IMG/VR virus record: IMGVR_UViG_3300042894_000403
Location: 1-47,261 of that record
DNA: 47,261 nucleotides
Direction: 5' to 3' (one strand)
Origin: a virus
Shown one piece after another: positions 1 to 47,261 of this stretch. The notes below the pieces were generated by a model. The model worked only from the letters and a program-made list of their open reading frames with translations, was not told the origin of the DNA and searched no databases. Every line of letters starts with the position of its first letter. Positions within the stretch are counted from its first letter, which is position 1. A program made the translations under genes and the position numbers.

Positions 1-437
1 AACACTTGTCTATATGTTCTGTCATCACTGAGTTTGCCTAGATAATCTCTACATCCTTGGCCAAGTACAATGTTTTTAAGTCTAAACGTAGTCCACCAAT
101 GCGCTATGCTACGAGTGAATACAATGTCGCTTTCTAATTTGATTGTTTCTTTAAACGGCGTTAGATAAAACGCCTGCCATTCATTAGACAATTTCCATTC
201 AACGTTAGCTGCTTCGTCGTTCTCAATGGTAGTAACATAGTCGAATACCTTGCGATGCTCATCTGTCACTAGCTCTAAGGTAGCTTGATCAACTGCTACT
301 GCATACAAACTACCTGGCATAGTTATCTTAATGCTCAGAGCTTGCAAGTATGCTAGGCGCAGATAATCCACATCTAAGGTATTCTGTGCAATAGTAAAAA
401 ATCCTTGCTGTGCTTGATATTGATCTACTTTGCGCAT
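1..437 (-). CDS. Glycosyltransferase-like protein, C-terminus beyond the window edge
   Basis: The minus-strand frame opens at ATG 435-437 and runs off the left edge, giving about 145 residues with no stop. The product starts MRKVDQYQAQQGFFTIAQN and contains LTPFKETIKLESD, which resembles the acceptor/metal-binding region of nucleotide-diphospho-sugar transferases. It aligns by eye with the next gene upstream (ELSPYDETILIDSD), so the two are tandem paralogues. The start overlaps the end of that gene by 13 nt, which suggests translational coupling. Phage proteins of this kind are commonly annotated as glycosyltransferases, and a role in modifying virion or host surface sugars is inferred from the fold and the tail-fibre neighbourhood. 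The sugar and acceptor cannot be told from the sequence. The reading frame is certain. The functional class is moderately sure. Confidence 0.72.
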   Translation of the reverse strand, partial: MRKVDQYQAQQGFFTIAQNTLDVDYLRLAYLQALSIKITMPGSLYAVAVDQATLELVTDEHRKVFDYVTTIENDEAANVEWKLSNEWQAFYLTPFKETIKLESDIVFTRSIAHWWTTFRLKNIVLGQGCRDYLGKLSDDRTYRQV

Positions 438-1234
438 ATCGTATCTACAAAGTCTTTAAAGTTATCTGATAGCAAATAGCCTTTATCCATAACGTGTATG
501 TTCTGACGAGGGATTACGTATCCCCTTTCTCGTTCTTTAACTACTAGCATAGAATTCTTCACAGTGATACTAGTTGTAACATCAGCAAAGGTCAGCATTG
601 GTGTAACTATACCTTGGTCAAAATTTGGATCATAGCCGTTTAGAATATTGTTAGCAATAGTAAAAGCATAGTCGTTACGAAAGTTTCCCTCACGCATATG
701 ATATAGTTTCATGTAGTAGGTATAGTTGCGTTGTATACGGCCCACTAGGTCAAACAACATTTTTGTTTTAGCTGTTTTGCGGAATAGAATGACTGTAGCC
801 CAAAGATAATCAAGACCAAACATGCCCATCTTTAACTTCCACGCCGTAGCAGGTTTATTATTCCAACTCATTATCCGATAATCAAAGTCTTGCTCAAATA
901 ATTTAATTAAATTAGTATCAAGCATTAGATAATCGCTGTCTATTAGAATAGTTTCATCGTAAGGACTTAGTTCATATGCTCTAAAACGATCGCCATTGCG
1001 CCAGCTGCCTTCTACATCTATTTTGCGATTTTTAAGTTCGTTACTGACATAGACTATGTTGTCAAAGCCCTGTGCTGTAGTTCCGTGCTCTGTAACTAAG
1101 GTAACAGGTAATCCTGTAGTATGTTTAACTAGTCGTGCGCAATGTTCAGCTATAGTAACGTAGCTGGTCTTTTCTGTGTCAAAAGCAAAAAGCAGTACTC
1201 CTCTAGACTTTGCGGGCACGTTTGATTTCGTCAT
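425..1234 (-). CDS. Glycosyltransferase-like protein (nucleotide-diphospho-sugar transferase fold)
   Basis: A 269-residue protein. After a short N-terminus it has a Rossmann-like opening (GVLLFAFDTEKTSYV), then FRAYELSPYDETILIDSDYL. The IDSDYL motif resembles the DxD metal/nucleotide-sugar site of GT-A glycosyltransferases. No signal peptide or membrane segment is seen. The ATG at 1234 lies inside the end of the preceding gene (32-nt overlap) and has a poor ribosome-binding site. It is kept because the distance from Met to the conserved GVLLF block matches the paralogue that follows. The gene lies at the distal end of the tail-fibre cluster, behind its own sigma70-like promoter, so modification of surface glycans or of the fibres is plausible but inferred. 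It could instead be a degenerate, non-enzymatic member of the fold. Confidence 0.72.
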   Translation of the reverse strand: MTKSNVPAKSRGVLLFAFDTEKTSYVTIAEHCARLVKHTTGLPVTLVTEHGTTAQGFDNIVYVSNELKNRKIDVEGSWRNGDRFRAYELSPYDETILIDSDYLMLDTNLIKLFEQDFDYRIMSWNNKPATAWKLKMGMFGLDYLWATVILFRKTAKTKMLFDLVGRIQRNYTYYMKLYHMREGNFRNDYAFTIANNILNGYDPNFDQGIVTPMLTFADVTTSITVKNSMLVVKERERGYVIPRQNIHVMDKGYLLSDNFKDFVDTICAK

Positions 1235-1517
1235 GTTGGATATGCCAGGTGTTCATTACCATTTGATAATGTTGTCGACACAATGTCAGAAGCTCGAGCC
1301 TACTAACTAGTATTGGATTTTGATAGGTATCTTCTAGATATAACTCATCAGAGTCCCAGGCATTAAGGAACGCTATTAGCTCTGGGGTAACTTTAAACAG
1401 GCCGCTATTGTGTGTTACCTGTAGATCTGTTTGAATTTTTTCTCGTAAGATACGTTTGTTGACTTGATAGTCAGTGGCTAAACGTATTTCTTGGGTAAGG
1501 TTGTCTAAGTCGCTCAT
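1203..1517 (-). CDS. Conserved small phage protein of unknown function
   Basis: A 104-residue, mostly helical soluble protein that starts MSDLDNLTQEIRLATDYQVN. It contains a distinctive block, LFKVTPELIAFLNAWDSDEL, followed by LYLEDTYQNPILVSR. The style recalls small conserved proteins of aquatic T4-like phages, but no function is known to me. It is the first gene after the terminator that ends the tail-fibre block, and a sigma70-like promoter lies just upstream. Its 3' end overlaps the glycosyltransferase-like gene by 32 nt, so the two are probably co-translated. A short inverted repeat (ACTAG/CTAGT, 1518-1534) sits directly before the ATG and could affect initiation. A role with the glycosyltransferases or as an assembly factor would be speculation. 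Confidence 0.7.
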   Translation of the reverse strand: MSDLDNLTQEIRLATDYQVNKRILREKIQTDLQVTHNSGLFKVTPELIAFLNAWDSDELYLEDTYQNPILVSRLELLTLCRQHYQMVMNTWHIQHDEIKRARKV

Positions 1518-1531
1518 ACTAGTAATTATCT

Positions 1532-1560
1532 AGTATAGCAACCCAGTGAGAAAAAAGCAA
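1532..1560 (-). promoter_or_regulatory. Sigma70-like promoter for the glycosyltransferase block
   Basis: On the minus strand a -10 hexamer TATACT (plus-strand 1532-1537) is preceded by TTGCTT (1555-1560) with exactly 17 bp between them. The -10 matches five of six consensus bases and the -35 about three of six. The -35 lies within one arm of the preceding terminator hairpin. Transcription would start about 1525 and read the gene at 1517. No NATAAATA late box is present here, so these genes may be expressed early by host polymerase. Confidence 0.45.
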
Positions 1561-1575
1561 CCAAAAAGGTTGCTT
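1551..1575 (-). terminator. Intrinsic terminator after the tail-fibre block
   Basis: An 8-bp perfect stem (AAGCAACC 1555-1562 and GGTTGCTT 1568-1575) has a five-base loop. Read on the minus strand it is followed by a run of six T. It begins at the stop codon of the gene ending at 1574, so it ends the structural-gene transcript. Confidence 0.88.
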
Positions 1576-2494
1576 AAACTGCGGCGATAGTTGGATTACC
1601 CCAACTAGCTGATAGATAAGTTGTTGCCGGAGGAGTGTACGTACCATTATAGGCCATGGTTACGTTGACTGCATCATTTAACCCTACGTAGGTTGTAGGG
1701 ACATTCCACCCAATTGTAACGGTAATTTGTAGACCGTTATCACCGTTGCCGCCAACGTTGGTGGTGCTTGTTTTTACGTTAAAGTTTGTATAATCACTGT
1801 TATATTCGTAACGATAATTACTTGAATAGACCTGACTTGCGAGTTGATTTGTTGTAGTTAATCCCCAATAACCAATACTATTTGTAGTACGGGTTGCGCC
1901 GTTAGTTCCTGTGTATGATGATGCGCTGTTAGTCATCACACCACCTTTAAGATTAGTGCCCAAGTTTGTCACTAAGTCGGCACTACGTAATGTACCATTA
2001 TTGTTCGTAACACCTGTAATATTCCAACCAATACGTCCACCACAGTTAAAGAAATAACGTGCAGCATTGCCACTTGCCCAGGTGAACGTCATGGCTTTTG
2101 TACCTGAGAATGCCCCAGTACCGCCAGTAATATTGTAACCGGTCAAGGTAGTTGTTGCTAGTGTGCCCGTGGCTGCAGCAGTTAGTCGACTACTGTAAGA
2201 AGTATTAACCGCAGTTTGCAGAGTAGCTAGATAGGTAATAGTTGTACCTGCTGTTGGCGCACTAATACCAGACCCTGCACCACTTTGGTGTAGCCTAGCA
2301 TTGTTTAATGTATTAACTAAACTTGCCCATTGCGTGGCTGTCACCGTTCCGCTGGCACTAACAGCACTAACAGCAGTTTGGCCGTACCCAGCACTACCAG
2401 AGCCCACGTTCCAAACTGTGTTAAGTTGGTTTGACCCATTGATAAGATTATTATAATCTGTAGCTTGGATTAATCCACCTGATGCGTATGTCAT
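1574..2494 (-). CDS. Virion structural / tail-fibre-associated protein
   Basis: A 306-residue protein rich in Thr, Ser, Gly, Asn and Ala, as is usual for phage fibre and decoration proteins. The N-terminal part has GGLIQATDYNNLINGSNQLN and a second related segment, VTATQWASLVNTLNNARLHQ. The C-terminal half is a beta-rich domain with AARYFFNCGGRIGWNITG, a block I associate with virion proteins of aquatic T4-like phages. It follows the fibre at 4353-2506 after 11 nt, and AAGGTAAAG lies just upstream of the ATG. A strong terminator follows immediately. The exact position in the virion is unknown. A fibre tip, a whisker or an accessory adhesin would all fit. Confidence 0.72.
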   Translation of the reverse strand: MTYASGGLIQATDYNNLINGSNQLNTVWNVGSGSAGYGQTAVSAVSASGTVTATQWASLVNTLNNARLHQSGAGSGISAPTAGTTITYLATLQTAVNTSYSSRLTAAATGTLATTTLTGYNITGGTGAFSGTKAMTFTWASGNAARYFFNCGGRIGWNITGVTNNNGTLRSADLVTNLGTNLKGGVMTNSASSYTGTNGATRTTNSIGYWGLTTTNQLASQVYSSNYRYEYNSDYTNFNVKTSTTNVGGNGDNGLQITVTIGWNVPTTYVGLNDAVNVTMAYNGTYTPPATTYLSASWGNPTIAAV

Positions 2495-2505
2495 TTTTCT
2501 TTACC

Positions 2506-4353
2506 TTAACTGTTTAATTTAACTATAGCTTCAACGGTGCCTTCAGTCACTGTTGTTTTGTCTTCTAATGCGCGGCCAATTACATTGAACGCTGTCATTT
2601 CACTTCTGTCTGCAGCACGAGCTAGGCCGTTACCTGCACTTACTAAACGATCACCTTTCTTAACAGCACCAATTACACGAACTGGTACACGACCGTTAAC
2701 TGCTACTGGTGGATGGGTAGCATTGGTACCTGCGCCGCCGTTTAGCAAGAAACCTGCAGCTGTACTTATAACACCAAATACTGCTTCTGACAATTCTTGT
2801 ACTGCGGCTGTAATTTCTTTTAAGCCACCTAGTTCAACTACAGTACCCGGTACCATAGGAACGTCTGCTTCAAAGCGTTCTGCCAAGTCAGCATAGTTGG
2901 CCTGTACTGATAAGAAATTACCTGTTACACCGTAGATAAAGTTCCAGCGCGAAGCTGATGTACCTAAACTCGATGCTGCATTAGCTGATGGTACAGCATA
3001 CGCAGTAGTAACAGTTAAGTTACCGTTTACTACTGTCGCGCCAGTGATTGTAGTAGCACCGTTAACTGTTAATGAACTTAATGTGCCTCCGGTGGCTAAA
3101 ATATTACCTGCGGCATTAATAAATCCGCTAGATATTGTTAGTGTACCAACTTGTGTAGTTGCGCCGTTAACTCTTAATGAATTAAATAAACCACCCTGTG
3201 CTAATACGTTGCCAGATGTATTAAGTTGTGAGAACACCGTACCCGTACCTGATGTTAAACTTAGAACATCAATGTTAACACCATAAATTGTATTGTATCT
3301 ATTTGTAGCATTACCCAAATATGCCACATTGTTTGATGTTGGAATAATGTTACCACTGTGGTTTGTTATACCATTAACTGTTAGTGCATTATGTACAGCA
3401 CCAGTTGATAAAACATTGCCCGATAGATTTAAGGACGTACCAGTAGTTGCACCAGCTACTGTTAGTGCATTAGCCACTGTGATTGTATTGGTACTTGCGG
3501 CAATAGTTAGTGCTGTGGTAGTAACGCCGCTTCTGTTTATATCTACACGAATATTTCTGTTTGATGTTGTTTCTGCAACAACCGCTGTACCGGAACTAGT
3601 ATCAAATGTCAAGTCACCCCCAACAGTTAATCCGCCAGCTGCGCCAAATGCATAGTTGGTTGTTTGGCTAATATCGCTACGTAAGAATTGGCTAGCTGAG
3701 AAGCCGCCTAAAGTACTTGCGCCAGTTGTAGCACCTGTAAACTGTGCTCCAGCAATAGTAGTTTGACTAACTAAATTTAAACCTGGGATAATTGTACTAA
3801 AGCCAGGAATTGCTGTTTGTGGTGTAAATGTTGCGTCTTTGCTTAGAATAGCAACAATAGTATTTGATACATAAAATTTAGTTACATTGTGCGAAACTGC
3901 ACCTGTGTCCAGAATACTTTCTGTTACCGGACCCGATGTACCTGATGTGCTAGTGTATGTAGGACCAATAGTAATCCAGGCACTACCGCTCCATACTTTC
4001 AATTGTGCATTAGTAGTGTCCCACCAAATATCGCCTGTTACTGAAATACCTGCGCTAGGCGAAGTTGCTTGTGTAATCGCACTTGAAATAGGTTTCCAAA
4101 GATTGTTTGCAGCATTGTAGACTTTTAAGATGTCGTTTACGTTATCATACCAAAGTTGACCTGTTAATGGTGCTGTTGGTGCTGTGCTATTACTAAAGTT
4201 TTCTAGTAATTGAACGTAGTTTTCATTTAAGAAAATACCATAACCAGCATAGTTTTTACCAATGAGCGTAAGACTAGTAGCAGTAGTATTAACTGTACCA
4301 TCTGCGACTGTAGCTATCGATATCCCAGCTGTTGTAGTGACTGTATATGTCAT
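2506..4353 (-). CDS. Tail fibre with self-cleaving-type C-terminal domain
   Basis: A 615-residue fibre. Residues about 1-130 form the attachment module shared with two neighbours, with two copies of the 'TGQLWYDNVNDILKVYN' / 'TGDIWWDTTNAQLKVWS' motif. The middle is a long run of short beta repeats such as LTVNGATTITGATVVNGNLT, typical of trimeric fibre shafts. The C-terminus (about 490-615) starts YADLAERFEADVPMVPGTVV and continues with GVIST and GRVPVRVIGAVKKGDRL. I recognise this as resembling the Peptidase_G2-type chaperone/autoproteolytic domain of phage fibres and spikes. A late-promoter box lies 25 bp upstream of the ATG, with SD-like AGGTTAG before it. The product should bind the host surface. 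The receptor is not predictable. Confidence 0.85.
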   Translation of the reverse strand: MTYTVTTTAGISIATVADGTVNTTATSLTLIGKNYAGYGIFLNENYVQLLENFSNSTAPTAPLTGQLWYDNVNDILKVYNAANNLWKPISSAITQATSPSAGISVTGDIWWDTTNAQLKVWSGSAWITIGPTYTSTSGTSGPVTESILDTGAVSHNVTKFYVSNTIVAILSKDATFTPQTAIPGFSTIIPGLNLVSQTTIAGAQFTGATTGASTLGGFSASQFLRSDISQTTNYAFGAAGGLTVGGDLTFDTSSGTAVVAETTSNRNIRVDINRSGVTTTALTIAASTNTITVANALTVAGATTGTSLNLSGNVLSTGAVHNALTVNGITNHSGNIIPTSNNVAYLGNATNRYNTIYGVNIDVLSLTSGTGTVFSQLNTSGNVLAQGGLFNSLRVNGATTQVGTLTISSGFINAAGNILATGGTLSSLTVNGATTITGATVVNGNLTVTTAYAVPSANAASSLGTSASRWNFIYGVTGNFLSVQANYADLAERFEADVPMVPGTVVELGGLKEITAAVQELSEAVFGVISTAAGFLLNGGAGTNATHPPVAVNGRVPVRVIGAVKKGDRLVSAGNGLARAADRSEMTAFNVIGRALEDKTTVTEGTVEAIVKLNS

Positions 4354-4378
4354 AATTCTAACCTATTTAATATTATAT

Positions 4379-4386
4379 TATTTATC
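4379..4386 (-). promoter_or_regulatory. Late promoter box GATAAATA
   Basis: A NATAAATA octamer on the minus strand, 25 bp upstream of the tail-fibre ATG at 4353. Its flank CTAAGATAAATA is identical over 12 bp to the box before the gp6-like gene at 26749-26760. The predicted start is near 4373, leaving a leader of about 20 nt with an SD. Confidence 0.6.
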
Positions 4387-4391
4387 TTAGT

Positions 4392-4919
4392 TTAACCGGC
4401 CAATCCTAACAATGATCCGCTGTTTTCAAAAGTAGTAATAGTTTCCCCACTTAGATAATATCCGGTACCTTTTGTTGCAACTATGGCATTAGCTGATCCA
4501 CCAGCAATAGTACCATTGTTATTAATAATCAATGATGTTGCAGTAGAAACAGCATTGCCGCCTGGCCAAGCTGCGTTCCCTGTGGCACCTTGTATAGTTC
4601 CATTGTTTATCAAATAAATTCTACTACCGGTTGGAAATCCACCAATGCTAAAACTAGCAACATTAGCATTAACTGATGTTACCCACACCCCAGCGTTTAC
4701 TGTAACTTTTACATTTAATGGTCTAATAGGACTACCCATTATAGTGTATAAGTTTGCATTAGTTACATTAGAAGTGATAACTGCGGTATTATGTAAGGTC
4801 TGCCAAGCATTGCCACTAAAAATAGTTACTGATTTCGTTTCTGCCCAAACATTGCCATCCCAAACATATATTGCTTTAGGAACTTTCCATTGATAGTTGT
4901 CATAAACATTGATAGTCAT
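4392..4919 (-). CDS. Putative fibre-tip / receptor-binding protein
   Basis: A 175-residue protein that opens with MTINVYDNYQWKVPKAIYVW and two short Trp-containing repeats (VWDGNVWAETKSV and IFSGNAWQTLHN). It then has a beta-rich core and a Gly/Asn-rich end with IYLINNGTIQGATGN and LIINNNGTIAGGSANAI. Such Gly/Asn loops and stacked 'NNGTI' turns resemble tip adhesins of phage fibres. It lies between two tail-fibre paralogues, only 3 nt after the one ending at 4923, so it is probably made with them. A gp38-like adhesin or a cap on the adjacent fibre is an inference from composition and position. No chaperone or enzyme motif is seen. Confidence 0.62.
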   Translation of the reverse strand: MTINVYDNYQWKVPKAIYVWDGNVWAETKSVTIFSGNAWQTLHNTAVITSNVTNANLYTIMGSPIRPLNVKVTVNAGVWVTSVNANVASFSIGGFPTGSRIYLINNGTIQGATGNAAWPGGNAVSTATSLIINNNGTIAGGSANAIVATKGTGYYLSGETITTFENSGSLLGLAG

Positions 4920-4922
4920 TTG

Positions 4923-6200
4923 TTAAATTTGATACCAAATATCACCCACGGTGGCTGTGCCGCTCGGTGCACTTGTACTAACAGTTTTTGCACCTTGACT
5001 ATTTTGACCAGCAGTTTGTACATATCCAGATACAAACGCCTGAGTGGCCATGGTGTTTCCAGATAGTGTTATGCTGTTAACCCCAATGGCTACATTACCC
5101 ACGGTAACCGCACTAGCTGTTACATTACCATTTAAGCTACCGTTAAATGTTGTAGCATATACTGCGGCAAATTTTGTAGCACTAGCACCAATGTCAATAG
5201 TTCCGTCAGCACTCGGCACTATTTTATTTTGTAGTGTTGTGATATCAACTAATGTAGTTGTTCCGCTTAAGGTTGTTGCTCCAGTAACACCTAAAGTACC
5301 TGTTACTGATAGATCATTATCTACTGTAACACTAGCATCGGCGCCGCTAATACCAATTGCCCTAGTTAGTGTACCTATATTTGAATAAAAATTTAAATTA
5401 TATCCATTTAATAGACTTTGTACTGCTACCTCAGTGGTAGAAGTTATTTGATTTAATACTAATGCTGTGCTAACTACTAAATTACCCACACCTAAACTAT
5501 AAGGAGTGCTTGCGGGTTGATCGGCACGTAAAAATTGATTAGATCCTACACCGTTAAGTTTCAATGCATTACTAGCATCGCCTGTAAGCTGCGCACTGGC
5601 AACGGCTGTTGGCCCTGCCAGGTTAAAACCAGGATAAATTATACTATATCCATTGATAGAAGTCTGCGGAGTAAATGCACTACTAGAACTAAAAATACCC
5701 ACAACGGTATTTTCAATATACAATTTAACTACCACATGATCATTGCTACTAGAGTCTAAAATAGTTTCAACAATTGCACCACTGGTGCCGCCTGCTGAAG
5801 TAGTTGATGGCGGACCGATTAACTGCCAGCCACCGTTGTATGCATGCAGCTGATTATTAGTTGTATCAAACCATAGATCACCTAAACTCGACACCGCACC
5901 TAATGGTTCAACGTCTTGCGCCAACGAGCTACTAATTGGTTTCCATTTATTAAGACCAGTATTCCACACTTTTAAAGTGTTAACACTAGTGTCATACCAT
6001 ATTTGACCTGTTAGTTTCTGACTTGGTGCTGTATTTGCGGAGAAATTTTCTAATAAGTGAATAAAGTTTTCGTTAAGAAACGCACCATACCCAGCATAAT
6101 CTCTACCTATGAGAGTTAATGCTGTACTTGTAGTATTAATCGTTGCGTCTTGTACAGTTGCTACCGGAGCACCTGAAGTAGTTGTTATTGAATATGGCAT
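4923..6200 (-). CDS. Tail fibre paralogue
   Basis: A 425-residue fibre. Its first 130 residues match the fibre at 2506-4353 closely: ALTLIGRDYAGYGAFLNENF, then LTGQIWYDTSVNTLKVWN, then GDLWFDTTNNQLHAYNGGW. The shaft has Val/Thr/Gly repeats such as LSVTGTLGVTGATTLSGTTT, and the protein ends in SGTATVGDIWYQI, echoing the N-terminal module. It lacks the Peptidase_G2-like C-terminus of its sister. AAGGTAAAAGA precedes the ATG. It is transcribed with the fibre at 6215-7912, 14 nt upstream, and probably differs in receptor or position on the baseplate. The fibre assignment is strong. The specific T4 counterpart (gp10, gp12 or gp37-type) is not determined. Confidence 0.83.
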   Translation of the reverse strand: MPYSITTTSGAPVATVQDATINTTSTALTLIGRDYAGYGAFLNENFIHLLENFSANTAPSQKLTGQIWYDTSVNTLKVWNTGLNKWKPISSSLAQDVEPLGAVSSLGDLWFDTTNNQLHAYNGGWQLIGPPSTTSAGGTSGAIVETILDSSSNDHVVVKLYIENTVVGIFSSSSAFTPQTSINGYSIIYPGFNLAGPTAVASAQLTGDASNALKLNGVGSNQFLRADQPASTPYSLGVGNLVVSTALVLNQITSTTEVAVQSLLNGYNLNFYSNIGTLTRAIGISGADASVTVDNDLSVTGTLGVTGATTLSGTTTLVDITTLQNKIVPSADGTIDIGASATKFAAVYATTFNGSLNGNVTASAVTVGNVAIGVNSITLSGNTMATQAFVSGYVQTAGQNSQGAKTVSTSAPSGTATVGDIWYQI

Positions 6201-6214
6201 TCTTTTACCTTATG

Positions 6215-7912
6215 TTATTCTGCATACTGGAACCAAAAGTCGCCGTTGTTGCTTCCAATATCATTTACACCTGGGTTAGGTGCTGCATTACTTACAAATT
6301 TAGCACTACCGCCCCACCATGTAGTTGCTGTTTTAGCAAATTGTGTTGTGGCAATTAAAGTGTTTCCAGTTGTGTTATATGTTTGACCTTGTGTTGAGGC
6401 CGTTGCACCATTATTTAACACCACACCACTTGATGCGGCTGTTAAAACGGTTGTACCGTCAATGACAATATTAGCACTACCTGTGCCACTATCGTTTACC
6501 CATATATGGGTGTTATTTTGATAAATCTTATAGCTAAAGAAGCCAGAATTATTAACAACGAATGCAGTTGTAGCAACCATACTGTTAGCTGTTCCTGCTG
6601 GTGCTGTATCTGCTGTTGGTACACCATATAATACTGTGTCATTAAATTTGTTATCTACATAATTTGTCATAGCAACGTTTGCTTCATAGACAAACGCCGT
6701 AGTTGCGATTGTAGTGTTGGCCGAACCCGGATTCATTGTAACACTGCGTGGTAGGCCTGTTAGCGTAGGACTTGCAATATTTGCTTTTAATACAATATTG
6801 CCATCTAATATATCTCTAAAGTTATCTGAGTAACCTTTTAATGCTAAGTTTGCACCTTGTACAAATGCTGTAGTTGCAATACTAACACTATTATCACTGT
6901 CTGCTGGTGTAGGTGCTTGTGGATTACCTGTTAGTGTTGGGCTTGCAATGTTTGCTTTTAATACAATGTTTGCATCAACATAACGTTTAGAAGTGATACC
7001 GTCCGGTGTTACAGGATCTACACCAACTTCTACATAACCGTTTGTGCCGTCAATATGTAGATAACGTGTTTTTGTGCCGCCTGTGGTAGCATAAAGATCA
7101 ATATCAGTATTACTAATACTATTCCATAGTACAAGAGTATTAGCAGAATCAATTGTTAAGTTAGCATTATTATATGCGCCAATGGTTACACCACTATTAT
7201 TTAGAATAGTTAAATTGCCTGTGCCGCTATTATTTTGATTGTTACGGAAATAGTTGGCCGCCGGTTGTGCGCCTAAGTAACTAGCATTGTTAGCAGTGCC
7301 CCAAATAGTACCATTGGTACTAGTTGTGGTCATATTATAACCAACTTGAATTGAGGTAAATCCAGAAATACTTACGTTAGGAGTAAATTGGTCTTGACTG
7401 ATAATTGCGGTACGAGTACCATTTAAGTATATTGATACAACATCATGTGATACAGTGCCGTCTGAAATTTGTTCGTATAAGGCGCCGCTCTTACCACTAG
7501 GTGTTGGGTAGCCCGGGCCGACTAAAATCCAACCTGCAGCATCATACGGACTTGTGCCATCGTAACAGTATAATTGTTTGTTGATACTATGCCACCAAAA
7601 ATCACCGCCTATAGTAGTACTAGGTGCTGTTGATGAATATGTAGCACTACCTACGTTTTTCCAAGCACTACCTGTGTATACTTTAACTAACTTGTTACCA
7701 CTATCATACCAAATTTGTCCAGTGTTAGGATTATTAGGGCTTACATTGTTACTAAAATTAACAAGTAATGCTACTAAATCTTCTGCTATGATTTCACCAT
7801 AACCGCTGTAGTTACGACCTACTAAGGTTAAACTAGATGCCGAAGTATCTATAGTTCCATCTAAGATTGTTGTTAGTAGTTGTCCATCTGGTAAATTTAC
7901 AATGTATGACAT
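6215..7912 (-). CDS. Tail fibre paralogue with 'ASPTLTG' repeats
   Basis: A 565-residue fibre. The N-terminus carries the same attachment module as its two neighbours (SSLTLVGRNYSGYGEIIAED, NTGQIWYDSGNKLVKVYTG, GDFWWHSINKQLYCYDG). The middle has at least two copies of a repeat containing NIVLKANIASPTLTG followed by a 'IATTAFV' segment. This repeat is common in phage tail fibres and usually lies just before a receptor-binding tip. The C-terminus ends in GSNNGDFWFQYAE, again a variant of the 'GDIWY' motif. AGGATAATAAAATG gives a good ribosome-binding site. It is the first of the three fibre paralogues in the direction of transcription. Confidence 0.84.
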   Translation of the reverse strand: MSYIVNLPDGQLLTTILDGTIDTSASSLTLVGRNYSGYGEIIAEDLVALLVNFSNNVSPNNPNTGQIWYDSGNKLVKVYTGSAWKNVGSATYSSTAPSTTIGGDFWWHSINKQLYCYDGTSPYDAAGWILVGPGYPTPSGKSGALYEQISDGTVSHDVVSIYLNGTRTAIISQDQFTPNVSISGFTSIQVGYNMTTTSTNGTIWGTANNASYLGAQPAANYFRNNQNNSGTGNLTILNNSGVTIGAYNNANLTIDSANTLVLWNSISNTDIDLYATTGGTKTRYLHIDGTNGYVEVGVDPVTPDGITSKRYVDANIVLKANIASPTLTGNPQAPTPADSDNSVSIATTAFVQGANLALKGYSDNFRDILDGNIVLKANIASPTLTGLPRSVTMNPGSANTTIATTAFVYEANVAMTNYVDNKFNDTVLYGVPTADTAPAGTANSMVATTAFVVNNSGFFSYKIYQNNTHIWVNDSGTGSANIVIDGTTVLTAASSGVVLNNGATASTQGQTYNTTGNTLIATTQFAKTATTWWGGSAKFVSNAAPNPGVNDIGSNNGDFWFQYAE

Positions 7913-7925
7913 TTTATTATCCTAA

Positions 7926-8540
7926 TTATGCTGTCAAGTTAGTTAGAGTTTGTACTCGAACTGTATATTCTATTTGTATTAAACGATTCAACGCTTTTTG
8001 CACCGGGCTAAAAATCACGTGTGTTAATAATGGCAAGCCGGCTCCTAAACCGCTTGCACCTGGTATGTGGCCAAATAAGCCTAGTTCATCAAATACATAG
8101 TCACCGGACAATGTTTGACTATTATCAAATACTGCTTGCCCACTAGGCTCGCCGTAGTCTAATAAACAACTAACCACAATATCAGTATACTTTAATCCAG
8201 GAGTATGATTTACAATCATTTTATTGTTCGCAGGATCAGTATTTGCTGCATTTGTGTCATCTACAATTTTATAGTATGTAGGATTATACAAGTCAGCATT
8301 AGCCACATTAGTATTTGTTGGCAGATACGTAATAACACCGGTTGGGTCAACGGTAGTTCCCCCGTTACCAAAGTGCATCTCAGTAATAAAGTTTTGACTT
8401 TTATTTGCAGCATTTTGCGCCAAACATACTGAGAAATTTTCATAGTGGATAGCATTAGTTTTATCAACAAATACTTCTTTGGTGATAGGATCAAAAATCT
8501 TAACCATACCAATAATGTCTAAGTTCATCGTTGATTTCAT
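7926..8540 (-). CDS. Conserved virion structural protein (baseplate/fibre region)
   Basis: I place the start at ATG 8540 (204 residues, MKSTMNLDIIGMVKIFDPIT). The frame is open further upstream, but that extension is the out-of-frame shadow of a small gene ending at 8542. ATG 8528 is a second possibility. The N-terminus VKIFDPITKEVFVDKTNAIH is shared with that small upstream gene. The rest has YDYGEPSGQ-like and DYVFDELGLFG segments and no enzyme motif. By position, after the giant gp7-place gene and before the fibres, it could be the gp8/gp9-type protein that links wedge and fibres, but I cannot show homology. The TAG of the preceding gene and this ATG are separated by one base, so translation is probably coupled. 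Confidence 0.7.
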   Translation of the reverse strand: MKSTMNLDIIGMVKIFDPITKEVFVDKTNAIHYENFSVCLAQNAANKSQNFITEMHFGNGGTTVDPTGVITYLPTNTNVANADLYNPTYYKIVDDTNAANTDPANNKMIVNHTPGLKYTDIVVSCLLDYGEPSGQAVFDNSQTLSGDYVFDELGLFGHIPGASGLGAGLPLLTHVIFSPVQKALNRLIQIEYTVRVQTLTNLTA

Positions 8541-8541
8541 A

Positions 8542-8682
8542 CTATGCTCGTCCGTCCATAAAAACTTCTTTTGTCTCTGGGTCAAATATTTTAATATGCC
8601 CTTGTATATGTATACCGCCACGCTCGTCGGGTTGTTTTTGAGGTTGTGTTTCCACTTTCTCTTCTTGTTTATTTGTATCCAT
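8542..8682 (-). CDS. 46-residue protein sharing a domain with the next gene
   Basis: A short gene of 46 codons plus TAG, starting MDTNKQEEKVETQPQKQPDE and ending with GHIKIFDPETKEVFMDGRA. The first half is charged and probably disordered. The second half matches the N-terminus of the following gene (VKIFDPITKEVFVDKTNA), so the two arose by duplication or share an interaction motif. The purposeful charged leader, the close match at protein level and the one-base gap to the next ATG argue for a real gene rather than chance. A GATAAATA box lies 5 bp upstream of the ATG, and AAGA is the only weak SD-like sequence. The function is unknown. A small baseplate or fibre-joint peptide is a guess. Confidence 0.68.
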   Translation of the reverse strand: MDTNKQEEKVETQPQKQPDERGGIHIQGHIKIFDPETKEVFMDGRA

Positions 8683-8687
8683 ATTCT

Positions 8688-8695
8688 TATTTATC
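8688..8695 (-). promoter_or_regulatory. Late promoter box GATAAATA
   Basis: A NATAAATA octamer on the minus strand (ATAAGATAAATA with its flank), 5 bp before the ATG at 8682. By the T4 late-promoter geometry the transcript would begin at or next to the A of the ATG, so it would either be leaderless or serve mainly the next gene at 8540. Confidence 0.5.
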
Positions 8696-8716
8696 TTATC
8701 CATAATCTACAATTAT

Positions 8717-11700
8717 TTAAGCTGTTATAGTACCCGTGGCTGACGCAAACGGTATTAGCCCGTAAATGCTGTTAAATGTAGTAGTACATCTAACTTGATA
8801 TCCTATTGGTCCTGTTGGGTACCATGCGTGCGCAGGATCATTTAAGTTAACTAAACTTAAGGTGTTATTTGTACCTTGAGCAAACTGTATTCCATCAATA
8901 TAAGTCCAGCTATCAGTAATTACATTCCAAGTAATACCGTCAGCAGACCATTCCCATGTATACTTCATTGTTCTGCTGGACGCAGGTAGTAGGCTTTCAG
9001 TGGCTGAACTAGTAACAACTACACCAAATACATCAGAAATTGTTACGTTAGATGCAAATCTTGCTGTGCTTGCGTTTACTGCTAGGCTCCAGTTAGTAAC
9101 CGGTGTATTGATTACATAAGTATAGATGTTTGTTGGGTCATATGATGGCCAATCTTTTATAAACATTGCTGCACTAGTTGTTGAACCAACTAATCCATTG
9201 CCTTCTAATATATTTCCTCCAGTTCCTGAATTGTAAAGTACATTAGCATTTACCATTAAATTACCGTATACTGTATCTGGTAATGTTTGGTTAGGACTAG
9301 CATCAGTTACCCGTACACCCACTGGATATAATACATTAGCACCGGTACCTTGGGTACCGCGGCGTATTTGGCCAAGTACATTTGTACCAGGTAAGTAGCT
9401 GATGTTTGCAGTACTTACATAGTTCCAACTATTAGCATTAACGTTACCAGTAACAATATAGTTATTACCTGCATAGTTAATTGCAGTGCCCGCAGCGTAT
9501 GCTGTATTAGCTGACCATACCACAGGAGTATAGATATTTTTTTTGTAATACGTGATACGTTCACCGTTAATAAACACTACACCAGGGCGAGCATATAATG
9601 GACTAGGTTCAGTTAATAATGTTGCATCTATAACATAAATGTTAGCATCTGTAATACTTAAATTAGTTGATAATTGTGTGGTATTGGCAGTTGAAATCTT
9701 CAAATATGCTGGTTCGTTAACCATATTATCAAATATACGATAAGCAGCTACGTTTGCACCAACTTTAGTATAGATACGCATATCTAACGTGTCAAACGTA
9801 ATACCCGGTACAAGTTCTTCCGGAGCACGGCTATGATATGTATCAATAAATTGACCACCCTGTGTTACTATATCTTCAGGTGCTGTACCCAATGCAATGT
9901 TAGCATATAGGCTATACAATGCTTGATCATACACGCTTGTTGATAATAATGCAATACCATCCTTGCTAAATTGTACAGGATCATACGGTGCAATATCATA
10001 ACTACGTCCAAATAATGGATTTAGCGTAAATGGTACGCTTTGCGTTACTGATGTTGGATATGTTACTCCTGGTACTAATTGTTCTAAGCTGTCATAACGT
10101 GCTGTGATAGTTGTATCAGTAGCTAGTGTTACGTTGGTACTTAGTGTAACCTGTGTTACTTTAATTGGGATGCCGCCAAAGCTAATATTAGCCAATGTAA
10201 GATTACCACTGATTGTATCTGTTAAGTTAACGCTGTTTGTTGTATAGTTAACACTTACAATAGTGGCTTCAAATCCAATATTAGCACCAGTTACATACTG
10301 TCCAACTTGTAGACCCGACATGTTGGTAATATTTTCAATTGCAGTACTGCCTTTGTATAGATTACCATAAAAGTGTCCCAGGCTATTAACTTGTAAATTA
10401 ATATTACCAATTAGACCCGTTACATAGCCCGCTTGTACACCACTTTCACCAATATACATATTTTTAGCAAGACTGGCTGCATTATACACATAGATAGTGT
10501 TTGTGTTAGTGGCTGTATTAGCCATAGTTACCGCAGTTTGTATAGTATCCACCGCCGGCATTACGTTTGCTGGCTCGTAGTAACCAATAATACGGTCGTT
10601 AGCATTGCTAAAGTAGCTTGCTGGACATACTGTATAATCACTAGGTATGAACTGTGTTGAGGTTGTGATATTAGAATTTATAAAATACGCTTTACGTAGC
10701 ATAACATTGCCGTCTTGGAATGCATAGGTAATGATATCACCGCTACTTACACGACCATTAGCATCAAACTGTGTTTGAATGTAGGTAGTATTAGCTGTCC
10801 ACACCTTGACATTACTTGTATAGTTAATACGGTCAAATTTAAGTGTGCTGTTAAATGAACGCACTACAGGGTTTTTCATTACTGCATACGCAGTAGCAAC
10901 GGTACCTGCATTTATACTTGTATATCCGAAGCTAATTGCAGTGCCGGTAAATGAGGAAATATTAGCCGACGACATGGTAATTTGACTGTTTGCACTGTCA
11001 ATTGCCGCAATCACTGTGGTTGCATCAAATGCTGTGTTTGCGCTCATTCCAGTGAATAAACCAGCAGTTGAATTAATAGTGTATGTGGATGATATTAAGT
11101 TTACATTGCCACCAATAACTACAATATTACCTACTACAGAACCATTTACAATTACAGTTGGGGTTGTGGTGTAGCCTGAGCCACTGTTTGTCACTGTAAT
11201 AGAAATTAAACTACCCGAATTACCATCAAGAGTTGCAGTGGCCGTGGCACCGTTTCCATTACCGTCAGTGCTGATAATAGTTATCGCAGGTGGAAGGATG
11301 TATCCTTTACCGGCATTTTCAATTCTAATGCCATCTACTACAAGATTTCTATTATTGTACCATTGGTTATACGGCCATGTTTGCCATGTTGCTGAATCCT
11401 TGGCCACATACGGTGCTTCTCCGCTCGGACTACGGAACATTGATGTAAGACCAAATGTATCATAGTAAGCCGGTAAGTCAAAGTCTGTAATATCGCCGCC
11501 AAAAGTGTCATTGCCTGTATAATCTAATAGATATTCACGTATCTTAGTACGGTACGGTTTAACTTCTTCAATGTAATTTTGATAGTATGTTTGGTTATCA
11601 ACTACATAGCTCGGGAACTGACTTAGAGTTCTTAGTTTATGTGTGATACTAATAAAGCTAGATTTAAATAACCAATCTACATAAGTTTGTTCAGTTAATA

Positions 11701-14700
11701 GATAGTTAATCATTACAAAGAACAAGTTATTAAATTCACCTTGTAAGGTATTTTTAAAAATGTTATTATATAATGCTTGTACAATCGAACGAATTTCTTT
11801 GTTAGGATTTTGATCGTATCTGTTGCTATCAAAATCTTGATTACCAAACCCTAAATTATTATCTACATAATTACCTAGTGTAGTATCTAATTGTACTGTA
11901 CCGTTTTGGATGCCTACTACACCCAATCCACCGCCAACCTCAACTACTACTAGTTGCCATGTATTATTACCTGTAGCGTTGCGAATATAAATTACACTGC
12001 CGGCAATTGCTTGTAATGCAAGTGCATTAACTGTAGTTTCTACGCTAAAGTCTGGTTTAGTTGAAGCACTATATCCTGTAGCATACCAGTCAGCATATGA
12101 CCAATAGATACTTGTTTTATAACTTTGTACTCTGGTGATCAGCCAACTCTTACTATCTGTTAATGTATATAAAACCCACAATCCGTTTTGTGATGTATCG
12201 TTTTTAACTAGTACACGGTATCCCGGTGATAACGGCAATGTGTCTATATACTCTAACTCAACTTCTGTCGACACTGCTTGATCATATTCACCTAATTTAA
12301 AATTAGGCTCTGCTTCTTGAGCATTTAATCCGGTTAAGTCAAATTGTTCAGCAATAGGATTAATAGCAAAAATATCATTAACATATTGAATCATTTCATT
12401 GACTGCTGATAGTCTATCAACAAACATACTTTGGCGTGGACGAATATCAACACCATATCGATCTGCTAAACTCAATGTTGGATCAGGCACCGTTGAACCC
12501 TGCTGGTCAATCCCTGCTAAACTGTCGACAAACTTGTTAACTAATTTAGTCGGAATCGGATTATTAGGATTACCTTTTTGTATTAACTCGTATTCACTGT
12601 GAATCAAATCAGTGTTAATTTCTAATTGATGATCTAAGTGAACAATGGTATTATCGGAACTTAGGTAAGTAGCAACATTGTAGAATACAATAGCATTACT
12701 GCGTATCATAGCCGCATAAGGAATACCTTGTGATTTAGGATTTGCAATATAATCTACGATTGCCTTCACTGGCAAGGTACGGCTCGGTATCGTGTCATCT
12801 AAATGAGTTTGATCGTATACCCAGAAAAAATACCTAGTAGTAATAATGCCTGTTGTCTGATCAACCGTAATTATTTCAACATACGCACTATCGTCTTCAT
12901 GTTTAGGTATGCCCTGTAATGCTCCATTAGTGTTAACATATTGGCTTGGTAATACTGTGCTTTCTATCCATTCATACACATTAATCGAACTTCCTGGGAA
13001 CAACTCACCCCAATGTAGACTACGATAGGTTAGTGAATCTTGTTCGTAATCAATAAAGCGAACAGTACTTAAATCCCACCAAACTTTTCCTACTTGTTTG
13101 TCACTCCAGTAGACACTAGAATTAATATCAGCTTCTGAGTTATATCCTTTATTATAAACAGCAGGATCGTATTCTGTCTTAAATGAAATATTTTCTTCTG
13201 CTTGTCCTAATATGCGCCCTTTAGCTGGATCAACAAATTGTAAATTTTCTTCAATTAAATTAGTTTGACTACTGTATAGGTACGCACGAGTTACACTATC
13301 TAAATCAACTTTAGGAGATTGATAACGTATTAGTCCCCAGCCCCTAGCCATCGTAGGGTTACTAAACACATAGATACTACCGGATTTAGCAGGTGCACCC
13401 GCTGGTGCCATAAATGGTGCTGCAATAGTAATATATGCCCCTTCAATATCTAATGCATATCCAAATTGACCGCCGGGAATTAATATACCCGGGTCTAATT
13501 GTTGTGCAAATGCATATCGTCCCGGATCCTCTACATCATCACGTGGATCGTCATATAATTCGTAAATGTAAACACTACCACTACCTGGTATTCTATCATG
13601 TAGTCTAGTAGACGCCGCGTCAAATACAGTTCCGTTGGTCGTAGTACTCACATCAATGGTTGTAAGTTCTTTAGTAGTGCCTCGAGCACTACCAATCACT
13701 AGCATGTATGCATTTGCTGCTAGTTTAACTTTTGTACCAAAATATTCACCAGGTAACCCGTAAGGATTAACAATAATCTGCATGAATGCAAATACAATCA
13801 TTTCAGATTCTGCAAGTACACCTGCACTACTAGAATTCGTAATGCCTGAAAGTATACGTAGTTGGTCTTTGGCAACTTTAACATCTGAGTCTAAACGTAA
13901 ATATCCGTTTTCATTTGTGGCTGTTACTCCTAAAATGTTAGCGTCATTTACATCTTGTACAAATTCGTCTAAGGTAGTTAACCTAACTGCAACATTTGAT
14001 GCAGTCCACGAGTTATTAATTGCTACGTTTGCACCTGTTGAGAATACGTAGGCGTTTTGATATCCTGAAACTTTAACAATGTCACCTGTAGTACTTTCTG
14101 TCACTCGCACGTTAGCGCCAGTGCTTGGTTGTGTGATCCAATCTCCAGTACTTACAGTTACGTTGCCTGTTAGGCCTAGACTAATACGAACTTCAAAATT
14201 GTTTAAACGAATTGTATCAACTGGATTAAATGTTGGGTTTAGTACATAGCCCGTGTCAGTACCATACAATCTACCGCGGTTATGGAATTTCCATACGGCA
14301 CCACTGTTATATTCTGTACCGTTATCATAATATGGTGCACCAATGTAAATCGCACAGTTATTACTACAAATTGTTAAGCTCGTACCGAACGCAGCGTTTG
14401 CCTGAATTGCAGCTAAGCCGCCTGTTAAACTATCTACACCGATTAGGCGTTCTAGGTAGTTAAATTTATTAACCTCAACAAGAATAACCTGGCCAATTGC
14501 AGGCGGATTAGTAAATCTGATTGTATTAGTACCTACTACTGTATATTGTATATTTTCAATACCGTCAATGGTAACTTTATGTACAGTTGCAATGATATTT
14601 TCAGTGTTATAGTCTTGGCCACCTGTACCAGCTACTGCATCAGTAACTGAATTAAATGCTTCAATAACACGATCGTATACATAAACTGCACCAGCACCCA

Positions 14701-17700
14701 ATTGAAGTATACCGTTGATATCTTCAACGGTATCGCCGGGGGCACCAACAGCTACCTGTGCACCATCAAAACTTGAGGAAATAGCATATCCAAACTGTGC
14801 CCAACTGTTACCAGTAGGAACAGTTAATTTTTGTACCAAGGCATAGTAAGGGCGTTGCGTAATAGTAACGGTCGTTGCAGAAATATTAGCATTGCTGGCA
14901 ATATTACCGTTGTTGATAAATCTAACGGTACGTGTGCTGTAATCGAATACATAGTCAATATTAGGTATAAATGTTTTATCTAAACTAGTAACTAATAAAC
15001 TACTAGCATCACTACCCGAAGTAAAGTCTGGTGTAAATGAGTTTATCTGAATACTGCTCACTGCGGCATTGCTTCTTAGGTCGGTTGGATAAACACCATA
15101 TGATACTAAGTTACCACTACTTAAAACACTAATGTTAGCAAGTATAGTTAAGTTGGCATCAATTACCACATTACCGTCTGTGCCTGTTGTTACTTTTACA
15201 AAGTTTGTAATGTTATCAACAACAATTTCTGTGCTAGAAACTACACTAAGAACAGAAGTTCTTGCGCCAGTATTAGCCTGTATTAATACGTCAGTTGGGT
15301 TAACTGAAATAGGACTGTTTAGGTATACAGTATTTTTGTTATTAACAGAAGTAAGCTGTGTTTGTACTGGAACATAACGTTTTAATCCGTATGCATAAAC
15401 ACTGTTATTACCCGGAGCACTGATGTATAACCACTCACCGTCTTGATTAAATGCCATACTGTAACCGAATTGGTCACCAGTAACATTACTTACAAGAATT
15501 TGACTACGATCAAACGAGTAGCTTGATAAGGTTTTGTCATAGATATACACGTATCCGTTTCCTGACCAGCTACTCGGAGCACCGATTGCTACTTTAGTAT
15601 TACCAGCAGCTGTAGTTGCTAGATCAACTGAATGACCGTATGCATAGGTATTTGCGGCTGTTGGGGTCAATATGAGACCTTGATCAAATTCGCCTGCATA
15701 GTTTTTAAGGAACGTATTTACATAACCAATGCGTGTAGTAGATGATATAAATTTAGCGCCAGTGTCTATAGAAAGTATAGATAAGTTACCAGTTGAGTCA
15801 AACGTAAAATTATTATTGTATTGACCAGCATATATGTTTCCACCTAGGTTGCTAACTAAAGTTAAGTTAGCACCAGACGAAACCTGTTCGATATAAGCAC
15901 CAACATTGGCGTTTAAATAGCCTGTTGTGGTAAATTGAATTTGTCCTTGTTGTGCTGCTCCGGCAACGATAATCAAACCGTCTGACGACATTTTTACTGA
16001 AGTCCCAAATCCGTCATTGGGCACATATTCACTACCGCCTTTAATTACCTCTTGATCCAGGCCCCACGGCGTTTGTTTTTCATATACCTTCCATGTGCCG
16101 CTAGGTTGTGTGCCAAATGGTTGACCTTGTACTGCGGTGGTTTCTGCATCTATGTCAATCCAAATCTTATCTCCAACTTTCCAGCCGTTGGGTGGATTTA
16201 ACAACCCGTACACACGACTTTCTTCCATGTATTTAAAGCGCATGCTATCTAAACGGAATAACATACCACTACCTGTTTGTGTAGTTAAGTTACCTAGGTT
16301 AGTAATATCGCCTGTATATCTTACCAAAAGACTCGATGCACCAGTTACACGTAGTACTTGATAGAAGCCGTTGTAGGCCGCGTCAAAATTCTTAACTAAG
16401 AATATATCATATTTAGAAAGGCCGTGTGGATTATCTGTAGTAAATGTAATATATCCATTCAGACTATTTGTCACTGCGGTGATCTGATTATTAGTTTCTG
16501 TTACGCGAAATACATTCCAATCTTGCGTAAAGTCTTTAGCTACCCAAATTAGATAACCACTGCCCATATCTGCAATCTTATTATCCAAGTCAACATAATT
16601 TGTTAAGTCAAAAATTTGCAAATCTACGTCGTCAATATTTACATATCCTGCTGTAGGAATATCATTGTCATAGTCACTATTTTCAGTTCTGTTCAAAGCA
16701 ACATTAGCAGAGTATGCACCATATGATTTATGCAATTGTGTACTATTGAATATAGTAACCCCATTGGCTAAATTATTATCGGCAGCGTCTACAAAACTCG
16801 CCACACTAGGGTTTACCCCAAATGCTTTTTCATCTAAGGCAATTTCAACAAACGGATTGCTAGTCAGTGCACCGTATTCACCAACACGCACTGCCCACTC
16901 TTCATATAGTGCAATGTTGCTAGTTAGGTTATTAATAGTTGCTTTGGTAAACGCATCAACTGCATTCTTAGTACCTTTTTGCGCTACGTAACCTTTGTAG
17001 AATTCAATTTGTGTTGTTTCTGTTAGACCTAAATCACTAAGGTATTGACGTTCTCTAAAGCCAATAAGTGCATGACTGTAGGCCATTTGATTTTTGTTAC
17101 GTATCTTAGCGTAACTATCATAAAATGATTGACTTTCTACAGCAATTGTGCTAAAATTAGGCAGTAGGCCTGTTTGTATTTCGTTCTTGCCTAACACCTG
17201 CCAGTTTTGGAACTGAAATGTTCCATTAGCGGGGATATCTCGAAGAGCAGTATAATATTGACTCTTGTATTGTACCAGATCACCTTTAAGATAATCTTGG
17301 CCTTGGTACCAGGCATCTACTACGCCGCTGTTATATATGTAACCTTCTGGGCTTAGACTACCGTCCCAATCTGCGGTGCGCTGACCAATTAGTTTTAAAC
17401 GGAACTGGCGGTTACCACTACTTGGTTGGTAGATAACGTCATTGAACACTGTGGTATTATCAAAAATTAGCGTATGTTCGTATTGCACCAATGAAACTTT
17501 TACATAACCGATAACACTGGCCTCATCTTGCAGCTCTAATTTGAACTCTGTAGGTGTTCTATAAACTGCATAATTGTTATTCTTAATAAGATTAAAGTTT
17601 TGGTCAACAACTCTACTACCGTATTGACTATCTTCGATGCCTTCTGTCACCGCACCGCTGGTAATGGCATTTAATGTGTTCGATACTGGACTTACTACTA

Positions 17701-20700
17701 AAATACTGCCCGCTTTCCATCCTTGTTGAGCCCAGTATAAGAATTCACGTGCGCTTAACCGCCAGTTTTTGATTTCATTTAATTGGGGATCAGTATCTGT
17801 AAATGTCCATCCTTGTGCTATTAGATAACGTTCGTAGCTGATCATAAAATCAACTACCTGTTGTTGCGTATTAAATTCATAACCGTAGGGTACATTCATT
17901 AATAGATTTTGATAATCATTATAGATGGTAGCTGTACTGTTCAGTACTTTAATTTTACTAGCATTATTGTTTATAATACTTGGAATGATTGTAAAGTAAC
18001 TATTAAACAAATCATAGCCGCGCATACTATAACCATTATTTGTTTTTTCAATAATTAACGCACTGTAAATGATTTCATCCATGGCCACTGGTTTTTCATT
18101 TAGGAATACTTTATAGTTTTCATTAGGTATAAGAATACTATCATTGGTACTTGTTGGACTGACTTGTTCGGCTAATACTTCTAGATATTTTTGATCTGTA
18201 AATCCGCTTACCTTATAGGTTAAATTAACTTGAAAGTTTTGTACCAGCGGCAGTAGATATTTTGCCGGGCTGACGCCTTGGTTGATCAAATATTCAGTAA
18301 TCCAGTTAATATAGCCTGCGCCGCGATAAACTGTACCAGCACTGGTATTACCATTATAGTCAACTGCAGACTGTGTAATCTGTCTATTTGTACTATCTTC
18401 AAGGTATTGAGTAATTTCTGTTGTAATACCCTGCACATCAGTTGAGAAAGTGTATAGTGCATTTAACGGAGTATATGAGTTTACGTCAATTAATGTACCA
18501 AAATACTTAGCTGGTTTTAATAACGCCAAGGCCTGTTGGGCGGCGAATGGAAAGTCGCTGCTCGTACGCCAGGCAAATTCCACAGGACCTTGTTGGCCAA
18601 TAGCCCAGGCTGCGCCTGCTTGTTTGCTGTTAAATGTACGACATAACAATTGTGCCACACTGATTAAGTTACCGTTTTCATCTACTGGAATAAAATCTGA
18701 CAGGCCAGGGCGTACATAATGTGGGTCAATGCCTTGACGATCACCGTAACGGATGTATCCTGCTTCTAAATCGTCCCATAGAACTTTATTGCCGCCAGTA
18801 AATGGTGCAGGACCATAGAAGCCTTGCCACCAGTCTGGTTGACTAGGAAATCCTAACATTTCCCAAGGTGTTAAATGCGGACGAATTGTATCATAGAAAT
18901 ACATATAACATGCACGCCAACTACCCGGCAACAATTCACCATTTACACGATCGCGACTTGAACTGTAGTTCCAAGTGAACGGATCATTGGGGTCAAAAGT
19001 ATCATTAATAGTATAATCAAGTTTGTTGTTACCAACCCAGTTTAAGAAACTTTGACTTCGCACTTGGTTTGCATCTGCTAATGTATAATCGCTACTTCTA
19101 AATTTACCCGGAACTACACTAAAGATCTCGCTAAATGTAGTATTTGCAGATAATTTAATATTGTTATAGATACGTAGTTCTAATTCAAGTAAGAAGCTAT
19201 CGCGATAGTCACCGAAACTTGGAGTAATACTACCATCGTGGCCACGAATAACAGTTGTAGATGTTCTATAAGTGTCATCTACAAAAATCTCAGGAGTGTA
19301 TCTCGGCCATAGTCCTAACTTAGACGGAGTTTCTGGAATATAGTTACCATCAGTGTTACTATACTCAACAATTTTAATAATGTCGCCAACTGCCAACGCA
19401 ATAGTAAAATCGATACTTGGCGTATCTGTTCTAAAGGTGTAGTCGAGCCCTTTAATAAGCTGCTGATCATTTAAATAAACCAACACAGCTTGATTGCTTA
19501 GTTTTGTATCACTAAAAATATTTGTAATTTCGTAATTTGTCTGCAACGGATCAAATACTTCAAAGCCGTCGATTGCTCCTATTTGTCCAACAATATTTTT
19601 TAACGGACCGTAAGGTACCATGTCACTATAATACCAAGGGAATGATTTATTTTTAACAATATTAATTCTTGTTAAAATCTTATCAACGCTGCCTATAGGA
19701 TCTGTTGGGTCAATACCTTCAAGACTAGTGCTCAATTCTAAGAATTTGTTTTTAAATTTAGTGTATTCTTGTTGAGTATAACGAACACTGTTAATAAAGT
19801 TTGCTTGTTCGTCAATTAAAAATAAACTTGCATAAGGTACAGGGGCACTGTGTTTAAGAATGGTACCGCCCTGTTGCTTAATATCAATATCACGTAGATT
19901 ACTTTGTGCTAATACATCACCTTCAACAATTGTACTGTTTTGTGCCAATGCTACTAAGTGGTTACGTAGCTGGCCTAGCGTTAAACTATCAATATCAATG
20001 TTCTGTGAATTTAAATCTAAATTTTGTGGAACTTGATAAAATGCTGTAGAACTTATTTCGTTACTATAGACTAAAATATCAATTTGATCGTTAATATTTA
20101 ATGTAGTACTAATAGTGATTTGATTACCAACAATTGTCCAATCGATTGTAGGTTTTAAATATACAAAATTCTGGAATACTTTTACATAAGGAATAGATTG
20201 TTCATCGCTTACTGGTGTGATGTCTAAGGTAAACGTATCAGTATAACCGTTGATATTTAGATAATTGTCAGGGTTTGTTGGCTCAGTATAAACAAAGCTG
20301 AATAGCTGATATTGTTTGCTTTGCTCTGGAACTGTTAGCCATGTATTTTTTGGATCCAATGTTTGGCTATCTACAATTTTTTGAATGTAGCCTAGATTAA
20401 CATTACGCGACACAATCGTTCCAGACTCGTCAACGTAACTAAAGGTATCAGTATTAAAAAAGTTTTGGAATTTAATATCACCTTGAGTGGTAAAATTCTT
20501 ATAACTTAAGTAAAAATTAGTAATAGCATTGCCATTTGCATCATATACAGGTGCAACAGGGCCTCTACTTAACACACTATCAGTAGTTCCTGTAGTTGCT
20601 CTATCATATCCAAAGATCTGTGTGCCAATAAATGTACTACGAGTATACTGGCTTAGACTTTTACCTTGAATAACTTCTCCTGTACTTAGATCTAGTCTAC

Positions 20701-23290
20701 TGTCTAAGACATCAAATAATGGGGGTTGTTGTAGATATTCTTTTTGTTGGCTTTGATTCCAATTAACCCCATCAAACCACCATTGGCTACCTTTATATAT
20801 TCCTAGTTTAACCACTGTGGTATTGTAGGCAATAACATCTCCATCGGCCGCTTTTGTAAGTTCAACATAATAAGGGCCCGATGGTAATTGTAACGAGTTA
20901 ACGCTATATTGAACTAACGTTAATAGATAAATTTTATTTTTAACTAGCGGGTCAGTATCGTTGCCAAAAATTACACGTAGACCTTCTGGGTAGGCAATAT
21001 CGCCGTTACTGTCAAACAGCTCAATACCAAATACACTGGTATATATTTTACCTTGTAGGTCAATGAACGCATTTTGAATAGTTGTATCTAATACGTCAAT
21101 TGGTGCTTTAGCAATACGCCCATCATTGACCAATTGCATATTAGATTCAAATTGTACAATAGGACGTTGGCCACGAATACCATTATTAAAAGTTGGAACA
21201 GTGCCATTATAGGCTGCTGTAGCAGTAATTACATCAACATGGAACCATCGATTGCCGCGAGACCATGCATTGCGTTCTTTACTTGCACGATTGATGGTAA
21301 TGTAGTCGGGGAAATATTCACCTGGATAATTTATTGCTATTTCATCAATATATGCTTCTGGAGTTACTAGCTCGTCAACTGGTACTAATTGTATTCCGCC
21401 ACCGATATCACCAACTTGTTCAACATAAAATTGACGATTTTGATAGTATGCTGGGGCTACATCATCACCAAATTGCACTTTAAGCCCTGATGTGAATTCA
21501 ATACCATTAGGACTAGTATAGTTTTGCTGACCTATGATATCAGTCTCTACATCTATTATCCACCCAGCATATTGAATAATTTTAATCGGAGTATAGATAT
21601 TTGGCGCAACCCCATCTTGAATCCATAATTGATCATTTTGTGAAGTCAATAAAGGAACCGTAGCAAAGAAGCCGTCGTAATCTTTAAAGAATTCTTTGTT
21701 AGCATTTGCAATGCCAAGTTTAATATAGATCTTCTCATTAACTGCTACATCTTGAGTATGAACTAGTTTAAGCAACGGGTCGCCAGATGCAATGCTTGTA
21801 ACTATAGTTCCGGCAGCAATGTCTGTGTACGATGCTGTTACATTCATTACTCCTGTATCGTTGGTTAAGGTAAATTCACTTCCACTAACCGTGTCGCTGA
21901 TTGTAAATGTTGTTACTGAAGTAACATCTTTAATATAGTAAGTAGTACCTGAAATTATTCCTCCCACTGCTGGGTTTCCAACAAATACCACAGGCATATT
22001 TGCTACTAAGCCGGTTGTAGTTGTAACAGTGATCTCGTTGGTACCAGATGCAGTTGCAGACAGTGCGGTTATGACATCTGTACGTTTTATAGTCGCATTA
22101 GCCGATACCGTAACAGTGTTAGGAACATAAACATATTCTTGTCCTACAGTTGCGTCATATAATAATGATACTACTTGACTTCCTACTGTTAAACTTGTAC
22201 CAGCAATAATATTTGCAGCAATAGCAGTATCTAAACGTAATTTTTGACCAATGTCAACATAAACCACACGCCATACGTCATAACGATCTTCTTCAGCAAT
22301 GACCGCATTGGCATCATACCCCGGAATAATATCGCCGTCATTGTCAACTACTACTGGATTCGTCCAGGCTTCTTCACCTGCATTTGTCCACGTGTTAACA
22401 TCGACAAATATAGTATATCTGCCGTTTAGTTGACCTGTGATACCTGCATATTGTGGATATGCGGTTAAAAATTGGCTTAATGTTTTATTAGCTACCTGAC
22501 TGTACGGGATAGGAGTAGCATAGTCTACACTAAACACAGTAGGCATATTGACATAACGATCTTGTGCGTAGGTTTGTGGTACTTTGAATGTTACTATACC
22601 GTTATCAGCACCGTTATTTTCTACGCCAAATACATCGCGTGAACTTAAGGTAGGAGTAGCACTAACTACACCGTCTATACCAGTCTCTGTTTGAATCCAA
22701 AACGGCACACCCGGTTGGTCAACTACAAACTCATAAACTCCGCCGCGGGCACAAATAATACTGTTATCAACAACACCGTTGTTTCTAAATATATAACGAC
22801 CGTTAGCAGCATCACGTGTCACGGTGTAGGTAATCGTTAAATCAACCCCGCTAGTGCTTACATCAACAGGATCGGGCCCATCGGGCAACCAGTAGTATTG
22901 ACTAAAATTAATTAATTTGTCGAAACTAATTTTAGGATCAAACGTATAATAATCTTGTTCAAATAACCGACTGTGATTATTTGTTAGCCCACCGTAATAT
23001 CCAATTTTATCTAATAGGTCAATATAGTCAGCAACAAAGGTAACATTGTTCTGTTCATCTTGAATTACAACCCCCGGCTCCAACTGGTAATTTTGTCTAG
23101 TAGCGTTATATTCAATAACATAACTATCACTAGGTTTATATGTAGGAGCAAATTTACGACCGATATATCCGTAAAGCGTTTCTAAGTTTGGTTCAGTTAC
23201 TAACTGATCCATTGTAGCAGCTAAGAATTTCTTATTAGCATCACTTTGGAATACGGTAGGTAAAAATTTGTAGGTTTTTCTTGTTGCCAT
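8717..23290 (-). CDS. Giant virion structural protein in the gp7 position, with FG-GAP propeller
   Basis: A single frame of 4857 codons, about 31% of the window. The N-terminus (MATRKTYKFLPTVFQSDANK, then LYGYIGRKFAPTYKPSDSYV) resembles that of giant structural proteins in aquatic T4-like phages and probably anchors it in the baseplate. Visible parts: about 2000-2035 a CBM5/12-like module (WYQGQDYLKGDLVQYKSQYY); about 2420-3310 seven FG-GAP motifs such as GQFGYALDIEG and DQFGYSMAFNQDGEW; about 3985-4050 Gly-rich SGSGYTTTPTVIVNG repeats; about 4590-4625 another CBM-like module (VVWSANTAYAAGTAINYAGN). The last 150 residues look Ig-like. No protease or glycanase motif was recognised. It follows gp6 by 18 nt, where T4 has gp7, and precedes the fibres. 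It may serve as both wedge and adhesin. Confidence 0.88.
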   Translation of the reverse strand: MATRKTYKFLPTVFQSDANKKFLAATMDQLVTEPNLETLYGYIGRKFAPTYKPSDSYVIEYNATRQNYQLEPGVVIQDEQNNVTFVADYIDLLDKIGYYGGLTNNHSRLFEQDYYTFDPKISFDKLINFSQYYWLPDGPDPVDVSTSGVDLTITYTVTRDAANGRYIFRNNGVVDNSIICARGGVYEFVVDQPGVPFWIQTETGIDGVVSATPTLSSRDVFGVENNGADNGIVTFKVPQTYAQDRYVNMPTVFSVDYATPIPYSQVANKTLSQFLTAYPQYAGITGQLNGRYTIFVDVNTWTNAGEEAWTNPVVVDNDGDIIPGYDANAVIAEEDRYDVWRVVYVDIGQKLRLDTAIAANIIAGTSLTVGSQVVSLLYDATVGQEYVYVPNTVTVSANATIKRTDVITALSATASGTNEITVTTTTGLVANMPVVFVGNPAVGGIISGTTYYIKDVTSVTTFTISDTVSGSEFTLTNDTGVMNVTASYTDIAAGTIVTSIASGDPLLKLVHTQDVAVNEKIYIKLGIANANKEFFKDYDGFFATVPLLTSQNDQLWIQDGVAPNIYTPIKIIQYAGWIIDVETDIIGQQNYTSPNGIEFTSGLKVQFGDDVAPAYYQNRQFYVEQVGDIGGGIQLVPVDELVTPEAYIDEIAINYPGEYFPDYITINRASKERNAWSRGNRWFHVDVITATAAYNGTVPTFNNGIRGQRPIVQFESNMQLVNDGRIAKAPIDVLDTTIQNAFIDLQGKIYTSVFGIELFDSNGDIAYPEGLRVIFGNDTDPLVKNKIYLLTLVQYSVNSLQLPSGPYYVELTKAADGDVIAYNTTVVKLGIYKGSQWWFDGVNWNQSQQKEYLQQPPLFDVLDSRLDLSTGEVIQGKSLSQYTRSTFIGTQIFGYDRATTGTTDSVLSRGPVAPVYDANGNAITNFYLSYKNFTTQGDIKFQNFFNTDTFSYVDESGTIVSRNVNLGYIQKIVDSQTLDPKNTWLTVPEQSKQYQLFSFVYTEPTNPDNYLNINGYTDTFTLDITPVSDEQSIPYVKVFQNFVYLKPTIDWTIVGNQITISTTLNINDQIDILVYSNEISSTAFYQVPQNLDLNSQNIDIDSLTLGQLRNHLVALAQNSTIVEGDVLAQSNLRDIDIKQQGGTILKHSAPVPYASLFLIDEQANFINSVRYTQQEYTKFKNKFLELSTSLEGIDPTDPIGSVDKILTRINIVKNKSFPWYYSDMVPYGPLKNIVGQIGAIDGFEVFDPLQTNYEITNIFSDTKLSNQAVLVYLNDQQLIKGLDYTFRTDTPSIDFTIALAVGDIIKIVEYSNTDGNYIPETPSKLGLWPRYTPEIFVDDTYRTSTTVIRGHDGSITPSFGDYRDSFLLELELRIYNNIKLSANTTFSEIFSVVPGKFRSSDYTLADANQVRSQSFLNWVGNNKLDYTINDTFDPNDPFTWNYSSSRDRVNGELLPGSWRACYMYFYDTIRPHLTPWEMLGFPSQPDWWQGFYGPAPFTGGNKVLWDDLEAGYIRYGDRQGIDPHYVRPGLSDFIPVDENGNLISVAQLLCRTFNSKQAGAAWAIGQQGPVEFAWRTSSDFPFAAQQALALLKPAKYFGTLIDVNSYTPLNALYTFSTDVQGITTEITQYLEDSTNRQITQSAVDYNGNTSAGTVYRGAGYINWITEYLINQGVSPAKYLLPLVQNFQVNLTYKVSGFTDQKYLEVLAEQVSPTSTNDSILIPNENYKVFLNEKPVAMDEIIYSALIIEKTNNGYSMRGYDLFNSYFTIIPSIINNNASKIKVLNSTATIYNDYQNLLMNVPYGYEFNTQQQVVDFMISYERYLIAQGWTFTDTDPQLNEIKNWRLSAREFLYWAQQGWKAGSILVVSPVSNTLNAITSGAVTEGIEDSQYGSRVVDQNFNLIKNNNYAVYRTPTEFKLELQDEASVIGYVKVSLVQYEHTLIFDNTTVFNDVIYQPSSGNRQFRLKLIGQRTADWDGSLSPEGYIYNSGVVDAWYQGQDYLKGDLVQYKSQYYTALRDIPANGTFQFQNWQVLGKNEIQTGLLPNFSTIAVESQSFYDSYAKIRNKNQMAYSHALIGFRERQYLSDLGLTETTQIEFYKGYVAQKGTKNAVDAFTKATINNLTSNIALYEEWAVRVGEYGALTSNPFVEIALDEKAFGVNPSVASFVDAADNNLANGVTIFNSTQLHKSYGAYSANVALNRTENSDYDNDIPTAGYVNIDDVDLQIFDLTNYVDLDNKIADMGSGYLIWVAKDFTQDWNVFRVTETNNQITAVTNSLNGYITFTTDNPHGLSKYDIFLVKNFDAAYNGFYQVLRVTGASSLLVRYTGDITNLGNLTTQTGSGMLFRLDSMRFKYMEESRVYGLLNPPNGWKVGDKIWIDIDAETTAVQGQPFGTQPSGTWKVYEKQTPWGLDQEVIKGGSEYVPNDGFGTSVKMSSDGLIIVAGAAQQGQIQFTTTGYLNANVGAYIEQVSSGANLTLVSNLGGNIYAGQYNNNFTFDSTGNLSILSIDTGAKFISSTTRIGYVNTFLKNYAGEFDQGLILTPTAANTYAYGHSVDLATTAAGNTKVAIGAPSSWSGNGYVYIYDKTLSSYSFDRSQILVSNVTGDQFGYSMAFNQDGEWLYISAPGNNSVYAYGLKRYVPVQTQLTSVNNKNTVYLNSPISVNPTDVLIQANTGARTSVLSVVSSTEIVVDNITNFVKVTTGTDGNVVIDANLTILANISVLSSGNLVSYGVYPTDLRSNAAVSSIQINSFTPDFTSGSDASSLLVTSLDKTFIPNIDYVFDYSTRTVRFINNGNIASNANISATTVTITQRPYYALVQKLTVPTGNSWAQFGYAISSSFDGAQVAVGAPGDTVEDINGILQLGAGAVYVYDRVIEAFNSVTDAVAGTGGQDYNTENIIATVHKVTIDGIENIQYTVVGTNTIRFTNPPAIGQVILVEVNKFNYLERLIGVDSLTGGLAAIQANAAFGTSLTICSNNCAIYIGAPYYDNGTEYNSGAVWKFHNRGRLYGTDTGYVLNPTFNPVDTIRLNNFEVRISLGLTGNVTVSTGDWITQPSTGANVRVTESTTGDIVKVSGYQNAYVFSTGANVAINNSWTASNVAVRLTTLDEFVQDVNDANILGVTATNENGYLRLDSDVKVAKDQLRILSGITNSSSAGVLAESEMIVFAFMQIIVNPYGLPGEYFGTKVKLAANAYMLVIGSARGTTKELTTIDVSTTTNGTVFDAASTRLHDRIPGSGSVYIYELYDDPRDDVEDPGRYAFAQQLDPGILIPGGQFGYALDIEGAYITIAAPFMAPAGAPAKSGSIYVFSNPTMARGWGLIRYQSPKVDLDSVTRAYLYSSQTNLIEENLQFVDPAKGRILGQAEENISFKTEYDPAVYNKGYNSEADINSSVYWSDKQVGKVWWDLSTVRFIDYEQDSLTYRSLHWGELFPGSSINVYEWIESTVLPSQYVNTNGALQGIPKHEDDSAYVEIITVDQTTGIITTRYFFWVYDQTHLDDTIPSRTLPVKAIVDYIANPKSQGIPYAAMIRSNAIVFYNVATYLSSDNTIVHLDHQLEINTDLIHSEYELIQKGNPNNPIPTKLVNKFVDSLAGIDQQGSTVPDPTLSLADRYGVDIRPRQSMFVDRLSAVNEMIQYVNDIFAINPIAEQFDLTGLNAQEAEPNFKLGEYDQAVSTEVELEYIDTLPLSPGYRVLVKNDTSQNGLWVLYTLTDSKSWLITRVQSYKTSIYWSYADWYATGYSASTKPDFSVETTVNALALQAIAGSVIYIRNATGNNTWQLVVVEVGGGLGVVGIQNGTVQLDTTLGNYVDNNLGFGNQDFDSNRYDQNPNKEIRSIVQALYNNIFKNTLQGEFNNLFFVMINYLLTEQTYVDWLFKSSFISITHKLRTLSQFPSYVVDNQTYYQNYIEEVKPYRTKIREYLLDYTGNDTFGGDITDFDLPAYYDTFGLTSMFRSPSGEAPYVAKDSATWQTWPYNQWYNNRNLVVDGIRIENAGKGYILPPAITIISTDGNGNGATATATLDGNSGSLISITVTNSGSGYTTTPTVIVNGSVVGNIVVIGGNVNLISSTYTINSTAGLFTGMSANTAFDATTVIAAIDSANSQITMSSANISSFTGTAISFGYTSINAGTVATAYAVMKNPVVRSFNSTLKFDRINYTSNVKVWTANTTYIQTQFDANGRVSSGDIITYAFQDGNVMLRKAYFINSNITTSTQFIPSDYTVCPASYFSNANDRIIGYYEPANVMPAVDTIQTAVTMANTATNTNTIYVYNAASLAKNMYIGESGVQAGYVTGLIGNINLQVNSLGHFYGNLYKGSTAIENITNMSGLQVGQYVTGANIGFEATIVSVNYTTNSVNLTDTISGNLTLANISFGGIPIKVTQVTLSTNVTLATDTTITARYDSLEQLVPGVTYPTSVTQSVPFTLNPLFGRSYDIAPYDPVQFSKDGIALLSTSVYDQALYSLYANIALGTAPEDIVTQGGQFIDTYHSRAPEELVPGITFDTLDMRIYTKVGANVAAYRIFDNMVNEPAYLKISTANTTQLSTNLSITDANIYVIDATLLTEPSPLYARPGVVFINGERITYYKKNIYTPVVWSANTAYAAGTAINYAGNNYIVTGNVNANSWNYVSTANISYLPGTNVLGQIRRGTQGTGANVLYPVGVRVTDASPNQTLPDTVYGNLMVNANVLYNSGTGGNILEGNGLVGSTTSAAMFIKDWPSYDPTNIYTYVINTPVTNWSLAVNASTARFASNVTISDVFGVVVTSSATESLLPASSRTMKYTWEWSADGITWNVITDSWTYIDGIQFAQGTNNTLSLVNLNDPAHAWYPTGPIGYQVRCTTTFNSIYGLIPFASATGTITA
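13360..16020 (-). repeat. Seven FG-GAP repeats in the giant protein
   Basis: Protein-level repeats within the giant gene. In order of translation they begin DGFGTSVKMSSDG, YAYGHSVDLATTA, DQFGYSMAFNQDG, AQFGYAISSSFDG, AAFGTSLTICSNN, EYFGTKVKLAANA and GQFGYALDIEGAY. Most are followed 8-12 residues later by 'AP' (VAIGAPSS, LYISAPGN, VAVGAPGD, IYIGAPYY, ITIAAPFM) and then a 'VYIYD'-type strand. Seven copies equal the blade number of the integrin alpha-chain propeller. Spacing is uneven, with long insertions between copies. Coordinates are approximate. Confidence 0.75.
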
Positions 23291-23308
23291 GCTAGTCCCG
23301 TCTTTTTG

Positions 23309-26300
23309 TTAACTTACTATGATTGCACCAGTTTGATTTAATTGTGCCGCAGTAATTGCTGTAATAATTTGTACGTTGTCTACTGTGGCTGCGCTTGTAA
23401 TAATTTCATTGATGTTAGCATTTACCTGTAATAAACTACCAAATGCATCTGCTTGATTAGCAGGAACAATGATAATGCTAGAAACATTAGGACTTAATTG
23501 AACATGTAGATAACTTGCTAGTTCACTAAAGTAAAAAGTTTCGCCGAAGTCCCAGTTTGAAACATCAAAATATGTGTTAATGGCAGCAATTACGCTGGTT
23601 TTAATTTCGTTATCACTGATCACTACGTTAGGATTTTTAACGATCTTAAACGTAGCCTGCAGCGTAGGTATTGCCTTGCTACCAAATAAAGGTTTAAACT
23701 TAGCTGGATTATAAATGATAGTGTCGCTAATTGCTTTGTAGTTGTCTAAGGTGCTGTAATCAAGTTGCAATTCTTCACTAGTAGGTGCCAGCGGCTGTGC
23801 AACTTGTCCAGATGTATCTTGTATCCATGTTAAGTAATCAATTGAATATTGCTGTGTTAATACATACAAGTCGATAATATTATTTGGGCTTGGGTCAATA
23901 CGTCTGTTATTAGGACTGTTATGACGATATTGGAAGTATAAATCTTGACGACCCAGTTTAGCTGTGTACCCCGTAACTGTGTTAATTGCAAACACTGCAC
24001 CGCTTACAGTTAATTGATAAAATATATCTAAATTAGGAATGTAAAATAATTGTCCTGTTTGATATAGTGTTTTTGCCTGTTCAATTGCACGCAAGGTATT
24101 GTATGATGACACCACGGTGGCATTATCCACAGGAGTTTGAATAACAAAGTTATCGTAACTTACAGTATCTTGAAAGTATACATATTTTTCAGCTGTGTTT
24201 ACTGTAGGGTTAACAATGAGATCAAACAGTTCGGGATTATCAGGTATGCCGTCATTGTCGCTATCGCTGAATGTTATATAAATTTTATCAATGTTTACAT
24301 ACCCGTCAACTTCAGTAATTGACTTATTGATGTACCATATATAATCTAATGCCAATGGGTTGCTATCATCGGGATTGCTGTTAACTTTTAACACCTTAAT
24401 TTGATCGTGTACTGTTAAGCCCGTTTTAGCATCAAAAATCTTTGTGGCGCCATCATAGTAGAAATTAGTTTCTAGTACACTTTCAAATACATAATTTAAT
24501 CCATGATACAATACAGTGTATGTTTTACCTACTGTTTGGAATGCAATAATCCAGCTAGCGTCTTTGGCTTGCCCGCTAGTGTCTCCCGCCCATGTTAGTC
24601 CAAAGTCACTGGTTAAGTCTAAGTCTGTTGGTAGTATAATTTTCCAGGTGCCGGTGTCTGTATCGTAGCGTAGACCAAAGTTGGCATACGCTTGTATGTA
24701 GCCCACCATTGATTGTACTAATGCGTTAGGGAAATCAACATTAAACACCGCAAATACTTTGTCACCAATAACAGTTTGTGCATTACCGTCTAAGCCAACT
24801 GCTGGAATAATTTGATTTAGTGTAACCGGTCCTGCACCACTGGCTAAATTACCTTGCCCACCATTGGTGCCGTCACCTACTACTAATTCAATAGCTGCAT
24901 ATACATAATATTTGTCTCCCGATTTGCTAGGAGTGCCTGTGCGTACATAGTTTTGGCTATCAAAGTAATTGCCTGTACCTGCACTAAATCTAATAATCGC
25001 GCCCTGGCGAATGTATTTGTTGCTGTTGGCAACTATATCACCAATTTGTAGGATATTGCCTGCTACGTCAACAAAAAAGCCAGTACAACCGTTGGCAATT
25101 GTAGTTGATGTGTGCCAATATACATCTGTCAAAGTAATTAACGGATAGTCAGCGTAGAATAATTGTTGCGTTTCTGTTGCTTGTGCAATAGGAGCAACAC
25201 GATCATAAATTGTACGATAGATGTCGTTGGTTGTAAAGAAGTCAAAACTAAATGTATCAGTAAAGCTATCACGATATAACATACCATCTTGTGAAAAGAT
25301 GTTAGTACTTGAATATTTGCCAGTTGCGTCAATGACATCTAAGTAACGACTAACACCAGAACTTGTACGGTTAACTGCTTTTATTTTTAAAATATTACTG
25401 AATAGTGTGTAAGGTAAGATATTATAATCTTCACCTGTGATCATACGATTCTGTGTGTAGAATTGTTGTGGAGCCTTTTGTTTAATATCATCTAGACTTT
25501 CACGTGTACTTGAATTAGCAATAGTATATTGCAGACTAGCTGAGATATTTAATACCTCAACCCGGCCCGATTGGCTAACATAATTAATAGACATAACTAC
25601 ACCCTGCATTTCATCGGGTGTAATTTTATACTGTAGGCCATTTGATGCTCTATAATATACACGGAAGTTGCCTTGCGGGATATTACTAAATGCACCGTCA
25701 CCAAATACTAGATCAATTTGATCAGCGGCTTGTGTGTTTACTTGATAGATATTCCGATTTGATGTATTGTTATAGATAACGTTAGTGTTAGCTACAGCAG
25801 GAACCTGTGTCCATAGCTGACCCAAAGTTCCGTCACTGTTTACACTGTATAACCAAACGTCACTATTATTGATGTTGTTTACGTTAATATTAAAAATACG
25901 GTTAGGGATACTTTCTGCAAAGTTAAAATCACGCGATTGTATAATACCTTGTACAAAGTACAAGAAGTAACCTGTGTTATTGCTACTGTTGCCTAGACCG
26001 TCATTTCTGTATAAGAAATTAAACGGTGCTGATACCAATGGGGGTGCTTCGTATATGTAGCTTTCACCTGTACTAGTAGGGCTTACAAATTCAAAGTCCA
26101 TACTTGTGCCAGCCACTGTGGCTTTAAATGGATAAACTGATAATCTACCAGGTACATAATTTATGTTATATTCTTCTACGTTGATACCTGCAATATTCTG
26201 ACTACCTGCAGGTTTGCCAATCATTTGATTGCTTTGTAATGCGGCATTTAAAATAATAGTGAATTGTTCTAACCAATTGCTGTTAGCACTGTCTGCCCAA

Positions 26301-26728
26301 TTAACTACTAGTCCGCTTAGATTGATGCCGTTGCTGTCAAACACTGTTTCGGTTGTTGACACACTGTCAAATTTTAAGTAACCTTTGCTATTGATATTAC
26401 GTTTAGGATTATATGAAATTAATCGTGCTAATTTAAGAACACTGTCACGACGTTGTGCAGTGTCAATAAAGTTTTCACGTGCGTTTAAGTCGCCACGGAA
26501 GGCCAATGATTGACCTAAGAAGGCAATCATATCGATTAGTGCAATGAATTCACTTGATTCAATATAGTCGTTGAAGTCTTCTGGGTAGTATAATTGAAGG
26601 TAACTAATCATACTAGCACGAATCGTTTCGTAATCGTAGCTTTGGAAGTCGGCGTTACGGAAGGTTTGATAGACTTTTGTCCAGTCCTCTGCAACTAATA
26701 AACTCGATTGTCTTGTGGTAATTGCCAT
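23309..26728 (-). CDS. 6: Baseplate wedge subunit gp6-like, enlarged
   Basis: The 1139-residue product has the characteristic gp6 N-terminus: EDWTKVYQTFRNADFQSYDY, then SYLQLYYPEDFNDYIESSEF, IALIDMIAFLGQSLAFRGDL, NARENFIDTAQRRDSVLKLA and LISYNPKRNINSKGYL. T4 gp6 is 660 residues, so this version is much larger. The extra length lies mainly in the middle, where several beta-rich domains occur. The C-terminus (NPNVVISDNEIKTSVIAAIN, FDVSNWDFGETFYFSELASY) resembles the gp6/gpJ-type end. In T4, gp6 forms the ring joining the wedges around the hub. The gene sits between gp25 and the giant protein, as in the T4 order 25-6-7, and has its own late box 20 bp upstream with a GGGA ribosome-binding site. 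Confidence 0.93.
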   Translation of the reverse strand: MAITTRQSSLLVAEDWTKVYQTFRNADFQSYDYETIRASMISYLQLYYPEDFNDYIESSEFIALIDMIAFLGQSLAFRGDLNARENFIDTAQRRDSVLKLARLISYNPKRNINSKGYLKFDSVSTTETVFDSNGINLSGLVVNWADSANSNWLEQFTIILNAALQSNQMIGKPAGSQNIAGINVEEYNINYVPGRLSVYPFKATVAGTSMDFEFVSPTSTGESYIYEAPPLVSAPFNFLYRNDGLGNSSNNTGYFLYFVQGIIQSRDFNFAESIPNRIFNINVNNINNSDVWLYSVNSDGTLGQLWTQVPAVANTNVIYNNTSNRNIYQVNTQAADQIDLVFGDGAFSNIPQGNFRVYYRASNGLQYKITPDEMQGVVMSINYVSQSGRVEVLNISASLQYTIANSSTRESLDDIKQKAPQQFYTQNRMITGEDYNILPYTLFSNILKIKAVNRTSSGVSRYLDVIDATGKYSSTNIFSQDGMLYRDSFTDTFSFDFFTTNDIYRTIYDRVAPIAQATETQQLFYADYPLITLTDVYWHTSTTIANGCTGFFVDVAGNILQIGDIVANSNKYIRQGAIIRFSAGTGNYFDSQNYVRTGTPSKSGDKYYVYAAIELVVGDGTNGGQGNLASGAGPVTLNQIIPAVGLDGNAQTVIGDKVFAVFNVDFPNALVQSMVGYIQAYANFGLRYDTDTGTWKIILPTDLDLTSDFGLTWAGDTSGQAKDASWIIAFQTVGKTYTVLYHGLNYVFESVLETNFYYDGATKIFDAKTGLTVHDQIKVLKVNSNPDDSNPLALDYIWYINKSITEVDGYVNIDKIYITFSDSDNDGIPDNPELFDLIVNPTVNTAEKYVYFQDTVSYDNFVIQTPVDNATVVSSYNTLRAIEQAKTLYQTGQLFYIPNLDIFYQLTVSGAVFAINTVTGYTAKLGRQDLYFQYRHNSPNNRRIDPSPNNIIDLYVLTQQYSIDYLTWIQDTSGQVAQPLAPTSEELQLDYSTLDNYKAISDTIIYNPAKFKPLFGSKAIPTLQATFKIVKNPNVVISDNEIKTSVIAAINTYFDVSNWDFGETFYFSELASYLHVQLSPNVSSIIIVPANQADAFGSLLQVNANINEIITSAATVDNVQIITAITAAQLNQTGAIIVS

Positions 26729-26748
26729 ACATTATTCCCAATATAATG

Positions 26749-26756
26749 TATTTATC
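26749..26756 (-). promoter_or_regulatory. Late promoter box GATAAATA
   Basis: NATAAATA on the minus strand, 20 bp upstream of the gp6-like ATG (26728). Its 12-bp context CTAAGATAAATA is identical to that of the box at 4379. The predicted start near 26743 leaves a short leader with GGGA as ribosome-binding site. Confidence 0.65.
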
Positions 26757-26779
26757 TTAGAAATAAACTGTGTAGTTAA

Positions 26780-27160
26780 TTACTGTGCAGAAAGAGATTG
26801 GGATTCGCCGTTAAAATTTAACAGCATTGTATTGATTTGATTAGTTGGAACGTAGCGCAATTGTAGTTCAATTTGAATACCTTGGTCGTATTCTGTAACT
26901 ATGATATTATCAAAACTAACACGAGGATCATAACCAGCAACGGCCGATATGTCTGCAATGATCACACTTTTTAAATCTTCTGTGAACGGCTCATACAGTA
27001 CATTCCAGATAATTGTACCAAAGTTTGGGTTCATCAACTTCTCACCTTTACGGATGTTGAAATGATTTATAATGTCTTGTTTGATTAAGTCAAAGTCAGT
27101 CAAGCGGAAATTTTTGCTTGCTCCTAATGTACTAAATCCTTTATAAGTTGCGCCGGCCAT
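26780..27160 (-). CDS. 25: Baseplate wedge subunit gp25-like
   Basis: A 126-residue protein of the gp25/GPW family (T4 gp25 is 132). Typical features are FRLTDFDLIKQDIINHFNIR, then GEKLMNPNFGTIIWNVLYEP and a late DPRVSFDNIIV strand. In T4, gp25 with gp6 and gp53 locks the wedge to the tube and starts sheath assembly. The family is called lysozyme-like, but no catalytic site is apparent. The gene follows the spike gene by 8 nt and precedes gp6, exactly the T4 order. The ATG at 27160 lies 5 bp after a GATAAATA box, and no strong SD is visible. Confidence 0.93.
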   Translation of the reverse strand: MAGATYKGFSTLGASKNFRLTDFDLIKQDIINHFNIRKGEKLMNPNFGTIIWNVLYEPFTEDLKSVIIADISAVAGYDPRVSFDNIIVTEYDQGIQIELQLRYVPTNQINTMLLNFNGESQSLSAQ

Positions 27161-27165
27161 ATTAA

Positions 27166-27173
27166 TATTTATC
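27166..27173 (-). promoter_or_regulatory. Possible late promoter box GATAAATA
   Basis: NATAAATA on the minus strand overlapping the TAA stop of the spike gene, 5 bp before the gp25 ATG. Because the octamer contains TAA, a chance match at a stop codon is possible. If it is used, the transcript would start at the ATG. Confidence 0.35.
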
Positions 27174-29217
27174 CAGCATTGATACTTGGTAGTTTGGGTG
27201 CCAGTACGCTGACCGCATACTTGCCTTGGTTAAACAATTCTGCGCCAGGTCCACTACCAGATCTGAATGACAGGGCAGCATCTGAACCCAACTTATGAGC
27301 TACACTCATCATTCCTGCTACATCAGCTGGTGTTTGATCAGCCGTAATTGCACCGCTAGACAGTAGGTTAGTGTAATTTTGATTAGTTACTGCTGACATC
27401 ACACTTTCTTGTTCTGTTTTGTTGCTTAAAAAGCTAGTTGCATCGGTGATACTGTTTTTGTTTGTCCAGCTATTAGGGTTAGTCAATTGATCGTTGCTGG
27501 TAACTGTGCTCTTAATATAGCCTTGCTCTTGTAACGCTTTGTAGTCTAATTGATATTTGCCTAGTTTACCATCGCTGCCTGTGGTAGTATAGTCGTTGCC
27601 CTGTCCCAACTGTGACATTAAGGCAGTGGTTTCATCTTTAGTCAGCGAACCAGCTGGTGCAACCGCAGGTGGTTGATTACGAATATCTTTAGGAGTAGCT
27701 GCGTTTTCTACTCCCGCAGTTGAAGTTGTGTCGCTCTTAGTTGCATCGGTACCCGAGAACGAAGCATTGGGTTGTATACCTGGACTTGTCGGAGTAAATG
27801 CCCTGGCTCTAGTACCACGGTCGTAGGGCTCGTGTGTGGGTGCTATTGATACTATAGTTTCTAGTGCGCCGGGTTTACTTGACCACGTACCGCCAGATCC
27901 TGTTACCTCGGGCAGTTTACGGGTTTGTATAGGGGTTATAGCTTTTAATGAATCTGTGCCGCCACTATTCTGTTTAATGCTAGCACCCTCAAGTGCAATT
28001 ATGCCTCCGGCCTTAAGACCTATTTTTGCGGCCGAATCTACTTTAAATGCGCCCACCTTAAATTCAGTACCAGAATTTGCAGTTACATTAAATTTACCCT
28101 CAGCAAGAAAATCTATCAAAGGTGTTTCTAATTTTAGACTAGTACCCGCCTTGATATTAATTTTGCCACCTACATCAAGATTAAAGTCGCCGTCAGCATG
28201 TATGTCAAATGTACCCTCTGTACGCAAGGCCATGCCTCGTTTGCTATAGGCTAAAATTTTACCATCTTTAGTTAATTCTACCCAGCTAAAACCGTTGGCA
28301 TGGGCAATATACAGTGACTCGTTGCTGTCGTGCATCAAGATTTGATGACCGCCTGCTGTACGTAATCGAATAAGTTGATCTTCACCAGTAGTGGCACCGT
28401 CATCCATTAAGAACACGTGTCCACCTTTGCGTGATTTTACCTCAGTATATTTAGAATTTAATTTACCAGCTTCGAGATCTGGCAAATAACTTGGATCATC
28501 TGCAGGGTCATTTACAGGGCGACCTGGGGTACTAATACCAAATACAAAACTAGGACTTTCTCGTTGGCTACTACTTGAAACTGGGCCACGGACAATATCT
28601 CTTTCTAAGCCTTGTTTTTGATATATCGAATACTGGTATGTATGTAACGGTTTGTTATTGTTATAAAAGGCGTTGTTAGTAAAATCGCTGGTATATTGAT
28701 TGAACTCCACAACCGGTACAATATCACCTTCTTGAATTTGTTTACGCTGTCCGGGAGTTAAGCTATTACGATCAACATTTGATGTCCCTGCCAGACCGGG
28801 CATCATATAATGACTTAAATGCGGATTAACGCATGCTAATCCGTAACCACGCAACGGATCGCCAGCTACAAAAATTACAATAATCTGCACGCCGATATCT
28901 GGTGGAACCATCCACATACCGTAGGTGTGGTGCACTGTACCAAATTTATTTTCTTGGCTAGGGCGATCAGTTGACGATTGTGTCTGACTAGTGTAACCTA
29001 AAAATGGACTAGTATAACTAACTGTGCGCCAGTTTTTGGGATCGTCCTCGGGACCGCCTAGGTCTGGGATATAAACTTGTAGTCTGCCGCTGCGAGTTGG
29101 GTCTAGGTTATTTTTAATAATACCAATATAAGGATACGGATCAACACGGGTGCCTGCAGCATCTTCACGACGAGCATTCTTAATAACCTTGTTGCCGGCT
29201 CTACTATCTATTGCCAT
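27169..29217 (-). CDS. 5: gp5-like baseplate central spike with C-terminal lysozyme-like domain
   Basis: A 682-residue gp5/VgrG-type protein. Residues about 25-140 are the OB-fold (YPYIGIIKNNLDPTRSGRLQ, then WMVPPDIGVQIIVIFVAGDP). About 255-330 has KGGHVFLMDDGATTGEDQLI and HQILMHDSNESLYI. About 335-415 is the beta-helix needle (FNLDVGGKINIKAGTSLKLE, FNVTANSGTEFKV). T4 gp5 carries a lysozyme between OB-fold and helix. Here that insertion is absent, and residues about 530-682 hold a different domain with GKLGKYQLDYKALQEQGYIK, resembling transglycosylase-type domains whose usual form has 'ESGGxY' upstream. Here the equivalent reads GQGNDY, so the glutamate seems missing. AGGAT precedes the ATG. 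The product should form the membrane-piercing tip, and lytic activity is doubtful. Confidence 0.88.
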   Translation of the reverse strand: MAIDSRAGNKVIKNARREDAAGTRVDPYPYIGIIKNNLDPTRSGRLQVYIPDLGGPEDDPKNWRTVSYTSPFLGYTSQTQSSTDRPSQENKFGTVHHTYGMWMVPPDIGVQIIVIFVAGDPLRGYGLACVNPHLSHYMMPGLAGTSNVDRNSLTPGQRKQIQEGDIVPVVEFNQYTSDFTNNAFYNNNKPLHTYQYSIYQKQGLERDIVRGPVSSSSQRESPSFVFGISTPGRPVNDPADDPSYLPDLEAGKLNSKYTEVKSRKGGHVFLMDDGATTGEDQLIRLRTAGGHQILMHDSNESLYIAHANGFSWVELTKDGKILAYSKRGMALRTEGTFDIHADGDFNLDVGGKINIKAGTSLKLETPLIDFLAEGKFNVTANSGTEFKVGAFKVDSAAKIGLKAGGIIALEGASIKQNSGGTDSLKAITPIQTRKLPEVTGSGGTWSSKPGALETIVSIAPTHEPYDRGTRARAFTPTSPGIQPNASFSGTDATKSDTTSTAGVENAATPKDIRNQPPAVAPAGSLTKDETTALMSQLGQGNDYTTTGSDGKLGKYQLDYKALQEQGYIKSTVTSNDQLTNPNSWTNKNSITDATSFLSNKTEQESVMSAVTNQNYTNLLSSGAITADQTPADVAGMMSVAHKLGSDAALSFRSGSGPGAELFNQGKYAVSVLAPKLPSINAG

Positions 29218-29228
29218 ATCTTATTATC

Positions 29229-32200
29229 CTAATATTGTTGCTCTAATATTGTTTGTCCGCCAACAACAATTGATGGGTTAGGACCTCTTGCAGTTGTGTT
29301 AAACTGCACACTAGACTGAATTGTTGCATTCATACTAAATCCCAGTGCTGGGATCGAATTTGCTGTATCTACTATCTGTTGATTTAGAGATTTTTGTTGT
29401 GCTAGAAGATTTTGTTTTCTTGCCAACAATGTAGCATATTCTTGTGATTTAGCTGCCAGATCTTTTTCACTCAAATCGGCATTGGCTGGATCATCAGCAA
29501 TCAACTGATCTTCAACTCTAGTAAGTCCTCTATCAGTGGCTCTGTATGAGTTATAAACACTATCGCGTTGTATTACCAGGTCCTTAACTTGTTGTGCTAT
29601 TACTTTTGCTTTACCTAAGAACTGTGCATTATTATCTGCTTCGGTTGGAACTGGCGGCGGCACTATAGCGGCTGGGGCATTTTGATTATTAATATCGGTT
29701 GCAACTCCGGCGGCCCTAACAGCTGCCAAATCTTGTTGTTGTGTAGATGGTGCAGCCTCTGCGTTATTTGCTATAGATACCTCTTGTTCTTGCCCTGGAA
29801 TTTGATCAACAGCAGTATCAGTTGCTGTAGCAGTATCTGTTGTTGGCGGATTAGGTGCTTGCTGTACTGGAGTTGCAGCCACAGTAGCTGAGCCAGGTCG
29901 TTCTGCCGATTGATTGTTATTTCTACTTACATAGTCAAAGGCTACCTGTCTTGGTATTCTAGTCATCGTAAGCTCTTGAGTAAATTGTCCTTTAGTAAAT
30001 GTGCTAGTTACACTAAGCACTTGGTACAATCCGCTGAACACGCTATTTCTCTCGCCCGCATCATATTTCATAAAGCCTGTGCTATCATCTATGTCTCTAG
30101 GGACCTTAAACAACACTTGCACGTATAAACTACCGTCATCCATCACAAGACTGCCGCCATCAGGTAGTAGACGTTTGTCAATTTCTGAACTAACTCTTAA
30201 AGAATTTGAAGTGTCTGCACCGTAAAATATATCGTCTTGTTTAATGTAGTCAGGATCACCAATGATAGTCATTTTTACCCTAAGCATATCTGCTTCACTA
30301 CTACTCATAATACTATCTGCTAGATCAGCTGCACCGACTTCTTTAGCAGTACTTGGATTACCTGTAGCCACTGCTTTAGAGTTTTGCACAACAGGTTTCA
30401 TTACTAGAGGCATTACCGCGTCATAGTTAATACCTTTAGGCGCATCGCCTCCCGAATAGTTAGGAGCATTTTGAAATTCATAATTTGTAGTAATACTATC
30501 GCCTGTAGGATTTTGGCTAGCCATGCTACTTCTATAAGCAGTTTGTTGAGTATAATATAATGTATTAAACACAATATCTAAATGAATGATATCGCTATTC
30601 TTTCCTGTAAAGAAATAGTTGTATGCCTTAACTGGTGTAACTACTGTTCCTTGCGGCGCAATATCGCTACGTAAGTTATACATCTTATAAGGCTTAACAG
30701 TGTAGGTTACTTCTTTAGCTTGTATTTTTCTTATTTTATCAAAGCCCAACGGTCTAACCTTAGGAATAATTCTAAACCATTTAAGTGGCTTATCTTTCAT
30801 TGCATCTTTGCGGGCTTTATATTCTTCATTGGATATACCGTCAGGTAATACCAATTGGTCGTGAATATAAGAACTATTACGTATTACATATTCTAATAAT
30901 TTGTCAATTGTTGTACCATAATTAATACTAAAAATACCCCTACTAGTATCATATGTGTTTTGACTACTGCCAATGTCGGCCATTCTCATACTAACAGCAT
31001 CTTTGATGTTTTCGTTTTTCTTCATTGGGGTTTCTTTAGGAGTATTACGTTTATCTTCTATAAACGTTGCTGTTCCTAAGATGTCTTGCCCTGTGTCGGG
31101 GTCAGGTAAGAATTCAAAACGATATACATCTGCTATGGCTATTTTGCCTGCGTCTTTTAAACCTTTGTAGTAGGCATTGATAGCGGTGCCAAACGAGTCA
31201 GCATTAAGTGTTGCAGGTGTGCCTGTGGATGGGGAGGTTGATTCCCGCTGATTAGTGTCAAACTGCTGTATAGCTTGATTAAGGCCGCCAACAGATGTGC
31301 CTTCACTGCTCTGAAAGAAATCAACTATAGTTCGTGATGTTACTTCCATGTTAGCTGGCACTGTTACTGTAGTGCTTTCAAATGCAGCATGGCCATACGG
31401 TGATGCTCTAAAGTCATATACGGCGCCACGTTCTGTAATCCTAATGCCTAATTTATTGAGTTTAATTGGGAAACGTTTTTGTAATTCCGGAACCGCCCCA
31501 GTAATTTCCCCGGCATCGTCAATGGCAAAAAAATCAATCTGTACTAGATAGGGCATGTCAAGATAATTACTACCACCCAAATCTTCAGTAGTTTTGATAA
31601 TTCTCTCAACCATTGTAAAGCCATACGGCTCTATAATTTCAAAATTGCAGCTAATGGCATTTGTATTGCCCGATTCGTCATTGGGACTTATGATAGTCTT
31701 CATACTGAAGTTTTCAAAATAGAAATCCTCAATCCAATTTTTATTACGTTGGAAATTAGCACTATGGCGCCCTGCACTGGCTATAATGACATTTTTAGCC
31801 GAGTATTCCTGCGTTACAACTAAATTATCGTATTCTTCATTGGTCATCATGTGTAGACTTAAAGAATAGATATAACTGGCATATCGATGTAGTCTATTAG
31901 GTATTGGTGGCGCATTTTGCACTATAAAAATATCGGTGCCGGGAGTTGCTCTATCAACGTTATCTGATTCAGACGGTATTGGTCCGGTCCAAGGCACGCC
32001 TGATAAGCTAGGTGCTGCAATTGGGTTTGAGCCCGGAGCCGCCTGGCCGGCTTTGGCACCTTTTAATTGGAAATGAGGTAAATCTTTAAAGTTCTTCCAA
32101 TTGCCGCCCCACTCTAAACCTAATCCTTCACCAATTTTACCAATTTGTTGCCAGGTAGCTTGTGAAGCATGATATCCACCATTTACAGGAATAACATCAA

Positions 32201-32417
32201 ATGCCTGCCCTGTTTCGTGTATACCCTGGCCGCCTTTAAGATTTGTAACAATTTGCCCAGGTGCAGTGCGTCCTTGCGCATATAGTGTATTTTGTTCTGC
32301 AGAAGTTCTTAGTGTGCTGGTAAGTTTAATTGGCACCCCTGCGGCAGCACAAGCGTCGATGAGCTGTTGAGCTAGTTTTTGTGTAGCTGGGGTTAGTGAC
32401 GTTATTCGATTATCCAT
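29229..32417 (-). CDS. Baseplate hub protein with N-terminal M15 peptidase domain
   Basis: A 1062-residue fusion. Residues about 5-120 are a peptidase M15 (VanY/CwlK-like) domain: STLRTSAEQNTLYAQGRT, the zinc motif GIHETGQAFDV (His67, Asp74) and EWGGNWKNFKDLPHF (Asp112, His115). All expected catalytic and zinc residues are present, so cleavage of peptidoglycan stem peptides is likely. From about 165 a structural part begins (FIVQNAPPIPNRLHRYASYI), with beta-rich segments, and the last 200 residues are Pro/Ala/Gln-rich then coiled (ATLLARKQNLLAQQKSLNQQ). The gene lies between gp53 and the gp5-like spike. A role as hub (gp27-like place) is inferred from context. GAGAAG precedes the ATG. The family of the structural part was not recognised with certainty. 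Confidence 0.8.
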   Translation of the reverse strand: MDNRITSLTPATQKLAQQLIDACAAAGVPIKLTSTLRTSAEQNTLYAQGRTAPGQIVTNLKGGQGIHETGQAFDVIPVNGGYHASQATWQQIGKIGEGLGLEWGGNWKNFKDLPHFQLKGAKAGQAAPGSNPIAAPSLSGVPWTGPIPSESDNVDRATPGTDIFIVQNAPPIPNRLHRYASYIYSLSLHMMTNEEYDNLVVTQEYSAKNVIIASAGRHSANFQRNKNWIEDFYFENFSMKTIISPNDESGNTNAISCNFEIIEPYGFTMVERIIKTTEDLGGSNYLDMPYLVQIDFFAIDDAGEITGAVPELQKRFPIKLNKLGIRITERGAVYDFRASPYGHAAFESTTVTVPANMEVTSRTIVDFFQSSEGTSVGGLNQAIQQFDTNQRESTSPSTGTPATLNADSFGTAINAYYKGLKDAGKIAIADVYRFEFLPDPDTGQDILGTATFIEDKRNTPKETPMKKNENIKDAVSMRMADIGSSQNTYDTSRGIFSINYGTTIDKLLEYVIRNSSYIHDQLVLPDGISNEEYKARKDAMKDKPLKWFRIIPKVRPLGFDKIRKIQAKEVTYTVKPYKMYNLRSDIAPQGTVVTPVKAYNYFFTGKNSDIIHLDIVFNTLYYTQQTAYRSSMASQNPTGDSITTNYEFQNAPNYSGGDAPKGINYDAVMPLVMKPVVQNSKAVATGNPSTAKEVGAADLADSIMSSSEADMLRVKMTIIGDPDYIKQDDIFYGADTSNSLRVSSEIDKRLLPDGGSLVMDDGSLYVQVLFKVPRDIDDSTGFMKYDAGERNSVFSGLYQVLSVTSTFTKGQFTQELTMTRIPRQVAFDYVSRNNNQSAERPGSATVAATPVQQAPNPPTTDTATATDTAVDQIPGQEQEVSIANNAEAAPSTQQQDLAAVRAAGVATDINNQNAPAAIVPPPVPTEADNNAQFLGKAKVIAQQVKDLVIQRDSVYNSYRATDRGLTRVEDQLIADDPANADLSEKDLAAKSQEYATLLARKQNLLAQQKSLNQQIVDTANSIPALGFSMNATIQSSVQFNTTARGPNPSIVVGGQTILEQQY

Positions 32418-32429
32418 TGATACTTCTCA

Positions 32430-32732
32430 TTAAAGCCCTAAACTTGCTACTAGATTTTGTTTTTGTGGGATATAGATAGTTACCCCGGGCTCAAAATCAT
32501 ATATAGGGTCTTGAATAACATTGGGGTTTCGTATAGCAAATACCCACCATAGTTTAGGGTCGCCGTATAAGTCGTAGGCTAATAGGTCGGGACGTTGTTT
32601 ATAGATAACATCAATTTGATATTGTACATCTTTTGGATCAATGGGTATGCTAGGAATTGTAGCCACATCCATAAAAAACCCATAAAAATCTGTTTTTGAA
32701 TAGGGACTGGCTTTGCCGTAGTTTGTTGCCAT
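32430..32732 (-). CDS. 53: Baseplate wedge subunit gp53-like
   Basis: A 100-residue protein with the gp53 signature RPDLLAYDLYGDPKLWWVFA followed by IRNPNVIQDPIYDFEPG and IYIP. T4 gp53 has 196 residues, so this is a short form retaining the LysM-like core. In T4, gp53 clamps neighbouring wedges at the baseplate's inner ring. The ATG overlaps the stop of the preceding gene by one base (TAATG), a sign of translational coupling. The gene is followed 12 nt later by the hub fusion. The assignment rests on the conserved core and gene order. Confidence 0.88.
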   Translation of the reverse strand: MATNYGKASPYSKTDFYGFFMDVATIPSIPIDPKDVQYQIDVIYKQRPDLLAYDLYGDPKLWWVFAIRNPNVIQDPIYDFEPGVTIYIPQKQNLVASLGL

Positions 32733-33787
32733 TAGATAAATCCTCCTGCACCAGTATCGCTGTTAGCTAGTAAAAACCCCTGTGCAAATTTATTAAGATC
32801 AAAGTTGTCAGCAAGATTTTTACGACTGTACATCGGTTGTAATGTTATAGACACCGAACTTCTTGTTGGCAATCGTGATGTTGTAGTAATTGTATTATAT
32901 TCTGTTTTTGTAGTATTGGCTTTGGCATTGTTGGCTGCTAATTTAGCATCACCTGCTGCAGACCCGGTAGATCCCCAATTTGGCGCATAAATTTCTCCGT
33001 TGGGTCCAGTAATACTATTAGTTGCCAAGTCTGGCGTAGTATTATTTGTCACACTTGGTGGCGAAATCTGCGACTCTTGCAGAGTGGTTCTACTAATAGG
33101 CACTTGAATATAGTCAACATCATCCGGCAATGTATGTTGGAATGATGTAACCGCACAAGGTATGTGTGGGAAATAGTGACTACCATATCCATCTAAGAAC
33201 ACAATCGGCGGCGGATTACCTACGTTATCACCTTGTCCAAAGAACATCTTAGTAGCACTGCGGAAAAAGTATATTGCGGCCATCAAATACTGTCCATCGC
33301 TGGGGTTTTGTACCGTAAAGTCTCCACTAATCGTAATAGCTGCCACTTCTGAGTTGTTGTAGAAATACGCAGGATAATTACTATGTGTAAGGCTTGCTGA
33401 AGAATAGTTTGCGTTATGTGTAACTGTGATCGCAGGAGTATACGGAAATATAACTCCGTTAGTTTCAACCAATGGATACATTAGTGCATTAGGTAACATC
33501 GTAGGATCTTGGTACCAAATTTTAGCTTTAGGAGATAGACTTATTCTTACTCGCCAATCATCTTCATTAGCCGCAGTAGCTCCACCAGTACCATTTGCAC
33601 TTTGGAAGCCTATGTTTGGTATACCTTTAGCTTCACTACTCACACCTCCTGGCAACAGGCCAGAGATGGCGTTACGTGCGTTACTTGGGTTCAATAAAGA
33701 AAATACATCTTTGCCGCCACCTGTTAATGCACGGGTAGGTAAGCTACCAGCTGATTGGTTAAATAAACCACCTAAATTTAATGCCAT
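32732..33787 (-). CDS. Tail/baseplate structural protein (tube-cap-like position)
   Basis: A 351-residue protein. The first 75 residues are low-complexity Gly/Ser/Asn. The core reads DDWRVRISLSPKAKIWYQDP, then VIFPYTPAITVTHNANYSSA and GQYLMAAIYFFRSATKMFFG, and the end has RSSVSITLQPMYSRKNLADN. It resembles tail or baseplate proteins of T4-like aquatic phages that sit just before gp53. Those may act like the T4 tube-cap proteins gp48/gp54, but I cannot prove that homology. It is the first gene of the long leftward operon, with GAGGT as a strong ribosome-binding site and a NATAAATA box 24 bp upstream. The structural role is likely, the exact one open. Confidence 0.72.
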   Translation of the reverse strand: MALNLGGLFNQSAGSLPTRALTGGGKDVFSLLNPSNARNAISGLLPGGVSSEAKGIPNIGFQSANGTGGATAANEDDWRVRISLSPKAKIWYQDPTMLPNALMYPLVETNGVIFPYTPAITVTHNANYSSASLTHSNYPAYFYNNSEVAAITISGDFTVQNPSDGQYLMAAIYFFRSATKMFFGQGDNVGNPPPIVFLDGYGSHYFPHIPCAVTSFQHTLPDDVDYIQVPISRTTLQESQISPPSVTNNTTPDLATNSITGPNGEIYAPNWGSTGSAAGDAKLAANNAKANTTKTEYNTITTTSRLPTRSSVSITLQPMYSRKNLADNFDLNKFAQGFLLANSDTGAGGFI

Positions 33788-33811
33788 ATAATAAAACCTC
33801 TTGCTTTACTG

Positions 33812-33819
33812 TATTTATT
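33812..33819 (-). promoter_or_regulatory. Late promoter box AATAAATA for the baseplate operon
   Basis: NATAAATA on the minus strand, 24 bp before the ATG at 33787, with GAGGT between. It heads the leftward baseplate operon and lies back to back with the rightward regulatory region of the gp55-like gene. Confidence 0.6.
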
Positions 33820-33859
33820 GACTGTATTATAGTAGTATATTAAAAGGATTCCTCTAGCT

Positions 33860-33883
33860 ATGAGAAAGGTAAATTACCTAAAT
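33860..33883 (+). pseudogene. Orphaned 5' end of the gp55-like gene
   Basis: ATG 33860 starts Met-Arg-Lys-Val-Asn-Tyr-Leu-Asn. Its last seven residues are identical to those read in the gp55-like gene from about 34562 (Arg-Lys-Val-Asn-Tyr-Leu-Asn). The codons differ at most third positions (AGA/CGT, AAG/AAA, GTA/GTC, AAT/AAC, TAC/TAT, CTA/TTA). After residue 8 the sequences part: this frame continues into unrelated sequence to a TAG at 33989-33991, overlapping the start of the homing endonuclease gene. AAAAGG lies about 12 nt upstream. I read this as the original gene start, cut off when the homing endonuclease gene entered. A 43-codon peptide could still be made from it. Confidence 0.72.
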
Positions 33884-33888
33884 AAAAG

Positions 33889-33896
33889 TATAAATA
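33889..33896 (+). promoter_or_regulatory. Late promoter box TATAAATA
   Basis: An exact match to the T4 late-promoter consensus. It lies just after the orphaned gp55 start and 16 bp before the ATG of the GIY-YIG gene, with AAAAGGA in between. A start near 33902 would skip the orphan fragment and give a leader of about 11 nt. It would also read on into the gp55-like gene. Confidence 0.6.
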
Positions 33897-33912
33897 ATAT
33901 AAAAGGATTGTT

Positions 33913-34566
33913 ATGCAGAACTTTTATGTTTATGCCTATCTTAGAAGTAAAGATTCTTCCACAGGTAAATCAGGCACACCGTATTATATAGGCAAAGGCA
34001 CCGGAAATAGAGCGTATGTTAAACATTATGCTCCTCTTCCTAAAGACAGATCGAATATCACATTTATTAAACAAAATTTAACAGAACAACAGGCACACGA
34101 GTTAGAAATAGAATTAATTACAAAATACGGTAGAAAAGATTTAGGCGCCGGCATTTTACATAATAGAACCAATGGCGGAGAAGGTATTAGTAATCCTTCT
34201 CTTGCAACTAGAGAAAAATTAGCGTATGCTAAAAGAAACGAGTCTCTAGAAACTAAATTAAAGAGATCTATAGCGGCAAAAAATAGAATAAGAACTCCGT
34301 TGAGTGCAGAGACTAAACAAAAAATTAGTTCAGCAAATAGCGGTAAGAAACGATCAGTAGAGACTAAGGAAAAAATGTCTAACATAGCAAAAGGTAGATC
34401 ATTATCCGCTGAACACAAGGAACATATTAGCAAGACACTAATGGGAAAGCCCAAAGCGCCATTCAGCAATCAGCATAGAGAAAATATTGGTAAGGTGCAC
34501 CGAGGAAAACCTTGGTCTGCTGCCAGAAGAGCAGCATATGAAAATAAGGGGAATCAAAATTCGTAA
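33913..34566 (+). CDS. GIY-YIG homing endonuclease with NUMOD3 motifs
   Basis: A 217-residue protein. Residues 4-90 are a GIY-YIG nuclease domain: FYVYAYLRSKDS, then TPYYIGKGTGNRAY, the helix HELEIELITKYGRKD carrying the acidic residue, and NRTNGGEGISN. Residues about 95-210 contain repeated NUMOD3 DNA-binding helices (LSAETKQKISSANSGKK, RSVETKEKMSNIAKGR, LSAEHKEHISKTLMGK). The layout is typical of Seg-type free-standing homing endonucleases in T4-like phages, which cut intron-free alleles and spread by repair. It has its own late box and AAAAGGA as ribosome-binding site. The 3' end overlaps the gp55-like frame, and the insertion has split off that gene's old start (33860). It is likely active, since all motifs are intact. 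Confidence 0.9.
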   Translation: MQNFYVYAYLRSKDSSTGKSGTPYYIGKGTGNRAYVKHYAPLPKDRSNITFIKQNLTEQQAHELEIELITKYGRKDLGAGILHNRTNGGEGISNPSLATREKLAYAKRNESLETKLKRSIAAKNRIRTPLSAETKQKISSANSGKKRSVETKEKMSNIAKGRSLSAEHKEHISKTLMGKPKAPFSNQHRENIGKVHRGKPWSAARRAAYENKGNQNS

Positions 34567-35440
34567 AGTCAACTATTTAAATAATAAAGATATTCTAAAG
34601 GAAATTCATAAAAGTAAATCAACATTTTGTAGTTATGTAGACCCTAGCTATAAAGACTACGACATGATTATCTACGGTACTGACAAAATTACTAAGAAAA
34701 TCATTGCAGAAGCTCGCAGTTCACGTATAGAACGGTTGGCAAAAGAAGCACAAGAAGTAGATCTACTAAACGGTATTAAAAAGAAACTAGACGAATATGC
34801 TAGTCCATTAAAAGATACCCCAAGCACAGACGTAGTATTCCGTGTTATGACCTGGGATCATATACCAATTGACGAATTAAAGCAAAAGAAAGCTGATGCT
34901 AAAGCACAAGAAGAATACGAAGCCGATGAAGATAACTTTGAAACAGAATACGACGAGCCTGTAGTAGTTAAAGGTGCAACAAAGTATACTAAATGTAATT
35001 TCCCTCCGTTTCAACACTATAAAGTTGATGCAGATAATAAACCGTATCTAGTAGGCAAAAGTCATTGGAAGGGCGATTTAGAAAAAGGCAAGTTTAGCAA
35101 AGATCATGGCAATATGACCAACAAACTAGCACACATGTTTATTAAGCTATGTGAACGCTATGCTACTCGTAGTAACTGGCGTGGTTATACCTACAACGAT
35201 GAAATGCGCAGTCAAGCATTACTACAGTTAAGTCAAATTGGCCTACAGTTTGATGAAGCTAAATCACAGAATCCATTTGCCTATTACACAGCGGCTATTA
35301 CTAATAGCTTTACACGTGTTCTAAATATTGAAAAACGTAATCAAAACATTCGAGATGATATACTTGAACTTAATAATTATACCCCCTCATATACTAGACA
35401 AGGAGATTGGGGTGGTGGCGGGTGGGGAGCAGACGAATAA
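34538..35440 (+). CDS. 55: Probable late sigma factor, gp55-like
   Basis: A 300-residue protein from ATG 34538. The original start was probably lost to the homing gene upstream. An AUU codon at 34559, six bases after AAGGGGA, is an alternative. Residues about 198-277 match the sigma-like core of gp55: HMFIKLCERYATRSNWRGYT, YNDEMRSQALLQLSQIGLQF, then NPFAYYTAAITNSFTRVLNI and EKRNQNIRDDILE. T4 gp55 (185 residues) directs host RNA polymerase to TATAAATA late promoters with gp33 and the gp45 clamp. This protein is longer, with an extra charged N-terminal half (YLNNKDILKEIHKSKSTF and an acidic stretch near 130). It ends in GDWGGGGWGADE, where T4 gp55 has its clamp-binding tail. The family call is by motif and by the late boxes in the window. 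Confidence 0.68.
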   Translation: MKIRGIKIRKVNYLNNKDILKEIHKSKSTFCSYVDPSYKDYDMIIYGTDKITKKIIAEARSSRIERLAKEAQEVDLLNGIKKKLDEYASPLKDTPSTDVVFRVMTWDHIPIDELKQKKADAKAQEEYEADEDNFETEYDEPVVVKGATKYTKCNFPPFQHYKVDADNKPYLVGKSHWKGDLEKGKFSKDHGNMTNKLAHMFIKLCERYATRSNWRGYTYNDEMRSQALLQLSQIGLQFDEAKSQNPFAYYTAAITNSFTRVLNIEKRNQNIRDDILELNNYTPSYTRQGDWGGGGWGADE

Positions 35441-35451
35441 TTTTAGAAATG

Positions 35452-35459
35452 AATAAATA
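35452..35459 (+). promoter_or_regulatory. Late promoter box AATAAATA
   Basis: NATAAATA on the plus strand, 22 bp before the ATG of the HNH gene at 35482, with AAAGG in the leader. It would give the second homing gene its own late transcription. Confidence 0.5.
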
Positions 35460-35481
35460 CTATACAACTTAAAGGTTTTAT

Positions 35482-36099
35482 ATGATTATTAATTGTAAGT
35501 ATTTGAACTGGTATTTCAATATTATTAAGACTGCTAAACTGCGCAAGGAAACACCTGGGTATACCGAAAAGCATCACATTATACCTAGGTGTTTGGGTGG
35601 TAGTAATTGTTTAAGCAATATCGCAGTCCTTACAGCAAGAGAACACTACATCTGTCATTTATTGTTAGCACGATTTACAACAGGTACAGCTCAGAGGAAA
35701 ATGGCACATGCTGCCTTTATGCTAACTCGTTCGTCCAAAAATCAACATAGATATAAAATAACAGCGAGATGGTACCAGATATTAAAAGAAGGAATGAGTG
35801 CCGCAAAAAAAGGTATAGTTATCCCCCGAACAGAAGAATGGGCAAGAAATATATCTAAAGCTAAAAAAGGCAAATCGTTAACAGACAAACATAAAAAAGC
35901 CTTAACTGGGATTAAAAAAGGAATAGGGTGGACTAACGCTAGAAAGAACGCAGGCAAACATGTAGTTACCCCGTATGGTATTTTTGTATCTCAAGCAGAA
36001 GCCGAACGACAGTTAGGACTTGGTAAAAATGTTATTGCTTATCGAATAAAAACTCAGCCGACAGAATACTGTATTAAAAATGATTACCAAATCAATTGA
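35482..36099 (+). CDS. HNH homing endonuclease with NUMOD3 and NUMOD1 motifs
   Basis: A 205-residue protein. Residues about 28-70 are an HNH nuclease core: EKHHIIPRCLGGSNCLSNIA (His31-His32 and the following Asn) and LTAREHYICHLLLARF (the last His). Residues about 120-150 hold NUMOD3-type DNA-binding helices (ISKAKKGKSLTDKHKKALTG), and about 165-195 a NUMOD1-like helix-turn-helix (YGIFVSQAEAERQLGLGKNV). It is a free-standing homing endonuclease lying in the gap between the gp55-like gene and gp47, with its own late box and AAAGG. Its natural target should be near this position in phages lacking it. Its stop codon overlaps the -35 of the gp47 promoter. Confidence 0.9.
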   Translation: MIINCKYLNWYFNIIKTAKLRKETPGYTEKHHIIPRCLGGSNCLSNIAVLTAREHYICHLLLARFTTGTAQRKMAHAAFMLTRSSKNQHRYKITARWYQILKEGMSAAKKGIVIPRTEEWARNISKAKKGKSLTDKHKKALTGIKKGIGWTNARKNAGKHVVTPYGIFVSQAEAERQLGLGKNVIAYRIKTQPTEYCIKNDYQIN

Positions 36100-36125
36100 T
36101 TTCTGTCTGAGCATCCGTGTATACT
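36096..36125 (+). promoter_or_regulatory. Sigma70-like promoter for gp47-gp46
   Basis: TTGATT (36096-36101) and TATACT (36120-36125) are separated by 18 bp. The -10 matches five of six consensus bases and the -35 four of six. Transcription would start about 36132, and AAAAGGA lies before the gp47 ATG at 36158. Early expression of a recombination nuclease fits the T4 pattern. Confidence 0.55.
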
Positions 36126-36157
36126 GAACTATAACCTTAATATGTTAAAAGGAACAA

Positions 36158-37174
36158 ATGAGTAATTTATTTAAAAAGGCGGCCGTTTTGACAGATGTGC
36201 ATTTCGGCCTTAAAAGCAATAGTCAACTACACAATGATGACTGTTTAAACTTTGTTAAGTGGTTTATCTCTAAGGCAAAAGAAGAAGGGTGCGATACTTG
36301 CTTTATGCTAGGCGACTGGCATAACAACAGAGCCGCTATCAATATCGTTACTTTAAACTACAGCCTAACAGCCTTAGAGTTGTTGGGCAAGGCCTTTGAC
36401 CGCGTTATCTTTATTCCAGGCAATCATGACTTATATTATCGTGACAAGCGTGATATACAATCAGCTGAATGGGCTAGGCACATTCCTAATATTGAAATTG
36501 TAAATGATTTCTACAGTGAAGGTGATGTTAGTATTGTGCCTTGGCTAGTGGGTGACGATCATAAAAAGATTCCTAAAATCAATGCCAAGTATATGTTTGG
36601 CCACTTTGAATTGCCACACTTTTTTATGAATGCTATGGTGCAAATGCCCGAGCATGGCGAACTACGTCGTGAACACTTCGGGCATGTTGATCATATGTTT
36701 AGTGGACACTTCCATAAACGACAGACTAACAAGAACATTACCTACATTGGCAATGCTTTCCCGCACAACTACGCAGATGCAGGTGATGATGACCGTGGTA
36801 TGATGATACTTACTTGGGGCCAGGATCCTGTATTTAAAGCATGGCCTAACCAACCTAAGTATCGTGTCTATGGTCTAAGCGATGTATTACGTACGCCCGA
36901 GGCATTGTTATTACCTAACATGCACTGCCGTGTTAATATTGACATCGACATTACCTACGAAGAAGCTACGTTTATTAAAGAAACATTCGTTGGCACATAC
37001 AACCTACGTGAGCTTACACTGATTCCTGTTAAAAACATGGACATCGGGCAGGACATACAGTTAGGTAATATTCAATTTGAAAGCATCGATACCATTGTTA
37101 CTAATCAGCTAACAAATATTAACAGCGAGCATTACGATCCTAATCTATTGTTAGACATTTATCGTCATCTATGA
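36158..37174 (+). CDS. 47: Recombination endonuclease subunit gp47 (Mre11/SbcD-like)
   Basis: A 338-residue metallophosphoesterase (T4 gp47 is 339). The metal-binding motifs appear in order: TDVHFGLK (Asp13, His15), LGDWHNNR, PGNHDLYY, GHFELPH and SGHFHKRQT. With gp46 it forms the phage Mre11-Rad50 complex, which resects DNA ends for recombination-dependent replication and helps degrade host DNA. The gene has AAAAGGA before the ATG and its own sigma70-like promoter. Its stop overlaps the ATG of the next gene (ATGA). In T4, gp47 and gp46 are close neighbours. Here an unrelated gene lies between them. All catalytic residues look intact. Confidence 0.96.
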   Translation: MSNLFKKAAVLTDVHFGLKSNSQLHNDDCLNFVKWFISKAKEEGCDTCFMLGDWHNNRAAINIVTLNYSLTALELLGKAFDRVIFIPGNHDLYYRDKRDIQSAEWARHIPNIEIVNDFYSEGDVSIVPWLVGDDHKKIPKINAKYMFGHFELPHFFMNAMVQMPEHGELRREHFGHVDHMFSGHFHKRQTNKNITYIGNAFPHNYADAGDDDRGMMILTWGQDPVFKAWPNQPKYRVYGLSDVLRTPEALLLPNMHCRVNIDIDITYEEATFIKETFVGTYNLRELTLIPVKNMDIGQDIQLGNIQFESIDTIVTNQLTNINSEHYDPNLLLDIYRHL

Positions 37175-37899
37175 GAATTTATGCAAGTGGGTGTAGTTTT
37201 ACTTATGGTGATGAATTAATTAACCCGAATAGATCTGCATGGCCGGCGTTATTAGCTGATAAATTAAATTCTAATATCGACAATGATGCCGTATCAGGTG
37301 GAACTAATAGTAGAACTGTTTATCATACTATAAAAAATCTGCAATACAATTATGATCTGTATTTAATTGCATGGACTACTTATTCTAGATTTACTTTTTA
37401 TAAGAACGATAATAATTTCGAAACGAATTTTAATCCGCAATTAAAACATACATTATACTCTTCTAAAAAATTTTATGCAGACTGGGGCAATACGTTATAT
37501 AAACATTGGTACAATGAATTATATGCATTTAAACTATGGTTACAACAAATTATACAGTTACAATCGTTACTTGCTAGTAAGAATTATATTATGATTAATA
37601 CTATGGATAATAACATCAATCAATGGACTACTAATAAAGAATCATTTATTAAATCAGTCAAACCATTAATTAACTTCGATATTATGAATGACGAACAAAT
37701 ATTTGATGAATTTAAAGAAATACAGTATTATATAAGTATCATTGATTTTTCTAAGTTTTACAAATGGAATGAATTCTATATAACACAATTATGTTCACAA
37801 TTTAAATGTGGTCCTGTAGGACATATTTTAGAAGACGGACATACTCATTTAGCGGAATTAATATACAAACATGTTCAAAATAAAAAATCTCACAGTTAA
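37171..37899 (+). CDS. SGNH/GDSL-hydrolase-like protein between gp47 and gp46
   Basis: A 242-residue protein with block I of the SGNH hydrolase fold at its start (RIYASGCSFTYGDEL, nucleophile Ser9), a GGTNSR segment as block III candidate near 45, and LEDGHTHLAELIYKHV near the end, where Asp222 and His224 would complete the triad. Between them the sequence is rich in Asn, Tyr and Lys and more AT-rich than its neighbours, which suggests a later arrival. It overlaps gp47 by 4 nt (ATGA) and gp46 by 29 nt. SGNH enzymes hydrolyse esters, for instance acetyl groups on sugars or lipids. What this one acts on is unknown. No signal peptide is seen, so it should act in the cytoplasm or on the virion. 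Confidence 0.72.
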   Translation: MRIYASGCSFTYGDELINPNRSAWPALLADKLNSNIDNDAVSGGTNSRTVYHTIKNLQYNYDLYLIAWTTYSRFTFYKNDNNFETNFNPQLKHTLYSSKKFYADWGNTLYKHWYNELYAFKLWLQQIIQLQSLLASKNYIMINTMDNNINQWTTNKESFIKSVKPLINFDIMNDEQIFDEFKEIQYYISIIDFSKFYKWNEFYITQLCSQFKCGPVGHILEDGHTHLAELIYKHVQNKKSHS

Positions 37900-39643
37900 A
37901 AACTTCATGAGTGTAGGTAATGCTACACAGGCTGTTGAGTTTGATCGTCAAGACTTAACGTTAGTTTTAGGTGAAAACATTGATCTAGGCGGCGATGACA
38001 GCGGAGCACGTAATGGTACAGGTAAAACTACTATCATTAACGCACTTAGCTACGGCTTATATGGTACTGCTCTTACTAACATTAAGAAAGATAACTTAAT
38101 CAATAAAACTAATGCTAAAGGCATGTTAGTTACCATTGACTTTGAAGTCAACGGTGAAAGTTATCGTATCGAGCGTGGCCGCAAGAGTAACGTATTAAAG
38201 TTCTACATAGGTGATCAAGAACAAGAAGCCAAAGACGACAATAGTCAGGGCGATAGTCGAGAAACACAAGCAGAAATCGAACGCTTGTTAGGTATGAGTC
38301 ATGACATGTTCAAACACATTGTGGCACTTAACACTTATACAGAACCGTTCTTAAGTCTTAAAGCCAACGATCAGCGCACTATCATTGAGCAGTTACTTGG
38401 TATTACTCTGCTGTCAGAAAAAGCCGATGCACTTAAAGAGCAGGGCAAGGCTACCAAGGATGCAATTCAGCAAGAAGAGTTTAATATTAAGGCCATAACT
38501 GACGCAAATGGTCGCATTCAGGAGCAAATTGAGAGCTTAAAACGTCGGCAAACTTTGTGGACTACCAAGCATGCAGAAGACGCAACAAAATTGCAAACTG
38601 CTTTAGATAGCCTATTAGAAATTGATATCGATAGTGAGATCCAAGCACACAAAGACCTTACTGCTTATAATCAAAAACGTAAAGATCTAAGTGATTTAGA
38701 CAAAGCTATCCTGCGTGCTGATGCAGATTGCGTTAGAGAACAAAAGTTAGTAGATAAGACTGAAAAAGAAATTGCAGACTTAGAAGCGCATACTTGTTAT
38801 GCTTGTGGGCAAACATTTCACGATAATAAACATGAAGAAGTTTTAGCAGGTAAGAGGGCCACCTTAGCAGAAGCACACAACCAATATATTGAACTGTTTG
38901 GACAGCTGCAATTATTCCAAGCAACTAGAAAAGAACTAGGTGAACTAGGCTCACAGCCAAAAGTATTCTACGATAAAGAAGAGGACGCTATCCATCATCG
39001 TAGTACTGTAGCCAGTCTACAAATGCAATTAGTAAGCAAGATGGCAGAAACTGATCCTTACGATGAACAGATTGAGGAAATGAAGACTACTGCACTCGCT
39101 GAAATTGACTATACCGTAATGAATGAGCTGATGCGTGTTAAAGAGCATCAAGAATTCTTACTAAAATTATTAACAAATAAAGATTCGTTTATACGTAAAC
39201 GTATTATTGATCAGAACTTAAGCTACTTAAATGCTCGCTTAGGTTATTACTTGGATAAGATTGGTTTGCCGCATAGCGTTAAGTTCCTAAACGATCTGAG
39301 TGTAGAAATACAGGAACTAGGTCGTGAGTTAGATTTTGATAACTTAAGTCGTGGTGAACGTAACAGACTTATCCTTAGCTTATCATGGGCGTTCCGTGAT
39401 GTATGGGAAAGTTTGTATCAACCAATTAACTTATTGTTTATCGATGAGCTTGTTGATTCAGGTATGGATACTTCAGGTGTTGAAAATGCCTTGGCTATCC
39501 TTAAGAAAATGACTAGAGAAAATAACAAATCTATTTGGTTAGTATCGCATAAAGATGAACTAGCGGGTCGTGTAAACAATATCCTTACAGTAGTAAAAGA
39601 GAATGGGTTTACAACCTATAACAACGATGTAGAAGTAAAATGA
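37871..39643 (+). CDS. 46: Recombination endonuclease subunit gp46 (Rad50/SbcC-like)
   Basis: A 590-residue ABC-type ATPase (T4 gp46 is 560). The Walker A region is GARNGTGKTTIINALSYG (about residues 48-65). Two coiled-coil arms flank a zinc hook, HTCYACGQ (about 309-312). The signature motif LSRGERNRLILSLSW and Walker B NLLFIDELVDSG are followed by the H-loop WLVSHKDE. With gp47 it makes the end-processing nuclease. The ATG at 37871 lies inside the SGNH-like gene (29-nt overlap). Its stop overlaps the ATG of the radical SAM gene (ATGA). The N-terminus FKIKNLTVKNFMSVGNATQA is typical of the family. Confidence 0.96.
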   Translation: MFKIKNLTVKNFMSVGNATQAVEFDRQDLTLVLGENIDLGGDDSGARNGTGKTTIINALSYGLYGTALTNIKKDNLINKTNAKGMLVTIDFEVNGESYRIERGRKSNVLKFYIGDQEQEAKDDNSQGDSRETQAEIERLLGMSHDMFKHIVALNTYTEPFLSLKANDQRTIIEQLLGITLLSEKADALKEQGKATKDAIQQEEFNIKAITDANGRIQEQIESLKRRQTLWTTKHAEDATKLQTALDSLLEIDIDSEIQAHKDLTAYNQKRKDLSDLDKAILRADADCVREQKLVDKTEKEIADLEAHTCYACGQTFHDNKHEEVLAGKRATLAEAHNQYIELFGQLQLFQATRKELGELGSQPKVFYDKEEDAIHHRSTVASLQMQLVSKMAETDPYDEQIEEMKTTALAEIDYTVMNELMRVKEHQEFLLKLLTNKDSFIRKRIIDQNLSYLNARLGYYLDKIGLPHSVKFLNDLSVEIQELGRELDFDNLSRGERNRLILSLSWAFRDVWESLYQPINLLFIDELVDSGMDTSGVENALAILKKMTRENNKSIWLVSHKDELAGRVNNILTVVKENGFTTYNNDVEVK

Positions 39644-40656
39644 AACTAGCAACCTGGCATTGGCACATAGAGATATCTAGTAAATGCACATTAAAGTGTC
39701 TACGCTGTGCCCGTACGGAAATGCCCGATACCTTAATCAATACCGAACTAAGTTTAGATTTCTTTAAAAAGAACTTTACACCAGAGTTTATTGAATCCAA
39801 CGTAGAAAAGATCACGTTTTGCGGTGACGACGGTGACCCTATCTATGCGCACGACTTAATAGCTGTAATTGAATATATTAAAAGTATAAAACCGGTTAAG
39901 TTTGTTATTGTTACTAATGGTAGCTATAAAAAAGAAGACTGGTGGACTAGACTAGGACAGACGTTAGATCAAGATGATCATATTCATTTTAGCCTGGACG
40001 GGTGGGATCAGGACAGCAACGAACAGTACCGTGTCAACAGTGATTGGGCTAGCATCGTACAAGGTGTTAATACATTGCGTAATAGTAGCCATGTTTACAT
40101 GACCTGGGATGCCATTGCTTTTAAGTTTAACGAAAATAAACTAGATGATATGAAGCTATTAGCCAAAGAATTGGGCTTTGATCAATTTCAATTGACTTTA
40201 AGTACAAAGTTTAATAAAGTATATAGTATATACCCTAAAGGCGATCAATTACAGCCCAAAGACGAATTAATTAGTAGCAACTATAGATTCCAACGGGTGC
40301 TTACTCAGTTTAACGAGCGTAGAGAAAGCACTGTAGGTAGTAAGACTAATTTAAAATTATATAACCAAGCGGTTACGTTTGGTGACGTAGTCCCACTTTG
40401 TGGTATTGGGAATAAAGGGTTGTTTATTAACAGTCAAGGGCATTTATTTCCTTGTTGTTGGGTGGCAAACAGATACACACATAACAACGAGTGGTTAGAT
40501 GTAAGTAAGAATCGGTTCGATCTTAATCAAAGATCGTTAAATGATGTTCTAAATGACGAGTTTTGGAGTGAAGAGTTTGAAATTTTCTCCAGGTCCGAAT
40601 GCAGGGCTAAATGTAATAAAGCAGTGGTAAATCAGCAGTACGCAACCGAATGGTAA
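39640..40656 (+). CDS. Radical SAM enzyme with SPASM-type C-terminus
   Basis: A 338-residue protein with the radical SAM cluster motif C-x3-C-x2-C at Cys16, Cys20 and Cys23 (SSKCTLKCLRCARTEMPD). FCGDDGDPIYAHD stands in place of the usual GGEP loop, and later come VIVTNGSYKK and HFSLDGWDQD. The C-terminal part has more cysteines (PLCGIGNKGLF, HLFPCCWVANRY, SECRAKCNKA), consistent with a SPASM/twitch domain holding extra iron-sulfur clusters. Such enzymes modify peptides, proteins or nucleotides. No precursor-peptide gene stands out, although two small basic proteins follow at once. It overlaps gp46 by 4 nt (ATGA). The family is sure. The substrate is unknown. Confidence 0.88.
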   Translation: MKLATWHWHIEISSKCTLKCLRCARTEMPDTLINTELSLDFFKKNFTPEFIESNVEKITFCGDDGDPIYAHDLIAVIEYIKSIKPVKFVIVTNGSYKKEDWWTRLGQTLDQDDHIHFSLDGWDQDSNEQYRVNSDWASIVQGVNTLRNSSHVYMTWDAIAFKFNENKLDDMKLLAKELGFDQFQLTLSTKFNKVYSIYPKGDQLQPKDELISSNYRFQRVLTQFNERRESTVGSKTNLKLYNQAVTFGDVVPLCGIGNKGLFINSQGHLFPCCWVANRYTHNNEWLDVSKNRFDLNQRSLNDVLNDEFWSEEFEIFSRSECRAKCNKAVVNQQYATEW

Positions 40657-40665
40657 GGAGTAGTT

Positions 40666-40836
40666 ATGGCAGTTAAGAAAAAAGGCAATCCTATGCAGAC
40701 ACGTACAGGCAAACCTAGATTAGGTCCGCTTAACGTTACGCAACTAACATCACTGTTAGAAAAAACGCAACAAAAGAAAAACAAAGCAAAGATTTCAAAA
40801 GAAATTGCTCGTAAACAAGCAATGTTACAACACTAA
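40666..40836 (+). CDS. Small basic conserved protein, 56 residues
   Basis: A short gene with an excellent ribosome-binding site (AAGGAG, 6 nt before the ATG). It starts MAVKKKGNPMQTRTGKPRLG and continues with PLNVTQLTSLLEK and a Lys-rich helix ending QAMLQH. The KKGNPMQTRTGKPRLGPLN block is reminiscent of small conserved proteins beside gp46 in aquatic T4-like phages. Its function is unknown. High positive charge suggests nucleic-acid binding. It starts 10 nt after the radical SAM gene, so it should be on the same transcript, and as a small neighbour it is also a candidate partner or substrate of that enzyme, which is only a guess. Confidence 0.75.
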   Translation: MAVKKKGNPMQTRTGKPRLGPLNVTQLTSLLEKTQQKKNKAKISKEIARKQAMLQH

Positions 40837-40847
40837 GGAGAAGTAAA

Positions 40848-41039
40848 ATGGCAACAACACATGAACAAATCGTAGCAGCATATGATGCATACCTAGCAGA
40901 AAATGAGAAGTTTGAAGGCAAAGGCGTAGGCGCAGCAGGAACACGTGCTCGTGGCGCTTTAGGCGACCTAGGCAAGTTAACTAAAGCTCGTCGTGCAGAA
41001 ATTCAAGAGAAGAAAAATGCTGCTAAGACAACGAAATAA
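40848..41039 (+). CDS. Histone H1-like (Hc1-type) small protein
   Basis: A 63-residue basic protein: MATTHEQIVAAYDAYLAENE, then a helix-rich tail with AAGTRARGALGDLGKLTKAR and RAEIQEKKNAAKTTK. The 'RARxALgxLxKLxkxxRxEIxExK' pattern resembles the Hc1/H1-like family of small DNA-binding proteins found in bacteria and phages. AAGGAG lies just upstream. It may coat or compact phage DNA, or act in recombination with gp46/gp47, whose operon it shares. The family match is by eye and moderate. Its abundance-style ribosome-binding site suggests high expression. Confidence 0.72.
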   Translation: MATTHEQIVAAYDAYLAENEKFEGKGVGAAGTRARGALGDLGKLTKARRAEIQEKKNAAKTTK

Positions 41040-41042
41040 ATA
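41035..41042 (+). promoter_or_regulatory. Possible late promoter box AATAAATA
   Basis: NATAAATA on the plus strand overlapping the TAA of the H1-like gene, 5 bp before the ATG at 41048. The next gene has no SD. Chance overlap with a stop codon is possible. Confidence 0.35.
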
Positions 41043-41047
41043 GACTT

Positions 41048-41482
41048 ATGGCATATGAATATCCTTGGACGTACAATGGTGTAATATTTGACTCTGAGGA
41101 TATTCAAACCTATTATGGCTTTATATATAGAATAACAAACACAGTAAATGGTCATGATTATATTGGCCGCAAGTACTTTACTACCATCAAAAAGAGACCA
41201 CCTCTAAAAGGCAAGAAAAATAAACGACACGAAGTCATAGAAACAGACTGGAAAGATTATTGGGGCTCATCACACCGCTTAATAGAAGATATTGAGCAAC
41301 TAGGCAAAGAGAAATTTACTCGTGAGATTATACATTTGTGTAGCTCAAGAGGCGAAACTAATTACTTGGAAGCCTATTATCAATTTAAGGAGGATGTCTT
41401 GTTGCGTGAAAACAACTACAACGGCATTATTCAACTTAAACTTGGTAAAAATTCCGTAAAAGATTTAAAAATTACAAAGTAA
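41048..41482 (+). CDS. GIY-YIG-family protein, conserved phage type
   Basis: A 144-residue protein with a GIY-YIG-type core: YYGFIYRITNTVNGHDYIGR (the 'FIY ... YIGRK' pair), then a basic stretch and DWKDYWGSSHRLIEDIEQLG, then FTREIIHLCSSRGETNYLEA with the acidic residue and YYNGII-like end (NNYNGIIQLKLG). It has no NUMOD repeats, so it looks like the compact resident GIY-YIG proteins of T4-like aquatic phages rather than a recent homing gene. It may repair, process or resolve DNA. Proof is lacking. It is the last gene of the rightward recombination operon and is followed by a long structured non-coding stretch. Confidence 0.78.
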   Translation: MAYEYPWTYNGVIFDSEDIQTYYGFIYRITNTVNGHDYIGRKYFTTIKKRPPLKGKKNKRHEVIETDWKDYWGSSHRLIEDIEQLGKEKFTREIIHLCSSRGETNYLEAYYQFKEDVLLRENNYNGIIQLKLGKNSVKDLKITK

Positions 41483-41496
41483 CAAATTACAGCCAC

Positions 41497-41945
41497 TAAT
41501 GCAGATGTGATCTGTGTCATGAGGAGATCGTGCTACGTTTAAGTACCGCACGTGGAACGTGTAGATAAGACTACACACATGACGGCAATGGCAATATCAA
41601 TAGGTGTAAAAGCCGAATGATCCAGGCTCCGTAACATATCGACCTGGGAGCAAAACGACAGTTGGCTAACTACGACTGTATGAGCTACCGCCAGAGAAAT
41701 CTAGAGTAGGGGGTACAGGCTGACCGCCTCCGTGCTATTGAAAGCAATCTCTTATAGTTAGTGTGACGCAGTACTCGGATGATGCGGCGGTTGCAATTTG
41801 CCTCGGACAGGTAAATTGTGACTGATATCTGGATGATAACGTTTAAGAGCTTACATTAATTCAAAGTAAATTAACTTAATAAAGAATAGAAGAAAAGGCT
41901 TTAGAGCGAAAGCGATAAAGCAGATGTCGTAAGACATCTTAAACA
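41497..41945 (+). ncRNA. Large structured RNA candidate, ends approximate
   Basis: The 527-bp gap 41483-42009 holds no convincing gene but many helices. A three-way junction is closed by GTCATG 41516-41521 with CATGAC 41578-41583, and contains CGTGC/GCACG (41529/41548) and GTGTAG/CTACAC (41559/41571). Then follow CGGC/GCCG (41583/41612), CCAGG/CCTGG (41622/41643) with a possible CTC/GAG pseudoknot, ACAGT/ACTGT (41658/41675), a long-range ACCGCC/GGCGGT (41723/41786), a 10-bp hairpin 41794-41818, nested TTAAG/CTTAA and TTAATT/AATTAA (41843-41879), GCTTTA/TAAAGC with tandem GA and a GAAA loop (41898-41921), and AGATGTC-GTAA-GACATCT (41922-41939). GNRA loops appear only in the plus-strand reading. 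No tRNA, tmRNA or intron core was found. Confidence 0.68.
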
Positions 41946-41955
41946 AATAGACAAC

Positions 41956-41987
41956 AAAAAAGGACATAGCTGTTAGACTATGCCCTT
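41956..41987 (-). terminator. Intrinsic terminator of the leftward gp26-holin unit
   Basis: AAGG-A-CATAG (41960-41969) pairs with CTATG-C-CCTT (41978-41987), with one mismatch and an 8-base loop. On the minus strand it is followed by a T run (plus-strand A 41956-41961). It lies 22 bp after the stop of the gene ending at 42010. On the plus strand it might also bound the structured RNA, but no U run follows there. Confidence 0.75.
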
Positions 41988-42009
41988 CCTAGAACTCAGA
42001 AAAAACTAA

Positions 42010-42243
42010 TTATTTGTTTTTCCAAATTGAATACAGTACCCACACTGCCACTAAACCAACAACACCTTCTGCTCCTAATGATTTAACAATCGCTGTTACA
42101 CCACCAATAACGTCTGTAGCTGGTAAGAATGGGATAGCTGCTCCCTTGAATAATACTTCTAGAACGATAGCTAAAGCTAAAACACTAACTATCGTATCAG
42201 CAAGGGCGCCTGCCCAGTTCTTAATTGTTGCTAAGATTTCCAT
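42010..42243 (-). CDS. Small membrane protein, holin-like
   Basis: A 77-residue protein with two hydrophobic segments, TIVSVLALAIVLEVLF (about 17-32) and GVVGLVAVWVLYSIW (about 59-73), and a short charged end, WKNK. It starts MEILATIKNWAGALADT. The two-helix layout and size fit class II holins, and similar small proteins are common in aquatic T4-like phages without proven function. GGAGGT gives an ideal ribosome-binding site. A short inverted repeat (CACTG/CAGTG, 42267-42282) lies in the leader. It is the last gene before a strong terminator. Holin activity is an inference. An alternative is a tail or membrane-injection accessory. Confidence 0.72.
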   Translation of the reverse strand: MEILATIKNWAGALADTIVSVLALAIVLEVLFKGAAIPFLPATDVIGGVTAIVKSLGAEGVVGLVAVWVLYSIWKNK

Positions 42244-42329
42244 TAATAGGACCTCCGTTATACCAACACTGCTTGCACAGTGGGTAAGTTATTTAGAGTT
42301 TATACAATGGAATTAATAAGGTTACTTAA

Positions 42330-42524
42330 TTAGAAGAATGGCAAATGACTCTTTTGAGTGGTTTCTAAGTTGTCTTTTACTATTTTGTTGATGATTTCTT
42401 TTTCTGTATTGCTTAACAGCATACTATCGTCATAAGATAACCCACCACGCATGTACCAACACATACGCAACGCATCATCTTTAAGGGCTCTTATGTCCTT
42501 GTCGTAGCCTTCAATCAAGGCCAC
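42330..42524 (-). CDS. Small conserved protein after the gp26-like gene
   Basis: A product of about 64 residues: ALIEGYDKDIRALKDDALRM, CWYMRGGLSYDDSMLLSNTE, then KEIINKIVKDNLETTQKSHL and PFF. The listed start is GTG 42524. The frame is open a little further upstream with no better codon, so the N-terminus is uncertain. The 'RMCWYMRGGLSYxDxMLLS' core and 'SxLPFF' end look like a conserved partner of the gp26-type hub protein. In tail gene clusters a small gene at this place is often a tail-assembly chaperone (compare T4 gp51), which is a suggestion from context only. It begins about 20 nt after the hub gene. Confidence 0.68.
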   Translation of the reverse strand: MALIEGYDKDIRALKDDALRMCWYMRGGLSYDDSMLLSNTEKEIINKIVKDNLETTQKSHLPFF

Positions 42525-42544
42525 AACATCGGCGTTATCTAAGA

Positions 42545-43411
42545 CTAAGAGCCTTTTCCGAAAAAACTTGCAAAGTCGAACACAATATCAATCTCAAAGG
42601 CTTTACCACATTCTTCATTGCCACAGGTCACTGTAAATGGTTTAATATTAGCCTGTTTGTTATATTCGTCTAACCGAGCTTTAACCGCTTTGACAGTTTT
42701 ATTATCGCAGTTTGAATAGAATTCTTTAATGTAACCACCGTCGGTTACCAATTGACCATCTTCTAATTCAATGCTTTCTGTACTGTCTGCGGCAATCATG
42801 ATGTTAAGATCAATTAGTTTGTTTAACTGACTGTTGAATTTTGTCTGTACATCTTCGGCAGAATCGCCAGCCTGCTGTAGTGATCTTAATAATTGTTGTT
42901 CTTCAAAGGCAATAATGTTGGTTTTATTAAGACTAAAGTATGGTTGTGGGCGCAGTTTAATCTTAAGATTGTCAACTTCGATGGCCTTTTTATAGTTTGG
43001 AGTTTCGATTCCATTTAATACCACACCTAGGTCAATAGCATAGTCGTGCTCTGTATTACAATGAGGGCATGTACTTGAGAAATCCATCTTATTACCATAA
43101 CTGGCAATACGTATAGCAATAATAACACTATCTACGTCGATGCTAGGCATATTCCATGCATCTTTGATGTTAGGGCAGCAACTATGTATAACATCAATAA
43201 CACCCTGTCCGTTTAACAGCGCATCTGGCGTTCTTAAGATAATTTCGTCTTTGGTGCTCATGGCCAAGATAGGTAACTCACCAGTCATAGACAATTCTAA
43301 GCTGCCTTCTGGCCAATATTGTCCGCGGCTAGGTAGTTTAGTGTAGATCACTGGTTGTCTAAAGTGTCTAGCCAGTGGATTAGTTAAATTAGACGATTGC
43401 GTTTGAGTCAT
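42545..43411 (-). CDS. 26: Baseplate hub subunit gp26-like (T4 baseplate family)
   Basis: A 288-residue protein. Residues about 20-130 match the T4 baseplate gp26-type domain: YTKLPSRGQYWPEGSLELSM, then GELPILAMSTKDEIILRTPD, ALLNGQGVIDVIHSCCPNIK and VDSVIIAIRIASYGNKMDFS. Two cysteine pairs (CPHC near 115, and CGNEECG near 267) probably bind zinc. T4 gp26 has 208 residues. It takes part in hub assembly, and some relatives act as assembly factors. A minus-strand CATAAATA box lies 38 bp upstream, and AGGAAATAATC precedes the ATG. It is divergent from the tape measure gene, whose T4 counterpart is in the same hub cluster. Confidence 0.87.
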   Translation of the reverse strand: MTQTQSSNLTNPLARHFRQPVIYTKLPSRGQYWPEGSLELSMTGELPILAMSTKDEIILRTPDALLNGQGVIDVIHSCCPNIKDAWNMPSIDVDSVIIAIRIASYGNKMDFSSTCPHCNTEHDYAIDLGVVLNGIETPNYKKAIEVDNLKIKLRPQPYFSLNKTNIIAFEEQQLLRSLQQAGDSAEDVQTKFNSQLNKLIDLNIMIAADSTESIELEDGQLVTDGGYIKEFYSNCDNKTVKAVKARLDEYNKQANIKPFTVTCGNEECGKAFEIDIVFDFASFFGKGS

Positions 43412-43421
43412 GATTATTTCC

Positions 43422-43429
43422 TATAAATA
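43422..43429 (+). promoter_or_regulatory. Late promoter box TATAAATA for the tape measure gene
   Basis: An exact T4 late consensus on the plus strand, 25 bp before the preferred ATG at 43455. The predicted start is near 43435. Confidence 0.65.
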
Positions 43430-43449
43430 GTTGATAGTACCGTATATTA

Positions 43450-43457
43450 TATTTATG
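43450..43457 (-). promoter_or_regulatory. Late promoter box CATAAATA for the gp26-like gene
   Basis: NATAAATA on the minus strand, 38 bp before the ATG at 43411. It overlaps the start codon of the divergent tape measure gene, and the two predicted transcripts would overlap by a few bases. Confidence 0.55.
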
Positions 43458-46082
43458 GTGGCTAAAACTGGGGTTTATAAAAGTATGGATGAACAAAAAG
43501 CACAACAGATATTAGATTTTTTTGAGCGTTGGGGTACTAACACCGAAGAAGCATCTGAAATTTATAAAAAATCCAACAAATCTGCACAACAATTTCAAAA
43601 AGAAGTTGACAATCTAACCAAGGCATCTAAAAAACAAACAGCTTCGTATTCAGATATGAAGAAAAAGATGCAAGAACTTGATGATGCTATGGAAGATTTA
43701 AGTGAGTCTACAGATGCGGCATCGGCGGCTGAAAATCAAGCTAAGAAAGTTGTCTTACAAAAAATGAAAGCAGACCTAGCTGCTGAAGCGGCTACTAAAG
43801 CCCTGTCAGAAGCAACACGTAAAGCTACTAGTGAGATGGTTGGGCGAACTGTGCAAGGTACTGGCCAATTTGTAAAAAGTTTACAAAATGATGCTACCGG
43901 TACAGCATTAGCCACTGAACTAATGGTAATGGGCATTGATGTTGCCGGTGTGGCAGCTAAAGGTGTGGGAAAAACATTAAATGCCTTTGGTGATGCAGCA
44001 ATGGCTGCAGGAGTTGCTACTGAGGGATTAGGCTTTGTTGTTGGCGGCGCGATGAAAATATTAGGCACTGCATTAGATGCAGGTGCCGAGACAATGACTA
44101 AACTGGCTAAGTTTGGGGTTGAGATACTTAGCAAAGAAGTAGAAAAATCATACAAAGCATTTAATCAAATGAACTCATCGGGTGCATTATTCACTGACGG
44201 GGTTGAAGGCATGCGAAACGCAGCCAACGGTGCAGGCTTAACTGTTGAGCAGATGTCAAACGTTATAAAAGTCAATAGCTCATCTATTGCAGCTAGCGGG
44301 CTGGGGGTGACTGAAGGCACTAAACGTATTGGGGGAGCATTTAGAGCAGGTGGTGATGCTCTAAAAACTCAACTGTTCAATTTAGGATTTGGAGTTGAAG
44401 AACAAGTTGGATTAATATCTGACGTTACTAGACAGCTACGTATAACCGGTAAGACTATTAACGATAAAGATGTTGCTGAACAGACTAAAAAATACGCAGA
44501 AAATTTACGTACTATTGCTAATATCACCGGTGAAGACGCTAAGAAAAAGATGGAAGCTGCTGAAGCAGATTCTAGAGAGTTAATATTTAGACAAAAAGTA
44601 GCAAAAGCTGGCTACGACATGACTGAAGTAATTGCCGCTATGGCAGGCATGAGTGATGATCAAAAGAAAAATTTCAAAGATCGTGTAGCATCTGAAGGTG
44701 CAGTTATTAACGAACACGGTGCTATGATGAATGCGCAGGTTAAAGGATTTAGAGAACAAGGGCAAGATCTATACAAATCCTTTAAAGATGGATCATTATC
44801 ACTTGATGTAGTTAAAAACTCAAATGCCAAATATGCCGAAATGCAGAATAAAAGTATCATGGCCAATCAAGCTCTAGGTAGAGCGGGATATTTTGCCGGC
44901 GAGGAAGTAGGAGACTTAACTAAGTCGATGTCTAATTTGATCGACTTTAACAATAAAAATACAAAAGCTGCAGCAGATAATAGTATAGTAGTAGGCGAAG
45001 CCGCAGTTACTCAGAACGAGTTAACTAAGAATTTAATAGGTGCAGAAAAAGCAACTCAAGATTTAAAAATAGGTTTAGAAAAAGAACTATTACCGTTTAT
45101 CAAAGATTTTGTTAACATAAGCAAACTTATGTTAGGTCAAGTTAAAAAAATGCTCGATGACCTACCTAAAGAAATGACAGAGGAAGAAAAAACTCGGGTA
45201 AGTGAAGAACGAAAGAAAAAAAATGCGTTTGGGCAACCAATGGCAACAGGATCAGACGATCAAGTATTAAGAAATTTAAAACGAGCAGATTGGTTAAAAA
45301 GCCAAGGTATCAAACGTTCACAGAACGGTGTTTATACAGGTCCTAACGGTGAAAATCTTGGTATATCCTATGAAAATATCCCTAATGCTCCAAAATTTGA
45401 CAAAGGCGGTACTATTGGCGCAGGTAAAATTGGTATTGCTGGCGAAAACGGCCCAGAGCTTATAGGCGGACCGTCTACAGTTTTAAGCACAGACGCCACA
45501 AAAGCCTTGCAAAACTCTATTGGTACTATTCAAGCAATGATGAAAGGTCTTAAATTTCATCAAGGTGAAGCTGATGCATTCTTTTATAGCGGCGAACTAG
45601 GGGGCAAGGGGTTTAAACGAGAACAATGGGCAGCGAATTCTGGATATGGTGGAGGGGCTAACGGTCTTGTTCAAACATTAGAACAATATCTTAAAGATGT
45701 TCAAAATACTAGCCTACCAGATGACCAAAAAGGCACGCCGGCAATTTATAAACAACTAGCAGAAAATGCAGTGCAGATGGTTCTATTGCAGAAACAGCAA
45801 GACGGTCTACCATCTACATCATCATTGCCTAATATGAATGATGGCAATCTAGCTTTTCTTAAAGATCGTATGAAAGGCTTTGAGGGATTCAATGCTGACC
45901 AACTGCAAGAAGAGTTTATGAAACGTCCAGAAGCGTCACCTATTAAAAATGCAATGAAACAAATGGATGACGATGAACGCAACGACAGTGCTGCAGAAGC
46001 CGCTGCTCACTTGGCTGAAATTGCTAATTTAATGAGACAAAACGTAGATCATACCGCTAGAGTAGCGGCTAATACCAACTAA
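43455..46082 (+). CDS. Tail tape measure protein, gp29-like position
   Basis: A product of 875 residues from ATG 43455. The frame is open 24 bp further to a TTG, and ATG 43485 behind GGGG is another candidate start. The N-terminus (about 5-115) is coiled-coil. About 150-215 is hydrophobic and Gly/Ala-rich (GFVVGGAMKILGTALDAG), like the membrane-active part of tape measures. The middle is helical. Near residue 650, FDKGGTIGAGKIGIAGENGP followed by ELIGGP is a classic tape-measure C-terminal motif. The protein should set tail length and leave with the DNA. T4 gp29 has 590 residues. The late box TATAAATA precedes it, and it is divergent from the gp26-like hub gene, in keeping with the T4 26-29 cluster. 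Confidence 0.83.
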   Translation: MVAKTGVYKSMDEQKAQQILDFFERWGTNTEEASEIYKKSNKSAQQFQKEVDNLTKASKKQTASYSDMKKKMQELDDAMEDLSESTDAASAAENQAKKVVLQKMKADLAAEAATKALSEATRKATSEMVGRTVQGTGQFVKSLQNDATGTALATELMVMGIDVAGVAAKGVGKTLNAFGDAAMAAGVATEGLGFVVGGAMKILGTALDAGAETMTKLAKFGVEILSKEVEKSYKAFNQMNSSGALFTDGVEGMRNAANGAGLTVEQMSNVIKVNSSSIAASGLGVTEGTKRIGGAFRAGGDALKTQLFNLGFGVEEQVGLISDVTRQLRITGKTINDKDVAEQTKKYAENLRTIANITGEDAKKKMEAAEADSRELIFRQKVAKAGYDMTEVIAAMAGMSDDQKKNFKDRVASEGAVINEHGAMMNAQVKGFREQGQDLYKSFKDGSLSLDVVKNSNAKYAEMQNKSIMANQALGRAGYFAGEEVGDLTKSMSNLIDFNNKNTKAAADNSIVVGEAAVTQNELTKNLIGAEKATQDLKIGLEKELLPFIKDFVNISKLMLGQVKKMLDDLPKEMTEEEKTRVSEERKKKNAFGQPMATGSDDQVLRNLKRADWLKSQGIKRSQNGVYTGPNGENLGISYENIPNAPKFDKGGTIGAGKIGIAGENGPELIGGPSTVLSTDATKALQNSIGTIQAMMKGLKFHQGEADAFFYSGELGGKGFKREQWAANSGYGGGANGLVQTLEQYLKDVQNTSLPDDQKGTPAIYKQLAENAVQMVLLQKQQDGLPSTSSLPNMNDGNLAFLKDRMKGFEGFNADQLQEEFMKRPEASPIKNAMKQMDDDERNDSAAEAAAHLAEIANLMRQNVDHTARVAANTN

Positions 46083-46083
46083 T

Positions 46084-46110
46084 TAAAATTTATAGCAAAC
46101 TATAATTTTA
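46084..46110 (+). terminator. AT-rich hairpin between tape measure and portal genes
   Basis: TAAAATTTATAG (46084-46095) pairs with CTATAATTTTA (46100-46110), with a single-base bulge and a CAAA loop. It lies directly after the tape measure stop codon. The run of T within the second arm is short, so termination is possible but weak. It could also protect the mRNA end. Confidence 0.45.
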
Positions 46111-46117
46111 GTTAAAT

Positions 46118-46125
46118 AATAAATA
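46118..46125 (+). promoter_or_regulatory. Late promoter box AATAAATA for the portal gene
   Basis: NATAAATA on the plus strand, 19 bp before the portal ATG at 46145. It lies between the hairpin and the gene, as expected for a separate late transcript. Confidence 0.6.
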
Positions 46126-46144
46126 CAACCTAGGTTAAACAAAT

Positions 46145-47261
46145 ATGTCGTGGAAAAAACACTTTAAGACTGCTAACACCAGCGGTATGATGAGCCCTGT
46201 GGGCAATGGTGGAGGCAACACTCTGCCAGATGCCGGCTATCGTAACTTCGCCAGTCAACTACCTGAAGTATATATTGGTCACCCAAATCGTACAGAACGT
46301 TACAATCAATACGAACAAATGGACATGGACAGTGAAGTTAATGCTGCCCTTGATATTATTGCTGACTTTAGTACACAGACTAATATTGAAAACGGTACAG
46401 GCTTTGATTTGTTCTTCAAAGAAGATCCAACAGACAACGAAGTTAAAATCCTTAAAGATCAGTTACAGCAATGGGTAACCTTAAACGATATGAACAAACG
46501 CTTGTTCAAATTGTTCCGTAACTGTATCAAGTACGGTGATCAAGTATTCCTACGTGACCCCGAAACATTTAAACTATATTGGACAGAAATGTTCAAAGTT
46601 ACCAAGGTTATTGTCAATGAAGCTGAAGGCAAAAAGCCAGAACAGTACATTATCAAAGACATGAACATCAATTTCCAAAACCTAACAGCTACGGCCTTAA
46701 GTAGCAGTGATACATTTATTAATCACCCGCAAGTTGGCGGTCCTAGCGGTGCGTATGTACAACCACAAACACCATACAGTGGTGGTAGTCGTTTTAGTCA
46801 TGCTAAAAATGAAGCTGTGATTGATGCAGAACACGTAGTACACCTAAGTTTAACAGAAGGGTTAGACTTAAACTGGCCATTTGGTACTAGTGTATTAGAA
46901 AGTATTTTTAAAATCTTTAAACAAAAAGAACTATTAGAAGATGCGATTATCATCTATCGTATACAACGTGCTCCGGAACGTCGTATCTTTAAGATTGACG
47001 TAGGTAATATGCCCACACACATGGCCATGGCCTATGTTGACCGTGTTAAAAATGAAATCCATCAACGTCGTATACCTACACAAACAGGCGGCGGTGTTAA
47101 TATGATGGATGCTACGTATAATCCATTATCAACCAACGAAGATTACTTTTTTCCAGTAACAGCAGAAGGCCGTGGTAGTAGCGTTGATGTATTCCCAGGT
47201 GGTCAAAACCTAGGTGAAATCACTGACCTACGTTACTTTACCAACAAGATGTTCCGTGGCC
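46145..47261 (+). CDS. 20: Portal vertex protein gp20, 3' end beyond the window
   Basis: An open frame of 372 codons from ATG 46145 to the right edge (T4 gp20 is 524 residues). Hallmarks: RNFASQLPEVYIGHPNRTER, then MDMDSEVNAALDIIADFST, NCIKYGDQVFLRD, VVHLSLTEGLDLNWPFGTSV and the strongly conserved RIQRAPERRIFKIDVGNMP, followed by KNEIHQRRIP. The dodecameric portal sits at the capsid vertex, starts prohead assembly and carries the packaging motor. The MSWKKHFKT start is typical of the phage family. A late box lies 19 bp upstream. gp20 is a common marker for T4-like phage phylogeny, so this part could place the virus. Confidence 0.95.
   Translation, partial: MSWKKHFKTANTSGMMSPVGNGGGNTLPDAGYRNFASQLPEVYIGHPNRTERYNQYEQMDMDSEVNAALDIIADFSTQTNIENGTGFDLFFKEDPTDNEVKILKDQLQQWVTLNDMNKRLFKLFRNCIKYGDQVFLRDPETFKLYWTEMFKVTKVIVNEAEGKKPEQYIIKDMNINFQNLTATALSSSDTFINHPQVGGPSGAYVQPQTPYSGGSRFSHAKNEAVIDAEHVVHLSLTEGLDLNWPFGTSVLESIFKIFKQKELLEDAIIIYRIQRAPERRIFKIDVGNMPTHMAMAYVDRVKNEIHQRRIPTQTGGGVNMMDATYNPLSTNEDYFFPVTAEGRGSSVDVFPGGQNLGEITDLRYFTNKMFRG

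Follow-up and report, generated by a model that had tools for sequence, protein, structure and literature searches.

A Structured Non-Coding RNA at a Conserved Syntenic Site in T4-Related Phages, with a Core Probably Shared by Rak2-like Jumbo Phages

Introduction

What does a phage encode in about 520 bp without a gene, lying between a rightward operon that runs from gp46 to a SegE-like gene and a leftward unit of 77 aa, 64 aa and gp26? The stretch belongs to a window of 47,261 nt, the whole of IMG/VR record IMGVR_UViG_3300042894_000403, which is a fragment of a virus. Judging by its genes, which include gp46 (SbcC-like), a T4_baseplate (gp26) protein and a SegE-like GIY-YIG endonuclease adjoining the stretch, the source is a T4-related phage. 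Window gp46 and gp26 are 34–50% identical to those of the closest jumbo phages, Phosso, PA5oct and Atu_ph07, followed by the GAP32/RaK2 group. A sequence-only reading had proposed that positions 41483–42009 specify an ornate plus-strand RNA in the style of GOLLD and ROOL. Few bacterial molecules are as poorly understood as large structured RNAs, and those of phages have been without a tractable infection model.

The Gene-Free Stretch and the Extent of the RNA

No open reading frame of at least 40 aa occurs within 41483–42009, and its GC content is 43%, compared with about 37% in the flanks. The absence of genes and the lower AT content seen by eye are thus borne out, as is the location after a recombination operon and before a leftward hub unit: gp47/gp46 lie upstream and the convergent gp26 unit downstream. 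Of the 536 indels seen across 43 homologues, only 4% have a length divisible by 3; the longest open stretches do not exceed those in shuffles, and the stretch has no coding role. The plus strand, originally chosen from GNRA loops, is supported by 333 G-U cells against 63 A-C cells in the plus-strand reading of these homologues. Folded as a single sequence, the stretch has a z score of −3.9 for the plus strand and −2.5 for the minus strand. The stretch is confirmed as a non-coding, plus-strand structured RNA.

The whole RNA, about 450 nt, is placed at 41489–41939 (plus strand) from the alignment of the 43 homologues (A1), the structure count and its same place in syntenic loci. Sequence conservation among close relatives stops at 41940, just past the last hairpin, and the extent first claimed was too wide. 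Bases 41961–41992 read as a hairpin on the minus strand that terminates the leftward unit. At 41940–41957, exactly past the last RNA hairpin, the close relatives L003 and L005 carry about 100 additional AT-rich bases.

On the other side, and outside the RNA, lies the SegE-like GIY-YIG endonuclease gene (41048–41482, plus strand; PF19835, 3.8e-37). It falls in PHROG 447, labelled NAD synthetase, a label that is wrong according to PF19835 and many GenBank records. A small histone H1-like protein (Hc1, PF07432) is encoded at 40848–41036 and is kept upstream in most loci.

Secondary Structure and Covariation

Alignment A1 comprises 43 distinct homologues out of 130 RNA-bearing sequences. An 18-helix structure has 93.2% of its cells paired in A1, compared with 36–45% in slid controls, a percentage biased upward because these same sequences guided the drawing of the structure. 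This bias does not easily explain the compensatory changes. Both sides have changed in 44 of 87 pairs, where non-covarying helices would have spoken against the fold; cells with two-sided changes number 411 against a shuffle mean of 122 (reached in 0 of 500 shuffles), and the covariation score is 0.337 versus 0.144.

All helices are on the plus strand. The 5′ domain (41492–41586; model R2) is closed by P1 (41492–41494/41584–41586) and includes P1a (41501–41505/41511–41515) together with the three-way junction suspected from the single sequence. This junction is formed by P2 (41516–41520/41579–41583) and P3 (41529–41533/41548–41552), with two-sided changes at every pair, and P4 (41559–41564/41571–41576), with such changes at 5 of 6 pairs. 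Hairpins P5 (41603–41605/41612–41614) and P6 (41622–41626/41643–41647) are counted among helices 6–8; the drift of P6 in one subgroup is an effect of misalignment. The P7 hairpin (41658–41679) is 98% paired and covaries at 3 of 5 pairs, and its loop supplies the 5′ strand of the pseudoknot, CTAACTA (41666–41672), which pairs with TAGTTAG (41755–41761) beyond P8–P10. The pseudoknot, first offered as a possibility, is 99.7% paired with one covarying pair, in which C-G has become U-A in four sequences, and its 3′ strand is included in the structure count.

The core (41703–41752; helices 11–13) consists of P8 (41703–41706/41749–41752), which encloses P9 (41709–41713/41727–41731), with the near-invariant loop TACAGGCTGACCG, and P10 (41733–41736/41743–41746). 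An alternative GAGT/ACTC pairing from RNAalifold was rejected, since it is broken in two sequences where P8 covaries. Further on are the 12-bp hairpin P12 (41791–41821; 99% paired) and an AT-rich variable linker (41842–41893), whose family mean GC content is 23% versus 44% upstream. The GNRA-capped hairpin P14 (41898–41921; helices 16–17) has tandem G-A pairs beside its GC pairs, and the GATGTC/GACATC hairpin P15 (41923–41938; helix 18) forms the 3′ end of the RNA, past which, beyond 41940, conservation stops. Both the GAAA-capped stem and the GTAA-loop stem of the sequence-only reading are supported by the homologue alignment. Its long-range ACCGCC/GGCGGT helix failed, being paired in 53% of cells, no better than shuffles.

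Homologues at One Syntenic Site

Homologues were gathered by exact core patterns and by the SegE protein, which gave the 130 RNA-bearing sequences. The RNA occupies one syntenic spot in more than 100 related phage fragments, and nearly all loci read gp47–gp46–(variable genes)–histone-like protein–SegE–RNA, converging on 77 aa–64 aa–gp26. A GIY-YIG gene immediately precedes the RNA in 103 of 127 loci; SegE is absent from L007 and L025, which keep the RNA, and in other loci the gene immediately upstream differs, the RNA being retained after replacement of its neighbour. Since the upstream gene can be absent or swapped where the RNA stays, the RNA and not the neighbouring gene is the constant element, and it is ancient at its syntenic site. 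In the window lineage, no more than about 15 nt usually separate the stop codon of the upstream frame from the RNA 5′ end, whatever that gene is, and no promoter of the RNA's own was identified.

In window-type phages, whose contigs are mostly partial, each contig shows a single full copy; on a window-type contig of 329 kb, the full RNA is accompanied by a second locus with the 5′ domain only. A family of proteins of about 265 aa, starting with ..FSGCS.., lies flush upstream of the RNA in L002, L021, L040, L079, L103 and L189, and is present both at the main site and at the second locus of the 329-kb contig. By eye it resembles SGNH hydrolases, with no Pfam match over the cut-off. With the window RNA as query, blastn against INPHARED returned short low-complexity matches only, and a GTDB scan for the core gave no match.

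The same gap holds other sequences elsewhere. PA5oct-type phages (L139, L190, L191) have an element of their own in three places, with about 120 nt conserved at its 5′ side, including the gp46–gp26 gap; it is not matched by models R1–R3 and may be related but diverged, or a different RNA altogether. In Sinorhizobium phage Phosso (L140:3760–4770), about 1 kb without annotated genes lies at the same syntenic place, with many possible hairpins and no relatives in INPHARED.

A Related RNA in Rak2-like Jumbo Phages

In Cronobacter phage GAP32, the gp46–gp26 gap is 800 bp of unannotated sequence, conserved in 41 phage records. Covariance models and synteny indicate that a homologue of the RNA occupies this gap in jumbo phages of the Rak2-like group, among them GAP32, CBB and 121Q. 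Sequence profiles (nhmmer) gave no link between the two types; covariance models did. Model R3 was built from 12 GAP32-type cores only, with covariation at 13 of 18 pairs. Run on 182 kb of sequence, window-type loci plus controls, it made 12 matches, the top 10 all at the homologous core, with E values of 8.8e-6 in L054 (the best, 35.5 bits), 8.1e-5 in L083 and 0.006 in the window (23.5 bits); the other two (E 2.5 and 3.5) are at chance level. R1, the reciprocal model, recovers two of the GAP32 copies, e (E 0.0065) and a (E 0.28), though weakly. In both types, P8 encloses P9 and P10, as captured by R1 and R3, and the P9 loop reads ACMGG..ACC, with G-U as the third P9 pair in 43 of 43 window-type and 9 of 12 GAP32-type sequences. 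A copy lies between gp47/gp46 and gp26 in both lineages. Given these common core features and the matches of both models, core homology is well supported, its basis being the core of about 90 nt and synteny rather than the full length.

R3 had no match in PA5oct, Phosso, Atu_ph07 or SCTP-2, nor in T4, phiN3, Melnitz or Vibrio 2.275. A match in XacN1 (15.8 bits, E 0.85) was taken as chance, as it overlaps an annotated NUDIX gene. In IMG/VR, a gapped pattern picked out 53 stretches, many of which share a contig of about 350 kb with further copies.

Copy Number, Spacing and Transcription Signals

Carriers of the multi-copy RNA are giant phages of enteric and plant bacteria with genomes of about 350 kb. 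R3 finds five copies each in GAP32, CBB, Kaldavass, SNUABM_12, 7t3, Kae01, Hallingskeid and XaC1, four in 121Q and three in RaK2, a family range of three to five and usually five. The gaps in GAP32 are 64, 79, 84, 79 and 53 kb. In seven of the eight five-copy phages, the coefficient of variation of spacing is 0.08–0.22 (each P 0.0001–0.005 against random placement) and in XaC1 it is 0.32 (P 0.02), evidence that amounts to about one evolutionary observation because the phages are related. To our knowledge, five roughly evenly spaced copies of an RNA in a phage genome have no parallel.

A sigma-70-type promoter motif with an extended −10 element, TGRRAC-N17-TGNTATAAT or its XaC1 variant, lies 300–440 nt before the core in 37 of 41 anchored copies (7% in shuffles). 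Moreover, a hairpin followed by a T-run, the form of an intrinsic terminator, is found 127–170 nt after the core in 21 of the 41 (4% in shuffles). Short hypothetical frames have been annotated over the copies, such as GAP32_503A (NC_019401, 341071–341184) and several in 7t3, Kaldavass and Hallingskeid; these are probably spurious.

Relation to Described RNAs

Rfam 15 gave no match to the window, even at permissive thresholds, and this covers the models singled out beforehand: GOLLD (RF02032), ROOL (RF03087), HEARO and the group I/II introns. GAP32-type RNAs had no Rfam match either. In many GOLLD members, a tRNA lies in or near the RNA; the window has none. GOLLD, ROOL and OLE are likewise large, heavily structured non-coding RNAs, and GOLLD and ROOL are phage-linked as well, whereas the present RNA is shorter (450–650 nt) and occurs in one to five dispersed copies. 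Thus, the proposal of a large structured non-coding phage RNA absent from Rfam at this place stands, its comparison with GOLLD and ROOL holding as an analogy only; the relatives in jumbo phages and the RF01718 5′ domain came to light only later.

The 5′ part of three divergent relatives (L007, L010, L017) scores 39.2 bits with RF01718 (Polynucleobacter-1, 141 nt; cut-off 37), and the window and the other relatives tested do not match. As the match coincides in position and strand with an RNA that had been found independently, RF01718 probably represents one part of this RNA or a domain shared with it, and both come from freshwater. RF01718 spans less than a third of the RNA and has no pseudoknotted core; since it is reached only by the 5′ part in three relatives, the remainder of the RNA is undescribed. 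A search of 398 sampled genomes of one bacterial phylum, for RF01718 carriers that might also have the downstream core, turned up none. In a scan for RF01718-like motifs, matches in unrelated taxa were read as chance, and the sole viral match (L144) was rejected as lying within a coding frame. No description of the RNA was found in the open-access literature, the words intergenic and non-coding both being absent from the CBB and MIJ3 papers, and the RNA appears never to have been described before.

Possible Functions of the RNA

Taken together, comparative sequence evidence suggests that, in a lineage of jumbo phages related to T4, the stretch probably encodes a structured non-coding RNA that stands alone and acts in trans. 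The folded RNA itself would be the product and would act in trans during infection, perhaps as an RNA-only or RNA–protein assembly in the manner of GOLLD and ROOL. In the window lineage, the transcript of the gp46 operon may release the RNA from its end, and in the Rak2-like lineage the RNA may be made from dispersed promoters, copy number raising its dose. Ornate large RNAs have been found to assemble into nanocages (PMC12286853), and by analogy the GNRA loops and pseudoknot seen here would suit tertiary or intermolecular contacts.

T4 has R-loop origins, oriF and oriG, each with a promoter and transcript, at several sites per genome. The RNA could similarly mark a cis-acting replication origin, where a promoter and structured leader form an R-loop that primes DNA synthesis, so that the RNA matters only at the site of synthesis. 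The five copies spread roughly evenly around 350-kb genomes, their own promoters, the AT-rich stretch near the RNA 3′ end and the adjoining recombination genes all suit such an origin. However, an R-loop needs far less than a fold of 18 covarying helices with a pseudoknot and a conserved loop, and we know of no comparable conserved fold in the T4 origins, T4 itself having no R3 match. In addition, the terminator in half of the copies would stop the transcript before any downstream unwinding element, the kinship of the phages makes the spacing nearly one observation, and window-type phages show a single full copy on their mostly partial contigs, all of which leaves an origin unlikely, if worth keeping in mind. 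An element at the operon end, a 3′ UTR that stabilises or processes the gp46 operon mRNA and keeps transcription from running on into the convergent gp26 unit, would account for the constant place of the RNA in window-type phages, where it ends the rightward operon immediately behind a stop codon, whichever gene that belongs to. It would also suit the failure to find a promoter of the RNA's own in that lineage. Such an element seems distinctly doubtful, as GAP32-type homologues mostly have their own promoter, the syntenic GAP32 copy follows an endoVII gene of opposite orientation, and the fold is far more complex than a terminator.

The tabulation of RF01718 in Burkholderiales as possibly or probably cis-regulatory (PMC2864571), together with its match to the 5′ part of three relatives, would favour a riboswitch-like RNA, a reading made quite improbable by the window, where no plus-strand gene follows within 1.4 kb and the next gene is convergent, and by the roughly half of GAP32-type copies that terminate before the next gene. 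Equally, the GIY-YIG gene so often found upstream and the dispersed copies might suggest a selfish RNA, a degenerate group I/II intron or a HEARO/omega-like element mobilised with that gene. Yet no Rfam intron or HEARO model matches, no exon is split, the RNA lies between complete convergent genes, L007 and L025 have it without the endonuclease, and no such gene is annotated beside GAP32-type copies; a selfish element is thus highly improbable.

Significance

There is about an even chance that the RNA represents an undescribed class of stand-alone RNA genes of T4-related jumbo phages, retained in a constant number of evenly spaced copies, whose product either gives order to the genome or its replication or forms an RNA assembly in the infected cell. 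The copies also illustrate how annotation places short spurious frames over structured RNAs, and their roughly even spacing, five to a genome, needs a functional explanation. RNA-bearing phages of the GAP32, CBB and 121Q type have been isolated and are culturable, one record having been isolated on E. coli K-12 MG1655. Together with the promoters and terminators identified here, such phages would allow transcripts to be mapped, copies knocked out, and the RNA assembled in vitro and viewed by cryo-EM without delay.
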